From Treponema sp. (GTDB lineage: Bacteria; Spirochaetota; Spirochaetia; Treponematales; Treponemataceae), in the NCBI GenBank assembly GCA_016281495.1, contig JAEEIU010000015.1, forward strand, positions 1-64,000: 64,000 nt of DNA. The letters are read 5' to 3'. Positions 1 to 64,000 of this stretch are shown piece by piece. Each line of letters begins with the position of its first letter. Position 1 is the stretch's first letter. A model generated the notes under the pieces. The model was not told the DNA's origin. It was given only the letters and a program-made list of their open reading frames with translations, and did no database searches. Made by a program: the position numbers and the translations under genes.

Positions 1-248
1 AAGCAATCAAGAAGATCAACAAGCAGCGCGCTGACCTTGGTGCATACCAGAACCGCCTTGAGATGACAGTTGTTGGACTTGACATCGGTGCAGAGAACCT
101 CCAGGCATCTGAGAGCCGCATCCGCGACACAGACATGGCCAAGGAAGTTGTAGACTTTACAAAGAACCAGGTTCTGCAGCAGGCTGGTACAGCTATGATC
201 GCTCAGGCAAACCAGACTTCACAGAACGTTCTCTCTTTGCTCCAGTAG
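1..248 (+). CDS. Flagellin FlaB-type filament core protein, C-terminal part
   Basis: Only the last 82 residues or so are in the window; the reading frame is open to the left edge. The visible part matches the conserved C-terminal D0 coiled coil of bacterial flagellins: a GAYQNRLE segment, an [12 protein letters not shown] segment, and a hydrophobic heptad end closing in NVLSLLQ. That ending is typical of spirochete FlaB core flagellins, which polymerise into the periplasmic filament. The product would be exported by the flagellar type III system. A hairpin terminator follows 47 bases after the stop, so this is the end of its transcript. Which FlaB paralogue it is cannot be told from this fragment. 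Confidence 0.93.
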
Positions 249-294
249 AAAATGGAAGGGTGGCTTAGGCTGCCCTCATAGTGAAATGCCAAAT

Positions 295-330
295 AAAGGA
301 CATCTTTCGGGGTGTCCTTTTTTTATTTTT
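295..330 (+). terminator. Rho-independent terminator after flagellin
   Basis: The stem AAAGGACA (295-302) pairs with TGTCCTTT (313-320) around a short loop, followed by a T-rich tract. It sits directly downstream of the flagellin stop codon. Confidence 0.9.
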
Positions 331-378
331 TTTCTGATTTTGTGTTAAAAACATCATTTCCCGTGCTAATTATATGGT

Positions 379-936
379 ATGGGAAAAATATTTGTTGTTT
401 CAACGGCCATGTTGGCTGTGGTGACGGTCTTTTCGTGCTGTTCGTTTTTTTCTCTTACGGAAAATGTGGAATTCTGCATGGAAACAGAGTTGGATGACTT
501 TACTGAGGTGGCAGATGGTAAAGTTGAGGCAATCGATGTGTTCTGCGTGTCATCTCCTGAGCTTGAAAGTCATTTACGCGTTAATCCCGGGTGCAGGTCC
601 CTTCCTTTTTCTGTCCCGAAGAATTATGTGTCCGCGGTTCTGGCATATCCTGTGGCGGACGGGTTCAGGCAAAGGCCGGTGGGAGCCGTGTATCCTTATT
701 CATGCCAAATGGACGTGACTGGAGGCTTTGTCGCTGAGGTTTTGGCCAGAATCTACCGTCTGTCGGAGGGCGGTGGAGTTCAGGATTATGTTGCGCGATT
801 CAACTGGCAGAGGCTCTATGACGAATGTGCGTTGTATGAGGATCCCTGGGTTTTGGACATGGACAGGATCGTAAAGTCGATAGCGAAGGGTTCGTTCAGG
901 AAAAGCGATATTCAAATTAAGAATTATGAATTATGA
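379..936 (+). CDS. Small secreted or lipoprotein-like protein, unknown function
   Basis: 185 residues, not recognised as a known family. The N-terminus is a hydrophobic export signal (about residues 3-20) followed by a Cys pair (FSCCS) that could act as a treponemal lipobox. The mature part is mixed charged and aromatic with several further Cys. No Shine-Dalgarno sequence is visible before the ATG; an AT-rich TGCTAATTAT stretch ends just upstream, so the mRNA may be very short-leadered. The 3' end of the frame runs into a small AT-rich repeat (917-940), so the last residues may be repeat-derived. The next gene follows within 45 bases on the same strand. Confidence 0.6.
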   Translation: MGKIFVVSTAMLAVVTVFSCCSFFSLTENVEFCMETELDDFTEVADGKVEAIDVFCVSSPELESHLRVNPGCRSLPFSVPKNYVSAVLAYPVADGFRQRPVGAVYPYSCQMDVTGGFVAEVLARIYRLSEGGGVQDYVARFNWQRLYDECALYEDPWVLDMDRIVKSIAKGSFRKSDIQIKNYEL

Positions 937-940
937 ATTG
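917..940. repeat. AT-rich mini-repeat, copy 1
   Basis: An AATTAAGAATTATGAATT-type sequence. Similar strings occur at 25772-25788, 43012-43047, 43650-43681 (inverted) and 47423-47454. It overlaps the 3' end of the upstream gene. Confidence 0.5.
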
Positions 941-980
941 CTGTTTGAACCTTTGGAGAAAATGTGGTATATTTATGTAT

Positions 981-2135
981 ATGAAAAATAAAAATTGGGT
1001 CGCAGTTCTAATTACTCTGGGGCTTTTGTTTACTTCATGCTCTGACAAAAAGAATAAGTCTCCCCTTGGCGACATGATGGAGCTTAAACCCGTGCAGAAA
1101 AGCCATGTGTGGTATTATTTCACGGATATGAATTTCTTTACCGTGGATTTGCCTCAGCATTCTCCGATGGTTTCAGAAAAGGCATGGACGGAGGTGGTGC
1201 GAATAACGTCGGCTTCGACTTCTCCTGATCCTTCAATTGGATATGCACTTGTAAACAGGCTGGGAATGCTTGTTCTTGATGAAAATGGACCTGAACTCCA
1301 TACGGATGCCTCGATTTTTTCCGGTGTTACGGCCGATTCCCTTGTTTTCAGCAATAAGAGCCCGCTTTTTTACCTGTACAGAAGCAGTTTCTTTAATGTA
1401 GACTTTGAGAAATCCATAACAAATGCGGTTCAACCGACAAGACCATTCCTTGTTGAATATGATCCTGTTGCCAGGGCATTCTTCCCCCTTGTCTCGTACG
1501 ATAACCTTAAGCTTAGTGATGAGGAACAGATTGCAGGCTATTTCTGGGACGGTGAGACATGGGCCTGTTCTGCCAAGAAAATTGTAGACAACCGTGTAAG
1601 CTTTACCTATTTTTACTGGGAACCCTATGCACCGCTGACAGAGCTTTCTCCTGCGCTTGCAAATCCTGATCTGTTCACGTTCAGGACTTCAACCGAGGAG
1701 GAATACAGGAATCTTTCCATGCCAAAACAGTTTTCTGCGGCTCCTGATGACCTGAAAAAGCTGTGTGCCTCGATTCCAAGTGAATTCACAATCTCCATCT
1801 TGTGGAAGGATGGCTCCGGGACCTCTGCGGTCAGTTATTATCAGCAGGGATCAAATTCCGTTCCCCTTATGGCAAACGGTTCTCATTCTTCAAAATATTC
1901 AACACTCCTTTTTGCAGACGGAACAACCTATATCTTGAATTCCTCCGATACAGCTCAGAATTCCTCGGTGGCGGCATTCAGGCTTCCTCTTTTGCCGGCA
2001 GGATATGCCTATGGTGATTTTGCAATAGCGGGTGACACTCTTTATGTGGCATGGGAAGAGTCAAGCTTTTACAAGACAGGCAGGACCGGATTCCTTCAGG
2101 TAGATTTGAAGGCTGTTTTGGAACAGGTTAAATGA
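981..2135 (+). CDS. Lipoprotein, unknown function
   Basis: 384 residues from ATG 981. The signal peptide MKNKNWVAVLITLGLLF is followed by the lipobox FTSC, predicting a membrane-anchored lipoprotein. The mature chain is rich in aromatic residues and Ser/Thr and may be a beta-rich fold; I recognise no domain. In-frame ATGs also exist at 933 and 975, but only 981 places the signal peptide correctly. A TATATT box (968-973) ends 7 bases before 981, so transcription may start at the ATG. The stop overlaps the start of the next gene by 4 bases (ATGA), so the two are likely co-translated. Confidence 0.72.
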   Translation: MKNKNWVAVLITLGLLFTSCSDKKNKSPLGDMMELKPVQKSHVWYYFTDMNFFTVDLPQHSPMVSEKAWTEVVRITSASTSPDPSIGYALVNRLGMLVLDENGPELHTDASIFSGVTADSLVFSNKSPLFYLYRSSFFNVDFEKSITNAVQPTRPFLVEYDPVARAFFPLVSYDNLKLSDEEQIAGYFWDGETWACSAKKIVDNRVSFTYFYWEPYAPLTELSPALANPDLFTFRTSTEEEYRNLSMPKQFSAAPDDLKKLCASIPSEFTISILWKDGSGTSAVSYYQQGSNSVPLMANGSHSSKYSTLLFADGTTYILNSSDTAQNSSVAAFRLPLLPAGYAYGDFAIAGDTLYVAWEESSFYKTGRTGFLQVDLKAVLEQVK

Positions 2136-2509
2136 AAAACAAAGCGGGATTCCGTCCGGGTGATATTCTTGTAATTCTCCTGTGTCTTGCGCTGGTAGTG
2201 CTTTCATTCGTTTTCATAAAGGCTCATGGCGGAGGAAAAAAAACTCTTGTCATCATGGGAATGGGAAAGGAATATTCGTATTCCATGGATCATGATGGCA
2301 CTTATGAGGTTCAGGGAAGGCTTGGTACATCTGTGATAGAGGTGAGTGACGGTAAAGTCCGTTTTGTTGAATCACCATGTCCCACAAAATCATGTGTACA
2401 GCATGCGCCGATTTCTTCTGTGGGGGAGTGGAGCGCATGTCTTCCCAACGAAATCCTTGTCCAAATTGAAGGAAATGAATCTGATAAGGTGGATGCTCTG
2501 TCGTTTTAG
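2132..2509 (+). CDS. NusG domain II-containing membrane-anchored protein
   Basis: 125 residues. One N-terminal transmembrane or signal-anchor segment (about residues 9-29) is followed by a small extracytoplasmic domain of the NusG_II family. Its hallmark is visible: SPCPTKSC, a further conserved Cys (SACLPN), and the closing ILVQIEG strand. Proteins of this family are common in Firmicutes and spirochetes, are not transcription factors, and have no settled function; the three Cys suggest a redox or metal role. It overlaps the upstream lipoprotein gene by 4 bases and radA begins 30 bases downstream, so the three may form one transcript. Confidence 0.85.
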   Translation: MKNKAGFRPGDILVILLCLALVVLSFVFIKAHGGGKKTLVIMGMGKEYSYSMDHDGTYEVQGRLGTSVIEVSDGKVRFVESPCPTKSCVQHAPISSVGEWSACLPNEILVQIEGNESDKVDALSF

Positions 2510-2539
2510 CATGAATTATTCAAAATAGGAGTTGGTTTT

Positions 2540-3901
2540 ATGGCAAAGAAAAAAGGCAGTATAGTATATAAATGTTCAAACTGCGGATATACGCAACCTG
2601 CATGGCTTGGAAAATGCCCCCAGTGCGGTGAGTGGAATACGCTGGAGGAATGCATCGTAGATCCGAATGCTTCTTCCCCAAGGATGAATGCTGATGGAAC
2701 GGCAAAAAAGGCACGTCCCGTTCCCCTTTCAAAAATCCAGGTACAGTCAGAAGGCCGTGTTTCCACAGGTAATGCTGAATTCGACCGTGTGCTTGGCGGT
2801 GGGGCTGTAAAATGTTCTGCGGTTTTGCTTGGTGGTGAACCTGGCATCGGAAAGTCGACTCTTTTGATTCAAACTGCGGCATCGGTTTTGTCCGGAATGG
2901 AAAAGGCCCGCGTCCTCTATGTCTCTGGAGAAGAATCTGCCTCACAGATAAAAAGCCGTGCCATTCGACTTGGGCTCAAGGTTGATTCCCTGGAGATTCT
3001 GTGTACCCTGCGTCTGGAAGACATCCTTGATGCCCTTGATTCCCTTAATCCGCTCCTTGTGATAATCGATTCGATTCAAACCGTCTATTCCGTTGAGGCC
3101 GGTGTTGTGCCCGGTACCGTAAGCCAGCTCAAATACTGTGCTAATGAACTCATCTCCTGGGTAAAGGAAAGGGACAGCGTGCTCATCATGACCGCCCATG
3201 TTACAAAAGACGGAACGATAGCAGGTCCCAAAAGCCTTGAGCACATGGTAGATACCGTCATTTCATTTGAACGCAACAACGATGAGGTAAGGTTCCTGCG
3301 TGCCATGAAAAACCGCTTTGGTTCAATTGACGAACTGGGAATTTTCCAGATGGACGGAGACGGCCTTAAGCCAGTTCAGGACCCTTCTTCTCTCTTTTTG
3401 ACAAGGAGGCAGGGGGCATTGCCGGCTGGGGTGGCCTGTGTGCCTGTGTTTGAGGGAAGCCGTGTCTTTGTGGTGGAAGTTCAGGCATTGACGGTTCCTG
3501 CCAAGGCATCGATGAACCGCGTGTATTCCGACAGGGTTGATTCAGCCCGTGTAAGCCGTGTTGCTGCTGTACTGGAAAAGAGGGCGGGCATTCAGTTTTC
3601 CGACCAGGACATCTACATCAATGTTGCCGGTGGTGTGCGCCTTACCGAAAGTGCCATTGATGCGGCTTTGGCGGCGGCACTGTATTCGGCAAGGACCAAC
3701 ATCCCCCTCCCTGAGCAGACCGTCGTTGTGGGTGAGCTTTCGCTTGCAGGAGAAATCAGGCCAGTGTCCAAACTCAAGCAGAGGCTCAAGGCCGCCAAAG
3801 AACTGGGATTTTCCCGTGCTGTGGCCCCTTCATCAGAGGAGGATGCCGTAGCGGTGGATTCAATCAAAAACCTTGTCCAGGCCCTTTTTTCTGGAAAATA
3901 A
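2540..3901 (+). CDS. radA: DNA repair protein RadA
   Basis: 453 residues, normal length. RadA is a RecA-like DnaB-type helicase that drives branch migration during recombinational repair. Visible in order: an N-terminal zinc finger (CSNCGYTQPAWLGKCPQCG, residues 12-30), a Walker A motif GEPGIGKST near residue 98, a hydrophobic Walker B segment ending in DSIQT, the RadA-specific KNRFG motif near 257, and a C-terminal Lon-protease-like domain that lacks proteolytic function in this family. The start is preceded by TAGGAG. An AT-rich spacer follows. Confidence 0.97.
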   Translation: MAKKKGSIVYKCSNCGYTQPAWLGKCPQCGEWNTLEECIVDPNASSPRMNADGTAKKARPVPLSKIQVQSEGRVSTGNAEFDRVLGGGAVKCSAVLLGGEPGIGKSTLLIQTAASVLSGMEKARVLYVSGEESASQIKSRAIRLGLKVDSLEILCTLRLEDILDALDSLNPLLVIIDSIQTVYSVEAGVVPGTVSQLKYCANELISWVKERDSVLIMTAHVTKDGTIAGPKSLEHMVDTVISFERNNDEVRFLRAMKNRFGSIDELGIFQMDGDGLKPVQDPSSLFLTRRQGALPAGVACVPVFEGSRVFVVEVQALTVPAKASMNRVYSDRVDSARVSRVAAVLEKRAGIQFSDQDIYINVAGGVRLTESAIDAALAAALYSARTNIPLPEQTVVVGELSLAGEIRPVSKLKQRLKAAKELGFSRAVAPSSEEDAVAVDSIKNLVQALFSGK

Positions 3902-3943
3902 ATAAAATTATTGAAATAAAATGTAAATCTTTATTAAAAAAAC

Positions 3944-3972
3944 TTGACAATTAATCTTGATTGGAGTATATT
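3944..3972 (+). promoter_or_regulatory. Strong sigma-70-type promoter for the small RNA
   Basis: -35 TTGACA (3944-3949), 17-base spacer, -10 TATATT (3967-3972). The predicted start is near 3979. No open reading frame begins soon after it; a terminator lies about 60-95 bases downstream. Confidence 0.85.
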
Positions 3973-3978
3973 AAAAAC

Positions 3979-4075
3979 AGCTTGTAAATAAGCTGATAAA
4001 CTCTCTCCGATGTCCGAGAAATCGGACGGTAGAGGTCTCGAATGGCGTTGCTGTTTGGGACCTCTATTTTTTTTT
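3979..4075 (+). ncRNA. Candidate small structured RNA, three hairpins
   Basis: The segment between a near-consensus promoter and an intrinsic terminator is about 95 nt with no coding sense. Hairpin 1 pairs CAGCTT with AAGCTG (3978-3995). Hairpin 2 is GTCCGA-GAAA-TCGGAC (4012-4027), closed by a GNRA tetraloop. Hairpin 3 pairs AGAGGTC (4031-4037) with GACCTCT (4059-4065) and ends in a run of T. The downstream serine acetyltransferase gene appears to have its own promoter, so this looks like a free-standing RNA and not only an attenuator. I do not match it to a known RNA family or riboswitch. Confidence 0.65.
4031..4075 (+). terminator. Terminator of the small RNA
   Basis: A 7-8 bp stem (AGAGGTC / GACCTCT) followed by about nine T residues. 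Confidence 0.85.
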
Positions 4076-4100
4076 GTGTCATATTGGTAATTTTCCACCC

Positions 4101-4129
4101 TTTACGTTTCCCCATTATTTTGCTATTAT
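4101..4129 (+). promoter_or_regulatory. Promoter placing the mRNA 5' end at the cysE start codon
   Basis: -35 TTTACG (4101-4106), 17-base spacer, extended -10 TGCTATTAT (-10 hexamer 4124-4129). Six bases separate the -10 box from ATG 4136, and there is no Shine-Dalgarno sequence. Confidence 0.55.
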
Positions 4130-4135
4130 ATCCCC

Positions 4136-5014
4136 ATGCTTTGTGATGAAAAGATGGAAAACATGCATTCAATTGATAATGCTGTCAACAATATATTGGA
4201 ATCCTACAATAAATATGGCGGAATTAACCTGGAGGAGGCGATGGAATTCCCAAACCGCCAGAATGTCGTGGAGATCCTGCGTGACATAATCAGCTTGATT
4301 TTTCCTGGATTCCGCACTGCCGAGGACATTGACTGTGAGACTTTGCGCTATGTTACCGGGCAAAAGGTCAATAGGATCATATCCATGCTTACCCGTGAGA
4401 TTAAAAAGGCCCTGATTTACGTTACACAGGGTACGGAGGTCTCCAACTGCCATTGTTTCAGTCTTGCACAAAAGGCAGCCGAAGCTTTGATTGAGGAAAT
4501 CCCTGAGATACGCAGAAAGGTCGGGCTTGACGTTCAGGCTGCATACCAGGGGGATCCGGCCGCCAAATCCACCGAGGAAGTAATAGTTTCATATCCGGGG
4601 CTTGAGGCGATTGTCGTTTACCGTATTGCACATTTCCTATGCGAAAATGGAGTTCCTGTCATACCAAGAATCATGAGCGAGCATGCGCATGGTAAAACCG
4701 GCATAGACATAAATCCCGGCGCAACAATAGGGGAAAGCTTTTTCATCGACCATGGAACCGGTGTCGTAATAGGCGAATCCTGCTCAATAGGCAACAATGT
4801 AAAGATTTATCAGGGTGTCACCCTAGGGGCACTTAGTGTAAAAAAGGAGCTGATGAACAAAAAGCGCCACCCGACAATCGAGGATAACGTCACAATCTAC
4901 GCAAATGCCACGATTTTGGGCGGTGAAACTGTCATTGGCGAGGGCAGTACAATAGGCGGCAATACCTGGGTAACCAAATCTGTTCCTCCCAAAACCCTTC
5001 TTACTCAGTCGTAA
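4136..5014 (+). CDS. cysE: Serine O-acetyltransferase
   Basis: 292 residues. It should transfer acetyl from acetyl-CoA to L-serine, giving O-acetylserine for cysteine synthesis. An N-terminal helical region (about 1-160) is followed by a left-handed beta-helix of hexapeptide repeats (GIDINPGATIGESFFIDHG, VVIGESCSIGNNVKIYQGV) carrying the catalytic His of the DHGTG segment and the conserved HPTIEDNV block. The length fits the longer EpsC/SrpH-type enzymes. The start is uncertain: ATG 4136 lies 6 bases after a -10 box (leaderless), ATG 4154 is an alternative. No cysteine synthase gene is adjacent. Confidence 0.9.
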   Translation: MLCDEKMENMHSIDNAVNNILESYNKYGGINLEEAMEFPNRQNVVEILRDIISLIFPGFRTAEDIDCETLRYVTGQKVNRIISMLTREIKKALIYVTQGTEVSNCHCFSLAQKAAEALIEEIPEIRRKVGLDVQAAYQGDPAAKSTEEVIVSYPGLEAIVVYRIAHFLCENGVPVIPRIMSEHAHGKTGIDINPGATIGESFFIDHGTGVVIGESCSIGNNVKIYQGVTLGALSVKKELMNKKRHPTIEDNVTIYANATILGGETVIGEGSTIGGNTWVTKSVPPKTLLTQS

Positions 5015-5058
5015 AGGAAAAAAAACAGCCGGTACCCTGTAAAATTCAGAATTTCGGC

Positions 5059-5087
5059 TTGACATAATTCTAGAATTTCTGTATAGT
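5059..5087 (+). promoter_or_regulatory. Promoter of the tRNA-rpmG-secE-nusG operon
   Basis: -35 TTGACA (5059-5064), 17-base spacer, -10 TATAGT (5082-5087). The start would be near 5094. The first transcribed bases form a small hairpin (ACACGT / ACGTGT, about 5094-5115) before tRNA-Thr. Confidence 0.88.
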
Positions 5088-5121
5088 TGCTAAACACGTA
5101 AATTGTTCACGTGTCTTTTTC

Positions 5122-5194
5122 GCTCTTGTAGCTCAGTCGGTAGAGCACATCGTTGGTAACGATGAGGTCAGCGGTCCGATTCCGCTCGGGAGCT
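5122..5194 (+). tRNA. tRNA-Thr (anticodon GGT)
   Basis: Cloverleaf can be folded by eye: acceptor GCTCTTG pairs with CGGGAGC, the D arm contains AGCTCAGTCGGTAGAGC, the anticodon loop TTGGTAA gives GGT, and the T arm contains GGTCCGATTCC. The CCA end is not encoded. First gene of the operon with rpmG, tRNA-Trp, secE and nusG. Confidence 0.96.
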
Positions 5195-5227
5195 TAGTCC
5201 AATTTAGGTCAAGTTAAGGAGCATGTT

Positions 5228-5404
5228 ATGGCAAGCAAAAAGAAGTCAGCCGTAGAAATTATCGCCTTGCAGTGCACAGAGTGCAAGAGAAAGAATTATA
5301 CCACATACAAGAACCGCAAGAACATCACCGGTAAGCTTGAGAAGAATAAGTATTGTCCTTTCTGCCGTAAGTCAATTATGCACAAGGAAACAAAGGCTAA
5401 ATAA
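5228..5404 (+). CDS. rpmG: Large ribosomal subunit protein bL33
   Basis: 58 residues starting [12 protein letters not shown]. It is a small 50S protein. Two Cys pairs (CTEC and CPFC) are present, so this is the zinc-binding form of L33, with the conserved [10 protein letters not shown] block. An AAGGAG site precedes the ATG. It lies between tRNA-Thr and tRNA-Trp, the arrangement commonly seen in bacteria where both tRNAs are processed out of the rpmG-secE-nusG transcript. It is too short to stand out in a length-filtered gene search. Confidence 0.96.
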
Positions 5405-5461
5405 GCAGTTAAAGCCCTGATGGGGTATGGCGGGATTACCAACTAGCCCGCCGAATATCTT

Positions 5462-5534
5462 AGGTCAGTAGCTCAGTTGGTAGAGTCCCGGTCTCCAAAA
5501 CCGGTTGTCGCGGGTTCGAGTCCTGCCTGGCCTG
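5462..5534 (+). tRNA. tRNA-Trp (anticodon CCA)
   Basis: Acceptor AGGTCAG pairs with CTGGCCT, discriminator G. The D arm has AGCTCAGTTGGTAGAG. The anticodon stem CCGGT / ACCGG closes a loop with CCA, and the T arm contains GGTTCGAGTCC. The CCA tail is not encoded. Confidence 0.96.
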
Positions 5535-5566
5535 TAATTTTTGATTTTTTAGTAAGAGGATGAAAG

Positions 5567-5764
5567 ATGAAAAAGTTTTTCCAGTTTTGCAGGGAATGTG
5601 TCGCTGAACTTAGAAAAGTTTCTTGGCCTACATTTGGCGAAGTGATTTCCTCTGTCAAGGTTGTGATTATTTCTCTTTTTGTGCTTGCCGTGTTATTGGG
5701 AGCTATGGACTTCCTGTTTACCGGTTTGTATAGCTTCATCTTTACAGGCAACTTTATAAAGTAA
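5567..5764 (+). CDS. secE: Protein translocase subunit SecE
   Basis: 65 residues, the short single-span form of SecE. The amphipathic N-terminal helix carries the family signature ELRKVSWPTFGEV, followed by one membrane span (about residues 29-50). It stabilises SecY in the Sec translocon. It lies directly after tRNA-Trp and 16 bases before nusG, the canonical secE-nusG order. Confidence 0.96.
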   Translation: MKKFFQFCRECVAELRKVSWPTFGEVISSVKVVIISLFVLAVLLGAMDFLFTGLYSFIFTGNFIK

Positions 5765-5780
5765 GCCAAGGGAACTGTTT

Positions 5781-6338
5781 ATGGCAAAAAGCTGGTACAT
5801 TATTCATACTTACACAGGATATGAACAGAAAATTGAACGTACTCTGAATATGTTATTGAATTCCGGGGAGATTGATCCTGCGGTGCTTACCAGTGTAAAA
5901 GTTCCTATGGAGACTGTGGTAGAAGTAAAGGACGGAAAGTCAAAGTCACGCAACAACAAGCTTCTTCCCGGTTATATCATGCTGGAGATGGATTTGCCTC
6001 AGTTGGGATGGAAGGCTACATGCAATACCATCCGCCATATCCAGGGTGTTACAGGTTTTGTCGGTACCAACCCGAACGAACGTCCGCGTCCAATCAGTTC
6101 AGAGGAAGCAAAGAACCTCCTGCAGCAGTCAGGTGATCTTAAGGGCGAGAAGAAGGTACGCGTAAAGCAGTCATTCGAAGTTAATGATAAGGTAAAGATT
6201 ATTGAAGGACCATTTGCAACATTTACTGGTGTTGTAGAAGAGTTCTATGCAGATAAAAACAAGCTTCGTGTCAACGTTCAGATTTTTGGCCGTGAGACAC
6301 CTGTTGAAGTTGATATTTTACAAGTTGAAAAGATCTAA
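5781..6338 (+). CDS. nusG: Transcription termination/antitermination protein NusG
   Basis: 185 residues. The NGN domain begins SWYIIHTYTGYEQKIERTL and includes the LLPGYIMLEM strand and the GFVGTNPNERPRP loop; a C-terminal KOW domain (KVKIIEGPFATFTGVV) follows. NusG binds the RNA polymerase clamp, and its KOW domain contacts S10 or Rho. An internal segment (about 42-58, MEtVVEVKDGKSKSR) is the charged linker typical of the family. It precedes rplK across a 146-base structured spacer. Confidence 0.97.
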   Translation: MAKSWYIIHTYTGYEQKIERTLNMLLNSGEIDPAVLTSVKVPMETVVEVKDGKSKSRNNKLLPGYIMLEMDLPQLGWKATCNTIRHIQGVTGFVGTNPNERPRPISSEEAKNLLQQSGDLKGEKKVRVKQSFEVNDKVKIIEGPFATFTGVVEEFYADKNKLRVNVQIFGRETPVEVDILQVEKI

Positions 6339-6365
6339 CAGTCTTTCTGGTTTTTGAAAGTATTT

Positions 6366-6465
6366 GTGTGGGAAACCGCACTTAGCTTTATTTGGGAGAA
6401 GCGCAAGTCCGTTGGATAGAGGCGTTTCGTTAGGACGGGTCACTTGTTACAAAACCCGACCACAC
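6366..6465 (+). promoter_or_regulatory. Structured leader before rplK, probable L1 autoregulatory site
   Basis: The nusG-rplK spacer can close with GTGTGG (6366-6371) pairing to CCACAC (6460-6465), enclosing GGGAGAAGC and a GACGGGT...ACCCG arm. In many bacteria this spacer carries the mRNA target by which L1 represses the L11-L1 operon. The assignment rests on position and the GTGGGA-type helix, not on a covariance search. Confidence 0.45.
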
Positions 6466-6484
6466 CAATGTAAGGAGATATATT

Positions 6485-6919
6485 ATGGCCGGAAAAAAGG
6501 TTACAGCTGTCATCAAGTTACAGTGCCCTGCAGGCGCTGCTACACCAGCTCCACCAATCGGACCGGCTCTTGGACCTCACGGTGTTCCTGCACCAAAGTT
6601 CGTACAGGAATTCAATGACCGCACCAAGAGTATGGAAAAGGGACTCATAATCCCTGTCGTCATCACTGTCTATCAGGACAAGTCTTTTACATTCATTCTT
6701 AAAACACCTCCAGCAGCAGTTCTTATCAAAAAGGCTGCAGGCATTCAGAAGGGTGCAGGAAATCCTCTTCGCGACAAAGTAGGCAAGATTTCTCAGAAGA
6801 GTCTTGAGGAAATCGCAAAGCAGAAGCTTCCAGACCTTAATGCCAATGACATTGAGGCTGCAAAGAAGATTATTGCCGGTACTGCTCGCAGTATGGGTGT
6901 AGAAGTGGAGGCTCAGTAA
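6485..6919 (+). CDS. rplK: Large ribosomal subunit protein uL11
   Basis: 144 residues, normal length. L11 forms the GTPase-associated centre with 23S rRNA. The proline-rich N-terminal region ([19 protein letters not shown]) is the thiostrepton-site segment, and the C-terminal RNA-binding domain ends in the conserved [18 protein letters not shown] site precedes the ATG. Its stop overlaps the start of rplA by one base (TAATG), so the two are translationally coupled. Confidence 0.98.
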
Positions 6920-7599
6920 TGAAACACGGAAAGCAGTATCGTAATGCACTTGCAAAATATGATATTACCAAGAAGTATGAAATTGCAGAAGCCTGCAAAC
7001 TGGTAAAGGATTTGCATTATGTAAAGTTTGATGAGACTGTAGAACTTTCAGTTTCACTCAAGCTCGAGAAGAACCAGACTGTACGTGATACTTTGGTATT
7101 CCCGCATCAGTTTACCGGTGAAAAGAAGGTTTTGGTTTTCTGTAAGGAAGACCGCGTTCAGGAAGCTTTGGATGCCGGTGCAACTTATGCAGGTTCAACT
7201 GAATACATCGACAAGGTAAAGGGTGGCTGGACAGAATTTGATGTTGCAGTTGCTACTCCAGATATGATGAAGGATGTTGGTCGCCTTGGTATGGTTTTGG
7301 GCCGCAGAGGTCTTATGCCTAACCCAAAGACAGGAACAGTTACCGCTGACATCGCAGGTGCTGTTGCAGAACTCAAGAAGGGACGCACAGAATTCCGCGC
7401 AGACAAGGGTGGAGTTGTTCACATTCCTGTTGGAAAGGTTTCCATGTCTGAAAACGACACAGCAGAGAACGTCAAGGCATTCCTTGCTGAATTGGCACGC
7501 AAAAAGCCGGTTGATGCAAAGGCTGGTTTCGTCCGCTCAGTTTCCTTGAGCTCAACAATGGGTCCAGGTGTCTGGATTGACTACAAGGAGGAAGCATAA
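6919..7599 (+). CDS. rplA: Large ribosomal subunit protein uL1
   Basis: 226 residues. L1 forms the mobile stalk that moves deacylated tRNA through the E site, and in most bacteria represses its own operon. The family signature LGRRGLMPNPKTGTV and the FRADKGGVVHIPVGKVS block are intact. It overlaps rplK by one base and rplJ by one base (TAATG), so rplK, rplA and rplJ form one tightly coupled unit. Confidence 0.98.
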   Translation: MKHGKQYRNALAKYDITKKYEIAEACKLVKDLHYVKFDETVELSVSLKLEKNQTVRDTLVFPHQFTGEKKVLVFCKEDRVQEALDAGATYAGSTEYIDKVKGGWTEFDVAVATPDMMKDVGRLGMVLGRRGLMPNPKTGTVTADIAGAVAELKKGRTEFRADKGGVVHIPVGKVSMSENDTAENVKAFLAELARKKPVDAKAGFVRSVSLSSTMGPGVWIDYKEEA

Positions 7600-8195
7600 T
7601 GGCAGTTATCGCTAAAAAACTACAGCCTGCCAAGACCGCAGCTATAGAAGAAACCAAGAAGATTCTTGGTGAATACAGTGACTACATTTTTGTTGATTAC
7701 CGTGGTCTTACCGTAGAGCAGATTACAAAGCTTCGTGATAAACTTCGCGAAAAAGATGCAACCCTCAAGGTGTTTAAGAATACTTTCGCACGTGTTGCTT
7801 TTGATGAACTCAAGAACGACTCAGTTGCAGAATTCCTTTCTGGACCAACTGCAATCGCAATGGTAAAGCAGGATGCAAACGAGTCAGCAAAAGTTCTCTT
7901 TGACTTTGCAAAAGATACTCCTGCCCTTGTTGTAAAAGGTGCATGGGTAGAGAATGAGGTGTATGACAAGGCAAAGATTGAGGCTCTCTCAAAGCTGCCT
8001 GGAAAGAAACAGCTCATCGCTATGCTTATGTCTACAATCAACGGTCCAGCACGCAAGCTCGCCGGTACATTGCAGGCATATGTCGAAAAGTTGGAAAAGG
8101 AAGGTCCAGCCGCTGCTGCTCCCGCTAAGGAAGAAGCCGCTCCAGCTGAATCAGCTCCTGCTTCAGAAGCACCAGCTGCCCCTGCAGAAGCATAA
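7599..8195 (+). CDS. rplJ: Large ribosomal subunit protein uL10
   Basis: 198 residues. L10 anchors L7/L12 dimers to the ribosome stalk base. The N-terminal RNA-binding domain contains YIFVDYRGLTVEQITKLR and KVFKNTFARVA. The C-terminal helix that binds L12 dimers is followed by an Ala/Pro/Glu-rich tail of about 30 residues. Because it overlaps rplA, there is no room for the usual L10 leader upstream; a long spacer is instead found between rplJ and rplL. Confidence 0.97.
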   Translation: MAVIAKKLQPAKTAAIEETKKILGEYSDYIFVDYRGLTVEQITKLRDKLREKDATLKVFKNTFARVAFDELKNDSVAEFLSGPTAIAMVKQDANESAKVLFDFAKDTPALVVKGAWVENEVYDKAKIEALSKLPGKKQLIAMLMSTINGPARKLAGTLQAYVEKLEKEGPAAAAPAKEEAAPAESAPASEAPAAPAEA

Positions 8196-8424
8196 TTTTT
8201 GTACGGGTTAAATTAAATCCATCGGTTTCCGTATGGGAGCCGAAACGACGGTGCATGTAAACTTTAATCAAGGCACTGTCTATTCGCGGTTAGGCTTCAA
8301 AGTGCTGATTACTATCCGCGGAAAATAAAAACGTATGCAGAACCAAGGTGACGGTATGTTTCCTTCTGCAACGAATGGTCATTATAAATGACATGTCATC
8401 AAAGTATGACAGGAGAAGACAATT
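8196..8424 (+). promoter_or_regulatory. Long structured spacer between rplJ and rplL
   Basis: 229 bases without a gene. It has several hairpin possibilities: CGCGG / CCGCG around 8292-8322, TGCAGAA / TTCTGCA around 8335-8371, and a perfect 12-base palindrome ATGACATGTCAT near 8390. A spacer this long inside rplJL is unusual. It may hold an L10/L12 control site, an RNA-processing site, or an extra promoter to raise L12 output; the sequence does not decide among these. Confidence 0.4.
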
Positions 8425-8799
8425 ATGGCACTTTCAAATGATGAAATCCTTGACGCAATCGCAAACATGACAGTTCAGCAGGCTGCTGACTTGGTAAAGG
8501 CAATGGAAGAGAAGTTCGGCGTTTCTGCCGCTGCTCCTGTTGCCGTAGCTGCTGGTCCAGCTGCTGGTCCTGCTGCTGAAGAGCAGACAGAATTCACAGT
8601 TACTCTTGACAGCATCGATGCTTCTAAGAAGATCGCTGTTATCAAGGCTGTTCGTGCAATCACAGGTCTTGGTCTGGGTGAAGCAAAGGCTCTTGTTGAA
8701 GGAGCTCCACAGACACTCAAAGAGAACGTATCTAAGGCTGATGCAGACAAGATGATCGAAGACATCAAGGCTGCTGGTGGCGTTGCAAGCAAGAAATAA
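8425..8799 (+). CDS. rplL: Large ribosomal subunit protein bL12 (L7/L12)
   Basis: 124 residues. N-terminal dimerisation domain, an Ala/Gly/Pro-rich hinge (about 38-52), and the globular C-terminal domain with the conserved [20 protein letters not shown] and [11 protein letters not shown] segments that recruit translation factors. An AGGAGAAG site precedes the ATG. It is separated from rpoB by 264 bases containing a stable hairpin. Confidence 0.98.
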
Positions 8800-9063
8800 G
8801 CAGTTACTGGCTGTTGATAATTAATGGACAGTTTGAACTTCAGACTGTCCAAAAACAAGGTTATTAGGCTTCAGAAAAGCGTTTCCACAGGGAGATGGCT
8901 TTTTTGAGGCTTTGTGCGTCTTAAAACAGTTTGGCATGTCGACTGACGCATGACGTTGCCCGGACCGAAACGTCCCGCAGGGCACTGGTTCTTGTGCTGA
9001 GCAAAGTCTTTGCTTGTAGCAGTTCCGGTTGCACCAGTTTCCACACACCCCTCAGAGGTAAAG
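8800..9063 (+). promoter_or_regulatory. rplL-rpoB spacer with hairpin (possible processing or attenuation site)
   Basis: No gene here. TGGACAGT (8825-8832) pairs perfectly with ACTGTCCA (8844-8851), but no T-run follows, so it is not a standard terminator. In other bacteria this junction carries an attenuator and an RNase III site that set the ratio of ribosomal proteins to polymerase; that role is inferred from position. A CCCTCAGAGG inverted repeat leads into the rpoB ribosome binding site. Confidence 0.45.
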
Positions 9064-12000
9064 ATGTTCGCAAAAAGCAGAAAAATCGAACGTAAGTACA
9101 TCGGTAAGGATATCCAGGACTTTATGGATCTCCCCGATCTAATCGACATCCAGCTTTCTTCCTACGAATTTTTCATTCAAAAAGAACGCCTGGACAAAGG
9201 AGAGCCGCTGTTAAACCAGGGCTTGCAGGAAGTATTCACTTCTACCTTCCCAATCGAAAGTCCAAATGGCGACATGACGCTGGATTTTGTATCTTACAGT
9301 TTGGATGAAAAGAATATCAAGTACAGCGAACTTGACTGCAAGAAAAAGGGCCTTACATATCAGGTGCCCCTCCACGCTTGCATTAACTTGACATTTAACG
9401 AAACAGGTGTCATTCAGCAGAAAAAAGACGTCTACATGGGCGACATCCCGTTGATGACCGACCGCGGAACATTCATCATTAATGGTGCTGAGCGCGTTGT
9501 CGTAAGTCAGATCCACCGTTCGCCTGGTGTAATCTTCAAGTATGAGAAGGGCGTTTACTCAAGCCGCATCATTCCATATCGTGGTTCATGGCTTGAATTT
9601 GAAATTGACCAGAAAAAAGACCTTATCTATGCAAAGATTGACCGCAAGAAGAAAATCCTTGCAACAATCTTCCTCCGCTCATTGGGTTATTCAACACGCG
9701 AGGAAATCATAGATTGTTTCTATACCAGCGAAGAAATCAAGATTCCTACAGATGCAGCCAAACGTGAAAAGATCGTGGGAAGAGTTCTGTCTCGTGCAGT
9801 TATTATTCAGGATGAGGAAACAGGAGAAGAAAGAAAGCTTTTCCGCGCAGGAACAAAACTTCATCCGCATGACATCGACGACCTTGTTGCCAACAAGGTA
9901 AAGACATTGAACGTCATTCAGTTTAATGCAAGACAGAATCCTGGCAAGAAAGAAGAATTCAATCCGTCACTGGACAGCGAGATGATCATCAACTGCTTTG
10001 AGCGTGAGGAAATCATCTTTGCAAAAGACGGGCAGGAAATCACCGACGAGCCGACAAAGGAAGACTGCATCCAGAAAGTGCATGATGTCCTGAATCCTGG
10101 TGAGCCAAGCACATTTGAGCAGGCCGAAAAGGACCTCCAGAGCATGTTCTTCAGTGAGCGCCGTTATGAATTGAGCCGTGTTGGACGCTATAAGCTGAAC
10201 AAAAGGTTCAACTATGATCCGCCAAGAGAAGAATTGACTCTTACAACAGATGACATCATCAATACGATGAAGCATTTGATCGAAGTATATCTTCAGCCGG
10301 AACTTGTAGACGACCAGGATCACCTTGGAAACCGCCGCATCCGTTCTGTTGGTGAACTTCTTACAAACCAGTACAAGACTGCATTCGCCCGCATGGAGCG
10401 CATTGCAAAAGACCGCATGAACCTTAAGGAAGTTGAAACCCTCAAGCAGGTGGACCTTATTTCAATCAAACCGATTGTATCTGCCGTTAAAGAGTTCTTT
10501 GGATCATCACAGCTTTCACAGTTCATGGATCAGTGTAACCCGCTTGCCGAGCTTACACACAAACGCCGCTTGAACGCTTTGGGACCGGGTGGTCTTTCCC
10601 GTGACAGGGCAGGTTTCGAAGTCCGTGACGTTCACTATACACACTATGGACGCATGTGCCCGATTGAAACTCCTGAAGGTCCGAACATCGGTCTTATCGT
10701 TTCTCTTTCAATCTTCACACGCATCAACGAATACGGATTCCTGGAAGAACCATACCGCAAGGTAGAAAACGGAAAGGCAACAGACAAGGTAGACTATCTT
10801 GATGCAACCGACGAAGACAAGTACTACATCGGTCAGGTAACAGAAGGAATGAAAAAGGACGGATCTTTCCCAACCGATTTCGTTTCATGCCGTCACCGCG
10901 GAGACTATTCAACACGTTCTCCAAAGGACATTCAGTACATGGATGTTTCTCCACGTCAGGTTATCTCTGTATCTGCTTCCCTTGTTCCGTTCCTTGAACA
11001 TGATGACGCCAACCGTGCATTGATGGGCTGCAACATGCAGAGACAGGCAGTACCGCTTTTGTTCCCGGAGCCACCATATGTAGGAACCGGTATGGAGCAG
11101 AAGACAGCATACGATTCAGGCGTTCTTGTTAAGGCAAAACGCGATGGTGAAGTTGTATGGGTAGAAAGCGACCTTATCAAGATTAAGCCGACCGGAGTAA
11201 AGGGAGATGTTCTTGATGAATATCCACTCCTCAAATACCAGAAGACAAACAGCGATACATGTAATCACCAGAGGCCGACTGTTCAGGTTGGAGAAAAGGT
11301 AAAGAAGGGTGCCGTAATTGCAGACGGTCCTGCAACATTCAACGGTGAGCTTGCCCTTGGACGCAACATTCTTGTTGGATTCGTTCCGTGGAATGGATAC
11401 AACTATGAGGATGCCGTTCTCATCAGCCAGCGTGTTGTAAAAGAAGACATGTATACCTCTGTCCATATCCATGAGTTTGAGACAGACATCCGTGAGACTA
11501 AGCTTGGTCCGGAAAAGATTACACGTGAAGTTCCAAATACACCGGAAAAGATTCTTGAAAACCTCGATGCCGAAGGTATCATCCGCATAGGTGCTAAAGT
11601 ACACTCGGGCGATATCCTTGTAGGTAAGGTTACACCAAAGAGCGAAACCGATACAACTCCGGAATTCAAGCTCTTGAATGCAATCTTCGGTGAAAAGTCA
11701 AAGGACGTACGCGATTCATCACTTAAACTCCAGCATGGTGTTCAGGGTGTTGTAATCGGAGTAGAACGCCTTAAGAGATCTGAAGGTGACGAACTTCCTC
11801 CAGGTGTAAGTGAAAAGATTAAGATTCTTGTTGCCGATAAGCGTAAGCTTGTTGTTGGTGACAAGATGGCAGGACGCCACGGAAACAAGGGTGTTGTAGC
11901 CCGCATTCTTCCGGTAGAAGACATGCCGTATCTTGACGATGGTACTCCTCTTGATGTATGTCTGAACCCGCTTGGTGTTCCTTCCCGTATGAACATCGGT

Positions 12001-12624
12001 CAGATAATGGAATCAGAACTTGGTAGGGCAGGTATGGTGCTGAATGAATTCTACAATTCACCTGCATTCCAAACCCCAAGCCAGGAACAGATTGCAGAAA
12101 AGCTTGTTGAGGCAGGCTTGAGCAAGGACTGCAAGCAGATTGTACACGACGGATTTACAGGAGAACCTTTCCTGAACCCGATTTTTGTCGGTGTAATCTA
12201 CTTCATGAAGCTGCATCACCTTGTTGACGACAAAATGCACGCACGTTCAACAGGTCCGTATTCTCTTGTTACACAGCAGCCGTTGGGTGGTAAGGCCCAG
12301 TTCGGTGGCCAGCGTCTTGGAGAAATGGAAGTATGGGCATTGGAAGCATATGGTGCCGCCAATACCCTGCAGGAAATGATGACAATCAAGTCTGACGATA
12401 TGAATGGACGTTCAAAGGTTTACGAGTCAATCGTAAAGGGTGATCCGAGTGCCCCGATTGGAGTTCCGGAATCATTCAACGTTCTTGTTCAGGAGTTGCG
12501 TGGTCTTGCTCTGGATTTCTCAATCTATGACGAAAAGAACAAGCAGATTGCCCTAACCGAAAGAGATCAGGAACTGATAGACAAAGCAGGTGCTGGTTTC
12601 GATAAGGAGAATGAAAATGCGTGA
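9064..12624 (+). CDS. rpoB: DNA-directed RNA polymerase subunit beta
   Basis: 1186 residues from ATG 9064, preceded by CAGAGGTAAAG; the frame is open upstream to a TTG at 9010, but that extension is not conserved-looking. All landmark blocks are visible: the rifampicin region [20 protein letters not shown], the [17 protein letters not shown] block, the [13 protein letters not shown] catalytic Lys region, and the C-terminal [19 protein letters not shown]. Residue 504, at the position of E. coli Ser531, is Asn, the natural state linked to rifampicin resistance in spirochetes. Its stop overlaps rpoC by 8 bases. Confidence 0.98.
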
Positions 12625-15600
12625 TATTCAGGATTTTGCCAGCCTTAAGATAAAATTGGCTTCACCGGAAACCATCCGTGCATGGTCTTATGGTGAGGTA
12701 AAAAAGCCGGAGACAATCAACTACCGCACCCTCAGGCCGGAGCGCGACGGATTGTTCTGCGAGAAAATATTCGGTACGACAAAAGAATGGGAATGCTACT
12801 GCGGTAAATTCAAGAGCATCCGTTACAAGGGTGTCATCTGCGACCGCTGTGGTGTTGAAGTAACCCATTTCAAGGTACGCCGTGAACGCACGGGACACAT
12901 TGAACTTGCTGCCCCTGTAAGCCACATCTGGTATTACCACTCAGTTCCGTCAAGAATGGGACTTTTGCTGGATCTTCCGTTGGCATCCTTGCGTTCTGTC
13001 TTGTACTATGAAAAATACATCGTCATCAACCCGGGTGCAAACACCGACCTCAAGGAGAAGCAGCTTCTTACAGAGGACGAGTATAATGATGCACGCGAGC
13101 GTTATGGTGAGTCATTTACTGCAGGAATGGGTGCAGAGGCTATCAAGACTCTTCTTGAAAACCTTGACCTTGACTCTCTTGCAGTTGAACTCAGGCAGCA
13201 GATGCGTGAGGGTGGCTCAAAAGTAGACAAGCGCACACTCAAGAGAATCGAAATCGTAGAGAATTTCCGTTCATCTGGAAACAAGGCCAGCTGGATGATT
13301 CTTGATGTAATCCCTGTCATTCCGCCGGAACTCAGGCCAATGGTTCAGCTTGAAGGTGGACGTTTTGCCACATCTGACCTTAACGACCTGTATCGCCGTG
13401 TTATAAACCGCAACAACCGCCTTAAGAGGCTTCAGGGCCTTTTTGCTCCGGACATCATCATCCGCAACGAAAAGCGCATGCTCCAGGAAGCAGTTGACGC
13501 CCTTTTTGACAACGGTAAGCGCAAGCAGCGTGTTGTAAAGGGTGCATCAAACCGCCCGCTCAAATCAATTTCCGACATGCTCAAGGGTAAGCAGGGACGT
13601 TTCCGCCAGAACCTTCTTGGTAAGCGCGTTGACTATTCAGGACGTTCCGTTATCGTTGTAGGACCAGAGCTTAAGCTGTGGCAGTGCGGTCTCCCGGAAA
13701 AGATGGCATTGGAGCTGTTCAAGCCGTTCATCATGAAGAAGCTTGTGGACAAGGGAATTGCCGGCAACATCAAAAAGGCAAAGACTTATGTTGACACAGA
13801 ATCTTCAGAAGTATATGCAATCCTTGATGAAGTTGTACGTGAGCATCCTGTTATGCTTAACCGTGCTCCTACACTTCACCGTCTGGGTATCCAGGCATTT
13901 GAGCCGGTTCTTGTTCCAGGAAAGGCTTTGATGCTCCACCCGCTTGCATGTAAGGCATTTAACGCGGACTTTGACGGCGACCAGATGGCCATTCACGTTC
14001 CTCTGACTCAGGCAGCTCAGATGGAATGCTGGAACCTGATGCTTTCTGCACGCAACCTTCTTGACCCTGCAAACGGAAACACAATCGTATATCCTTCTCA
14101 GGACATGGTTCTGGGTATTTACTATATGACAGCAATCAAGCCCCATTCAAAGGGAGCTCCGGAAAACGGTGATGTTTCAAAGGCAAAGATCTTCAGTTCT
14201 GCAGATGAAGTAAGGCTTGCCGCATCAAGTGGTTCAATCGAATGGCAGGCACTTATCCGTGTGCCAAAGAACATCCTTAACAAGTGTGTTCACAACGATC
14301 CTGAGCCTGATTCAAAGTACATTGCTACATCAGCAGGTCGTCTTGCATTCAACGAGGCAATGCCGGCTGAGGTAGACTACTATAACGAGCAGCTTGGAGA
14401 CAAACAGCTCCGCAAGATGATTGAACGTGTTTACCACACTGAGCAGACAAGCGACAAAAAGGTAAAGGCTCTTGTTGAAGAAAAGTTCAGCTTTACTGAA
14501 TTAAAGGAAGAGACTCTTTCTGAAGTTGTTGCAGACAAAAAGCTCATGGCAAAGGTAAATGCTGTTTATAACCGTTCTGTTCCAATGACAGAAGAGCAGG
14601 AGCGCAAGCTTATTAACGATCTTTACAATTCAGACCGTTCATGGCTTACAATCCAGATGCTCGATGACATCAAGGCAACTGGTTATAAGAATGCAACATT
14701 CTACGGTGCAACACTTTCTATGGATGACATCTTGATTCCGGACGAAAAGAAGGACATCGTAGACAAGACAACAGAAATCGTAAACAAGATCATTCAGGAT
14801 CACGGTAAGGGTGCCATAAGCGAAAAGGAAAGACGTGAAAAGTCCATCGCTGAATGGTCAAAGGCTGGTGATGAGCTTACAGACACCATGTACAAGAAGC
14901 TTGCAAATGACAAGGATGGATTCAACACCATCTACATGATGGCAAACTCCGGTGCTCGTGGTTCAAAGAAGCAGATTTCACAGCTTGCAGCTATGCGTGG
15001 CTTGATGCAGAAACCTAACGGAGAAATCATTGAGCTTCCGATTAAGGCAAACTTCAAGGAAGGCCTTTCTGTTATTGAATACTTCATTTCTTCAAACGGT
15101 GCACGTAAGGGTCTTTCTGATACCGCTCTTAAGACAGCTGATGCCGGTTACATGACACGTCGTCTTGTTGATGTTGCCCAGAATGTTGTGGTTAACGAAG
15201 AAGACTGTGGTACAATCAACGGTATCGACTATGCCGCAATCAAGGACGGAGAAACCGTTATTGAAAGCCTGGCATCCCGCATTGCAGGACACTTCTCTAT
15301 TGAACGTGTTCTTGACCCGGTTAACGGTGAACTTTTGTGCGACGTAAACCAGTACATCGACGAAGCCCTTGCAGATAAAATCGACAAGGCAGGTGTAGAA
15401 AAGGTCAAGCTCAGAACGGTTCTTACCTGCGAAAGCAAATATGGAATCTGTGTAAAGTGCTACGGAAAAGACCTTGCACGCAACAAGATTGTAGAAATCG
15501 GTGAAGCTGTCGGTACAATTGCCGCACAGTCAATCGGTCAGCCTGGTACACAGCTTACTCTGCGTACATTCCATACTGGTGGTGCCGCTGAAACTTCTGC

Positions 15601-17140
15601 ATCTGACAACCACATCAAGATGAAGTATCCGGTTTACATCTTTAGTCTTACCGGAACCCATGTTGAAAAGGCAAACGGTGACTGGCTGTTTACCCGTCGT
15701 GGTACCATGCTTGTTGCAAAGATGTTCGGCAATTATCCGTTCAAGAAAACGGACGAGGTCGTCGTTCAGAATGGTGCCCGTGTACGTAAGGGTAATGTCA
15801 TCCTCAAGCAGGGCTCAAAGGAAGTCACCGCATCTGACAACGGACGCATCATCATAAAGGACAATGTAGTTTATCTGGTAAGTAACGACCAGAAGGTTGA
15901 AATAGCAAACGGTTCAATCGTTTATGCCGCATTCACAAAGAGTGGAACTGTGGCAGAACAGAATGTTCCGGTTGGTGAATTTGATCCGTTCAACGAGCCT
16001 ATCATCGCTGAGATTTCCGGTTATGTTCATTATGAGGACGTTATTCCGGGCCAGACGGTTGAGGAACGTGAGACACTGGACAAGAACACCGGCAAAAAGA
16101 CTGTTGAGCGCCGCATCACAGATTTGCACCTGGATGTAAAGCAGCCACGCCTTGTTATCCGTGATGAGGAAGCTGGAGAAGAGGTCGGTTCATATCACCT
16201 TCCTGTTGGTACAACACTCAAGGTTGATGACAAGCAGTGGGTTGATGCTGGTGTAACTCTTGGTACACTTCCGAAAGAAGGAACAAAGGCCAACGATATT
16301 ACTCTGGGTCTTCCACGCGTATCTGAGCTTTTTGAAGGCCGCAAGTCAAAGAACCCGGCTGTTATCTCTAAGATTTCAGGTCTTGTCAAATTCGGCAAGG
16401 TTGTTAAGGGCAAGAGGACAATCATCGTAACAAGTGATTATGGCAAGGAATTCAGCCATGCAGTTCCAATGAACAAGCGCCTTCTTGTTCGTGACGGAGA
16501 CCAGGTTGAGGCCGGTGAGCCATTATGCGACGGAGCAAAGGATCCACATGATGTTCTTGCAGTTCTTGGTGAAAATGAATTGCAGAACTTCCTGCTCAAT
16601 GAGATTCAGTCAGTTTACCGCTCACAGGGCGTTACAATCAACGACAAGCATATCGGTACAATCATCCGCCAGATGCTTAAGAAAGTTGAGGTAACAAAGG
16701 TAGGCGATACACGCTTCATCTACGGCCAGCAGGTGGACAAGTATGCATTCCACGAGGAAAACAACCGCGTGATTGCACAGGGTGGTGAACCAGCCATCGC
16801 ACGTCCTATGTTCCAGGGTATTACAAAGGCTGCTTTGGCAACAGATTCCTTTATCTCTGCCTCTTCATTCCAGGAGACAACAAAGGTTCTTACAAATGCC
16901 GCCATTGCCGGAGCTGAGGATCGCCTGCACGGTCTTAAAGAGAACGTAATTATCGGCCACATGATTCCGGCTGGAACCGGTATGAGGCAGTATCATAACG
17001 TTAAGCTTTCTGACTCTTCTGCATCTGACCTTGATGCCAAGATGGAAGAAATCCTTGAATTGCGCAGACAGGAGAAACTCCTTGAGCAGCAGGCAGAGGA
17101 AATGTCCATGGGCACAGCAGATATGGGAGAAGAAGATTAA
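12617..17140 (+). CDS. rpoC: DNA-directed RNA polymerase subunit beta prime
   Basis: 1507 residues. ATG 12617 is chosen because it follows AAGGAGA at a 6-base spacing and gives the usual MRDIQDF start; the frame itself is open further upstream. Visible: the N-terminal zinc site ([20 protein letters not shown]), the clamp, the absolutely conserved NADFDGDQM that binds catalytic magnesium, the bridge helix and trigger loop region ([20 protein letters not shown]), and a C-terminal [20 protein letters not shown]. It overlaps rpoB by 8 bases and ends at a strong terminator. Confidence 0.98.
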
Positions 17141-17149
17141 TCAAATAAG

Positions 17150-17199
17150 CCTGCCGGTGTGTGAATTACAGAAATTTGCATCCGGCAGGTTTTGTTTTT
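17150..17199 (+). terminator. Terminator after rpoC
   Basis: CCTGCCGG (17150-17157) pairs with CCGGCAGG (17182-17189), followed by TTTGTTTTT. It ends the rplKAJL-rpoBC unit. Confidence 0.9.
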
Positions 17200-17231
17200 C
17201 CTGAATTTTACGTGATTAAGCGGGAATTCTC

Positions 17232-17261
17232 TTGACTGAATCATGTGAAATTCGGTATAGT
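17232..17261 (+). promoter_or_regulatory. Promoter of rpsL-rpsG
   Basis: -35 TTGACT (17232-17237), 18-base spacer, -10 TATAGT (17256-17261). The leader to ATG 17330 would be about 62 bases and contains a CCGAGG...GCTCGG pairing. Confidence 0.8.
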
Positions 17262-17329
17262 ATTAGCACCTATTATTTTGTCAATATTGTCCGAGGTGCT
17301 GCTCGGCAAAAATAAAGGAGAATAGGCCA

Positions 17330-17704
17330 ATGCCTACAATAAACCAATTGATTCGTAAGGGTCGTCAGTCAGCGGCTAACAGAACTAAAGCTCCCGCGCT
17401 TCAGTCTTGCCCGCAGAAACGTGGTGTTTGTACACGTGTTATGACTATGACACCAAAAAAGCCGAACTCAGCTCTTAGAAAGATTGCTCGTGTTCGTTTG
17501 AGTAATGGAATTGAGGTTACTGCATATATTCCTGGAATTGGACATAACCTGCAGGAACACTCAGTTGTTTTAGTACGCGGTGGACGTGTAAAGGATCTTC
17601 CTGGTGTACGTTATCACATTATCCGCGGTACAAAAGATACTCTTGGCGTAGACGGACGCAAACGTGCCCGCTCAAAGTATGGTGCCAAGAGACCTAAGGC
17701 ATAA
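17330..17704 (+). CDS. rpsL: Small ribosomal subunit protein uS12
   Basis: 124 residues, normal length. S12 lines the decoding centre. The streptomycin-relevant [11 protein letters not shown] loop and the [15 protein letters not shown] loop both have the ordinary wild-type residues, so no streptomycin-resistance change is seen. An AAAGGAGAA site precedes the ATG. It is followed 15 bases later by rpsG. Confidence 0.98.
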
Positions 17705-17719
17705 TAAGGAGGCGAGATT

Positions 17720-18190
17720 ATGGGAAGACATAAGAAATCAGTTAATCGCCCAGTTATGCCGGACGAAAAATACAACAGCCCTGTCATCAGCAAGTTTGTT
17801 ACACGCATGATGCTGGACGGAAAGAAGCAGGTTTGCACAAAGATTATTTATGAGGCTTTGGACAAACTCAAGGGAAAGACCGACAAGGATCCTCTGGAAG
17901 TATTCCTTAAGGCTTTGGACAATGTAAAACCGATGGTAGAAGTAAAGAGCCGCCGCGTTGGTGGTGCTACCTATCAGGTACCGATTGAAATCCGCGAGAG
18001 CCGCCGTGAAGCTCTTGCCATGAGGTGGATGATCGCTGCTGCACGCAATCGTTCAGGTCATGGTATGGCAGAAACACTGGCTGCTGAATTGCTGGATGCC
18101 TATAACAATACTGGTACCGCATATAAGAAGAAGGAAGATACACACAAGATGGCAGAGGCCAACAAGGCATTTGCACACTACAGATGGTAG
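17720..18190 (+). CDS. rpsG: Small ribosomal subunit protein uS7
   Basis: 156 residues. S7 nucleates assembly of the 30S head and touches the E site. The LMLDGKK-type segment ([18 protein letters not shown]) and the [12 protein letters not shown] signature are present. A TAAGGAGG ribosome binding site lies in the short gap after rpsL. The transcript ends at a terminator just downstream, so fusA and tuf do not follow as they do in the classical str operon. Confidence 0.98.
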
Positions 18191-18209
18191 GATAATTCTT
18201 CTGAGAAAG

Positions 18210-18239
18210 TCCCTCGTTTTCCAGCGGGGGATTTTTTTT
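18210..18239 (+). terminator. Terminator after rpsG
   Basis: TCCCTCG (18210-18216) pairs with CGGGGGA (18225-18231) and is followed by eight T. Confidence 0.9.
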
Positions 18240-18293
18240 GTCCTGAATCATTTCGGGAAATAAAAAATGAATTAGAAAATGTTCTTAAAACAC

Positions 18294-20207
18294 TTAATGT
18301 GTCCTGTTGAACATCTTGCAGAACTGGATGAAATCAAGCTTTGGAAGCGGCTTTGAGAAATAGAAGCCCTGCAGGTAATCGGCTCCCATCTGAACCATAA
18401 GGTCCCTTTGTGATTTTGTTTCAACACCTTCAACCAGAATCTTTTTGTCAAGTTCCTTTATCATGCGGACGGTGTTCTGCAGGATGATGAGTGCGGACGG
18501 AGATTTTTCCGCTTCCCACAATATGGTTTTGTCAATTTTGATTATGTCAAAGTCCATGTTGAATATGTAAGAGGCGTTTGAGTATCCTGTTCCATAATCA
18601 TCAAGCGAGAATGTAAATCCGGAATTGTTAAGGTCTTTTATTGTCTGAAGGAAAGTTTCCTGGCTGTTGATGGCGGCGCTTTCTGTAATTTCAAGGTTGA
18701 TTGCGCTTGGTTTAAGGTTGTAATGGTTCAGTGTGTTGAGGAAAATCTGCGAGAGCTTCTTGTTGTTGCATTGCACGGTGGAAAGGTTAACCTCAAGGAA
18801 ATCAATCCCTATGCCATTGAGCTGTTCGATAGAAAACATTTTGCATGCTTCCTCAAAGACAAACTGTCCTATTGCAATGATTGACCCGTTTTTTTCGGCA
18901 ATAGGTATGAATTCTTCGGGAGAAATAAAGCCCAGTTCCTCGTCATGAAGACGTGCAAGAGCCTCGGCGCTGTGTATCTTGTTTGCCTGGACGTCGTAAA
19001 TCGGCTGATAGTAAACCTGAAAAAGATTGTTGTCCAAAGCGAAGGATATGGTGTTCTGGATTGCCTTTATCCTCTGCATGAATGAAAGCTGTTCGCGCTT
19101 GATTACCGATACCCTGGTGTTCTGCTTGATTCCCGGTGCGTCAACGATTGTAACGATGCTTTCCACATTGTTAACGTCGGCAGGAACGTCAATGTCGCAA
19201 ATCTGTGTTTCAAGACTGAGTATGACATCCTTGTGAAGCCAGTCGGTTGAAAAGCGGTTGGTAAGGTATGTCGTAATCTGATCCGCCTTTTTGATTTTGG
19301 ATCCGTATAGCAATATGGCAAAATTGCCGTTGTTCAAGTCGTAAACGCAGTCCTCGCTGGTAATCAGGACCAGCCATTGTGCTATGGACTGAAGGATTTC
19401 CTGCATGTAAGCATAGCCTAAAGTGGACATGTAATATTCTTCGTTCAGGATCTTGATTATGATGACCTTGTAGGAAACCTTGTTCCTTAAAAAGTTGATG
19501 TTGTCCAGAAGGAAAGTGTTCCTGTTGTAGATTCCGGTTGTAAGGTTGAATATCTCGCTTGGATTGTCCACTGTAATCAAAAGGCATAAAGTCATCGTAA
19601 TCTGAACAAAGCATTCGATTAAAAGACGCGGTACAAAGAACTGGATGACTGTGGATGCAAGGATTATCATCGTAAAGGCAGTTAAGAGCAAAAACCTGTT
19701 TAATGAGATTGTCGTGCGGAAACGTAAAATCAGGATCTGGCAGAGAATCAGGTACATCAGGGCTGTCAGATACATGGGCAAGATAAGTGGTCCCTTATGG
19801 TAGTTCAGGTTGGGATCAATCGTAAATACAAGGTGAGTAAAGGGGTTCGTTATCTGTAGAATAAAGAAAATGAGGTATGGAACAAAAATAAGACCAAGGG
19901 CTTTGTTGTGCCGTTTGATGATGCCTGTCAAGTCCAGAATGTATATCGTAAAAAGAATGGGCAGGAAAGTATGGGAGATGAAATAAATCAGGTTGACTGC
20001 ATTTGAAAGGACCCATAAATTTGAAAGATTGTTTTTGATTGTGTAGGCCCCGACAAGATCGCAAACCGTGGTTAAAACTTGAGTCAGAATCAGAACAAGA
20101 AAAGTCCTGTTTTGCCTTTTATGCCTGTCTTTTTTATAAACAAAGATAAGCAGGGCAGCAAAGGAGATGAATAAGGCGCTGATGTCAAATTCAAGAATGT
20201 AATCCAC
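18294..20207 (-). CDS. Membrane EAL-domain c-di-GMP phosphodiesterase with degenerate GGDEF
   Basis: 637 residues, start GTG 20207. The first ~210 residues form about seven hydrophobic spans, like the 7TM N-terminal sensor of some signalling proteins. A GGDEF-like domain follows (FNLTTGIYNRNTFLLDN), but the active-site motif is LNNGNF, so it should not synthesise c-di-GMP. The C-terminal EAL domain keeps its motifs: EALARL, NLSTVQCN, EITESA, LDDYGTGYSN, KIDKTI, EGVET and LQGFYFSKPL. It should hydrolyse c-di-GMP to pGpG. A TGCTATACT extended -10 box ends 6 bases before the GTG, and no Shine-Dalgarno is seen, so the mRNA may be leaderless. Confidence 0.9.
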   Translation of the reverse strand: MDYILEFDISALFISFAALLIFVYKKDRHKRQNRTFLVLILTQVLTTVCDLVGAYTIKNNLSNLWVLSNAVNLIYFISHTFLPILFTIYILDLTGIIKRHNKALGLIFVPYLIFFILQITNPFTHLVFTIDPNLNYHKGPLILPMYLTALMYLILCQILILRFRTTISLNRFLLLTAFTMIILASTVIQFFVPRLLIECFVQITMTLCLLITVDNPSEIFNLTTGIYNRNTFLLDNINFLRNKVSYKVIIIKILNEEYYMSTLGYAYMQEILQSIAQWLVLITSEDCVYDLNNGNFAILLYGSKIKKADQITTYLTNRFSTDWLHKDVILSLETQICDIDVPADVNNVESIVTIVDAPGIKQNTRVSVIKREQLSFMQRIKAIQNTISFALDNNLFQVYYQPIYDVQANKIHSAEALARLHDEELGFISPEEFIPIAEKNGSIIAIGQFVFEEACKMFSIEQLNGIGIDFLEVNLSTVQCNNKKLSQIFLNTLNHYNLKPSAINLEITESAAINSQETFLQTIKDLNNSGFTFSLDDYGTGYSNASYIFNMDFDIIKIDKTILWEAEKSPSALIILQNTVRMIKELDKKILVEGVETKSQRDLMVQMGADYLQGFYFSKPLPKLDFIQFCKMFNRTH

Positions 20208-20213
20208 AAAATA

Positions 20214-20222
20214 AGTATAGCA
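20214..20222 (-). promoter_or_regulatory. Extended -10 element abutting the EAL gene
   Basis: On the minus strand TGC-TATACT, with the hexamer at 20214-20219, exactly 6 bases before the GTG start. The -35 region is weak. Confidence 0.5.
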
Positions 20223-20287
20223 GATAAAGTTGAATAAGGAAAGGGGAATTATGATTCTATGTGAAGAATTTTTTTAATTTTCCGTGC

Positions 20288-20992
20288 TTAGACCCAGGGT
20301 TCATTCTCCAGGATAACCAGACCGTCGGGAAGTTCATTTTCTCCATGAGAATCAAGGGGAAAGTTCTGGGACAAAAGTTCTCCGCAGCGGTTGATGGCAC
20401 CAATCAGGGCTTCCTTGGCATTTCCTTTTGCAAGGGAATCTGTCATTTCGTCTGCAATAATGTTCCACAGGTCCTGTGACACTTTTGAATTTATGCCTGA
20501 GTCGGGCAGGATGCGTATTTCACGTTCAAAATATGACACGAAAATCAATATTCCGGTTTGTCCGCTTGTTTTATATACTCCGCTCTGTACAAAATGACGG
20601 AGGGCACGGTTGTTTACGGCGGTTCTCCTTGCTGCAATGGGGATGAGGCGTCTTTTTACGGCGGAAATGTTGCATAAGATGTAAACGATGGCGGCGGCGG
20701 CAACTCCAGCCAGGACATAGAATGTGGGGAGCACCCATATTCGCTCAGGCCATGAAATCAGGTCAATCAAAGAAGAAATGTGGTTTGAAAAGGGAATTAG
20801 ACATCCAATTACGATAAGGGCGAAAAACAGTGCTGGCAAAAGCTCCCAGAATGCATAAGATGAACTTTCCGGTGCAATTGCAAGGGCTATTTCGCCACAG
20901 GTGCTTTTTTCCTGTTCTGATACTGCGTTCTTGATGTCCTCAAAATCCTGCTCGGAGAAAGCAAGCTTTTTCAAAAGTTTTTTCTGCTTCAT
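20288..20992 (-). CDS. TPM-domain (TLP18.3/Psb32/MOLO-1 type) membrane protein
   Basis: 234 residues. A short N-terminal domain with GEIALAI is followed by two membrane spans (about 48-70 and 88-112) and then the core TPM pattern: TGILIFVSYFEREIRILPD, GINSKVSQDLWNIIADEM and EALIGAINRCGELL. TPM proteins are membrane-associated and often linked to envelope or photosystem maintenance; the biochemical function in spirochetes is unknown. The split order (strand, two spans, rest of domain) is typical of the bacterial two-span subgroup. It lies between the EAL gene and the phosphofructokinase gene, which is divergent. Confidence 0.75.
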   Translation of the reverse strand: MKQKKLLKKLAFSEQDFEDIKNAVSEQEKSTCGEIALAIAPESSSYAFWELLPALFFALIVIGCLIPFSNHISSLIDLISWPERIWVLPTFYVLAGVAAAAIVYILCNISAVKRRLIPIAARRTAVNNRALRHFVQSGVYKTSGQTGILIFVSYFEREIRILPDSGINSKVSQDLWNIIADEMTDSLAKGNAKEALIGAINRCGELLSQNFPLDSHGENELPDGLVILENEPWV

Positions 20993-21150
20993 GTTTAAAA
21001 AAAATACTGATAAAACCCTATAATCGTCAATATTATCATATCGCTTTTATGCTGATTTTTTTCAATTATCTATTGAATATTTTGCCATTCTAGGGTATTC
21101 TACAATGAAAATAAAAATTTTTCACTTATATATATTTATTGAGGGTTTTT

Positions 21151-22566
21151 ATGGCTCAAATCACATATGATTTCACAGTTGAAACTTTGGGGGAATGCAC
21201 TGTTCCGTCTCCAATAGAGCTTTCCCGCGAACATGGTCATTTCAGGGCAACTTATGTAAAGGATACTTCCTATGTCCGCAATGAGGTGAATGTTTTTGCA
21301 GACCACAAGGCAGATGCAAATGACAAGACCAATTTGATGGAAAAGGCAGGTCCCCGCGAAAAGATTTATTTTAATCCGGAGCATGTAACGGCCGGTATTT
21401 GTACTTGCGGTGGATTGTGTCCTGGCTTGAACGATGTAATCCGTGCGGTTGTACGCTGTCTGTGGAATCGTTATGGTGTACGCAGGATTAAGGGCATTCA
21501 GTTCGGCTATAACGGCTTTTTCCAGGAGGAAGGCTTTGAAGTCATTGACCTGAATCCTGATATTGTAGATACAATTCACAAAATCGGTGGTTCATATCTT
21601 GGAACTTCCCGTGGCGGTGGAGACAGGGTAAAGGAGATTGTTGATTCAATTGAACGCCTTGGCATCAACGTCATGTTCATCATTGGCGGTGACGGAACCC
21701 AGAGGGGTGCCCTTGATATTGCCAACGAGATTGAACGCCGTGGACTTAAGATTGCCGTTGTCGGAATTCCAAAAACCGTAGACAATGACCTTCAGTTCAT
21801 GGACCGCTCTTTCGGATTTGAGACAGCAGTTCAGAAGGCAACACATGCAGTCAACTCATGCCATATGGAGGCTAAATCCCAGATTAACGGAATCGGACTC
21901 CTTAAGCTCATGGGACGTGAATCAGGCTTTATCGCTACTGCCGCTGCAATTGCAAGTCACGAGACAAACTTCTGCCTTATTCCCGAAGTTCCATTTGAGA
22001 TGGACGGTCCAAACGGTTTCCTTAATCATCTTGAGGCACGCCTTAAGCGCAGGGGACATGCTGTTATTGTTGTAGCCGAGGGAGCAGGTCAGGATCTTCT
22101 GGCTTCTACCAATCAGACGGATGCATCTGGAAACAAAAAGCTTGCTGACATAGGAATATTCCTTAAGGACAGCATCAACGCATATTTCAAGGGAAAGAAA
22201 ATTCCAATCAACCTTAAGTACATTGACCCAAGCTATGAGGTTAGGGCAGCCGTTACCATTGCAAATGATTCAATCTATTGCGAGAGGCTTGGAAACAACG
22301 CCGTTCATGCAGCTATGGCCGGAAAGACAAAGATTGTCGTTGGCCTTGTTCATGACAAGTATGTCCACATTCCGATCTCAATGGCAACATTAAAGAGGAA
22401 CATCGTGGATCCGGAAAGCTCACTCTGGCGTGACTGTCTTGATGCAACACTCCAGCCTGTATTTATGGTAAACAACATCAACACCGTTACAGAAAAGCTT
22501 CGTGAGGCATCACAGGATGCAGATGAAAAGGCACTTTCCCGCTTGAAAAAGGTTCTAGGAAAATAA
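21151..22566 (+). CDS. 6-phosphofructokinase, spirochete/plant-like long clade
   Basis: 471 residues from ATG 21151 (preceded by GAGGG). It phosphorylates fructose 6-phosphate at C1 in glycolysis. The [16 protein letters not shown]-loop-like start, the GGDGTQRGA motif (near 179-187) and the PKTVDND motif (207-213) are clear. Treponemal members are often annotated as PPi-dependent. However, the residue matching E. coli Gly104 is Gly (G182) while Gly124 is replaced by Lys (K208). That Gly/Lys pair occurs in trypanosomatid and plant ATP-using enzymes, so the phosphoryl donor is open. Single-gene transcript ending at a terminator. Confidence 0.9.
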
Positions 22567-22597
22567 GAAAATAAAATAAACATTTAAATATAAAACA

Positions 22598-22634
22598 GCC
22601 TGTCAGTAGCAATACCGGCAGGCCTTTTTTTTTG
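22598..22634 (+). terminator. Terminator after phosphofructokinase gene
   Basis: GCCTGTC (22598-22604) pairs with GGCAGGC (22617-22623), followed by a long T-run. It lies between convergent genes. Confidence 0.88.
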
Positions 22635-22648
22635 TTTGAAAAATATTG

Positions 22649-24226
22649 TCAGATTGAGTTGGGGATGCGCTTTCGGTTACGCCTGATGTAAAGGTATTTG
22701 TACGGGTGAATGTCCAATGCGTTGCTCTGCCATCCGCCTATGTTGTAAAGGTTGATGATGTTAAGGCTTACGGAATGGGAAATCGGGATGACCATTGAAT
22801 CATCGAGCAAAATCTGTTCTGCCTTGGATAAAAGCTTGTAGCGGTCGCTGGCATTTGTGGTTCGGGCTGCCTCGGTAAGAAGGTTGTCGTATTCCGGATT
22901 GAGGTAATTTGCCACATTCAATGTGGATTTGCCGCGGAACAGTTCAAGGAAGGCCAGAGGATCCGCATAGTCCCCTATCCATGAATAAGTGAACAAATCT
23001 GCGTCCCAATATGGAATTGAAGGATTATAGTCCTCCACGGAAGTTGTCTGTGTAATCAGGTTCACGCCCAGGGGTTTCCATGCATCTTTAAGTGTCTGTG
23101 CCCAATAGCGCATAACAGGGCTGTCGTAGATTCCGAATATGAGGTCCAGCGTCTTGTCCTGCGGTATGCCTGCTTTTTTACGGGCATCCTGCATCATCAG
23201 TTTGGCATCTTCCTCGTCATAATCCTGGAGGCCTGCGACAACCGGATAACCTGAAAGGGGGTAAACCAGTGTGCTTGCCTGAATGGAGAACATAGCCCTG
23301 AGTTTTATGTATGGAACGGCCTCAAGAAGTGCCTGACGGATTTCAGTGCTGTCCCAGATGCCGCCGCGGTTCTTGAAGAATAGATATGTCGTTCCGAAAT
23401 TAGCGTTTACGTGTACGGATTCGCTGTTAAGTATTTTATTCGCATCAACGTCTGCAGTAAGCCAGTCAACGACACCTATGTTGTAGAGGTGGGTATTCTC
23501 TTCTGCATCCTCTGTCTGTACGATGGTGATGCCCGGAATCACAACTGTGGTTGCGTCGTGATAATATGGGTTCCGGACCATCTTAAGGACACCGTTTCTG
23601 TAAAATTTCAGTTTGAACGGTCCTGAATAAACGTCCGGCTTTGAACTGATGGCAGAAAACGCGTGATGGCAAAGCAGGCTCGGCAAATGTTCTGTGGGTT
23701 CCTTAAGGTGTACTACCAGGGTTGTGTCATCTCTTGCACTTATTCTAACCTGATCGGCGTCGGCTTTTCCTGTGCGGTATTCTTCTGCTCCGGAGATGCA
23801 GTCCAAAAGGGAGGCAAACGGGGCACCTTCTGTAGAAAGGAGGGTAAGCCATGAGTCCCTGATTGAAGATGCCGTAATTGGTTCACCGTCACTGAATTTT
23901 GCGTCAGAGCGTAGGGTAAAGGTCCATCTTTTTTTGTCGCGTGAAATCTTGTATGAGGAGCAGATTGCGTATTCAGGTTCCAGAGTATTTGGGTTGTAGG
24001 AAAAAAGACCCTCATAAAGGCCCGTAAGAATCTGTGCTTCTATTGAATAGCTTGCGGTCAAAGGGTTCAGGTCGTATTCGTGGGGATAATCCAGGATTAC
24101 AAGGTTCCTTTGGTCCTCAGGAAAAAAATCCGGCCTGCTGTAGATGTCAGCGGGAAAAGCCAAGTTTGCGGAAAGAAGACAAATCAGGGCAAAAAAGGCA
24201 TGTGCCAGGTGCTGCTTTAATTTCAT
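22649..24226 (-). CDS. Peptide/oligopeptide ABC transporter substrate-binding protein (family 5)
   Basis: 525 residues with a cleavable signal peptide (about 1-25). The family 5 solute-binding signature is visible: DLNPLTASYSIEAQILTGLY, GLFSYNPNTLEPEYA, WTFTLRSDAKFSDGEPIT, and later PYYHDATTVVIPGI and WADLFTYSWIGDYADPLAF. Such proteins bind oligopeptides in the periplasm and deliver them to an Opp/Dpp permease. No permease or ATPase genes are adjacent, so it probably works with a transporter encoded elsewhere. Its start overlaps the end of the upstream gene by 4 bases (ATGA). Confidence 0.92.
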   Translation of the reverse strand: MKLKQHLAHAFFALICLLSANLAFPADIYSRPDFFPEDQRNLVILDYPHEYDLNPLTASYSIEAQILTGLYEGLFSYNPNTLEPEYAICSSYKISRDKKRWTFTLRSDAKFSDGEPITASSIRDSWLTLLSTEGAPFASLLDCISGAEEYRTGKADADQVRISARDDTTLVVHLKEPTEHLPSLLCHHAFSAISSKPDVYSGPFKLKFYRNGVLKMVRNPYYHDATTVVIPGITIVQTEDAEENTHLYNIGVVDWLTADVDANKILNSESVHVNANFGTTYLFFKNRGGIWDSTEIRQALLEAVPYIKLRAMFSIQASTLVYPLSGYPVVAGLQDYDEEDAKLMMQDARKKAGIPQDKTLDLIFGIYDSPVMRYWAQTLKDAWKPLGVNLITQTTSVEDYNPSIPYWDADLFTYSWIGDYADPLAFLELFRGKSTLNVANYLNPEYDNLLTEAARTTNASDRYKLLSKAEQILLDDSMVIPISHSVSLNIINLYNIGGWQSNALDIHPYKYLYIRRNRKRIPNSI

Positions 24227-25635
24227 TCAGTAATTCCCAATTTCATCATCTGCTCTTTTTCTTCGAGCATGGCGACATATTCTGCGCGGTATTGGTTCAC
24301 TTTGATGAGTATGTTCTTTATGATGGACAGATCCATTTTTATACCCTTGATTTTTGAGCGGTCTGCCACCGGTGCGTTTGACTTAAAGTATTCATCAAGT
24401 GCTGAAAGGCTTATCTGCAGCTGGTTGTTGTCCGTCATCTGCTTGTTAAGGAATTCAAGTGTCTTTGTATCTTCCTGTGCGTCCAGCTTCTGATAGACGA
24501 GGCTCTGCTTGGACACTATGGCTGAATAATATTTGATGCGCTTTGTCAGGTTTTCGTAATATTCAGTATAGTTCAGCTTTTCCTTTTTGCTTTCTTTTGT
24601 GGTCGGGTCAATCAGGGTAACCTGGTATTCCTCCGGCTTTTCGGGCAAACCGAATACCTTGCGCCAGAATCTTGCAAATTTGTCTCCAAATGATTTCCTG
24701 CCGTTCTGGATGATGTTGTGGTTGGTATTGAGCTTGTCCTGAATGACTGCATACTGTTCGTTGCTTGTTCCCAGAATCCTGAGGGCGTCCATAAGGATGT
24801 CGTGGGTTGTAACGGTATTCTTTTTCTGCTCGGACTTGCCGTTGTCTTCAATCTTGAATTTGGCAAGGAGCTTGGTCTGTAAATCAGCCTTATTTGGTGA
24901 AGTTTCCTCAGCGATAACCTCGTTTACAAGGTCAGTGGCAAAAGGACGCTTTGGCATGCATGAGGGGAAAAGCCTCTTGATTTCACCCAGCATTTCGTTT
25001 GCATTGTATTTTGTCCTGTCAAAGTCCTTGTTCTGCAGAATTGTGCGCCTGATATCGCATTTATAGAGTTCCCTGATGAAATTGCTCAATTCCAAAAGTC
25101 CGGCATTGATGATGTCGAGGGCCTCTTTTGTTTTTGAAAGGCTGTCGTTTATCATTGCGATCTGTAGCGGCTGGGAACCGTTTTTTGCCTCAGAAATACA
25201 GATGAAAAGGCTGCGTGAGTTGATTTTTGGGGAGTTGGGCGAAAGATTGTTCCAGCTGAATACGGCGTTTAAATCCAAAAGCTTGCGGATCTTCTCGGTG
25301 TTCAGCTGCTCGACTGTGAACTTCATGTAATTGCAGATATAGTCGAGCATGCTCTGGTAATCACTGAGGCGGATGCCAAGCTGTGTTGCCCTCTCGTTTT
25401 CGTTAAAGCTGTGGTCATCGGGTAAAACAATTGAAGAAATCTTCTTGTCCTTTTTGTATGGGTCGGGGTTTATCAAGGATTTTTTGACAAGAGCTTCTAT
25501 TATGGTATTTACACAAGTCAAGTGAAGGCGGTAATTGTCCTGAACTTTTGGAAGAAGAACGGTATCAAACCATTCACGCTTTTTTGCTACGGCTGTGAGT
25601 ACAGTACTGCTAAAATCCTGATTATTTGAATCCAT
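24223..25635 (-). CDS. Cytoplasmic helical protein, unknown function
   Basis: 470 residues. No signal peptide or membrane span; mostly charged, helical sequence with many Lys, Asn and Glu, suggesting a coiled or bundled fold. I recognise no domain. It is directly upstream of, and overlaps by 4 bases, the peptide-binding protein gene, so they are co-transcribed. The start is ATG 25635 with a GGGG-containing stretch about 12 bases upstream. Conserved treponemal proteins of this size with unknown roles are common, but the functional link to peptide uptake is inference. Confidence 0.7.
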   Translation of the reverse strand: MDSNNQDFSSTVLTAVAKKREWFDTVLLPKVQDNYRLHLTCVNTIIEALVKKSLINPDPYKKDKKISSIVLPDDHSFNENERATQLGIRLSDYQSMLDYICNYMKFTVEQLNTEKIRKLLDLNAVFSWNNLSPNSPKINSRSLFICISEAKNGSQPLQIAMINDSLSKTKEALDIINAGLLELSNFIRELYKCDIRRTILQNKDFDRTKYNANEMLGEIKRLFPSCMPKRPFATDLVNEVIAEETSPNKADLQTKLLAKFKIEDNGKSEQKKNTVTTHDILMDALRILGTSNEQYAVIQDKLNTNHNIIQNGRKSFGDKFARFWRKVFGLPEKPEEYQVTLIDPTTKESKKEKLNYTEYYENLTKRIKYYSAIVSKQSLVYQKLDAQEDTKTLEFLNKQMTDNNQLQISLSALDEYFKSNAPVADRSKIKGIKMDLSIIKNILIKVNQYRAEYVAMLEEKEQMMKLGITE

Positions 25636-25789
25636 TTTATAAAAACCCCAATATAAATAAAATCGGTTATATTATGGCAGTTTTTTATTTTTTTTTCAAT
25701 TAGATTATGCAATATTCTAAATATTCTTATGATTTGTGAAATTCAAGCGGCATCTTGAATGTGTGGCTGTCAAGAATTATGAATTGCTC

Positions 25790-25818
25790 TTTACAATTCT
25801 GCTTTTATATTCTAAAAT
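25790..25818 (+). promoter_or_regulatory. Promoter directly abutting the PilZ gene
   Basis: -35 TTTACA (25790-25795), 17-base spacer, -10 TAAAAT (25813-25818). The ATG lies 6 bases further, so the predicted start site is the A of ATG. The -35 is inside a GAATTG...CAATTC inverted repeat. Confidence 0.7.
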
Positions 25819-25824
25819 ACTTTT

Positions 25825-26874
25825 ATGGCTATTATCACGGCTCAACAGTTGCAGCATTATTATGATTATTATCGCACTACTGAGATCATCTTTACAAGGG
25901 ATATCATCAAGACCCTGTCTATGGATCCCAGACAAATATATGTAAAGTGCAGTGGAAATCAGTGGCCCTGCATCGTTAACTCTACCTCATTCCAGTACGC
26001 TAAGATTATTGTCGGTACCAGGGGTGGCGCTTTCCAGGAGCTGGCACAAAAGGATAATCCTGCGGCAAGCGTCAGGTTTTCTTTCCATAAGGCAGACGGT
26101 CAGCTTGTAAGTTTTTATGTAGCGGGAAAGGTTGTATCCATAAGCTCCTACATGAACAGCAAGGACCTTGCAATAGTGGCCATTCAGTATACACAGAGGC
26201 CGCCGGATGATTTTATCGAGATGATAGGTCATCTTATTGACGCAAACGAGAATTCCGTAAGGCGAAGGGAGGACCGCATCATAATCAATGCGGATTCATG
26301 CCGTAAGCTTGGTATTCCGCGTGAAGAATGTGTTATTTCCATACAGAATGTTCCTAGACGCTGTATTTTGCGCGATTTGTCTTTTGGCGGTGCAAAGGTT
26401 ATTGTTCTGGGGCTTGCACAGTTCCTTGTGGGTAAAATAATCCTGCTCAATCTTGAATTTGACAATCCGTACGAGACCATTCCACTTACAGGAACCATCA
26501 TAAAGGCTCTCCCGGTAGAAGGCCGAAAGGATATTTTTGCCGTAAGCATTAAATTTGACGAGGCTTCACTTCCGCTTTCTTACAAGGTTCACATAAACAA
26601 TTATCTGTCTTCATTAAGAAAGAACGAGCTGGAAAATCAGGCAAAACAGATTGAGCTGGCACAGCAGGCAGAGGCAGAGGCCCAGAGGATCAAGGAGCAG
26701 CGTGCTTTGGCAGTCCAGAACTCCAAGGCAGAGGAAGCGGCACGTCTTGCAGCAGAAGCTCAGGCCCAGGTACAAGCTCAGGTTCAGGCACAGCTTCAGC
26801 AGGCACAGGCCACGCAGTCTCAGCTGGCAACCCCGCAGACATCGGCTGACCCAAATGCTTTGCCTGATCTTTAA
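25825..26874 (+). CDS. PilZ-domain c-di-GMP receptor protein
   Basis: 349 residues. An N-terminal domain of about 140 residues (starting MAIITAQQLQHYYDYYRTTE) precedes a PilZ domain. PilZ motifs are intact: the arginine motif within NSVRRREDRI and the DLSFGGAKV (DxSxxG) strand near residue 190, so c-di-GMP binding is expected. The C-terminal 90 residues are Gln/Ala-rich helical repeats (AQAQVQAQVQAQLQQAQ) likely forming a coiled coil. In Treponema a PilZ protein of this type affects motility and virulence. The mRNA looks leaderless. A TPR gene follows 33 bases later, probably in the same transcript. Confidence 0.9.
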   Translation: MAIITAQQLQHYYDYYRTTEIIFTRDIIKTLSMDPRQIYVKCSGNQWPCIVNSTSFQYAKIIVGTRGGAFQELAQKDNPAASVRFSFHKADGQLVSFYVAGKVVSISSYMNSKDLAIVAIQYTQRPPDDFIEMIGHLIDANENSVRRREDRIIINADSCRKLGIPREECVISIQNVPRRCILRDLSFGGAKVIVLGLAQFLVGKIILLNLEFDNPYETIPLTGTIIKALPVEGRKDIFAVSIKFDEASLPLSYKVHINNYLSSLRKNELENQAKQIELAQQAEAEAQRIKEQRALAVQNSKAEEAARLAAEAQAQVQAQVQAQLQQAQATQSQLATPQTSADPNALPDL

Positions 26875-26907
26875 GAGAACATTTTTTTTTCATAAGGTAA
26901 AACAGGT

Positions 26908-28062
26908 ATGAATTCTTCAAATCCCTTGGACTCAGTATATTTTGTAAATTTCCCGGAGCATTTTTCACTTAGCAAGGATGCGTTTCAGATAGACACGTCA
27001 ATTCCCCTTCCGGTGCAGAAAAAGGATGGTCAGGAGGAAGAAGTCTTTGACCCGTCTCAGCTTACCGAGGAACAGATTTTTTCCGGTATACTGACTGTTC
27101 TTGCGCATGACCGCAGCAATCCCAACCTGGACTATTACCGCAGCGTAATCAATTCTGCACGTCCTTCAATAAAAAAGGAGCTTCAGGAAGCCGCAATACT
27201 AAAGACCCGCGACGAGGACTGGGAATTTGCAGAGGAAATCTGGTGGGCTTTGCATGGACTGGATCCCGAAAACAAGGCAATCATCTTGAACATGGCATTA
27301 TTTTATGACCAGAAGGCAGACAGCTACAGGCGCAACAATCTGACGGAAGATGCCGATGCCTTTGACGACATGGCCCTGCAGTATTATAAGGAAGCCATGG
27401 ATGCAGACCCCGAGATTCCGGATGCATTCTTTAACGTGGGATACTTCTACCTCAAGAAGCGTAATTTTGCCGATGCCCGCGGTGCCTTTGAAAGTTTCCT
27501 TGCCCTGTGTGCCGATACCCCGGATGATGAAATGGGAGAAAACGGCATACAGAAAAAGCATGAGGCACAGGATCAGATAACAAAAATCAAAACACGCAAC
27601 CTGGAGAACGAGCATTTCCACAACGCCTACGATTATATTTCAAGGGGAGAAGAGGAAAAGGGAATTGAAGAGATCCGCCGTTTCCTGCAGGAAAACCCCG
27701 CCGTTTGGAATGCATGGTTCATGCTGGGCTGGGGACTGCGCCGTCTGGGCCGTTTTGCTGATGCAAAGATGGCATTTGAGAAAGCCCGTGAATGTGAGGG
27801 TGGAGACGAAAATGCCGATACGCTGAATGAGCTTGCAATATGCCAGATGGAAACCGGAGAGCTTTCTGAGGCAAAGAATACGCTTGTGGAAGCCCTGGAG
27901 ATGGATCCTGACAGCACAAAAATCATAAGCAACCTTGGATTCCTGAGCCTGAAGAGTGGAAACGAAGCCGAGGCACGCCAGTATTTCCTTACGGTCCTTG
28001 AGATAGACCCCGAGGATCCGATTGCAAAAGCTGAGTTAAAGGAACTTTCCAAGGAAGTTTAG
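26908..28062 (+). CDS. Tetratricopeptide-repeat protein
   Basis: 384 residues. At least five TPR-like units are visible (for example ALQYYKEAMDADPEIPDAFF, AWFMLGWGLRRLGRFADAK, ISNLGFLSLKSGNEAEARQY). No signal peptide is seen, so it is probably a cytoplasmic scaffold. It follows the PilZ gene closely on the same strand and may be part of the same c-di-GMP output pathway; that link is by position only. Its stop lies 4 bases from the stop of the convergent DUF192 gene, with no obvious terminator between. Confidence 0.87.
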   Translation: MNSSNPLDSVYFVNFPEHFSLSKDAFQIDTSIPLPVQKKDGQEEEVFDPSQLTEEQIFSGILTVLAHDRSNPNLDYYRSVINSARPSIKKELQEAAILKTRDEDWEFAEEIWWALHGLDPENKAIILNMALFYDQKADSYRRNNLTEDADAFDDMALQYYKEAMDADPEIPDAFFNVGYFYLKKRNFADARGAFESFLALCADTPDDEMGENGIQKKHEAQDQITKIKTRNLENEHFHNAYDYISRGEEEKGIEEIRRFLQENPAVWNAWFMLGWGLRRLGRFADAKMAFEKARECEGGDENADTLNELAICQMETGELSEAKNTLVEALEMDPDSTKIISNLGFLSLKSGNEAEARQYFLTVLEIDPEDPIAKAELKELSKEV

Positions 28063-28066
28063 GGGA

Positions 28067-28567
28067 TTATTTGATTCCGCGCAAAGGCCGCACTTCGTTA
28101 TCCGGTCCGACCCATTCAACTCTGTCGCCTGCTTTAATGCCGTTTTTCTTGAACCATCCCTGAGGAACCTCAAGTGCATAGCGTACTGACCGTGAACTGG
28201 AGATTGAAGTCTCGCTGAACGGTGTCATGTCAAGGATGTCCGAGATTATGCCTGTGCTGTCGATATATGCGATTGAAAGCGGGTGCGGCGTGTTTTTCAT
28301 CCAAAAGTGAAGTACCTGGTCCTTTTCGAATACAAAAAGCATTCCTGTGCCGTCGGGGATGTTCTTGCGGTTCATGAAGCCGTAGTTTCTTTCCTCTTCC
28401 TTTACTGCAAGCTCTGCGTCAACATAAAGGGTCGCCTCGTTGCCTGAATCCTGCTGACTGAAGATTACAAGCTGACGGACGGGGAGGTTGAATTTTTTCC
28501 CTGCACATGAAAAAAACGAAACAAAAGCCAGCAAAAGAAAAACGGGAAAGGAGACTGACTTTTTCAT
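28067..28567 (-). CDS. DUF192 family lipoprotein
   Basis: 166 residues. Signal peptide with lipobox SFFSC predicts a lipoprotein. The DUF192 core is clear: RNYGFMNRKNIPDGTGMLFV, HFWMKNTPHPLSIAYID, and the VRYALEVPQGWFKKNGIKAGD ending. Members are small secreted or periplasmic proteins of unknown biochemical role. It lies 3 bases after the neighbouring secreted-protein gene (28571-29113) on the same strand, at the end of a three-gene run that begins with the cyclic-nucleotide-domain gene. Confidence 0.9.
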   Translation of the reverse strand: MKKSVSFPVFLLLAFVSFFSCAGKKFNLPVRQLVIFSQQDSGNEATLYVDAELAVKEEERNYGFMNRKNIPDGTGMLFVFEKDQVLHFWMKNTPHPLSIAYIDSTGIISDILDMTPFSETSISSSRSVRYALEVPQGWFKKNGIKAGDRVEWVGPDNEVRPLRGIK

Positions 28568-28570
28568 TGA

Positions 28571-29113
28571 TCAAAGACCTTCCAGGAAATGCTGCTGATT
28601 GTTCTCTAATACGGATTTGTCCACACGTGACTGCTCAAGCAGGCTGTCGAACACCTTTTTGTCGGTGTACTTTATTGAAAGCGGACGTTCAAGCGAAATC
28701 ATCACGGAATCATTTGTCCATTCTGATTTTGAGGGGTTCAGGGAATTGGGAAGGCCGTATTTACCGCAAAGTGTGCTGAAAACGGAATAGTGGTCCATTT
28801 TCTCGGTCTTGATGTTGATTGTGATGATGTAAAGCCTGTCCTCATAGAACTGGAACCAGCATCTGTCCAGGAAAGAGTACGGGGCTGTGCGTGATGTGTC
28901 AGTCTCTATTATTGAACGGTTTTCTCCAGGTAAAAGGGAAACATCCCTGTCTCCACGGTAGCCGAACTGACCGTCTTTTTGCAGGGCCTCCTTTACTTCA
29001 TCAACTGTCATTCCAAGGTGAATGCCTGCATATCCGTTGGGCAGGGAGCTTTGTGCTGCAATCCAGCAGAGGGGAACTAATATCAATAAAAGTGACGTAA
29101 TTAATCTTTTCAT
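28571..29113 (-). CDS. Secreted protein, unknown function
   Basis: 180 residues with a classical signal peptide (MKRLITSLLLILVPLCWIAA, cleaved near residue 20). The mature part starts with a YAGIHLGMTVDEVKEALQKD segment. That pattern of a short GM-T-DEV-- helix is seen in periplasmic SmpA/BamE-like and similar small domains, but the match is too short for a family call. Its ATG overlaps the stop of the upstream cyclic-nucleotide-domain gene by 4 bases (ATGA), and the DUF192 lipoprotein gene follows. Confidence 0.7.
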   Translation of the reverse strand: MKRLITSLLLILVPLCWIAAQSSLPNGYAGIHLGMTVDEVKEALQKDGQFGYRGDRDVSLLPGENRSIIETDTSRTAPYSFLDRCWFQFYEDRLYIITINIKTEKMDHYSVFSTLCGKYGLPNSLNPSKSEWTNDSVMISLERPLSIKYTDKKVFDSLLEQSRVDKSVLENNQQHFLEGL

Positions 29114-30303
29114 TTTTCTCGCTTTGTGTTCTGCTTGCGGTAGAATGCCGCCTGCTTGATGAGTTCTGTTACATCCGGAATCTTTACTTTTCCGCCAACA
29201 AGCTTTACGTTGGGGTCATTGTACAGCTCTGATATTGCCTGAGCCTTGTCGTGCTGTGTAATTCCACACAGGTTTACGATGTCTTCCGGTGTAAGGTCCG
29301 TCTGATATGGCACGCCCTTTGCAACCGTAATCTTCTGCTTTTCGATCTGAAGGGCAAGCATGTCTATCATCTTTTCTTTCGGGTGTTCAAGAGATGTGTT
29401 TGCCAGCTGTCTGTACATGGACCACAGGCGGTCTGCAAGCATTGTTGTAAGTCTGGAAATCATCTGGGGCTGTGTAGCAACCATCTGGTCAAAGTTCTCG
29501 CGGTTTACCACCATCAGGCGGCAGGCGTCGTGTGAGATTGCAGATGCTGAACGCGGCTTGTTCTCCAGAAGGGCCATTTCTCCGAACATGTCGCCTTTTT
29601 TAAGCATGGCAAGGGTAACTTCCTCACCGTCTACAACCTTGGTAATCTTTACGGAACCTTCCTGGATGATGAACATGTCACCTCCGTACTGGTTCTCGGC
29701 AAAAATCATCGTATTCTTGGGGTAATCGCGTGTAAGGTCACCGTTGCTTTCAAAATATACCGCATGGGTCCTTCCCTTGAGCTGAACGAACTTCTTCTTT
29801 GCTTCCTCTATGCGGATTCCCTGCGGACAAGCCTTTATGTACTGGTAATAGGCGTAAATTGCTATGTCAGAGAAGCCTCCGCGGTCGTAGTACTGGGCAA
29901 CAGAGAAAAGCTGCTCCGGAGTTTCTGCAACGGTCTTCTTGAGTGTGAGTTTGGTAAGGTTGTCGTTTAAAATGCGCATTTCCTTGGTGAATGCACGTAC
30001 AATCTTCATGGCAACAGGTGTATTGCGCATGATGAGCTCAGGATACTGGTCACGGCGAACCATGATTGCAACGACATTGGTCAGTGCCATAACATTCTCC
30101 GACTGGCTGTGTCCGGACATGCAGGGAATAACTCCTACAAAGTCACCAGGCCCAAGCATTGTCGGTTGTGCCCCTGGAACCTGAGTCTCATGGTAACAAC
30201 TCACTTTACCGCTCTGGATGATGAAAAAACGGTCAATACCCGGGGTACCTTCAACTAGAATGTAAGAATTCGGTTTAAAATTTACAAACGCTAACTGCAG
30301 CAC
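29110..30303 (-). CDS. Protein with two cyclic-nucleotide-binding domains and a C-terminal helical domain
   Basis: 397 residues from GTG 30303. Two cNMP-binding folds are visible: residues ~10-115 (GDFVGVIPCMSGH, degenerate) and ~190-300 with a canonical phosphate-binding cassette (GEMALLENKPRSASA). Between them is a TPR-like linker. The C-terminus (TPEDIVNLCGITQHDKAQAI) could be a winged-helix DNA-binding domain, as in Crp-like proteins, but this is not certain. The second domain is predicted to bind cAMP, cGMP or a related ligand. Strong promoter upstream with a 15-base leader; it heads a three-gene operon. Confidence 0.87.
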   Translation of the reverse strand: MLQLAFVNFKPNSYILVEGTPGIDRFFIIQSGKVSCYHETQVPGAQPTMLGPGDFVGVIPCMSGHSQSENVMALTNVVAIMVRRDQYPELIMRNTPVAMKIVRAFTKEMRILNDNLTKLTLKKTVAETPEQLFSVAQYYDRGGFSDIAIYAYYQYIKACPQGIRIEEAKKKFVQLKGRTHAVYFESNGDLTRDYPKNTMIFAENQYGGDMFIIQEGSVKITKVVDGEEVTLAMLKKGDMFGEMALLENKPRSASAISHDACRLMVVNRENFDQMVATQPQMISRLTTMLADRLWSMYRQLANTSLEHPKEKMIDMLALQIEKQKITVAKGVPYQTDLTPEDIVNLCGITQHDKAQAISELYNDPNVKLVGGKVKIPDVTELIKQAAFYRKQNTKREK

Positions 30304-30324
30304 TTTCCTGTCCCTCTATATAAA

Positions 30325-30353
30325 AGTATAATTTTCATAGTAAAATCTGTCAA
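30325..30353 (-). promoter_or_regulatory. Consensus promoter of the cNMP-domain operon
   Basis: Minus strand: -35 TTGACA (30348-30353), 17-base spacer, -10 TATACT (30325-30330). The start would be near 30318, 15 bases before GTG 30303, with GAGGG in between. Confidence 0.88.
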
Positions 30354-30418
30354 GGAAACATCTAAAAAACTTAGCTTTTAAGATGCTTATTCAATTCATT
30401 ATCGGATAAAAAAGTGAA

Positions 30419-31489
30419 TTACACAAATATTATTTCAGGTTCAAGGTTGAATCCTGTGTTTTCGTGCACTTTTTCCCGGATAAATGCCACAAGCTGCCTT
30501 ATGTCAGCTGCCGTAGCCGTACCTGTGTTTATGACGAAATTGCCATGCCAGGGAGCTACCTGTGCCCCGCCGATTTTTGTCCCCTTTAATCCTACCTCGT
30601 CAATTATGGCACCGCTTGGTTTTCCGTAGCTGTGGTTGTTCTTGAATACGCTGCCTGCGCTGGGGGCCTTGAACTGTCCCTTGTCCTGCCTGTCCTGTAT
30701 GCGGGCCTGGTTTTTCTGCTTGATGTAGTCCTGAATGGCCGGATTGGCAGTCTGTCCGCCGCAAATATAGGGGTCCAGGGCCTTAAGCTCCATGATGACC
30801 TCCGTGATGAAGCGTCTTGTCTTTTGGAACGGTGATTTTTTGTATCCCCAGTCCTGGCTTCCTTCCGTCATCGTGTAGGTCTTGATGAATGAATCAGGGT
30901 TTATGTCATATGTGGACATGGATTCGATTCTTTGCGGTATGGCATCAATATCGATGTATTTCACCGCCTTGATTGTGGATGAAAAGTCCGTCTCGTAACA
31001 GCGGGCATTCATGTAGGTTGCCCCTCCGACTGTTCCCGGCAGGCCTGCAAAGGTCTCAAGTCCTGTAATTCCATATCTTTCGCACCATTGGTTGAGTTCC
31101 TGTATCTGAGTTCCTGCGAGTACCGTAAGCTCAACTGTTACGGCTTCCTTGGCGTTGGGGTAGTCTTCTGTTGAGTATTCATCCAAAACCTTGGGCACAA
31201 GAGAAATCCCTGACATTGAACGGCTTGCAATAACCGCTCCAGAGAAACCTTCATCATTTACGACAACATTGCTTCCACCACCAAGGATAAACACTTTTAC
31301 ACCCAGCTTCTTGCAGATGGACACCGCCACCGCTGCCGACAATTCATTCTGCGGCCGTATGAATATCTCTGCCGGTCCTCCAACCCTCATAGTTGTCAAA
31401 TCACTGAGAGGAACCGAGTATTCAACTGAACCTTCGAAAAGGGGAGAGTTCTTGATATTTTCTCCTATTTCACGTATGCTATAAGACAT
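30419..31489 (-). CDS. murB: UDP-N-acetylenolpyruvoylglucosamine reductase
   Basis: 356 residues. FAD enzyme of peptidoglycan synthesis that reduces the enolpyruvyl group to give UDP-MurNAc. FAD-domain motifs TTMRVGGPAEIFI and GGGSNVVVNDEGF are present, as are ETFAGLPGTVGGATYMNA and the C-terminal AGSVFKNN and LEPEIIFV. ATG 31489 starts the conserved N-terminus; the frame is open to 31576, but that would run into cysS and adds nothing recognisable. A CATAAT box ends 7 bases before the ATG and no Shine-Dalgarno is visible. cysS is divergent, 64 bases away. Confidence 0.95.
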   Translation of the reverse strand: MSYSIREIGENIKNSPLFEGSVEYSVPLSDLTTMRVGGPAEIFIRPQNELSAAVAVSICKKLGVKVFILGGGSNVVVNDEGFSGAVIASRSMSGISLVPKVLDEYSTEDYPNAKEAVTVELTVLAGTQIQELNQWCERYGITGLETFAGLPGTVGGATYMNARCYETDFSSTIKAVKYIDIDAIPQRIESMSTYDINPDSFIKTYTMTEGSQDWGYKKSPFQKTRRFITEVIMELKALDPYICGGQTANPAIQDYIKQKNQARIQDRQDKGQFKAPSAGSVFKNNHSYGKPSGAIIDEVGLKGTKIGGAQVAPWHGNFVINTGTATAADIRQLVAFIREKVHENTGFNLEPEIIFV

Positions 31490-31553
31490 GCCATATATTA
31501 TGGCACAAATATGTAAAAAAATCGAGTAGCAGTTATAAAATTGCGGAGGAATT

Positions 31554-33128
31554 ATGGGATTACGTTTATTTAACACTATGGGCCGTACTTTGCAGGATTT
31601 TACTCCTATTACACCGGGATATGCCGGATTTTACGGTTGCGGTCCCACTGTCTATAATTATGCTCATATAGGAAATCTCCGTGCTTATGTTTTTCTGGAT
31701 ATTCTGGACAAGACTCTATCTTTCCTGGGATACGACATCAAGCATGTCATGAACATCACCGATGTGGGACACCTTTCTGATGACGGGGACAACGGAGAGG
31801 ACAAGATGAAAAAATCGGCTGCCGAGAGACATCAAAGCGTGCTTGAGGTGGCAAATTTCTATACGGATGCATTCATGAAGGATATCGACGCCCTGAACAT
31901 ACGTCATCCTGATGTAATCTGCCGGGCTACCGAGCATATCAATGACATGATTGAGCTGATCAAGAAAATAGAGGCAAACGGCCACACTTACATGGCTGGA
32001 GGAAACCTTTATTACGATATCTCGACCTATCCTGATTACGGCAAGCTTGCAAATCTGAATCTTGACGAGCTTAAGGCTGGGGCAGGCAAGAGGAAGGTTG
32101 TCGTTATTGATGAGAACAAGCGGAATCCCGGTGATTTTGTTCTTTGGTTCACTAACTCCAAGTTCGAGGATCAGGCCATGACATGGGACAGCCCGTGGGG
32201 AAGGGGATATCCGGGATGGCATATTGAATGCTCCGCAATGAGCATGAAGTACTTGGGAAAACATTTTGACATACACACAGGCGGCATAGACCACATTCCG
32301 GTGCACCATACAAACGAAATTGCCCAAAGTGAAGGAAGTTTTGACGAGGCGGAACGTGCAAAGGGGCCATGGGTAAATTACTGGATGCACAACGAGTTCC
32401 TGATTCTTGAGGGCGGAAAGATGAGCAAGTCCAGCGGACATTTCATAACCCTGCAGACATCCCTGCCTGAGGAGGCTGGATTTTCCCTTAAGGACAAGGG
32501 GTATGAGCCTCTGGATTACCGCTTTTTCCTTTTGGGCGGACATTACAGAAAGCCTCTTCTTTTCAGCTTTGATGCCATGGACAGTGCCAAAAACAGCCGC
32601 ATAGCCTTGCATGGTCGTGTGGCAAAACTGATTGCACGTGCAAACAGCGAGGAAGGACTTGGGCTTACAAAAGAAAATTATAAGGACGTTTTGGGCGGAA
32701 TTGAATGTGACGCTGAGTCTCTTACAAAATTCCGCGAGGGTATAGAGAATGACCTTGCTACTCCTGCCGCTATGGCCGCAATGCAAAAAGCCGCCGGTGG
32801 CAAAGGAGGAATAAAGGCCGGTGCTGCCCTTGCTTCAATCTTGAAGATGGACAGCGTCTTGAGCCTGGATGTCATAAAGGGAGGTTTTGATGCTTTGGAT
32901 AAGCAGGGAGCCATGAACGTTTCTGCATCCGGAGCTGGTTCTGCCGCTATTGATGCCCATGAGGGAGATCCTGAGGCGGCGGAAATAGATGCCCTTGTTC
33001 GGGAAAGGACAGATGCCAAGAAAAACAGGGATTTTGCCCGTGCGGACCAGATTCGTGATGAGCTGACAGCCCGTGGAATCGTGGTCACCGATACTCCTGG
33101 CGGACCTGTGTGGGAACGGAAAAAATAG
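31554..33128 (+). CDS. cysS: Cysteinyl-tRNA synthetase
   Basis: 524 residues. Class I synthetase charging tRNA-Cys. The zinc and HIGH region is GCGPTVYNYAHIGNLR, the WHIECSAMS segment carries a zinc-ligand Cys, HTGGIDHIPVHHTNEIAQ is conserved, and the KMSKS loop is KMSKSSG (near 286). The C-terminal helical domain has a longer than usual Ala/Gly-rich insertion (about residues 400-470) before the typical ARADQIRDEL ending. GGAGGAA precedes the ATG. An ECF sigma gene follows 42 bases later, as in other treponemes. Confidence 0.97.
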   Translation: MGLRLFNTMGRTLQDFTPITPGYAGFYGCGPTVYNYAHIGNLRAYVFLDILDKTLSFLGYDIKHVMNITDVGHLSDDGDNGEDKMKKSAAERHQSVLEVANFYTDAFMKDIDALNIRHPDVICRATEHINDMIELIKKIEANGHTYMAGGNLYYDISTYPDYGKLANLNLDELKAGAGKRKVVVIDENKRNPGDFVLWFTNSKFEDQAMTWDSPWGRGYPGWHIECSAMSMKYLGKHFDIHTGGIDHIPVHHTNEIAQSEGSFDEAERAKGPWVNYWMHNEFLILEGGKMSKSSGHFITLQTSLPEEAGFSLKDKGYEPLDYRFFLLGGHYRKPLLFSFDAMDSAKNSRIALHGRVAKLIARANSEEGLGLTKENYKDVLGGIECDAESLTKFREGIENDLATPAAMAAMQKAAGGKGGIKAGAALASILKMDSVLSLDVIKGGFDALDKQGAMNVSASGAGSAAIDAHEGDPEAAEIDALVRERTDAKKNRDFARADQIRDELTARGIVVTDTPGGPVWERKK

Positions 33129-33170
33129 GGCATTTTTCTTAAAATTGTATGTAACGCAAGAGGAAATAAA

Positions 33171-33722
33171 TTGTTAATAGATAAGAAAGAGACCGGGGAA
33201 ATCCATTGTGATGATCCTGATGACTTCAGAAAGTTATATGATGCCACGATGCAGCTGCTTTTTAAGGTGGCTTTCCGTGTTGTAAACGAAGAGGAAGCGG
33301 CCGAGGATCTGGTGCATGACTCGTACATCAAGGCAAACGAGAAAAAACTTGTTTTCCCAAGTCTTGATGATGCGAAATTCTGGCTTATCCGCGTTGTAAA
33401 AAATGCGTCCCTGAATTACGCCAAGAGAAAGACAAGGGAATCAAAGGCATACCATAAGGCCCTTTATGAGGGACGCCAGCAGATGGACGGAGGAGAAGTG
33501 GATCTCCTTAAGTCAGAGACAGTGGATAAGGTTAAGGCGGCACTTGAGCTGTTGCCGGATAAATTAAGGGAAGTGCTTGTCCTCCGTGAATACGGGGATA
33601 TGAATTATAAGGAAATTGGTCAGATGCTTGGAATTACCGAAGGAAACGTCAAGGTTCGGGTATTCCGTGCAAGGGAACAGTTAATAAAACTGATAGGAGA
33701 AGAAGATGTCTACATGTCCTGA
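33171..33722 (+). CDS. ECF-family RNA polymerase sigma factor
   Basis: 183 residues, start TTG 33171 after GAGGAAATAAA. Region 2 (LLFKVAFRVVNEEEAAEDLVHDSYIKA) binds core polymerase and the -10 element. Region 4 (LPDKLREVLVLREYGDMNYKEIGQMLGITEGNVKVRVFRAREQL) forms the -35-binding helix-turn-helix. Its end overlaps the anti-sigma gene by 17 bases, a standard arrangement for sigma/anti-sigma pairs. A homologous gene follows cysS in Treponema pallidum. Probably controls an envelope stress regulon, with the next two genes as candidates. Confidence 0.94.
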   Translation: MLIDKKETGEIHCDDPDDFRKLYDATMQLLFKVAFRVVNEEEAAEDLVHDSYIKANEKKLVFPSLDDAKFWLIRVVKNASLNYAKRKTRESKAYHKALYEGRQQMDGGEVDLLKSETVDKVKAALELLPDKLREVLVLREYGDMNYKEIGQMLGITEGNVKVRVFRAREQLIKLIGEEDVYMS

Positions 33723-34473
33723 AAAAGATATTCATTCAATCTATCTCGATAATGAACTGCCGGCAGCTTATGTCGCAGAATATGAGGCTCACATTGCCGC
33801 TTGTCCAGAATGTAAGGCTAAGCTGGAAAAATTACGCATGATGCACAAGGTTTTCAGCCAGGACTCAAAAAGCATGGAACTTTCGCAGCGTGATCTGGAC
33901 GACAGCTTTAACCGTCTGCAGGCCCGTCTTTCCTATTCAAGGCACACAAAGGATGAGCGTGTGCTTACATTTACCCCGAAAAAGGCCGTTTATGCACTTG
34001 CAGGTGCCGCCGCAGCATTGGCTGTTTTTGTATTGCCGTCTCAGTTGATGAAGAAGCCGGAGCAAAAGATGGAGGTTGCCGAGCAGGTCCCTCCTGTGGC
34101 ATTGGCCACCAAGGTTTCATATCCGTCAAATGTTCCTATTCATATGGATGGAGAAATCAGCCCGGAATCCCTGGGAAATCTTTTTGCAGACGGAGAAGTT
34201 GTTGACACCGATGTTGGAATCAGCCCGCTCAGGACACCGATTGGGACTATGGGATACACCAACCCCGGAATCACGACGGCAGGCATGACTACACAGAATA
34301 ATCAGAACAGTATGGTCTTCAAGATAAACGGACAGGATGCTTTTGTCCTCCAGCCGGGAATGAATCAGGTTCAGGCGGTTCAGGGACAAGAGGGTGACGA
34401 GGATAAGAATACTTTTTCTGTTGAATTTTCATTCGGACAGTTCCATTTCAAGGCCCAGGGTGATGGAAAGTGA
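33706..34473 (+). CDS. Membrane anti-sigma factor with zinc-finger (zf-HC2) domain
   Basis: 255 residues. The N-terminus is a ZAS-type zinc finger: SIYLDNELPAAYVAEYEAHI with AACPECKAKL, giving the H-x3-C-x2-C ligand set. One membrane span is near residues 92-108 (VYALAGAAAALAVFVLP), and about 140 residues lie outside the cytoplasm with no recognised fold. It should hold the upstream sigma factor inactive at the membrane until a signal causes release. The 17-base overlap with the sigma gene indicates balanced production. Its stop overlaps the next gene's GTG start by 4 bases. Confidence 0.9.
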   Translation: MSTCPEKDIHSIYLDNELPAAYVAEYEAHIAACPECKAKLEKLRMMHKVFSQDSKSMELSQRDLDDSFNRLQARLSYSRHTKDERVLTFTPKKAVYALAGAAAALAVFVLPSQLMKKPEQKMEVAEQVPPVALATKVSYPSNVPIHMDGEISPESLGNLFADGEVVDTDVGISPLRTPIGTMGYTNPGITTAGMTTQNNQNSMVFKINGQDAFVLQPGMNQVQAVQGQEGDEDKNTFSVEFSFGQFHFKAQGDGK

Positions 34474-36155
34474 ACCTGAGGTCTGTTAGGGAATTGTGGC
34501 GCAGGTCTCCGCTGTTCAGGGTGGGGATCTGGCTTGCCATTATAATCGCCATTTTGTTCTGTATTCCTGTTGCAGGCAAAACAAATAAAAAAAAGCCCGA
34601 GATTGTCTCTGTCGTGCCCCCCACTGGTTCTCCGGGGGACCTTATCGTTATAAGCGGAACTGGTTTCGGAGATACAAAAGAAAACTCATTTGTGGAAATC
34701 TCTGGCTCAAGGATTACTACAAGCGGAATTCACTTTTGGTCGGATACCAGGATTGAATTCATTGTTCCGTATAATGTGCAGGATGGTTTGCTGTGTGTCC
34801 AGACATCGGCAGGTCGTTCTGAGCCTAATTTCTTTGCCAATTCAGCCGGCATACCTGTTACGGTCCGTTCTGATCCAAGAATCTCGCTTCCGGTGCTGGA
34901 TTCAATCAGCGTTACGACTGCATCGGTGGGAGATTCTCTTACTCTTACAGGCTCAAATTTCGGGGCTGTACGTTCCGGCTCCCTTGTATATTTTACAGCT
35001 GACCGTGCCCAGGGATTGAACTTGATCCTTGGCGACGAGTATGAATTCATAGCGGCAAATGATCAGGATTACGACTACGAGTCATGGTCTGATACCGAGA
35101 TAAAGGTCCGTATCCCTGATGGGGCCGCTTCTGGTCCTGTTTATGTCCATACCGACAAAGGCAATTCGCTTCGTCAGCAGCTTACTGTGAGTGCTCCTGC
35201 GGGAAAAAAGACCCTTTCTTCCATGCGCACTTATGTCATAAAGGTTTCGGCAGATGTGCAGAACAGGGATGTTGAGGAAGAAAACCGTGTGACTTTCTTT
35301 ATGCCACGTCCTTCCCAATACTATGCCCAACCAAAGGTTAGCGTTGATGAGGTAAACCCGATTCCTCTCATTCAGGACGATCCTTTCGACATGATTCATC
35401 AGGTAACATTAACTCCTTCTACCACGGAGCAGTTAAGGTTCAACCAGAACTATGTCATAAATTCATATTCAATTTCAGCGGGAATTGATTCGTCAAAAAT
35501 AGCCCGTTTCTCGGCCAAATCCAGGCTTTTGTATTCAGTTTACACTTCTGCGGATTCATGCGTTCCAAGTGATGACGAAAGGGTAAAGGCTTTGGCTCAG
35601 GAGATAATCGGCAAGAATAAAAACCCCTATTTCCAGGCCAAGGCGATTTACGATTACATGATTGCAAACTATCAGATTCAGGAAGAGGTAAGGACAGGCT
35701 CAATTTCCGTTACCGACATGCTTGATTCCGGTTTTGGCGATGCCTATGATTTTACCATGCTGTTTACAGCCCTTTGCCGCAGCGTAGAGATTCCGTGTGC
35801 TTCCATGAGCGGTATTTATGTTGATTCAAATTCAAACTGCCATTGTCACTGGTGGTCAGAGATTTACTTTGAAAAATACGGATGGTTCCCGGTTGATGTT
35901 TCCCTTGCCGCAGGTTTGCCCTACAGCTCGTTTACAGCCATAGAGAATCCTGTGGAATACTATTTTGGAAATCTGGAAGGCCAGCACATTGCATTTAGTA
36001 GAAAGGTAAACAGCCTTAAGCCATCGCTATTGAACAGCCGCACAGTCTACAGGCCCCGCACCTATGCACTTCAATCCGTCTGGGAGGAAGCCAGCAATGC
36101 AACCGCCAGCTATAGCTCCCTGTGGAACGATCCTGTAATAGTCGGCATTTATTGA
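34470..36155 (+). CDS. Two IPT/TIG domains plus inactive transglutaminase-like domain
   Basis: 561 residues, start GTG 34470 overlapping the anti-sigma stop (GTGA). A membrane segment (about 17-32) places the rest outside the cytoplasm. Two Ig-like IPT/TIG domains follow (PEIVSVVPPTGSPGDLIVIS, then LPVLDSISVTTASVGDSLTL). A C-terminal transglutaminase-like core keeps the His (H460) and Asp (D476) of the catalytic triad, but the nucleophile position in GFGDAYDF is Ala425, not Cys. It is probably a binding or structural pseudoenzyme. Translation is coupled to the anti-sigma factor, so it may be its sensor partner or a regulon member. Confidence 0.85.
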   Translation: MNLRSVRELWRRSPLFRVGIWLAIIIAILFCIPVAGKTNKKKPEIVSVVPPTGSPGDLIVISGTGFGDTKENSFVEISGSRITTSGIHFWSDTRIEFIVPYNVQDGLLCVQTSAGRSEPNFFANSAGIPVTVRSDPRISLPVLDSISVTTASVGDSLTLTGSNFGAVRSGSLVYFTADRAQGLNLILGDEYEFIAANDQDYDYESWSDTEIKVRIPDGAASGPVYVHTDKGNSLRQQLTVSAPAGKKTLSSMRTYVIKVSADVQNRDVEEENRVTFFMPRPSQYYAQPKVSVDEVNPIPLIQDDPFDMIHQVTLTPSTTEQLRFNQNYVINSYSISAGIDSSKIARFSAKSRLLYSVYTSADSCVPSDDERVKALAQEIIGKNKNPYFQAKAIYDYMIANYQIQEEVRTGSISVTDMLDSGFGDAYDFTMLFTALCRSVEIPCASMSGIYVDSNSNCHCHWWSEIYFEKYGWFPVDVSLAAGLPYSSFTAIENPVEYYFGNLEGQHIAFSRKVNSLKPSLLNSRTVYRPRTYALQSVWEEASNATASYSSLWNDPVIVGIY

Positions 36156-36196
36156 TGCCTTTATAAAAATATTTTTTTCAAATTAAGGAGGAAAGT

Positions 36197-37513
36197 ATGA
36201 AAAAGGTATTTGGTTGTGTTGAAGTTCTTTTATGCGCGCTTTTTCTGACTGGTCTTGCTTCATGTTCTTCTACAATGCAGTATTTCGGTGTGAACGGTGT
36301 TATAGTTTCGCATGACGGAGTAACTTACACCGATTCCACGGCAGATTTGGAGATGGATGTTTCTTCCGCTGACAGGACATTCAGTTTTACGGCGACTTCC
36401 AAACCTGTTGAAAACGGTTATCCGATTAAAATCACAGTCATCAATGAGGATGTCGCTCAGGTTGTTCAGGATGAATTTGATCTTTCGCACTTTACAATTA
36501 AGGGGCTCAAAACAGGTTACTCGGATATTATCGTAAACTGCGCCGCCTACAATTTTACATTTGTTCTGTATGTAACTGACAGGGCTTCCGGTGTCACAAA
36601 GAAAAGCATGGAGGAAAGCCACTTTATCGATTCTACACGCCGCGCAATAGAAAGCGACAAGGCCAAGTATGCCACAATCAAGGCGGGAACTTATCTTCCC
36701 AAAGGCCAGACGGATCCAAAGAAAAAAGACCTCGTAATGATAGTCATAAACGGCGACAAGTGGTATCAGTACAAGAACGGAATCCTTGTCTCTGCATGCG
36801 AATACAGGCTTTACGGAAAAGAGATATACCTTAATCCTCTTGAATCAGACGGCCGCCTTATCATCAACTGGAATTCATGGCTCAAGACAGGAAAAGAAGA
36901 GGCCAGGGGACAGTTTGTCTATGATGAAAACGCGGGGACCATTGGCTTCATCATTCCTGTGACGCGCTTTAGCTCAAATCCAAGGGCGGATTCTTCATAC
37001 AATCCCTATGTCTGGTATTCTGCTAAAAATGAAGCGGCACCTGACCTTGCTTCCAGTTCTACAACTACAGCTTCAAGTTCTGCGGGAGGAACTGATACAA
37101 AGCCGAGCGTTGCGATAAAGGACGGATATTACCGCTTTATGCTCACCGGAATTGACCAGGGACTTCTGTACGTAAAGTCTGGAAAATGGACAATATACAC
37201 TGCCGCAACAGATGAAGACTGGGAAAACGCATGGTGGGAGGAAAAATCCAGCGGAACATGCTCATACATCAATTCTGATCCGGTAAAATGGGTGGATCCG
37301 TGGATGGATGATGCTGAACCAAAGACCTTGAACGGTCCTACTCTGGTCTGCAAGGGAAAGACAGATACTGTTTACCTTAAGTTTGAAAAAGACGAGAACG
37401 GAGACTACTTCCAGATTCTTCCGGCTGATTACCGCCAGACAGGCACCGTTTCTTCCTACGACATGTACGTTTACTGCGGAACTGAAAAGCCTGAGTGCTG
37501 TCCTTTCCCGTAA
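36197..37513 (+). CDS. Lipoprotein, unknown function
   Basis: 438 residues. Signal peptide with lipobox TGLASC. The N-terminal ~120 residues look like an Ig-like beta domain (VSSADRTFSFTATSK, TGYSDIIVNCAAYNFTFVLYV). A middle domain contains KWYQYKNGILVSACEYRLY, and a similar KSGKWTIYTAATDEDWEN stretch recurs after a Ser/Thr-rich linker (about 285-300), hinting at two related beta modules. GGAGGAAAG precedes the ATG. It follows the sigma/anti-sigma/TIG module on the same strand and may be its target, by position only. Confidence 0.72.
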   Translation: MKKVFGCVEVLLCALFLTGLASCSSTMQYFGVNGVIVSHDGVTYTDSTADLEMDVSSADRTFSFTATSKPVENGYPIKITVINEDVAQVVQDEFDLSHFTIKGLKTGYSDIIVNCAAYNFTFVLYVTDRASGVTKKSMEESHFIDSTRRAIESDKAKYATIKAGTYLPKGQTDPKKKDLVMIVINGDKWYQYKNGILVSACEYRLYGKEIYLNPLESDGRLIINWNSWLKTGKEEARGQFVYDENAGTIGFIIPVTRFSSNPRADSSYNPYVWYSAKNEAAPDLASSSTTTASSSAGGTDTKPSVAIKDGYYRFMLTGIDQGLLYVKSGKWTIYTAATDEDWENAWWEEKSSGTCSYINSDPVKWVDPWMDDAEPKTLNGPTLVCKGKTDTVYLKFEKDENGDYFQILPADYRQTGTVSSYDMYVYCGTEKPECCPFP

Positions 37514-37571
37514 TTTGATAAACAATTGAGGGCCGTCCTGTTTTTTTTGAGTTTAAGGGCGGTCCGTGGGT

Positions 37572-38783
37572 TTAATTCAGTTTTTCCTTTAGCTGCTGCC
37601 TTATTTCCGGAGTGAAGGCACCGTAAGCTATCATGTCCTTCAAGCTGGATACAAGATCCTCAGGAAGATTTTTTATTTCATCTTTGTTCATTTTTAGAAT
37701 CATCTGAATTAAATTAGCTATATCTTCGTCAAGACTCACATCGCCTTCAAAGCGCTGGTAGAATGACTCCTCTATGTCATTCAGATGCTCCATCATGCTT
37801 GGGTCCAGGTTCACTTCTATTCCGGTTTTTTCGCAGTAATCCTTGAGGAATGCGTAGGTTTTTTCCGAAACGCAGACAATTCCCTCGGGAATATAACCGT
37901 GGCTTAGCCAGTAAGAGTCAAATTCCAGGATGGCTTTTTGGCCTTGAGTCTCAGGATCCGCCTTGAAAGTAATGCCGTCACCCATCGGAGAGTTTTTGTC
38001 TATCATGAACAGAACGCCCGGGAAATAGGGGGTGGAATCATCGCTGTCCCTGGTAATTCTTGGAACATGGCCCAGATCCGCAAAAAAGTAGTTTTTGCTG
38101 CGCGGAAGTTTTTTTGTTTCTGCCGAAAGCATGGGGTTGTCAGCCTTCAGGTAGTCACTCTCAAAAACTGCGGCTTTGGGGAAATAACATTCTCCGTCGG
38201 GGTAGAGTTGTCCGTCCTCAAGCCTGAATATCGGTATTGGATCCGATCTTCTTTTTAGGCCTAGGATTCCAAGTGATGGTGCCGTAATGAATTCAAGACT
38301 TAGTGAAAGGCTGATTGCCATCTTGAGTGCGGTGGCTAGAATGTTCTGGTCGGCTTCTTGGGTAAGGCTTCCGGCCTCGTGGTATGGAAAGTAGCGGACA
38401 AAGGAAAGATAGGCCTTGTTCCCATCCAAGCTTATGCCCTTTTTCTTTGCGTATACCTCTATTTCCTCAAGTTCATCTTCCAGCACTTTGTCTTTTTGGG
38501 TAAGTTCAAGTTGAATGCAGTCCTGCGAAATAAAAGACTCAAAGCGCTTAAGGCTGTTCTGGTTGGGTGGAGGAGGCGTAAGTGCGCTGATGTAGGCTTT
38601 TAGTCCCCTGTTTCCGGGATAGGCGGCGATGGCACAGTGCTCACCTATTTTCCCCATGACGGCAACCAGAACCGGCTCTCCAGTTTCAAGTCGGAAGGCA
38701 AAAATATCCCTGTCTCCAATTTTTTCCCAGAGAGCGGCCTTTCTGTAGGCAAAAGCCAAATCAAGCAGTTCTTTTGAAATCAC
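37572..38783 (-). CDS. Cytoplasmic protein, unknown function (DUF6930/DUF7309-like)
   Basis: 403 residues, start GTG 38783 with a strong AAGGAGG site. No signal peptide or span. The N-terminal part (ALWEKIGDRDIFAFRLETGEPVLVAVMGKIGE) and the middle FRLEDGQLYPDGE and PVLDMIDKNSP-like strands resemble a family of uncharacterised proteins that often sit beside SEC-C or plasmid pRiA4b-like genes; I am not certain of the match. The C-terminus is helical and acidic. It is convergent with the lipoprotein gene 36197-37513, with an imperfect hairpin between them. Confidence 0.65.
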   Translation of the reverse strand: MISKELLDLAFAYRKAALWEKIGDRDIFAFRLETGEPVLVAVMGKIGEHCAIAAYPGNRGLKAYISALTPPPPNQNSLKRFESFISQDCIQLELTQKDKVLEDELEEIEVYAKKKGISLDGNKAYLSFVRYFPYHEAGSLTQEADQNILATALKMAISLSLSLEFITAPSLGILGLKRRSDPIPIFRLEDGQLYPDGECYFPKAAVFESDYLKADNPMLSAETKKLPRSKNYFFADLGHVPRITRDSDDSTPYFPGVLFMIDKNSPMGDGITFKADPETQGQKAILEFDSYWLSHGYIPEGIVCVSEKTYAFLKDYCEKTGIEVNLDPSMMEHLNDIEESFYQRFEGDVSLDEDIANLIQMILKMNKDEIKNLPEDLVSSLKDMIAYGAFTPEIRQQLKEKLN

Positions 38784-38855
38784 GGTTATCCTCCTTGAAA
38801 GTCTCCCTTAATATGTTGAAGCCGTATTATGTCAGACTTTCGGGAGGACTGTTTT

Positions 38856-40193
38856 TTACGGACGAACCACAACCTTGGCGAGGTTAGGATTCTTTGCGAT
38901 GTCCTTCTTGAGTCCTTCTTCGCGTGCCTTGTTTACGTAGTCGGGGCTCTGGAAGCTGTATGTGAACTTTGTGTGCACGTCGTAGTTTCCCTTCATCAGG
39001 GCGTATGCGTCTTCTGTCATTACAAGCTCTTCGTCTGTCGGGATTACGAATACCTTTACCTTGCTGTCGTCTGCGGAGATGCATGTCTCGGCGTTTCCTG
39101 TAAAGCTCCATTCGTTTTTCTGCAGGTCAATCTTGATTCCCATGAAGTCCAGGCCCTTGAGGGATGCACCACGGATGATTGGTGAACGTTCTCCAACACC
39201 GGCGGTAAAGATGATTGCGTCAACAGGACCGATTTCTGCCATGAATGAACCGATGTATTTCCTGAGCCTCTGAACTTCCATGTCTATAGAAAGGCGTGCA
39301 AGGGGATCTCCCTCAGCGGCTGCAACCTCAATGTCACGGCGGTCAGAATATTTTTCGGTGATTCCCAAAAGTCCGCATTTTTTGTTCAAGGCTGTGTCCA
39401 TTTCTGCGGCACTCATTCCAGTCTTTCGCATGATGTAGAACGGCAGGGCTGGATCCAAATCACCGGACCTAGTTCCCATGACAAGACCTTCAAGAGGGGT
39501 GATGCCCATTGATGTGTCATAGCATTTTCCGTTTTTCACTGCACATACAGATGCACCGTTACCGATGTGGCAGATGATGACGTTTGTTTCCTCAGGCTTT
39601 TTGTGGAGGAGTACCGATGCCCTCTTTGCGGTGTAGAGGAAGCTTGTTCCATGGAAGCCGTAGCGGCGTGCTGAATATTTTGTGTACCATTCGCGCGGGA
39701 TTGCATACATGAACGAAGATTCCGGCATTGTCTGGTGCCATGCTGTGTCCATGATTGCACACTGAGGAACATTTGGCATGACCTTTTGTGCGGCCTCGAT
39801 ACCCATGATGTTTGCGGGGTTGTGTAGTGGTCCCAGATCCTGTACGGAGCGGAATGTCTCAAGAACTTCCGGTGTAATGACAACGCTCTTTGTAAACTTG
39901 TCGCCTCCATGCAAAACACGGTGGCCTACAGACTTGATTACGGACATGTCTTCGATTACGCCGACTTCCTTGTCTGTGATTGTCTTGAGGATGAGCTCAA
40001 TGGCCTCCTTGTGGGTTGGACAGGGGCTCTTGATTTCTGTCTTGTTGCCCTTTGCCTTGTGGGTGATGCCTGAACCTTCAATTCCAATTCGTTCAACAAC
40101 ACCATTGGCCAGGACTTCCTTGTTGTCCCAGTCGTAAACCTGATATTTTGCAGATGAAGAACCGCAGTTCAAAGTTAAAATAACCATTGCCAT
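38856..40193 (-). CDS. ackA: Acetate kinase
   Basis: 445 residues. Converts acetyl phosphate and ADP to acetate and ATP, the energy-yielding last step of acetate fermentation. Signatures: [14 protein letters not shown] at the N-terminus, the [11 protein letters not shown] segment, [15 protein letters not shown], and [10 protein letters not shown]. An AGAGGAA site precedes ATG 40193; a second in-frame ATG (40187) is possible. No pta gene is adjacent. The transcript probably starts near 40391, giving a leader of nearly 200 bases that contains a large inverted repeat. Confidence 0.97.
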
Positions 40194-40230
40194 AAAAAAA
40201 ATTCCTCTGTAAATAAGAAAATTGAATGTT

Positions 40231-40386
40231 TCAAATGTCGAGTTTATAAATTTTGAATTAAAAAATTGACTCCCAGCTGGAACCCTACGTGAAAAACGGC
40301 TTCCGCGCTATGCTTGTGCAGATGTTTTTCCCGTAGGAACCCAGCTTCCGTCAATTTTTGCTTGCATTTCAAAAGTCGACATTTGA
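40231..40386 (-). repeat. Large imperfect inverted repeat in the ackA leader
   Basis: Outer arms TCAAATGTCGA (40231-40241) and TCGACATTTGA (40376-40386) are a perfect 11-bp match. Inner arms AAAAATTGAC (40261-40270) and GTCAATTTTT (40350-40359) match, then AGCTGG with CCAGCT, CCTACG with CGTAGG, and GAAAAA with TTTTTC. Together they give one long interrupted hairpin of about 155 nt. It could be a mobile inverted-repeat element or a structured 5' leader of ackA. A tiny frame (40308-40367, minus, 19 codons) exists inside but has no ribosome binding site. Confidence 0.75.
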
Positions 40387-40397
40387 ACCATTGTTTT

Positions 40398-40426
40398 ATT
40401 CTACAACAATACGGATTTTTTTTAAA
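40398..40426 (-). promoter_or_regulatory. Candidate ackA promoter beyond the inverted repeat
   Basis: Minus strand: -35 TTTAAA (40421-40426), 17-base spacer, -10 TAGAAT (40398-40403). It would put the whole inverted repeat into the ackA leader. Confidence 0.5.
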
Positions 40427-40463
40427 GGGCTCAAATAGAAAAAACTAAGTCATGTCGAAATGG

Positions 40464-40541
40464 GAGTTTTGCTGTTTTTCTCAAAGGGAAAATGGGAGCC
40501 TTCGCGACCAAAGCAAAACTCCTTAGCAAGCGTCAGCTTGC
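40464..40541. repeat. Double-hairpin dispersed repeat, copy 1
   Basis: GAGTTTTGCT (40464-40473) pairs with AGCAAAACTC (40512-40521) around GGGAGCCTTCGCGACC. A second hairpin GCAAGC-GTCA-GCTTGC (40526-40541) follows. The same two-hairpin unit occurs at 43360-43437 and 43724-43803. Confidence 0.8.
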
Positions 40542-40576
40542 GAAAGGATTTTTTAGAGTGTTACCAGAGAATTACA

Positions 40577-40604
40577 TTGCAATATGGGGATTGTGTGGTA
40601 GAAT
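40577..40604 (+). promoter_or_regulatory. Promoter of the carboxylesterase gene
   Basis: -35 TTGCAA (40577-40582), 16-base spacer, -10 TAGAAT (40599-40604). Confidence 0.55.
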
Positions 40605-40643
40605 GGAATAATCAATTCTTGAAGAAAAAAAAGGGGTAGACTG

Positions 40644-41993
40644 ATGCTTAGGGTTGTTCAGACTAAGTTGGGGAAGATTGAAGGGATACCGGCGGCGGAT
40701 CCTAGGATTACTGCGTTTAAGGGGATTCCGTTTGCGAAGCCTCCTGTGGGGGAGTTGAGGTGGCATGCTCCTGTTCCGGCGGAAAAATGGGAGGGGACGC
40801 TTAAGGCTTGGAATTTTGCTCCCATCTCTGTTCAGCCGACACCGTATTATGATCCTAATGACTTGTACTGTCGTGAATGGTCGGTGGACAAGGACATTCC
40901 TATGAGCGAGGACTGCCTTTACCTTAATGTTTGGACTCCTGCAAATGAGGCGGATGAAAAGCTTCCTGTCTATGTCTGGATTTATGGAGGCGGTTTTCAG
41001 ACTGGATTTACTGCTGAAATGGAATTTGACGGGGAACGCATTGCACGACGAAAGATTGTGGTCGTTACCCTTGCATACAGATTGAACATGTTCGGCTTTA
41101 TGTGCCATAAGGACATCACGGCGGAAAATCCTGATGAACCTGCCAATTTCGGACTCTTGGACCAGAGGATGGCGCTCAAGTGGGTAAAGGAAAACATTCA
41201 GGCTTTTGGCGGAGATCCGGACAACATAACCATCGGTGGTCAGTCGGCGGGTGGTGGCAGCGTCTTGAACCAGATTCTGTATGGACAGGAAAACGGCCTC
41301 TTTAACAGGGCTGTATGCCACAGCGGAATCTTTGTCATGCCGGGAAACAACATTATGACCCCTGCAACTCTGGAAGAAGCTGAAAAGAAGGGTGAGGATT
41401 TCTTTAACTTTATCGGGGCAAAAAATCTGGAAGAGGCAAGGAAATTCACTACGGAAGAACTGCGCAAAAAGTGGGATGAATACGGTGGACATGCAAAATC
41501 TATCGCAACATGGCTTCCTGTGCGTGATGAAAAATTCATCAAATATGAAGTGTTCGAAGCTTTTGAAAAAAATGCCGTAAAGTCAGTGCCGATGCTGATG
41601 GGCTGGACAACAGACGAGTTTACCTTTGCCTTACCCGGCTCAGATGAAAAGGTGAATGCAATTGAACAGGGGCTTAAAAAATTCCTGGAGCTGACCCAGA
41701 AAAACGGAGACAAAAATCCTGTCTATACATATCAGTTTGATGTGGGAATACCCGGTTGGGACAATCCCGGAAAATTCCATTCTGTTGACCTGTGGTTCTG
41801 GTTTGAAACCCTTGCCAAATGCTGGAGGCCGTTTGTTGGAAAACATTATGACGTGGCACGAAAGATGTGCAACTACCTGTGCAACTTCATAAAGACAGGT
41901 GACCCCAACGGAAACGATGCCGACGGAAGCCTGTTGCAGGAGTGGAAGCCGAGTTCAGACTTGCACCGGGATTCGCTTGTGTTCAGGGAATAG
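40644..41993 (+). CDS. Carboxylesterase, type B family
   Basis: 449 residues. Alpha/beta hydrolase of the type B carboxylesterase family; hydrolyses carboxylic esters. Visible: the AFKGIPFAKPPVGELRW N-terminal signature, the SEDCLYLNVWTP motif, the oxyanion hole YGGGFQTGF, and the nucleophile elbow GQSAGGGS (the usual Glu of GESAGG is Gln here). The catalytic His is likely in KFHSVDLWFWF near residue 380. No signal peptide, so cytoplasmic. It is somewhat shorter than the common 480-550 residues but not obviously truncated. Its substrate is unknown. Confidence 0.92.
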   Translation: MLRVVQTKLGKIEGIPAADPRITAFKGIPFAKPPVGELRWHAPVPAEKWEGTLKAWNFAPISVQPTPYYDPNDLYCREWSVDKDIPMSEDCLYLNVWTPANEADEKLPVYVWIYGGGFQTGFTAEMEFDGERIARRKIVVVTLAYRLNMFGFMCHKDITAENPDEPANFGLLDQRMALKWVKENIQAFGGDPDNITIGGQSAGGGSVLNQILYGQENGLFNRAVCHSGIFVMPGNNIMTPATLEEAEKKGEDFFNFIGAKNLEEARKFTTEELRKKWDEYGGHAKSIATWLPVRDEKFIKYEVFEAFEKNAVKSVPMLMGWTTDEFTFALPGSDEKVNAIEQGLKKFLELTQKNGDKNPVYTYQFDVGIPGWDNPGKFHSVDLWFWFETLAKCWRPFVGKHYDVARKMCNYLCNFIKTGDPNGNDADGSLLQEWKPSSDLHRDSLVFRE

Positions 41994-42087
41994 ATGGTAA
42001 TTCAGAATTGGGTAATGGATTGTTTACGGCTATTGACTGAATAATTAAATTTTTGTAGATTTTTTCAAGTAATATAAGGAGGCATGC

Positions 42088-42357
42088 ATGGGAGTTGCAT
42101 CTTTGATCTTGGGAATCATCTCTTTGGTGATTGCTGTTGGTGGTTCGGTTGCCAATTTGGGCTGGATCGGTTCGATTTGTGGAGTACTTGCCATAATTTT
42201 TGGAATAATCGGCAAAAAGGATGCTGATTCTGGCAGGCAGGCTTCTGTGGGACTTGTTTGCGGCATTATCGCTCTTGCATGGGGCCTTTTGTCTACAATC
42301 GCTTGTGTTGCCTGTGTCGGTTGCGGTGCTGCGGCACTCAGTGGGCTGATAAAATAA
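42088..42357 (+). CDS. Small two-span membrane protein (DUF4190-like)
   Basis: 89 residues, strongly hydrophobic. The pattern SLILGIISLVIAVGGSV ... WIGSICGVLAIIFGIIGKK ... GLVCGIIALAWGLLS is that of the DUF4190/TM2-like small membrane proteins, with glycine-rich helices. TAAGGAGG precedes the ATG. Function unknown. Two longer relatives follow in this region (42489-42893 and 44608-45216). Confidence 0.75.
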   Translation: MGVASLILGIISLVIAVGGSVANLGWIGSICGVLAIIFGIIGKKDADSGRQASVGLVCGIIALAWGLLSTIACVACVGCGAAALSGLIK

Positions 42358-42386
42358 AAAAAAAATTGAAAATTTTCTTAATTTGG

Positions 42387-42415
42387 TTGTTTTTTTACAG
42401 TCAATGTGTTATAAT
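42387..42415 (+). promoter_or_regulatory. Promoter of the second DUF4190-like gene
   Basis: Extended -10 TGT-TATAAT (hexamer 42410-42415) with a weak -35 TTGTTT (42387-42392) at 17 bases. Predicted leader of about 67 bases. Confidence 0.55.
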
Positions 42416-42488
42416 TTTTTTCATAATAAAACAAACTTTGACTGTTAGTTGAGGGAGTTTTATAAAGGAATTTAGGAGGTCATTTAAA

Positions 42489-42893
42489 ATGGCAGATGAA
42501 CAGAACAATGAAGTAAAGAAGTCAAACGGAATGGCTATTGCAGCTCTCGTTTGTGGTATCCTTTCATTATTCTTTGGAGTATGTTTGGGATTCTTGGGAA
42601 TCACAGCATGGATTGGTGTTGTACTTGGTATTGTAGCTGTAGTTCTTGGAGTTATGGCTAACAAGAAGGGCAAAGATGGTAAGGCTACAGGTGGTCTCAT
42701 TATGGGTATCATCGGTATCGTTATCAGCGCAATCTTTGCTATTGCATGTACACTTTGCTATAATGCTGGAGCTAAGGCTTTGGGAATAGATAAAAAGTCT
42801 TTGAAAGAAGCACAGAAAGCTCTTGAAGATTATGACTGGGAAGGCGAGTTGAACAAGGCTCTTGAAGACATTGACTGGTCAGATTTCGAGTAA
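42489..42893 (+). CDS. DUF4190-like membrane protein with acidic tail
   Basis: 134 residues. A polar start MADEQNNEVKKSNGMA precedes three hydrophobic segments (ALVCGILSLFFGVCLGFLG, WIGVVLGIVAVVLGVMA, GGLIMGIIGIVISAIFAIA). An amphipathic, acidic C-terminal helix follows, ending WEGELNKALEDIDWSDFE. It is a clear paralogue of the 44608-45216 product, sharing the N-terminal leader and the NKKGKDGKATGGLIMGI segment. AGGAGGTCA precedes the ATG. It is followed by a strong terminator, so it is a single-gene transcript. Function unknown. Confidence 0.8.
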   Translation: MADEQNNEVKKSNGMAIAALVCGILSLFFGVCLGFLGITAWIGVVLGIVAVVLGVMANKKGKDGKATGGLIMGIIGIVISAIFAIACTLCYNAGAKALGIDKKSLKEAQKALEDYDWEGELNKALEDIDWSDFE

Positions 42894-42924
42894 TTAAATA
42901 TAAAGATTAATTCTTGTCTTTATT

Positions 42925-42959
42925 AAACCGATGAGCAATATAGCTCGTCGGTTTTTTTT
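42925..42959 (+). terminator. Terminator after the DUF4190-like gene
   Basis: AAACCGATGAGC (42925-42936) pairs with GCTCGTCGGTTT (42943-42954), followed by T residues. Confidence 0.9.
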
Positions 42960-42960
42960 A

Positions 42961-43260
42961 TGTCTTGCTGGCTGGTAATTGAAAAAAAAGTTGTTGTCAC
43001 GCGGATTACAGTTAATTAAGAATGCATAATGCGGAATTATGAATTGAGATTGTCTTGCTGATTTGCTTTGTGTCTAGCTGGTTGGTGATTGAAAAAGAGG
43101 TTTGTCACGCGGATTCGAAATGCCTACGGCATTTCCCTATAGAAAGTTGTCTTGCTAGTTGGTGTTTACATCTTGCTGTTTGGTCATTCCGGGCTTGACC
43201 CGGAATCTTAGCGTTGTATATTTTGTAGATGTTGTCTCTTGCCGATTGGGTTAAGAAAAG
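42961..43260. repeat. Degenerate repeat patch (TGTCTTGCTGGTTGGT units, GTCAC boxes, AT-rich repeat)
   Basis: No gene. A 45-base unit at 42961-43007 (TGTCTTGCTGGCTGGT ... GTCACGCGGATT) recurs at 43071-43115. Shorter pieces lie at 43051, 43147, 43169 and 43230. The GTCACGCGGATT boxes are at 42996-43007 and 43104-43115; the second is followed by hairpin AAATGCC-TAC-GGCATTT (43118-43134). An AT-rich mini-repeat lies at 43012-43047. A hairpin ATTCCGGG-CTTGA-CCCGGAAT lies at 43185-43206. Confidence 0.75.
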
Positions 43261-43359
43261 TCGATTTCTATACACCAGCTTATCCCAAAAAACTTCCACT
43301 ACCCCCAAAAGCCAAACAAAAAAATCCTTTTTTAAGGAATTACCACCGAATTATAGGCA

Positions 43360-43452
43360 GAGTTTTGATGTTTTTTTCATACGAAAAATGCGAGCCTTCG
43401 CGAGCAAAGCAAAACTCTTTAGCAAGCGTAAGCTTGCGTCAATCTGCGTGAC
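43360..43452. repeat. Double-hairpin dispersed repeat, copy 2, with inverted GTCAC box
   Basis: GAGTTTTG (43360-43367) pairs with CAAAACTC (43410-43417) around GCGAGCCTTCGCGAGC. The second hairpin GCAAGC-GTAA-GCTTGC is at 43422-43437. It runs straight into AATCTGCGTGAC (43441-43452), the reverse complement of the GTCACGCAGATT box. Confidence 0.8.
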
Positions 43453-43649
43453 AATAAAAAAAATTCAAAAATTTCCCTCAAAAATTGTTTAAAACCCAAA
43501 TTCTGACACCACTTATAGATTAGGGGAGATTCTTCCCTGCTAATTCAATTCTATCAAGGAGTATCAGATGGAGTTTTCGATTAAACCTCAACGGGAATAC
43601 AAGGACAGGCTGTTCAAGGCCATATTCGGGCGGGACACAGATTAATAAT

Positions 43650-43681
43650 AATTCTTAATTCGTAATGCATAATTCATAATT
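43650..43681. repeat. AT-rich mini-repeat inside the broken Rpn gene
   Basis: ATTCTTAATTCGTAATGCAT and continuation, the inverted form of the repeats at 917-940 and 43012-43047. It begins at the break point of the Rpn gene. Confidence 0.6.
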
Positions 43682-43723
43682 AGTTTTTCCCATACAAATC
43701 TAATTGCAGGAATGTAATAATGG

Positions 43724-43803
43724 GAGTTTTTGCGTTTTTTTGCCTGCAAAAAATGCGAGCCTTTGCGAGCAAGTAAAAACTCGAAGAGCAAGCGATAGCT
43801 TGC
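43724..43803. repeat. Double-hairpin dispersed repeat, copy 3
   Basis: GAGTTTTT (43724-43731) pairs with AAAAACTC (43775-43782) around GCGAGCCTTTGCGAGC. The second hairpin is GCAAGC-GATA-GCTTGC (43788-43803). It ends 4 bases before the Rpn coding sequence resumes. Confidence 0.8.
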
Positions 43804-44607
43804 GACATGCATAATGACGTTTCATTTTTGATTGATGACCAGATGGTTTTGTTGGAGCAGCAGTCGACTCATAACCCGAACATGCCTCTGAGAGGGCTTA
43901 TGTATTTCTCTCAGCTCTACCAGGTTTACCTTACAAAGATGAACAGGAGCCTTTTAAGCAGCAAGACTGTAAGGATTCCAACGCCCAAATTCATTGTATT
44001 CTACAACGGCAATGAAGATGAAGAGAGCAGATGGAAAATGAGGCTGTCGGATGCATTCATGAACGAGGACAGGTCGGGTGATTTTGAATGGACGGCGGAT
44101 GTTATAAACATCAACCCAAAATGTAATGAACCACTTCAAAAAAATTGCAAAGCGTTGTATGATTACATAAGGTACGTTTACAGGATAAGGGACAATAGGA
44201 AGTCCGGCATGGACAAAAAGGCAGCGGTCGAGGAAGCCATGGAATGGGCGATTAGGGAAAGGCTGCTGGGTGGATTTTTCAAGGAACAGAAGGAAGAGGT
44301 GACAGCCATGAGTTTGACGGAGTATGATGAAGAAGAATTCAAAAGGGTATGCCGCGAGGATGGCTACGAAGACGGTCTCGCCGAAGGTCTATCTGCCGGT
44401 ATGGTCCAAGGGGCCTCCCAGAAAGCCATGGAAACCGCCGAAAACCTTTTGAAAATGAACGTTCTTACAGATGTTCAGATATCTCAAGCAATCGGACTTC
44501 CATTGGAAAAGGTTCAGAAGATTGCTGAGAGTCTCGTTGTAAAAGCTTAGGAAAGTGCTAATTAAAACAGAAAAGAAAATATAACTGAAAACAGGAGGTC
44601 ATGAAAA

Positions 44608-45216
44608 ATGGCAGATGAACAGAACAACGGAGGGAAAAAAACAAACGGCATGGCAGTAGCATCGCTTGTATGTGGAATTCTTTCGCTGGTATCAATTTTA
44701 TTTAATATGTTTGCATGGATAGGTCTTGTTCTTGGTGTTTTGGCCATCGTATTTGGTGTTGTGGCTAATAAGAATGGAAAAGACGGAAAGGCAACAGCGG
44801 GTTTGGTAATGGGCATAGTTGGAGCTGCAGTTTGTACGATAGTGTTCATTTCATGTGCTGTATGTTTCTACAATGTGGGAAAGACCAGCCAGAAAATCGT
44901 CAATTCAAAAGAATGGAATGAAGTCTTCGATTCAATAAAGGACAAGTCAGATAAAAAGAAGGATTCAGAGAAGGAAGAATCTTATGATGAACTGAGCGAG
45001 GCATTGGACAAGGCTGCAGATGAAATCGTGGACTCAATCGATGTGGAAGGCCTTGAGCAGGGATTGACCGATGCCGCACAAGCCTTGACTGACGGATTGA
45101 CCGATGCGGCAAAAGAGGTTCATAAGGAAACTGCAAAAGGTTTGAAGGATATGTTCAAAGCCCTGGGAGAACTTGACTGGGGCCTTGAAGAAAATGATGA
45201 TGCTGAAGAGGAGTAA
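44608..45216 (+). CDS. DUF4190-like membrane protein with long acidic helical tail
   Basis: 202 residues. The first ~95 residues repeat the 42489-42893 product almost segment by segment (MADEQNNGGKKTNGMAVASL, WIGLVLGVLAIVFGVVANK, GLVMGIVGAAVCTIVFISC). The C-terminal ~100 residues are charged and helical, with a duplicated LTDGLTDAA / GLTDAAQA motif, probably an amphipathic or coiled region in the cytoplasm. An AGGAGGTCATG site precedes it, and a terminator follows. It lies 57 bases after the broken Rpn gene. Function unknown; recent local duplication is likely. Confidence 0.8.
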   Translation: MADEQNNGGKKTNGMAVASLVCGILSLVSILFNMFAWIGLVLGVLAIVFGVVANKNGKDGKATAGLVMGIVGAAVCTIVFISCAVCFYNVGKTSQKIVNSKEWNEVFDSIKDKSDKKKDSEKEESYDELSEALDKAADEIVDSIDVEGLEQGLTDAAQALTDGLTDAAKEVHKETAKGLKDMFKALGELDWGLEENDDAEEE

Positions 45217-45226
45217 TTAATATTTT

Positions 45227-45284
45227 AGGTGTGCAAGGGAATTTTGTAGAAACTGTAAAAAAAAACTTGCACCTCTATTTTTTG
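45227..45284 (+). terminator. Terminator after the third DUF4190-like gene
   Basis: AGGTGTGCAAG (45227-45237) pairs with CTTGCACCT (45266-45274), then CTATTTTTTG. The loop is long (about 28 bases). Confidence 0.6.
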
Positions 45285-45470
45285 TCACACGGATTCGAAA
45301 AATCTAACGATTTTTCTTTTAAATTTAAGATATCTGACTGCTAGTAATTCTAGACAGGATTTTTAGTTTCTGAAGGAGAAGCTTACTAAACCAAGCATTT
45401 TGAGTGGAAACAAGACAATCAAGACAATTCAACAGTCAGAAATTGCGTTAGCAATTTCGAATCCGTGTGA
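45285..45470. repeat. REPIN/MITE-like element with 16-bp terminal inverted repeats
   Basis: TCACACGGATTCGAAA (45285-45300) and its exact reverse complement (45455-45470) bound a 186-base non-coding segment. Each end continues inward into its own hairpin: AAAAATC-TAAC-GATTTTT on the left and AAATTGC-GTTA-GCAATTT on the right. Further in, TCTGACTG (45333-45340) pairs with CAGTCAGA (45433-45440). No open reading frame inside, so it could only be moved in trans. Confidence 0.8.
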
Positions 45471-45480
45471 TTTTTTTTTA

Positions 45481-46467
45481 TCATAACAGCTCCGGGGCAG
45501 TCCTGTAGATGAACTCGTGGATTTTTTCCCAGTAGGTCTGTGGGTGTGCAAAAATCGAATGGCAGTGTTTTGCCTCAGGAAAAATGAACCAGTCTTTGGG
45601 TGAAGATATTGAATTGTAGATCGGTTTTAGCATCGTCGGTGGAACAAGAGTGTCTGCTCCTCCGTGAATCAAAAGAACCGGTGTTCTGGCTTTTTTAAGC
45701 TGCTTTATGCATGAAACTTTCTTTAGGCTGAAGCCAAGCCTCAGACGTATGAAGATTTTCCAGATGTAAAGTCCCATATTTGTTTTTTTATGCATCTTGT
45801 GTTTTCCAAGGTGTTTGAATTGATTCCATGCGGTGTCAAATGCACTGTCGGAGATGGCACACTTCAGGTTTTCGGGAACCGCTTCTCCAAGTGTCATAAG
45901 GACAATGGCGGCACCCATGCTTTCTCCGTGGAGGATGATTTGTGCATCCTTGTCCATTTCGGTGATGCAGTTGAGCCATGCAAGCGCGTCGTATTTTTCG
46001 TTCCAGCCCATGCTAAGGAATTTGCCTTCGCTTTGACCTATGCATCGGTTTTCCGTAAGAATCACGTTAAAGCCCATTTCTGCATAGTGCAGTCCGTAGG
46101 GTGCGATGTTTGCGGTGTTTCCCCTGTAGCCGTGTATGCAGAGTGCATATTTGTGGCTTTCTTTTTTTGCAAGATAGAAAAATCCATGAAGCCTGTAACC
46201 TTCCCTTGAGTTTACCCACAGGTCCTGAACAGTACTTGAATCCCTCCATTCCTGGGCCTTTTTTCTGGTTGAATCCTTGCATTCCTGGATTTCCTTTTCC
46301 CTGTCTGTTTTGGGGGTGGACTTCTTCTTCCATGGAACAGCATTCCATGCTTTTGTCTTGGGCATGAAAAAGGCTGTTATGAATTTGTTTGCTATAATCG
46401 TGATGACAATGCCCGCTATTAGTACTATACCCAGTACAACAATCAGTATTATCTGCCAGAGTTCCAT
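45481..46467 (-). CDS. Alpha/beta hydrolase, membrane-anchored
   Basis: 328 residues from ATG 46467, which follows a GGAGGGAGGGAG ribosome site; the frame is open to 46584 but without a better start. One N-terminal membrane span (IILIVVLGIVLIAGIVITII). The hydrolase core shows YALCIHGYRGNTAN (oxyanion strand), ENRCIGQSEGKFLSMG, the nucleophile elbow HGESMGAAI, a VLLIHGGADTLVP Asp loop, and a late His (AKHCHSI). It resembles the YkfA/BAAT-like family of membrane-linked serine hydrolases found in many gut bacteria. Substrate unknown. mscS lies just upstream on the same strand, 19 bases away. Confidence 0.9.
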   Translation of the reverse strand: MELWQIILIVVLGIVLIAGIVITIIANKFITAFFMPKTKAWNAVPWKKKSTPKTDREKEIQECKDSTRKKAQEWRDSSTVQDLWVNSREGYRLHGFFYLAKKESHKYALCIHGYRGNTANIAPYGLHYAEMGFNVILTENRCIGQSEGKFLSMGWNEKYDALAWLNCITEMDKDAQIILHGESMGAAIVLMTLGEAVPENLKCAISDSAFDTAWNQFKHLGKHKMHKKTNMGLYIWKIFIRLRLGFSLKKVSCIKQLKKARTPVLLIHGGADTLVPPTMLKPIYNSISSPKDWFIFPEAKHCHSIFAHPQTYWEKIHEFIYRTAPELL

Positions 46468-46486
46468 CTCTCTCCCTCCCTCCAGT

Positions 46487-47404
46487 CTACTTGGTTTTTG
46501 TAATCCGCTTTTTGGGTTCGGTCTTAGTTTCCGGTTTTTCCACAATCGAAATGTCGTATCTTGTAAACGGAATGACGATTCCATATTTGTTGAATACTTT
46601 TACAGTTGTGATGTATACGGCATTCTTTGTATCCAAAAGTTTTGTCCTGTCAAACCAGATGGCAAGCTTAAGGTTTACCGCAGATCCAAATCCGTCGTAG
46701 TATGCCTTGGGTGCCGGGTCGGTTAAAACGATGCCTTCCTTCATGCAGATGTCCGCAACTTCATTTGCCGCCTGCAGAGCCAGGTCCATGTCAGAGTCGT
46801 AGCTTATGGGCAGGTCAAATACAAAGCGCCGTTTTTCAAAGTGGCTGTAGTTTATGAGGTTTGTTCCGATGATGGTGCTGTTTGGAATGCGTATCAGCTG
46901 GTTGTCCAAAGTGTGGATTGAAACGCTCAACAGGCCGATGTTGTCCACGATGCCGCTTACACCCGATACTTCGATGTAGTCACCGATTTTCATGGAACGT
47001 TCCACCATGATGAAGAAACCGCTTATAAGGTTGCTGAAAGATGTCTGGGCCGCAAAACCGATGGCAATTCCTGCGATACCCGCAGCTCCCCAAACTGCCG
47101 ACAAGTCGATTCCAAAAAGGCTCAGCACGTACATTACAACAAGTACAAAGAACAGGTAGCGTAACAGCTTGTTCAGGATTACCATTGTGTGCGGCTGGAA
47201 TTTTTTTGAAGCCGTTTTGTTCATCAGATGCCGGATTAGTTTATAGACCAAAAAGAATAGGAAAATAGTCACAAGGCTTGCGATTATTTTCATCATGTTT
47301 GGCCATGTCAGATATTTCTGTAAATCGTCAATGTGTAAAAAGCTTTTGGTTGTCTCGGCAACTTCTGCAGTAACTTCTTTTGCAGCCTCAACAGCGTCGT
47401 CCAT
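46487..47404 (-). CDS. mscS: Small-conductance mechanosensitive channel, MscS family
   Basis: 305 residues. Three membrane spans in the first ~150 residues. The pore-lining third helix appears as WGAAGIAGIAIGFAAQTSFSN, followed by the conserved beta-domain start GFFIMVERSMKIGDYIEV and the RIPNSTIIGTNLINYS segment. It opens under membrane tension to release solutes on osmotic downshock. The N-terminus has a short acidic extension. The alpha/beta hydrolase gene follows 19 bases later and may be co-transcribed. GGGGGCAAAG precedes the ATG. Confidence 0.94.
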   Translation of the reverse strand: MDDAVEAAKEVTAEVAETTKSFLHIDDLQKYLTWPNMMKIIASLVTIFLFFLVYKLIRHLMNKTASKKFQPHTMVILNKLLRYLFFVLVVMYVLSLFGIDLSAVWGAAGIAGIAIGFAAQTSFSNLISGFFIMVERSMKIGDYIEVSGVSGIVDNIGLLSVSIHTLDNQLIRIPNSTIIGTNLINYSHFEKRRFVFDLPISYDSDMDLALQAANEVADICMKEGIVLTDPAPKAYYDGFGSAVNLKLAIWFDRTKLLDTKNAVYITTVKVFNKYGIVIPFTRYDISIVEKPETKTEPKKRITKTK

Positions 47405-47422
47405 TTCTTTGCCCCCTTTTGA

Positions 47423-47454
47423 TTAATTCGGAATGAGGAATTCGGAATTAAGAA
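47423..47454. repeat. AT-rich mini-repeat upstream of mscS
   Basis: TTAATTCGGAATGAGGAATT and following bases, related to the other AT-rich repeats of the window. Confidence 0.4.
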
Positions 47455-47525
47455 TGTGGATTTTTTTACTGAATGTTGCTTTAATAATACGTCACAATAG
47501 GCTAAAAAATCAAGGGATTTGGAAC

Positions 47526-47554
47526 TTGGTCAAGCATCGAATTTGTGGTATAAT
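47526..47554 (+). promoter_or_regulatory. Promoter abutting the fic gene
   Basis: -35 TTGGTC (47526-47531), 17-base spacer, perfect -10 TATAAT (47549-47554). ATG 47561 follows after 6 bases, with no Shine-Dalgarno possible in the transcript. Confidence 0.7.
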
Positions 47555-47560
47555 TGAAGC

Positions 47561-48547
47561 ATGAGCTATGAACCTCCATTTATCATAACTGCAAGGTCGA
47601 TAAACCTGATTTCGGAAATATCTGAAAAACTCGGTATGCTTACCGCATATTCGGAAGACCCTCTGCATGTTGAACTTAGAAGGGCAAACCGCATAAAAAC
47701 GATTCATTCTTCACTAGCCATCGAGAACAATTCTCTTTCCATAGAGCAGATTACGGCAATTATCGAGGGAAAACGTGTATTAGGAGCTCCCGATGAGATT
47801 CAGGAAGTTAAAAATGCAGTTCAGGCTTATGATTTGCTTTTGGAATTGAATCCTTATGAAGAAAAAGATTTGCTTCGTGCTCACCGCCTTATGATGTCGG
47901 ATTTGGTAAAGAGGAATGGGAAATACCGTTCTGGTGGCGTAGGAATCTTTGATGGAAAAGAAATAGTTCATGTTGCCCCTCCTGCTGACCGAGTCCCGCT
48001 TTTGATGGCAGATCTGTTCGGCTGGCTTAAGACAAGCAAGCAGCACCCGCTTATTAAAAGCTGTGTTTTCCATTATGAATTTGAGTTCATCCACCCCTTT
48101 GAGGACGGTAACGGAAGGATGGGAAGGCTGTGGCAGACTGTAATCCTAAAGGACTGGAAAAAGATTTTTGCATGGCTCCCTGTAGAAACCATGATTAAGG
48201 AACATCAGTCTGACTATTATGAAGCATTGAATGTCAGTGATACTTCTGCGGACAGTACTGCTTTTATTGAGTTCATGCTTGACCTTTTCAGAAATGCAAT
48301 AGATGAAAGCATTAAAGCTCAGGAATCAAAAAAGGTGACTGCAAAGGTGACTGCAAAGGTGACTGTAAATCAAAAGAAAATCATGCAGGCCATAAAGAAA
48401 AATCCCCATATCACTCAGGAAGAGCTTTCGGAGAAGGTTGGAATAGCCGTAAAAAACATTAAGGAAAACATGAAGAAAATGCAGGAGCAGAACCTCATCC
48501 GCCGTGTGGGTGCCGACAAGAACGGACACTGGGAAGTGGTAGGTTGA
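47561..48547 (+). CDS. Fic-domain protein (class II, self-inhibited AMPylase-type) with C-terminal winged helix
   Basis: 328 residues. The Fic core motif HPFEDGNGRMGRLW (near 182-195) is complete, so nucleotide transfer, usually AMP, to a target hydroxyl is expected. The N-terminal inhibitory motif SSLAIENNSLS (near 49-59) fits class II Fic proteins, in which a Glu blocks ATP orientation. The C-terminus is a winged-helix module (NPHITQEELSEKVGIAVKNI), as in many stand-alone Fic proteins. A 12-base unit repeated three times in frame (48332-48367) encodes KVTA-KVTA-KVTV in the linker. No separate antitoxin gene is adjacent. The mRNA looks leaderless. Confidence 0.93.
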   Translation: MSYEPPFIITARSINLISEISEKLGMLTAYSEDPLHVELRRANRIKTIHSSLAIENNSLSIEQITAIIEGKRVLGAPDEIQEVKNAVQAYDLLLELNPYEEKDLLRAHRLMMSDLVKRNGKYRSGGVGIFDGKEIVHVAPPADRVPLLMADLFGWLKTSKQHPLIKSCVFHYEFEFIHPFEDGNGRMGRLWQTVILKDWKKIFAWLPVETMIKEHQSDYYEALNVSDTSADSTAFIEFMLDLFRNAIDESIKAQESKKVTAKVTAKVTVNQKKIMQAIKKNPHITQEELSEKVGIAVKNIKENMKKMQEQNLIRRVGADKNGHWEVVG

Positions 48548-48567
48548 AAGATGAAAGTCTTCCACCC

Positions 48568-48648
48568 GTCATTCCGGACTTGATCCGGAATCCAGAGCTT
48601 TCATATCAAGATGCTGAATCACCTGTTTGACGACAGGCGTTCAGCATG
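48568..48648. repeat. REP-like double hairpin between fic and the M16 gene
   Basis: ATTCCGG-ACTTGAT-CCGGAAT (48571-48591) is followed by ATGCTGAA (48611-48618) pairing with TTCAGCAT (48640-48647), with nested CCTGT / ACAGG. The first hairpin also occurs as ATTCCGGG-CTTGA-CCCGGAAT at 43185-43206. It lies between convergent genes and may also end transcripts. Confidence 0.75.
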
Positions 48649-48667
48649 ACGATACTTAGTATTTTTT

Positions 48668-51541
48668 TTAATTGAACTTCAAACGGTTTTCGTCTCCGGG
48701 GCCTACGATGGCGAACCATCTGGAACCCTCGTCAACCCAGTAGGTTTTGAATACTCGGAGGATGTCGCTGGCGCTAATGGCCTGGAGTTCTTCCATTTCC
48801 TTTGTGTCGTGTGCAATGTCTTCAAAGTAAACCAGGTTGTCAATCAACTTGGCTGCCTTTCCCATGCTTGTTGCAAGCTCACTGAAGCTTGAGTTGATGT
48901 ACTTGTTCCTGTAGCTTTCAAGGCTGTTTGCAAGGGTATCAAAGGTGTAGTTGCCCTTTTCATCAAGACTCTTAATCACCTTTCCGCTGGACATAAGGTT
49001 GCGGGCTTCTGACACTGCGCTTGCAAAATTGTTGTAGTCGGTAAGGTTTACAAGAACTTCTGCTCCAATCGGTGCCCTTGAACGGTTTGTCGTTGAAAGT
49101 GGCGTATAACAGATGCCTCTCCTTTCCCTTACGACATTGAACATGATGTCTGAGTAAATTTTGTTTGCAATGCATGCCGGGATGTAATCAGCACTTGTAA
49201 CGGAAGGTGCCGGGAATACCCTTAGGGCATATCCGTTTCCTGCCACGTTTTTGTTTCCAAGAACAACAGGCTTTCCGCTTATGCTGACTTTTGGAACGTC
49301 CTGTTTTGCTGTGGCCTCAGTCTTTTTAGCCTGAATCGTTCCGATTGATTTGTTCAGCTCGGTTACAAGTTTCTTTGCATTGATGTTTCCAACTGCAACA
49401 ATAAACATCTCGTTTGGATTGATGATTTCTGAATGCAGCTTTTTCATTGCGTCAATGCTGATGTTTCCGATTGAATCCTGTGTAACGGAAGTTGTGGTCT
49501 GATACGGATGTCCCTGGTAAACGGTCTTTTGTGCCGTGTACATGATGAGGGATGAAGGATTGTTCAGGGTCTGCTGAATTTCCTGAAGGTAATTGTTCAT
49601 GTTGTTGGCAAAGACACTTTCGTCAAACTTCGGATTCACCAGACCGTCGAGCATCATCGGCAGGGTAGTGTAAAGATTCTTGTCAAGAACAGACAGTGAA
49701 AGCGTACTGTATTCAGGATCTGTGTAATGGTTAAGGTTTGCGCCTGTCTCAAAGCTGATTTTCTGCCTTGCCTCAAAGCTGTATTTCTCTGAAGACTGTG
49801 ACATCATCTGGAACAGGGCTCCTTCAAGACCTGAGGTTTCTGTGGTCAGGTGAGAAAGTCCTCCCTTTACGCAGACAGATACTGTATCAATCTTCTTTGT
49901 CTTGTCGGTAAGAACATAAACTGGAATTCCATTCTTGAGCTTGAATTCCGTTACATTTTCCTTTGCGAGTGTGGCATTGTCCTTGCCTGAATCCTGTGCC
50001 GGCTTGTAGACTGGAATCTTTTCCGGAGATGACGTGTCGGTAAGGCCCGCAACCTTTTTTGCATCGGGAACGAACTTGGGGTTGTTCCACCAATAGGCGT
50101 TGTTTGCGTCGATTACTTCAAATCCAAGAGCCTTGTACTGAGCCACAGTCTGCTGATATACCTGCGGATTTACAAGAACCGTAACCAGTGCATTCTTTCC
50201 GGTGAAGTATTCGTTCACAAGATTCTGCATTGATTTTTGTGTAATGGTTCCAAGCTTCTTATAGTATGAGAAGTAGTAGTCGCTTGATGTTGCAGCCCAC
50301 CAGAACCTGAGCAAAGACAGAAGGTTTGTTGCGGTATCGGTAGAAGAAATCCTGTCGCTTTCCATAATTGAAACAATCTGCTTTACCTTGCTCTTCTGGT
50401 AGAGTGATTTTTCAGCTGCAATCTGAGGCAAAATATCGTCCTGAATCTTTTTAAGGAGTTTGACTGAGCGTTCCGGGAGGTTGTTTTCCGGCTGAAGCAT
50501 TATTGCACTAAAGTTGAACATTCCGCTTGCACGCACGGTTGTATATCCTCCGTTTGCATAGTCGGACTGTGGAATGCCAAGCTCAGCGTCTTGGACCAGT
50601 TTTGTCTTGAAGAGACCATCCGGTTCAGCAAGAAGGGAACAGAGGTAGTCGGCGGCATAAGTGTCGTCAAGGTCAAAGTCTGTGTCCGGTCCCCTGAATG
50701 TAACGGATACCTGTGCGACATATGGTGACATTGCATCATGTGGCATGACAGCAAGTTTCATCTTGTTGAGCGGAGTCTTTGTAGGCTGGTCATGTGGCTT
50801 TGTGGGAGAGTTTCCGTTGTTGTCCCATGTTCCGTAGATTGCCTTTACAAGCTGATATGTCTTTTCCGGGTCTACGTCACCGCCAACAAAAAGGGCCGCA
50901 TTTGAAGGAATGTAGAATTTCTTCTGAATGTCCCTGAGCTGTGCGACTGTTGCGCTCTGAATTGTCTTTCTGGTTCCAGCCGGGTCATTGCGGTAGCCGG
51001 ATTCTGGGAACAGTGTGTTTGAGACATAATTCTGATAGATGTTTCCCGGATTGACTTCATAACCTGTGATTTCGGAAATGACGACTTTCTTTTCGTTTTC
51101 GAATTCCTTTGGATCCATGAGCGGTGTTCTTACGGCCGCATTCCAGAAGGCAAGACCTTTTTCTGTTTGAGAAGAAGGAACCGTGATAAAGTAGTTTACG
51201 TAATCTTTACCTGTGGTACCGTTCCAGCTGGCAACACCCATTTCAGAAAGGGCGTTCTGTATGGCGGCGGCACTTGGATAAAGCTCGTTTCCCTTGAACA
51301 TCATGTGCTCATAAAGGTGGAAGAGACCTGCATTTTCAGGAGTCTGTTCCACGGCACCAGTTCGTACGGCAATCTCGATGTAAGTGAGCGGCACGGAGTG
51401 GTTTTCCGCCACAAACAGAGTAAGGCCATTTTCCAATTGGTACTGGTGGAGATTTTCTACAGGAGTTGTTTTAGCAAACAAACCTGCCACGCTAAGGATG
51501 AGTACAAGGGCTAAAGCCAATGTACGTTTGAACTTTTTCAT
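48668..51541 (-). CDS. M16-family zinc metallopeptidase, secreted
   Basis: 957 residues from ATG 51541 (AGAGGTG upstream); the frame is open to 51574 but the signal peptide MKKFKRTLALALVLILSVAG begins at 51541. The catalytic inverted zinc motif is LFHLYEHMMFKG (HxxEH) near residue 73, with the downstream Glu region ENEKKVVISEI. Two M16 halves are joined in one chain, as in pitrilysin-like enzymes; the second lacks HxxEH and should be the inactive partner. It probably degrades peptides in the periplasm or outside the cell. Confidence 0.93.
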   Translation of the reverse strand: MKKFKRTLALALVLILSVAGLFAKTTPVENLHQYQLENGLTLFVAENHSVPLTYIEIAVRTGAVEQTPENAGLFHLYEHMMFKGNELYPSAAAIQNALSEMGVASWNGTTGKDYVNYFITVPSSQTEKGLAFWNAAVRTPLMDPKEFENEKKVVISEITGYEVNPGNIYQNYVSNTLFPESGYRNDPAGTRKTIQSATVAQLRDIQKKFYIPSNAALFVGGDVDPEKTYQLVKAIYGTWDNNGNSPTKPHDQPTKTPLNKMKLAVMPHDAMSPYVAQVSVTFRGPDTDFDLDDTYAADYLCSLLAEPDGLFKTKLVQDAELGIPQSDYANGGYTTVRASGMFNFSAIMLQPENNLPERSVKLLKKIQDDILPQIAAEKSLYQKSKVKQIVSIMESDRISSTDTATNLLSLLRFWWAATSSDYYFSYYKKLGTITQKSMQNLVNEYFTGKNALVTVLVNPQVYQQTVAQYKALGFEVIDANNAYWWNNPKFVPDAKKVAGLTDTSSPEKIPVYKPAQDSGKDNATLAKENVTEFKLKNGIPVYVLTDKTKKIDTVSVCVKGGLSHLTTETSGLEGALFQMMSQSSEKYSFEARQKISFETGANLNHYTDPEYSTLSLSVLDKNLYTTLPMMLDGLVNPKFDESVFANNMNNYLQEIQQTLNNPSSLIMYTAQKTVYQGHPYQTTTSVTQDSIGNISIDAMKKLHSEIINPNEMFIVAVGNINAKKLVTELNKSIGTIQAKKTEATAKQDVPKVSISGKPVVLGNKNVAGNGYALRVFPAPSVTSADYIPACIANKIYSDIMFNVVRERRGICYTPLSTTNRSRAPIGAEVLVNLTDYNNFASAVSEARNLMSSGKVIKSLDEKGNYTFDTLANSLESYRNKYINSSFSELATSMGKAAKLIDNLVYFEDIAHDTKEMEELQAISASDILRVFKTYWVDEGSRWFAIVGPGDENRLKFN

Positions 51542-51627
51542 CTTTCTGCACCTCTTATTAGTAATTTCTAACAATATTAAAGAAAAGCAGAGGAAGTTTC
51601 AAGTGAAAGTATGTTTGAGAGAGAGCT

Positions 51628-51810
51628 GTGGAAGGTAAAACCGATGAGTGGGGAAGCACTGTAATGCAGGCGAGGTTCGGGGCAAGCATACATTTGTGCG
51701 GTGCGAGCGACAGCGAGTCAGATACCTTATACCGTACATCATGTAGGCTTGACACGGTTCCCGCCGGGAATGAAAGTGCTTCCCCATTGATATTTCCATT
51801 TGCCTTCCAC
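51628..51810. repeat. Inverted-repeat element upstream of hflX
   Basis: Left arm 51628-51660 (GTGGAAGGTAAA ... GTGGGGAAGCACT) matches the reverse complement of the right arm 51775-51810 (AGTGCTTCCCCA ... TTTGCCTTCCAC). Outer and inner blocks are nearly perfect and the middle is looser. The 114-base core between arms has short internal pairings and no convincing gene. It looks like a small non-autonomous element or a very large hairpin. Confidence 0.75.
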
Positions 51811-51864
51811 ATGTCAAATCAAAAGTCTTTCATCTTTCAACTTAAAATGCTACAATGTTTTTCT

Positions 51865-53157
51865 ATGGTTGAAGTTAAGGAAGAGGAAGAACGAAAGGTA
51901 CGCTGCCTTTTGGTGGGAAACCCGAACAAGGACGACAGGGAACCGGATGAACTCAAGGGACTGGTGGATACGCTGGGCATGGAAACCGCCGGAGTCATAG
52001 TACTCGCACGACGTGAGCCGACACCCGCATACGGAATGGGAACCGGAACCGCACAAAGAATCGCGGAAAGGGCAAAGGAAATTTTTGCCGACACCATCAT
52101 ATTCGACTGGGAGCTTGAGCCGACCAAGCAGCGCAACTGGGAAAAACTTGCAGGCATTCCCGTCTGTGACCGAAACGAAATCATCATCCGCATTTTTGCA
52201 CAGCGCGCCAAGACAAAGGAAGCCACACTTCAGGTGGAACTGGCAAAGCTTACATATTCACTTCCGCGATTGAGCCACATGTACGGAGACATGGCACGTC
52301 AGAGGGGTGGAAACTATGGTGCAAAGGGAAGCGGAGAAACCCAGCTGGAACTTGACCGCCGCCAGATAGAAGACAAGATCATTCAGATTAAAAAGGAACT
52401 TGAGCAGGTAGCCTCTAACCGTGAAACCCAAAGGAAACTCAGGGAAAAGACAGCCGTTGCAACATGTTCTCTTGTGGGATACACCAATGCCGGAAAGTCC
52501 AGTCTGCTGAACGCCCTAACCGGTGCCGACGTTTTTGTTGAAGACAAGCTTTTTGCAACCCTGGATCCGACTACCCGAAAGTTTGCCATCTCACAGGCAT
52601 CTTCCGTTCTGCTTACGGATACTGTCGGTTTCATTTCAAATCTTCCCCATACGCTTATCGATGCGTTCCGTTCAACTCTGGAAGAAGCGTCCATCTGTGA
52701 CCTTTTGCTTCTTGTGGTGGACTCAAGTGACAGCCAGTGCGTGTGGCAGTACAATCAGGTCCTGCGTGTCCTTGACGAAATCCATGCGGGTGAAATTCCA
52801 AGACTGGTCGTGCTCAATAAAATAGATGCAGTTCAGGATGACGCTGAAAGAATTGCAGAGCTGAATACGGCCTTCCCTGATGCGGTAAAGGTCTCGGCAC
52901 ATACACAGCAGGGCTTTGACATTCTGCTTGAACAGATGACCGAAATCCTTTTGGGCAAACTCAGGAACTTTAGCATACCGATGGCTCAAAACCACCTTGT
53001 TGAGCTGGTAAGGAAAAACGGCACGATAGAAAAGGAAGAATGGCTTTCTGACACGATAGAGCTTGAGGCAAGGATCCCCGGCATCTTGCATGAGGACGGA
53101 AACGCCACCACACGGACACTGTCACTGCTGTCACCATACATTGTAAAATCACTGTGA
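51865..53157 (+). CDS. hflX: GTPase HflX
   Basis: 430 residues from ATG 51865; the frame is open to 51628, but that part is inverted-repeat sequence. HflX is a ribosome-binding GTPase that rescues stalled 70S ribosomes under stress. Visible: N-terminal domain with GTGTAQRIAERAKEI and NQR-type TKQRNWEKL, the Gly-rich RQRGGNYGAKGSGETQLE linker, a coiled-coil (RQIEDKIIQIKKELEQV), and G motifs GYTNAGKSSLLNAL, DTVGFISNLPH and NKID. A TGC-TACAAT box ends 8 bases before the ATG, without a Shine-Dalgarno. Confidence 0.95.
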   Translation: MVEVKEEEERKVRCLLVGNPNKDDREPDELKGLVDTLGMETAGVIVLARREPTPAYGMGTGTAQRIAERAKEIFADTIIFDWELEPTKQRNWEKLAGIPVCDRNEIIIRIFAQRAKTKEATLQVELAKLTYSLPRLSHMYGDMARQRGGNYGAKGSGETQLELDRRQIEDKIIQIKKELEQVASNRETQRKLREKTAVATCSLVGYTNAGKSSLLNALTGADVFVEDKLFATLDPTTRKFAISQASSVLLTDTVGFISNLPHTLIDAFRSTLEEASICDLLLLVVDSSDSQCVWQYNQVLRVLDEIHAGEIPRLVVLNKIDAVQDDAERIAELNTAFPDAVKVSAHTQQGFDILLEQMTEILLGKLRNFSIPMAQNHLVELVRKNGTIEKEEWLSDTIELEARIPGILHEDGNATTRTLSLLSPYIVKSL

Positions 53158-53167
53158 GTTTTTTGTC

Positions 53168-53196
53168 TTGAGGTTTTTGGAAGAATAGGTTATAGT
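53168..53196 (+). promoter_or_regulatory. Promoter of the FliL-like gene
   Basis: -35 TTGAGG (53168-53173), 17-base spacer, -10 TATAGT (53191-53196). GGGAGGA follows before ATG 53221. Confidence 0.75.
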
Positions 53197-53220
53197 TTAG
53201 CTAGGGAGGAATGGTTCTAA

Positions 53221-53787
53221 ATGGAATATCGGGAAAATCCTTATACACAAAGGGCACAGGAATTTTTCAGGGATAATGTTTATCCGGAGACTGTAAAAAC
53301 ACCCAGGCTTCCAAAGATACTGTCAGTGGTTCTGATGGTTGTGGTCGTTGGTTTTGTGTCAACCGGAATCCTGTTCATAGCGTTCAATAAAAATGCAGAG
53401 AACCAATACCGCAGGAATGATCCGACTCCGCAAAAAGTCATAAACCGCAGCAAAAGGTCAAAGACCAAGGTAACCACATACAATGAGCTTGGGCAGATGC
53501 GTCCCATCACCAGGGCACCCTCAGAGACTGAGGCAGGAACCGTTATGGTTGTTACGCCGTGGTTTTCGTTCCCGGACGATGACACTCCGTTATACGAGGA
53601 AATCTCCCAAAAAGACAGGTTGATCAAAAGCATCATATTCGAATATTTTACCACGCACACAAAGGAAGAGCTTCTTTTGACCGGTGAAAAGAAAATAAAG
53701 GAAGAGCTCACCGAGCAAATCAACGAGCAGCTTGTTATGGGGAAAATCACCAAACTGTATTTTGATGAATATCAGTTTTTTCAGTAG
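53221..53787 (+). CDS. FliL-like flagellar basal-body-associated protein (orphan)
   Basis: 188 residues. A short cytoplasmic N-terminus is followed by one membrane span (about 33-54) and a periplasmic domain. The C-terminal 60 residues follow the FliL pattern: DRLIKSIIFEYFTTHTKEEL, then GEKKIKEELTEQINEQL, then GKITKLYFDEYQFFQ at the very end. FliL supports stator function and motor torque. It lies away from other flagellar structural genes, so it may be a second FliL-type protein in addition to the one in the main motility operon. The N-terminal part is variable. Confidence 0.78.
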   Translation: MEYRENPYTQRAQEFFRDNVYPETVKTPRLPKILSVVLMVVVVGFVSTGILFIAFNKNAENQYRRNDPTPQKVINRSKRSKTKVTTYNELGQMRPITRAPSETEAGTVMVVTPWFSFPDDDTPLYEEISQKDRLIKSIIFEYFTTHTKEELLLTGEKKIKEELTEQINEQLVMGKITKLYFDEYQFFQ

Positions 53788-53848
53788 TAGACTGCCGAAT
53801 GTTGCAACAAATGGGAATCAGCCTTGTCTATTAAGTTGAGGTTAAGTT

Positions 53849-54205
53849 ATGAATGAATCTGTTACACCTGCAGCTCAGGTTATTGTTTCTTTAGTTCCCA
53901 TAATTGGTATTTGTTTTGGTGCCGTCATTTTGTTTTTTGCCCTGTTGTGGAAGCATCGGGAAAACAAGCAGAGGATTGCGCAGGGAACGTATCAGCCCAT
54001 TCATCCTAATCTTGAGGTATTCTCTCTCCTTACAGGCCTGTGCCTTACCGGGGTGGGATTTGTGCTGACGGTTCTTTTTCTGTTGATTGACGGATTGACC
54101 TTTTCTTTGCTTGGAGGTGCTATTCCGTTGATGGTGGGGCTCTCACTGCTTTTGTTTTACAAGGTGAACCCGAACTTTAAGCACAAGAAGGAAAATGAAA
54201 CCTGA
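53849..54205 (+). CDS. Small membrane protein, DUF6249-like
   Basis: 118 residues with three hydrophobic spans (about 10-32, 55-78, 80-100). The first span is followed by ALLWKHRENKQRIAQGTYQP, the hallmark arrangement of DUF6249 proteins, which often lie beside ECF sigma genes in diverse bacteria. GAGG precedes the ATG. Its end overlaps the following sigma gene by 11 bases, indicating co-translation. It may be part of the sensing or membrane control of that sigma factor, by association only. Confidence 0.75.
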   Translation: MNESVTPAAQVIVSLVPIIGICFGAVILFFALLWKHRENKQRIAQGTYQPIHPNLEVFSLLTGLCLTGVGFVLTVLFLLIDGLTFSLLGGAIPLMVGLSLLLFYKVNPNFKHKKENET

Positions 54206-54779
54206 TAATTCCGGTGAAGCAGAAAAAAAACAAATTCTCAAACGCGATACACAACTAATCAAGGAATGTTTTGAAGGCAATAACGAATCCTTTGCCAAGC
54301 TGATTTCTTTTTATCAAAACCGTGTCCGTGCGGTTGGCATTCAGTTTTTCAGGAACCAGACGGACACCGAGGATTTCATGCAGGAAGTCTTCATCAAGGT
54401 GTACAAGAACCTTTCTTCTTTTAGGGGAGAGAGTTCTTTTGCGACATGGATTACCAGAATAGCCTATACCACTGCAATCAATGCCAAAAATGCAAAAAAA
54501 GACTGCGAGTCACTGGCCGAGGATGTTGAGCTTAAGTCCAGCTTCAAGACTCCGGAAGAGGAGCAGCTGTTCAATCTTACCAAGGAAGCTGTTCGGGAGG
54601 CGATAAAGGAATTGCCTCTGAATTATTCAATCTGCCTTGACTTTTATTTTTTCTATGACTTCAGCTATGAGGAAATTGCAATCATTACCGGTTTTCCGGT
54701 CAATACCATAAAATCACATATTTTCAGGGCCAAAAAAGTGCTCAGGCAAAAACTGCTTGAATATTCGTATAAGAATTAG
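54195..54779 (+). CDS. ECF-family RNA polymerase sigma factor (second)
   Basis: 194 residues. Region 2 is FEGNNESFAKLISFYQNRVR with DTEDFMQEVFIKVYKNLSSF; region 4 is LPLNYSICLDFYFFYDFSYEEIAIITGFPVNTIKSHIFRAKKVL. The start ATG 54195 lies inside the end of the DUF6249-like gene. A zinc-finger anti-sigma-like gene follows 38 bases later. This is the second sigma/anti-sigma unit in the window and is not closely similar to the one after cysS. Confidence 0.93.
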   Translation: MKPDNSGEAEKKQILKRDTQLIKECFEGNNESFAKLISFYQNRVRAVGIQFFRNQTDTEDFMQEVFIKVYKNLSSFRGESSFATWITRIAYTTAINAKNAKKDCESLAEDVELKSSFKTPEEEQLFNLTKEAVREAIKELPLNYSICLDFYFFYDFSYEEIAIITGFPVNTIKSHIFRAKKVLRQKLLEYSYKN

Positions 54780-54817
54780 GGACAGATGGCGGTAAGAGAA
54801 GGAAAAAGGAGAAGAAG

Positions 54818-55270
54818 ATGAAGATAAACTGTGAGGAATGCATGAACACCTACCTGTCGTTGGACAAGGGGGAAAAAATACCTAAATCGGTCACAAGGCA
54901 TCTGCTTACATGCCCGAAATGCCGTGAAGAGATAAAGGCCATCTCCCGTGCGGAAAAAATAGCGGCAGGCCCGCTTACGATAAATTCTCCAGTCAACACA
55001 CAGTCGCTTACCGATTCCCTGCGCAAAATTGATCCGGATTACGTTCCAAAGCAAAAAAAGCTTTCCCTTGTGGCATGGATCCTGTATGCCGTTGCCTTCC
55101 TTGTTGCAATTCTGGTCTTCTGCTCATTGTTCACCCAGTTCAGCGTCCTGACCTTCAATTTCTCGGTTGCCTTTGCGGTCTGCATCATCGTTTACATCAC
55201 CATAATGGTCTATACAAACATGGATATATTTGTCAAAAAGATTAATTCAAAAACTGCCTCTGGAAGTTGA
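54818..55270 (+). CDS. Zinc-finger (zf-HC2) membrane protein, probable anti-sigma factor
   Basis: 150 residues. The N-terminal NCEECMNTYLSLDKGEKIPK is followed by RHLLTCPKCREEI, giving an H-x3-C-x2-C zinc set as in anti-sigma factors. Two membrane spans (about 86-105 and 110-132) end the protein with only a short tail, so there is almost no extracytoplasmic sensor domain; the signal may come from within the membrane or from the adjacent DUF6249-like protein. GAAGGAAAAAGGAGAAG precedes the ATG. Confidence 0.85.
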   Translation: MKINCEECMNTYLSLDKGEKIPKSVTRHLLTCPKCREEIKAISRAEKIAAGPLTINSPVNTQSLTDSLRKIDPDYVPKQKKLSLVAWILYAVAFLVAILVFCSLFTQFSVLTFNFSVAFAVCIIVYITIMVYTNMDIFVKKINSKTASGS

Positions 55271-55364
55271 AAACTGAAAGTTGCTGATTGAAATTTTAAG
55301 GTCGGGTTGGGACTTATTTATTTGTTTTCTAATAATTTAGCCTCATTTTTCCGATAATTTTACT

Positions 55365-55982
55365 ATGCCGTCCAAACAGAATAGCTACAGCAAGCCGGAT
55401 TTTTGGTCTCAAAAAGCCTTTAAGGAAGGGTATCCGGCCCGTAGTGTGTACAAGCTTCAGGAAATCGACAAGAAATTCGGTATGCTGAAAAAAGGGGATG
55501 TCGTGCTCGATTTGGGCTCTGCACCCGGAAGCTGGACGACATGGCTTTTGCGGAACCTTGGCGGTACGGGCAAAGTGGTGTCCGTAGACTTGAACCCGCT
55601 TGATTCAACCGTAAAAGGTGAGAATCTGGTGTTTTTCCAGGGGGACCTCTTGAGTGAGGAAATCCGTACCAAGATTCAGCAGAACGGCCCGTATGACCTT
55701 GTTGTATGTGATGCCGCTCCCCTTACTACAGGAAACAGGACGGTGGATACAGCCCGTTCAAAGGCCCTGGTGGAGATGGCAATCTGGTATGCGGGACAAA
55801 TGCTTAAGCCAAACGGCAATTTCTGCGTAAAAATCTTCCAGAACGGAAACCAGCAGAAGGAGCTGCTTAAAATGAAGGAGATATTTGCTTCGGCAAGGGG
55901 ATTTAAGCCCGAGGCATGTAGATCAGAGTCTTTTGAAACATATTTGGTGGGATTAAAGAAAAAAGTTCCGGGACAGCCATAA
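55365..55982 (+). CDS. rlmE: Ribosomal RNA large subunit methyltransferase E (RlmE/FtsJ)
   Basis: 205 residues. Methylates the 2'-OH of U2552 in 23S rRNA using SAM. N-terminal SKPDFWSQKAFKEGYPARS with YKLQEID matches the family, then the SAM-binding VLDLGSAPGSWTTWL, and DLVVCDAAP. Catalytic K-D-K-E residues are likely K(SVYK), D(CDAAP), K(FCVKIF), E(RSESFE). A GATAAT box ends 6 bases before the ATG with no Shine-Dalgarno, so the transcript may be leaderless. The LysM-peptidase gene follows. Confidence 0.95.
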   Translation: MPSKQNSYSKPDFWSQKAFKEGYPARSVYKLQEIDKKFGMLKKGDVVLDLGSAPGSWTTWLLRNLGGTGKVVSVDLNPLDSTVKGENLVFFQGDLLSEEIRTKIQQNGPYDLVVCDAAPLTTGNRTVDTARSKALVEMAIWYAGQMLKPNGNFCVKIFQNGNQQKELLKMKEIFASARGFKPEACRSESFETYLVGLKKKVPGQP

Positions 55983-56028
55983 ATCTTGGAATTTTTTAAA
56001 AAAAGTGGGAAATTTATGGGAAAGAAAA

Positions 56029-56057
56029 TTGTAATTGGTGACAAAATTTGGTATAGT
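56029..56057 (+). promoter_or_regulatory. Promoter of the LysM-M23 gene
   Basis: -35 TTGTAA (56029-56034), 17-base spacer, -10 TATAGT (56052-56057). The mRNA leader to ATG 56070 would be only about 5-6 bases. Confidence 0.65.
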
Positions 56058-56069
56058 AAGAGAACTAAA

Positions 56070-57227
56070 ATGAAGTCTTTTGTAAAATTCGGATTGGTAT
56101 GTTCTCTTAGCGTCTTAGGTGCGGCGTCTTTGGTAATCGGTACAACGGTTGCAGTGGTGCATCATAACAATTACCGTGGCATGGGCGGTTTGGAGACTCC
56201 AGGGATTCCGGATTTAAGCATGGATTTCTATGCAGATTTAAGCGAAAGGTTCCCTGTTCAGGAGGAAGACCTTCCTTCTTCCGTGATTCTTGCGGATCTT
56301 GCTGATTTGCCGGCAGTTGAGCCAGTTGCAGAGGAAGAGCCTGAAGAACTTGCGGAAGTTGACATTTCTGAGCTTGGCCGTGGATTGGAGGACGATCTTC
56401 CTGTAGAAAGCCTCCTTAGCGAAATCGAGGAAGAGTCAGAACCAGCCGTTGCAGAAGTTCAGGTTGACCCAACAGAAGACAATGTCCTTTCATATTTTTC
56501 ATACAGAGTTAAATCCGGAGATACAATCAGTGAGATTGCAAGCCGTTACGGCATAACCGAAGATACAGTAATCAGCGTAAACAACATCAAGTCATCCAGA
56601 ACGCTTCAGGTAGGCCAGTACCTTAAGATTCCCACACTGGAAGGCATTCTTTATACGGTAAAGACAGACGGTGAGACACCCGCTACAATCGCACAGAAAT
56701 ATTCAGTTGCGGCAGATAAAGTCGCCATGGCAAACTCCCTGCAGGAAAGCACTTCACTTAATGCCGGACGCACAGTTTTTGTTACCGGTGCAAAGATGGA
56801 CCGCATCACCAAGCTTGAGATTAACGGTGACCTCTTTAAGAATCCGCTTCATTCAAGCTACTACATTTCTTCACGTTTCGGCTGGCGCGTAAGTCCGTTC
56901 GATTCATCAAAACGTACATATCACGGCGGTATTGACATGGCATGTCCTACTGGTACCCCGATTTATGCAGCTTCTGAAGGAGAGGTTATTACAGCAGGCT
57001 GGAGCAATGTCTATGGAAACTATGTCATCATCAGCCACCATTCAGGTTATAAAACCCTTTATGGTCACATGAGTTCAATTCTGGTTTCCAAAGGACAGTA
57101 TGTTTACACCACGACGAAGATTGGCAAAGTTGGAAGCACAGGTCAAAGTACAGGTCCCCATTTGCATTTTACAGTTTACAAGAACGGCAATTCAATCAAT
57201 CCTGAATTAAGGGTTGAGTTGAACTAA
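56070..57227 (+). CDS. LysM-M23 family peptidoglycan peptidase
   Basis: 385 residues from ATG 56070, where the signal anchor MKSFVKFGLVCSLSVLGAAS begins; the frame is open to TTG 55986 but adds no sense. An acidic linker (about 60-150) is followed by two LysM domains (YRVKSGDTISEIASRYGI, then YTVKTDGETPATIAQKYSV) that bind glycan. The C-terminal M23 domain has the zinc ligands YHGGID and HLHF, both present, so it should be an active endopeptidase. It probably helps in cell separation or wall remodelling. Confidence 0.94.
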   Translation: MKSFVKFGLVCSLSVLGAASLVIGTTVAVVHHNNYRGMGGLETPGIPDLSMDFYADLSERFPVQEEDLPSSVILADLADLPAVEPVAEEEPEELAEVDISELGRGLEDDLPVESLLSEIEEESEPAVAEVQVDPTEDNVLSYFSYRVKSGDTISEIASRYGITEDTVISVNNIKSSRTLQVGQYLKIPTLEGILYTVKTDGETPATIAQKYSVAADKVAMANSLQESTSLNAGRTVFVTGAKMDRITKLEINGDLFKNPLHSSYYISSRFGWRVSPFDSSKRTYHGGIDMACPTGTPIYAASEGEVITAGWSNVYGNYVIISHHSGYKTLYGHMSSILVSKGQYVYTTTKIGKVGSTGQSTGPHLHFTVYKNGNSINPELRVELN

Positions 57228-57238
57228 AAAAATATCAG

Positions 57239-57267
57239 TGGACATTTTGCCAAAGTGGGGATATAAT
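57239..57267 (+). promoter_or_regulatory. Promoter abutting cheR
   Basis: -35 TGGACA (57239-57244), 17-base spacer, perfect -10 TATAAT (57262-57267). ATG 57276 follows after 8 bases. Confidence 0.78.
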
Positions 57268-57275
57268 TATTTTAT

Positions 57276-58091
57276 ATGTCAGATTTGCTTACAGATTCTC
57301 AGTTTGACCAATTCCGCGTTTTAATTTATGATGCCAGCGGAATCACTTTTTCGGATACAAACCGCTCCATTTTGGATAGTCGTATAAAAGAACGTCTGCG
57401 TGAAAAGCAGATGACCGACGTAATGGAGTATTACAAGCTTGTTACATCCGATCAAGTTGAATTCAAGGCTTTCCTGGACAGCATCACCACAAATCTGACC
57501 CGCTTTTTCAGAAATCAGCCGCATTTTGACGCTCTAATCAATTATGTAATTCCACATGTAATCGAAAACAAGAAAAAGACAGGCGAGACTAAGATTCATA
57601 TATGGAGTGCAGGATGCTCAACCGGCGAGGAACCCTACACAATCGCAATGATTTTAAAGGACAAGCTTCCCGCTCCTTACACTTTTGACATTATTGCATC
57701 GGATATATCACTCAAATCACTTATGGTCGGACAGCAGGGCTTTTATCCTGAGTCAAGAATTTCCGGTATTCCACAGGATTATCTGGACAAATTCTTTACC
57801 AAAAGCGACAAGGGATATCAGGTAAAGCCGGATTTGATGAGTACAATACGCTTTGACTACCACAATCTGCGCCACGACAGCGGTTCCCGTAATCTTGATG
57901 TTGTATTCTGCCGTAATGTATTGATTTATTTTGATGAGGCGGCACAAAAAGCTACGATTGACAGGTTCTATAAGGCTATGGCCTCAAATTCATATCTGTT
58001 TATCGGTCATTCAGAAAGCCTTTTCGGAATGGACACAAAATTTGAATTCCTAAAAACTGATTGGGCTTGTCTATATCAGAAAAAAGAGTAA
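57276..58091 (+). CDS. cheR: Chemotaxis protein methyltransferase CheR
   Basis: 271 residues. SAM-dependent methylation of glutamates on chemoreceptors during adaptation. N-terminal helical domain (LLTDSQFDQFRVLIYDASG), the NLTRFFRNQPHFDAL motif, the SAM-binding IWSAGCSTGEEPYTIAM, DIIASDIS and VVFCRNVLIYFD are all visible. No C-terminal TPR or pentapeptide. cheB follows 75 bases downstream on the same strand. The mRNA start is predicted within 1-2 bases of the ATG. Confidence 0.96.
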   Translation: MSDLLTDSQFDQFRVLIYDASGITFSDTNRSILDSRIKERLREKQMTDVMEYYKLVTSDQVEFKAFLDSITTNLTRFFRNQPHFDALINYVIPHVIENKKKTGETKIHIWSAGCSTGEEPYTIAMILKDKLPAPYTFDIIASDISLKSLMVGQQGFYPESRISGIPQDYLDKFFTKSDKGYQVKPDLMSTIRFDYHNLRHDSGSRNLDVVFCRNVLIYFDEAAQKATIDRFYKAMASNSYLFIGHSESLFGMDTKFEFLKTDWACLYQKKE

Positions 58092-58166
58092 AGACTAAAA
58101 ACCAGTAGTTTTATATTTTAGGGGTTTCCTGAAGAAATAATAACAAGAAGCGAGGGGGAATATTAA

Positions 58167-59357
58167 ATGGATGATATTTCTGTTTTGGTCTGTGATGACT
58201 CAGCTTTGATGCGAAATCTTATTTCAAGGATAGTAGACTCGACTGTTGGATTAAAGACTGTCGGTACTGCAATGAACGGTAAATTCTGCCTTCAGAAAAT
58301 ACCCATGCTGAAACCGGATGTAATTCTTCTGGACATAGAGATGCCCGAGATGAACGGAATTCAGTTTCTTGAGGAACGCAAGATGCAGGGAATTGATATT
58401 CCCGTAATCATATTGTCTTCTGTTGCAACAAAGGGTGCGGCGGTTACAATGAATTGTCTTGAGTTGGGTGCAAGTGACTTTATTACCAAACCCAACGGTG
58501 CCATTTCCAGCAACATTTCTGCGGTTTCCCACAGGATAATTGAAAACATTGCTTCTTACGGTGGACGTTATGCACGCAGGCATGGCAAAGAAACCTATCC
58601 TATGGAATATTTCATGCAGCAGGTTAAGCTCAAGGAAGCCGAGAATGCCGCAGAAAAGGAAGGTTTGCTCGATAAGATTAAGCCTGCCGCCAAGGAAACA
58701 GCACCTGCATTTAATCCGCATCTGTTCATGTCATCAAAAAAAGAGCCTCAGGTAATCACTCCGCTTAGGGATGGCGGCCCCATAGATGTTGTTGCAATCG
58801 GTATCTCAACAGGTGGTCCAAATGCCTTGAGGGAAATGTTTGCCAAGATACCTGCAAAATTCCCCAAGCCCATACTTGTCGTTCAGCACATGCCTGCGGG
58901 ATTCACGAAGGAATTTGCCTCCAGCCTGGATCGTGTATGTCCTTTGAATGTAAAGGAAGCCGAGGACGGAGACCTTATACATCCTGGACAGATATACATA
59001 GCTCCTGGTGACTATCACATAGCTGTTGAAAAATCATCACTGTGCAATGTAATCCGCCTTAATCAGGAACCGCAGAGAAACGGTCACAGGCCTTCCGCTG
59101 ACGTTCTTTTTGAATCAGTGGCAAAGGTGTATCAAAACCGTGCCTTGGGTGTAATCATGACCGGTATGGGACGCGATGGTGCTGTACAGCTTTGTGAGAT
59201 GAGGAAACAGGGTGCGTGGACTTTAGGTCAGGATGAAAATTCCAGTGTGGTGTACGGTATGCCAAAGGTTGCCTTTGAGATGGGAGCGGTTCAAAAACAG
59301 GTTTCCCTGGACAACATGGCAAATGAAATCCAGGAAATGGTTCAGGCTCATTCCTAA
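58167..59357 (+). CDS. cheB: Protein-glutamate methylesterase/deamidase CheB
   Basis: 396 residues. Removes methyl groups from chemoreceptors. The N-terminal receiver domain has SVLVCDDSALMRNL and the phospho-acceptor DVILLDIEMPEMNG (Asp near 56), then the ILSSVATKGA switch. A long linker (about 135-205) precedes the esterase domain with the catalytic Ser in VAIGISTGGPNAL, His in VVQHMPAGFT and Asp in TGMGRDGA. GAGGGGG precedes the ATG. Its stop overlaps the stop of the convergent glucosaminidase gene by a few bases. Confidence 0.96.
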   Translation: MDDISVLVCDDSALMRNLISRIVDSTVGLKTVGTAMNGKFCLQKIPMLKPDVILLDIEMPEMNGIQFLEERKMQGIDIPVIILSSVATKGAAVTMNCLELGASDFITKPNGAISSNISAVSHRIIENIASYGGRYARRHGKETYPMEYFMQQVKLKEAENAAEKEGLLDKIKPAAKETAPAFNPHLFMSSKKEPQVITPLRDGGPIDVVAIGISTGGPNALREMFAKIPAKFPKPILVVQHMPAGFTKEFASSLDRVCPLNVKEAEDGDLIHPGQIYIAPGDYHIAVEKSSLCNVIRLNQEPQRNGHRPSADVLFESVAKVYQNRALGVIMTGMGRDGAVQLCEMRKQGAWTLGQDENSSVVYGMPKVAFEMGAVQKQVSLDNMANEIQEMVQAHS

Positions 59358-59947
59358 AACTGTTCCAGCCTGGAAAGCAGGGTATCCAGTTTGTTCCCAT
59401 ATTCCCTGTCGGCGGCCCAAGTTCCCGCAAGTTCAAAGACGGTAGGCGCTTTCCCACGTGGTTGAACCCATTTGTAGCGCCTGTCAATCAATTCGTTTGC
59501 AAGCTGAATGTCCTCTGTAGTGGCGTATGCGTGAAGGTGCTGGATGTGTGCCCTTACCCCAAGCTGTTCGGTTTCAAAGGATTCGCCGCGGTTGTTTTCG
59601 TCTATGGCTCCCAGTCCGCAGTAATTGTGCATTTCCGGGGTCACAAGATTCCCAAAACGCAGGAAACCAGTCTCAAGGCACATTTGAACAAAGGCACAGT
59701 CGCTGTTGATGCCTTCTGCAAGACCTTCTTCTATATAATATTTTGCAAGCCGCTTAACCTGTTTTTTATCTGCCTCAGGATTCTGCTTCATGAAGAATTT
59801 TACAAGCTGATTTTGGTTTTTTATTGCAGGGTCACTAAGATTGCGCGAAACCGGCTGCCTGTGTCCAAGGCTTACACAACCTGTAAGGAACAGGGCAGAC
59901 AGCACTAATAAAAGGGCGGGAATTGAAAAGCTTTTTACCCGGCTCAT
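59354..59947 (-). CDS. Glucosaminidase-domain lipoprotein
   Basis: 197 residues from ATG 59947. Signal peptide with lipobox LFLTGC. The domain shows AKYYIEEGLAEGINSDCAFVQ, then ETGFLRFGNLVTPEMHNYCG and a GVRAHIQHLHAYA segment, typical of mannosyl-glycoprotein endo-beta-N-acetylglucosaminidase-like (FlgJ-type) peptidoglycan hydrolases; the catalytic Glu is probably in the MCLETG position. The start overlaps the stop of the UMP-kinase-like gene by 4 bases (ATGA). Convergent with cheB, with a 4-base overlap of the two stops. Confidence 0.87.
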   Translation of the reverse strand: MSRVKSFSIPALLLVLSALFLTGCVSLGHRQPVSRNLSDPAIKNQNQLVKFFMKQNPEADKKQVKRLAKYYIEEGLAEGINSDCAFVQMCLETGFLRFGNLVTPEMHNYCGLGAIDENNRGESFETEQLGVRAHIQHLHAYATTEDIQLANELIDRRYKWVQPRGKAPTVFELAGTWAADREYGNKLDTLLSRLEQF

Positions 59948-60678
59948 TTTATTGCGGTTCCGATATAGTCTTTTCCGTCCAGAATGGCACGAATGTTGGG
60001 TATGTTCTTTCCGGCGGCACAAATTACCGTAAGTCCGCTTTCACTTGCACTCTTGCTTGCGATAGGGTCAAACGGACAGTTCTTGCCTGGGACCCATTCA
60101 TCGCCGACCATTTTCCTGAAGTCCGCCCATGAAATCGTATCCAGAGGTTTTGCATCAGGATTTTTGCGCGGGTCATCGGTAAAGACTTTTTCTATGTTTG
60201 AAAGGTTTACGATAGTATCAGCCTTATATTTTTGTGCAAGAAGAACGGCGTCGTTGTCTGTTGAAAATCCCGGTTTCCATCCGGCAGCCACAAGGACACG
60301 TCCAGGAAATTCATCAGGAGCTGCAGTCGGATCGGTTATGACTTCGTGGGGACACAGCGGGCCAAAGCATGTCTTGAGGATCTGTGCATTCATGCGGGTT
60401 GCCATGATTCCGAGCCAGTCACATGCGTAATTGGTTTCTTCCTCGCTTGCAAAACCACAGGAAGCCTTTTCGTCTGAGTCAAAAAGTGATGCGACTTCCC
60501 TGTATGCGTTCTGATATGTGCGTGCAGGACCTCCACCTCCGGCTACAAGAATAAGACGGGAATCTTCGTTTGCCTTGAGCCATGAAATTGCCATTGAGGT
60601 AAAATTCTTTAGCAGTGAAACATCTGGTTTATCGGGTGCAATAATTGAACCACCCACACTAAGTACTTTAGTAATCAT
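59944..60678 (-). CDS. Amino acid kinase family protein, archaeal-type UMP kinase-like
   Basis: 244 residues from ATG 60678, which follows GAGGAGG; the frame extends to 60699 without a better start. Fold of the amino acid kinase family: KVLSVGGSIIAPDKPD (P-loop-like Gly motif), LILVAGGGGPARTYQNA, and STDNDAVLLAQKYKADTIVNLSNI. The order and spacing match archaeal-type UMP kinases (UMP to UDP). In treponemes such a gene often exists next to, or in place of, a bacterial pyrH, so redundancy cannot be judged here. Co-translated with the glucosaminidase lipoprotein. Confidence 0.85.
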   Translation of the reverse strand: MITKVLSVGGSIIAPDKPDVSLLKNFTSMAISWLKANEDSRLILVAGGGGPARTYQNAYREVASLFDSDEKASCGFASEEETNYACDWLGIMATRMNAQILKTCFGPLCPHEVITDPTAAPDEFPGRVLVAAGWKPGFSTDNDAVLLAQKYKADTIVNLSNIEKVFTDDPRKNPDAKPLDTISWADFRKMVGDEWVPGKNCPFDPIASKSASESGLTVICAAGKNIPNIRAILDGKDYIGTAIK

Positions 60679-60800
60679 GTATCCTCCTCTCGAACCCAAT
60701 CTATCATAAAGCCTGAAAAAAATCTAGGGAGAAGCTGTGTGTCACCGGCTATTGTAGTTTTGCCGTTTATATGGTATATGCTTTTTAATGGAGTTTGTGT

Positions 60801-61004
60801 ATGTGGACGCTTGTTGTTTCATTGATTGTTCTTGCCCTTGTAATCCTGGCGGTTTGTGTGATGGTCAGGAATTTTAAAAGGGGGAAGAATTCATGCGGAA
60901 TGAACTGTTCGGCATGCATGTCCGTTGGAAAAAATAAAACATGTGCCCATGCTGCAAAAGAATCCGTAAATAACGAAGAGTCAATAGATAAAGACAGTAA
61001 ATGA
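60801..61004 (+). CDS. Small Cys-rich membrane protein (FeoB-associated type)
   Basis: 67 residues from ATG 60801, preceded by GGAG at 60790-60793; an in-frame TTG (60795) is less likely. One membrane span (about 4-24) is followed by a basic patch (RNFKRGKN) and a Cys cluster CGMNCSACMSVGKNKTC, then a polar tail. This is the architecture of FeoB-associated Cys-rich membrane proteins, thought to aid ferrous iron uptake. No feoA or feoB is adjacent, so here it is an orphan. Confidence 0.72.
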   Translation: MWTLVVSLIVLALVILAVCVMVRNFKRGKNSCGMNCSACMSVGKNKTCAHAAKESVNNEESIDKDSK

Positions 61005-61034
61005 TCTGGTAAAAGCTGTTGCCAAAGCCTTTGC

Positions 61035-62336
61035 TTATCGGTCAGTTATTGATCTTGCCAGACGGAAACCATAGCCGCTTGTCCTGACATAAGGGCTGTT
61101 TGAGCTGGTGTTGATGTTTTCGCGTGCGTAATATGTTCCACCCTGCTGGATTCTGTACAAGCCGTTTACAAGAGCCTCGTCGGATGAAACCTCGGAGACA
61201 AATTTTGCCGAACTGTCCCAGCACCATTCACTAACATTTCCGCTTAAATCATAAAGGCCGTTTGCATTGGGCTTGAATTTTGCAACTTCGTGAGTGCGTG
61301 CATTGCTGTTGAGTGCATTCCAGGAGGAGCTTCCGTTTCCTGCCGCTTTTTTCCATTCTGCCTGTGTCGGTAACCTGAATCCGTTTGCATCCGCTTTTGC
61401 AGTGACCCTCTGCCACAGTCCAAGAATTGAACTTTCGTCGTCTTCCGGAACTTCTCCCCATTGGTCCGGATTGCTTGTGCCCGTTATGACGTATACGGGT
61501 TCAAGACCTTCCCTCATGCTCAGGAGATTGCAGAATTTTATAGCGTCAAACCAGCTGATGTTTTCCACCGGCCTGTAGTCCTGCACTTCGTTTTCAGCAG
61601 GTACCCTTATGCTTCCGCTAAAATGGCTTGGATTTTCCTTCATGATGTTATAGTAAAGGACTTGCGTGACTTCTACCGCTGCTATCTCGTAGTCACCCAT
61701 GTTTATCATGTATGTGGGGCCCATCTCGATCCTCTGGTATGTGTCTCCAGAAGGAACTTCCTTGATGAAATCGTTTATTGCAAAGATTGCAGTGTCATAG
61801 CTTGTGTCCACAGGAGGGAATGTCGTTGGCCATCTTGTAATTGAACCCAGATAATATGGGCCTATGTCCAGCTTTTCAAATACATTCAACGGAGAGCCGT
61901 ATAATCCCTTGAGCGTGCTTGTTGAAGAACCGTGGGAATTTTTTCCTCCGCTCAGCTTGAATGTCAGGGTTACTGTATTGCGGGTGTAATAGAGGTAAAC
62001 CGCCATAACTTCATCAGGATCAGTCCGAATGATGATACCGGCTGGAGTAAAGCCCTGGAATTCTTCCTCATGACGTGCAAGATCAAGTAAAGCCGAACCT
62101 TTGGGGATAAAAACATCCTCAGTGTATTTTTCTATTTCAGTGTATTTTGTCGGATCAAGGTCCTGGGTAAGATGGTGAATTCTGTTTGCGTCTGTGGAAG
62201 TAACATCCTTGAACTGCATGGAAAGGTCAACGACAACAGTTCCATCACCGTTAATGGTTTTTCCTTCTGTGGTCTTGCAGGAAATGAACAAAAGAGAAAA
62301 TAAAATTGCAAAGACGGTGATTTTAAGTTTCATCAC
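61035..62336 (-). CDS. Lipoprotein with SUMF1/formylglycine-generating-enzyme-type domain
   Basis: 433 residues. Signal peptide with lipobox LLFISC. The N-terminal ~200 residues are beta-rich and unassigned. The C-terminal half is an FGE-sulfatase (SUMF1) domain: AVEVTQVLYYNIMKENPSHF, RPVENISWFDAIKFCNLLS, FRLPTQAEWKKAA, LYDLSGNVSEWCWD and SGYGFRLARS. The paired active-site cysteines of true formylglycine-generating enzymes are not seen near the end, so it is probably a carbohydrate or protein-binding version, as is common among treponemal lipoproteins. GGGGG precedes the ATG pair. Confidence 0.88.
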   Translation of the reverse strand: MMKLKITVFAILFSLLFISCKTTEGKTINGDGTVVVDLSMQFKDVTSTDANRIHHLTQDLDPTKYTEIEKYTEDVFIPKGSALLDLARHEEEFQGFTPAGIIIRTDPDEVMAVYLYYTRNTVTLTFKLSGGKNSHGSSTSTLKGLYGSPLNVFEKLDIGPYYLGSITRWPTTFPPVDTSYDTAIFAINDFIKEVPSGDTYQRIEMGPTYMINMGDYEIAAVEVTQVLYYNIMKENPSHFSGSIRVPAENEVQDYRPVENISWFDAIKFCNLLSMREGLEPVYVITGTSNPDQWGEVPEDDESSILGLWQRVTAKADANGFRLPTQAEWKKAAGNGSSSWNALNSNARTHEVAKFKPNANGLYDLSGNVSEWCWDSSAKFVSEVSSDEALVNGLYRIQQGGTYYARENINTSSNSPYVRTSGYGFRLARSITDR

Positions 62337-62413
62337 ATTACCCCCGTTGAATTATCGGCTTTTTCCCCACTATATATAAGGTAAAAAACGAAGCTGGTTC
62401 TGGGGCGTAAAGT

Positions 62414-63583
62414 CTATTTTATGGCCTTAAGAATGGCTTGAACCTTGTCCGTCTTTTCCCATGGGAACTCGTCCCTTCCAAAGTGTCCGTAAGTTGCCGT
62501 TGCGCTGTAAATCGGGCGCTTTAGGTCCAGGGTCTTTATGATTCCAGCAGGGCTTGTGTCAAAGACTTCCTTTACCGCCTTGACGATTTTTTCCTCCGGG
62601 ACTTTTGCAGTACCGAAAGTTTCCGCCATGATGCTTACCGGGAACGGAACACCGATTGCATAGGCAAGCTGAATCTCACAACGCTCGGCTAAATCTGCCG
62701 CGATGACGTTCTTTGCGATGTAGCGTGCCATGTATGCCGCAGAACGGTCCACTTTGCTGGGGTCTTTCCCGCTGAATGCGCCTCCACCGTGTCTTCCCAT
62801 TCCGCCGTAAGTGTCCACGATGATTTTTCTTCCCGTAAGGCCTGAGTCACCAACAGGACCTCCGATGCAGAACTGACCTGTCGGGTTTACGAAGAACTTT
62901 GTATTTGAATCCAAAAGGCCTGTGGGTTCAAGAACCGGTTTGATGACCTTTTCGATTACAGTCTGCTTGATTTCCTCGTGCTCTATTCCGGGGTCGTGCT
63001 GCTGTGAAAGGACGACAGTATCAATCCTGACAGGCTTATGGCCCTCGTATTCTATTGTGACCTGACCCTTTGAGTCCGGCCTGAACCATTTGACCTGGCC
63101 TGATTTCCTTACTTCCGCGGATTTTATCATGAGCTTGTGGGCAAACATGATTGGAGCAGGCATAAATTCCGGGGTTTCCTTGCATGCAAAACCGAACATC
63201 ATGCCCTGGTCGCCCGCACCCTGCTGTCCTTCAAATTCCTTGAGTCCGGTTCCAACGACACCCTGGTTGATGTCCTGTGACTGGGCGTGAATCATGTTCA
63301 TGACCGCCATTGAATTGTAGTCCAGACCGTAATCCGGATTTGAATATCCTATGCGCTTTGCAACATCGCGTGCCACCTGCTGAACGTCAACGTATGCCTC
63401 GGTGTTGATTTCTCCACCAACAAGGATGAGTGCCTGGCATGCAAAAGTTTCAGCGGCAACATGGCTTTCTTTATCTTGTCTAAGGCATTCGTCAAGAATA
63501 CCGTCGCTAATCTGGTCGCAGATTTTATCGGGATGACCTTCGCCAACAGATTCAGAAGTAAACAGATATCTTTTATTTCCCAT
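62414..63583 (-). CDS. metK: S-adenosylmethionine synthase
   Basis: 389 residues. Makes S-adenosylmethionine from methionine and ATP. Signatures: [20 protein letters not shown] at the N-terminus, [12 protein letters not shown] and the [20 protein letters not shown] loop. TGGAGGA precedes ATG 63583. A promoter lies just upstream; no SAM riboswitch-like structure is seen in its very short leader. SAM made here would feed cheR and rlmE nearby. Confidence 0.98.
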
Positions 63584-63606
63584 AATGAATCCTCCACCTA
63601 TTGGAT

Positions 63607-63635
63607 AATATACAGCATAAATGAAGAAAAGTCCA
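63607..63635 (-). promoter_or_regulatory. Promoter of metK
   Basis: Minus strand: -35 TGGACT (63630-63635), 17-base spacer, -10 TATATT (63607-63612). Predicted leader of about 17 bases. Confidence 0.75.
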
Positions 63636-63650
63636 TTGAAAAACGGGTTT

Positions 63651-63777
63651 ACAGGGGAGTCCCCCTGTACGACCCCCGATTTTTAAAGGGGAAGGGAGAA
63701 GCCCTACTCAGAAGCGAGCTCCTCCCTTCCCCTTTAACCCCTACTCTCCGCGGCACTGCTTAGGGGTGCCCCCTAAG
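63651..63777. repeat. GC-rich triple-hairpin element
   Basis: Three inverted repeats in a row: ACAGGGG / CCCCTGT (63651-63668); TAAAGGGGAAGGGAG (63674-63688) with its exact complement CTCCCTTCCCCTTTA (63722-63736); and CTTAGGGG / CCCCTAAG (63759-63777). It contrasts with the AT-rich flanks, lies between a substrate-binding gene and the metK promoter, and has no coding sense. Confidence 0.8.
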
Positions 63778-63809
63778 AACCCCGAGGCATTGCTTTGACA
63801 AAAATGGTT

Positions 63810-64000
63810 TTATTTCTTGAGTTGTTCTTCTGTGTAATATCCTGAATCAATCAACAATGATTTGTAGTTTTCCTTCGTTACAAAAAGCGGTTCGCAAAGA
63901 TAAGAGGGAATGATACCTGCTCCGTTATCATAGGTTATAGTATCATTGATATATGGATGGGAACCCCTCATGATTGCGTCAGCCATCTCAACCGTCTTTG
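63810..64000 (-). CDS. Sugar ABC transporter substrate-binding protein, C-terminal part
   Basis: Partial gene whose 5' part lies beyond the right edge; the last 63 codons are visible, ending at TAA (63810-63812 on the plus strand reads TTA). The readable end, including GIIPSYLCEPLFVTKENYKS and the final DSGYYTEEQLKK, matches the C-terminus of galactose/glucose-type (MglB-like) periplasmic binding proteins. It should deliver a sugar to an ABC permease encoded further right. Family call rests on this short tail only. Confidence 0.72.
   Translation of the reverse strand, partial: KTVEMADAIMRGSHPYINDTITYDNGAGIIPSYLCEPLFVTKENYKSLLIDSGYYTEEQLKK

Follow-up and report, generated by a model that had tools for sequence, protein, structure and literature searches.

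The region between radA and cysE in the window (the whole 64,000-nt stretch of the Treponema sp. contig analyzed here) contains, on the forward strand, a gene for a small RNA of about 95 nt, which defines an apparently undescribed family, of a known kind of sRNA, with representatives across much of the Treponemataceae. We think it probable that this is a trans-acting base-pairing sRNA of the anti-Shine-Dalgarno type, which would act independently of Hfq, control translation via the pairing of its seed, and have phages either among its targets or titrating it.

The gene is headed by a sigma-70-type promoter, TTGACA-17-TATATT (3944-3972, +), which matches the consensus at 11 of 12 positions, and the RNA itself spans 3979-4073 (+), with its 5' end placed from the promoter spacing at 3979, 7 nt past the -10 element. 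It comprises: hairpin 1 (AGCUUGUAAAUAAGCU; 3979-3994, +), with a predicted AGCUUG/UAAGCU stem; an unpaired stretch, GAUAAACUCUCUCCGAU (3995-4011, +), whose core AAACUCUCUCC at 3999-4009 is the proposed seed; hairpin 2 (4012-4027, +), predicted as GUCCGA-GAAA-UCGGAC, with a variable loop; and hairpin 3 (4028-4073, +), an intrinsic terminator with a predicted 19-pair stem followed by a T-run. The predicted folding energy of the 97-nt segment 3979-4075 is -40.2 kcal/mol (z = -6.5), a stability equaled by none of 200 shuffles. The near-consensus promoter, the three hairpins and the terminator within about 95 nt are hence all present as originally predicted; the GAAA tetraloop noted in that prediction is found in the window copy but is not conserved, with relatives having AAUG, UUUG, GAAA and other loops. 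The flanking genes code for RadA (TIGR00416) and a CysE-type serine O-acetyltransferase, and the promoter previously attributed to cysE amounts to only a weak 9/12 match at 4101-4129. Elsewhere in the window, a 400-aa ORF (933-2135, +) upstream of a NusG_II gene has no NCBIfam or Pfam match.

The earlier claim that the RNA has no coding frame agrees with the family-wide picture, as none is conserved across 77 distinct copies. That the locus is instead coding, with a leaderless or tiny gene that initiates at the AUG following the core, could be argued from the retention of the AUG of CUCUCUCCGAUG in most members of the genus; this AUG, however, has no Shine-Dalgarno sequence and is absent 3' of the core in 7 of the 77 distinct copies, while in 25 of the remaining 70 the frame stops within 20 codons. 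Moreover, the frame lengths are spread over all three phases and sequence changes track base pairing rather than codons. The missing AUGs, early stops and frame phases contradict this reading, which we regard as scarcely credible.

BLASTN recovered the sRNA in relatives within the genus, and a covariance model built from 26 copies matched 169 of 196 genus genomes at E <= 0.01, including 79 of the 84 high-quality ones; some genomes hold two or three copies. Named carriers include T. bryantii, T. ruminis, T. berlinense, T. porcinum, T. socranskii and a T. brennaborense MAG. Two good-quality genus genomes (G001 and G246) were observed to have no detectable copy. At the level of the family, the model matches 12 of the 20 genera of Treponemataceae; genera g46 and g51 gave no match at E <= 0.1 in the genomes sampled, and beyond the family the model returned a single weak match (E 0.019). 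A blastn search of collections of plasmid and phage records found no copies of the sRNA.

Conservation of the stems with compensatory changes among related treponemes had been put forward as a check on the original prediction, and the signal is strong. In 81 distinct rows every one of the 30 base pairs has undergone a double-sided change at least once, pairing is kept in 95.8% of cells (75.3% in shuffles), and the covariation score is 0.586 as against 0.201 for shuffled and 0.087-0.142 for slid controls, although this alignment was fitted to the covariance model and hence leans towards it. The real covariation was approached by none of 500 shuffles and by no slid control. An independent MAFFT alignment of 26 sequences (A1) already displays compensatory changes in 21 of the 30 pairs. 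Considered separately, hairpin 2 shows such changes in 6/6 pairs (98.3% paired) and hairpin 3 in 18/18; hairpin 1, with 97.3% of its cells paired, is nearly invariant in sequence within the genus and has been rebuilt with different sequences in divergent members. The tip of the terminator is GUU in at least 90% of A1, and most members have a Y-R pair closing it; divergent members have lost this tip.

A broader collection of 158 candidate copies, identified by the core plus a T-run and including a few that are not true copies (e.g. L130, L269, L277), illuminates the autonomy of the gene. Of the 158 candidates, 145 are preceded by a promoter-like sequence that fits at 9 or more of 12 positions, with the 17-nt spacing in 132, and in 95 the end of the -10 element lies exactly 25 nt ahead of AAACTC. 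Many copies adjoin unrelated genes, and nearly all copies in the family come with a promoter and terminator of their own. The window copy precedes cysE in the same orientation, which is shared by about 18 of the 158 candidates and would be compatible with action in cis on cysE, as a leader or attenuator; about 82, however, run antiparallel to cysE, and in 54 neither radA nor cysE is found within ~1.5 kb, partly on account of contig ends. Further, the complete terminator has no conserved antiterminator competing with it. The order radA>sRNA>cysE seen in the window is a minority arrangement, and the copies lack the constant placement ahead of a regulated gene, and in its orientation, that is typical of a riboswitch or cis-leader. 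Since strand and neighbors vary among copies, we conclude that the RNA is independent, as first proposed, and neither a cis leader nor a riboswitch; the genomic context contradicts the cysE-leader reading, to which we assign a very low probability. As a side observation, a comparison of window 3901-4136 with L007, L095 and others shows that the radA/cysE region itself has been rearranged: the sRNA runs antiparallel to both radA and cysE in the majority of relatives, while the lineage of the window has it in parallel orientation and with a different order of genes.

The strongest constraint in the sRNA falls on the unpaired core, even where hairpin 1 has been rebuilt. The core is invariant in the 26 sequences of A1, is unpaired in the predicted folds, and is unchanged in divergent members with an unrelated hairpin 1 sequence (e.g. 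L089, L090, L091 and L092). It is absent from one very weak match (L093; E = 0.0034), which may not be a true member of the family. The core is complementary to GGAGAGAGUUU, an extended Shine-Dalgarno-like sequence, and in this respect resembles an anti-Shine-Dalgarno seed.

Searches for bacterial partners yielded no convincing target. Genes preceded by GGAGAGAGTT..ATG across 86 genomes include no recurrent orthologues, with the exception of one pair from close relatives; the 13-mer CGGAGAGAGTTTA occurs across the 196 genomes mostly inside the sRNA gene itself, with no convincing target; and the initiation regions of the window pair with the core at duplex energies no better than with shuffled cores. 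Within the window, the gene predicted to pair best with the core is an alpha/beta-hydrolase-type one (45484-46467, -), whose initiation region reads GGAGGGAGGGAGAGAGAUG and for which 2 of 100 shuffled cores did equally well. Hfq is the usual partner of base-pairing sRNAs. We detected Hfq (PF17209) in none of 16 genomes, that of the window included, while 5 of 14 controls were positive. This result and the lack of a recurrent bacterial target count against the base-pairing reading that we favor. The lack of a target in the Shine-Dalgarno-pattern and 13-mer searches could favor an RNA that is bound by protein, i.e. a sponge or RNP component in which AAACUCUCUCC and the terminator tip (Y-GUU-R) are the recognized elements. 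The core is indeed more constant than most seeds, hairpin 1 barely varies in the genus, and the conserved terminator tip is unnecessary for pairing. Nevertheless, divergent members do without the tip, and a sponge or decoy is expected to occur as a sense-strand copy, whereas phages hold complements, not copies, of the core and hairpin 1. We therefore consider a protein-binding role unlikely.

These complements were found in eight IMG/VR phage contigs, where sequences complementary to the 5' half of the sRNA, perfect over up to 33 nt and with up to three sites per contig, are situated just upstream of ribosome-binding sites. A scan of viral contigs for AAGCTGATAAACTCTCTCC returned one contig, L254 (54 kb, with terminase and portal genes), with sites at 9376, 9915 and 11204. 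All three are intergenic, on the coding strand and directly past stop codons, lie on the strand opposite to that of an sRNA gene, and have neither a promoter nor a terminator; two of them are immediately ahead of an SD-ATG, and one complements the window sRNA across 33 nt. Further scans uncovered two elements in L335 (- strand, ~2120 and ~3790), related elements in L446, L502, L508, L509 (where an opposite-strand ORF overlaps the site) and L510, and two sites of one contig (L315/L333) with an element that lacks the hairpin. These too precede SD-like sequences and are on the coding strand, and three contigs have multiple sites. The common phage element consists of GAGAGAGUUUAUC, a small hairpin, AAGGAG and AUG. 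Viral matches within coding sequence (e.g. L259, L260, L261) were set aside as chance. Duplex energies computed for eight sites against the first 33 nt of the sRNA range from -27 to -56 kcal/mol, whereas shuffled sites give about -8 to -13, and the cofold gain is -18 to -41 kcal/mol. Two of the contigs have a 7-codon ORF after the element, MRMPQAP (L254, ~11247) and MYWPTAP (L335, - strand, ~2074), with a similar pattern that could be due to chance. The phages are likely to have a treponeme host because of the 33-nt complement to a treponeme-specific RNA; for the phage terminase, a 38% relative is present in one of the 196 treponeme genomes and a 37% one in a Tetrasphaera phage.

As long perfect complements were found only in phage leaders and no recurrent target emerged from bacterial genomes, the sRNA could be envisaged as mainly an anti-phage RNA, silencing phage genes via the conserved GAGAGAGUUUAUC-hairpin-AAGGAG leader. 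However, under such pressure the sites should vanish, yet some phages have two or three; the near-universal copy of the core better suits a housekeeping regulator, and the host of the phages is itself putative. Hence, we hold a primarily anti-phage role to be improbable, slightly more so than protein binding.

We instead favor the trans-acting regulator, for which we infer expression from its own promoter, with the transcript beginning at hairpin 1 and ending after ~95 nt at the terminator. Hairpin 1 would shield the 5' end, and the constant GAUAAACUCUCUCCGAU, kept open between hairpins 1 and 2, would be available as a seed that pairs in vivo with GGAGAGAG-type sequences in the translation-initiation regions of its presumed bacterial targets. 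The control of translation would most likely come from ribosome access being blocked or altered without the aid of Hfq. Given that the complements of the 5' half lie directly ahead of phage ribosome-binding sites, phage mRNAs carrying long complements would be either regulated by the sRNA or titrating it; because the elements are within mRNA leaders, they are possibly regulated sites as well as sponges. More tentatively, and perhaps with somewhat less than even chances, the phage leader element, with its seed complement, a small hairpin facing hairpin 1 and a ribosome-binding site, may switch phage translation via the housekeeping sRNA of Hfq-less treponemes or soak it up during infection.

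With respect to known RNAs, neither Rfam 15 at gathering scores nor a relaxed scan yielded a family, in keeping with the initial impression that the RNA resembles no nameable riboswitch. The relaxed scan returned weak hairpin/terminator likenesses (E 0.34-8.6) that we rejected: ctRNA_pGA1 (RF00236; 18.8 vs gathering 45), PrrF (RF00444; 14.7 vs 90) and HPnc0260 (RF02194; 27.5 vs 59). Sequence and topic searches of the literature, covering open-access articles with most subscription journals outside their reach, found no report of the sRNA. Few sRNAs are annotated in spirochaetes, with 6 counted in 2022 (PMC9029176). The sRNA described here, found across the family, strongly covarying and with a fixed 11-nt core, offers an entry point to RNA regulation in the absence of Hfq, with the phage leader complements as ready candidate pairing partners.

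Our working analogue, without a claim of membership, is the AbcR1/AbcR2 pair of alpha-rhizobial trans-sRNAs, which have an anti-SD motif in the unpaired segment that separates SL1 from SL2 (PMC8844928). The two share a similar size (AbcR 114-121 nt), an own gene, stem-loops and the placement of the motif between the first two of these. They are not known to be linked in sequence, and they differ in phylum and in the core, which is UUCCCCUC and CUCCUCCC in AbcR as opposed to CUCUCUCC in the treponeme sRNA; the AbcR targets are known, whereas none was found in bacteria for the treponeme sRNA, and the Rfam scan as a whole gave no AbcR match. The phage elements in turn are reminiscent of AgvB, a mimic of a GcvB target (PMC4104026), in that they complement the seed of a core bacterial sRNA; however, AgvB is an sRNA in its own right, encoded by phage in E. 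coli, which has Hfq, while the complements of the treponeme sRNA lie within mRNA leaders, upstream of ribosome-binding sites.
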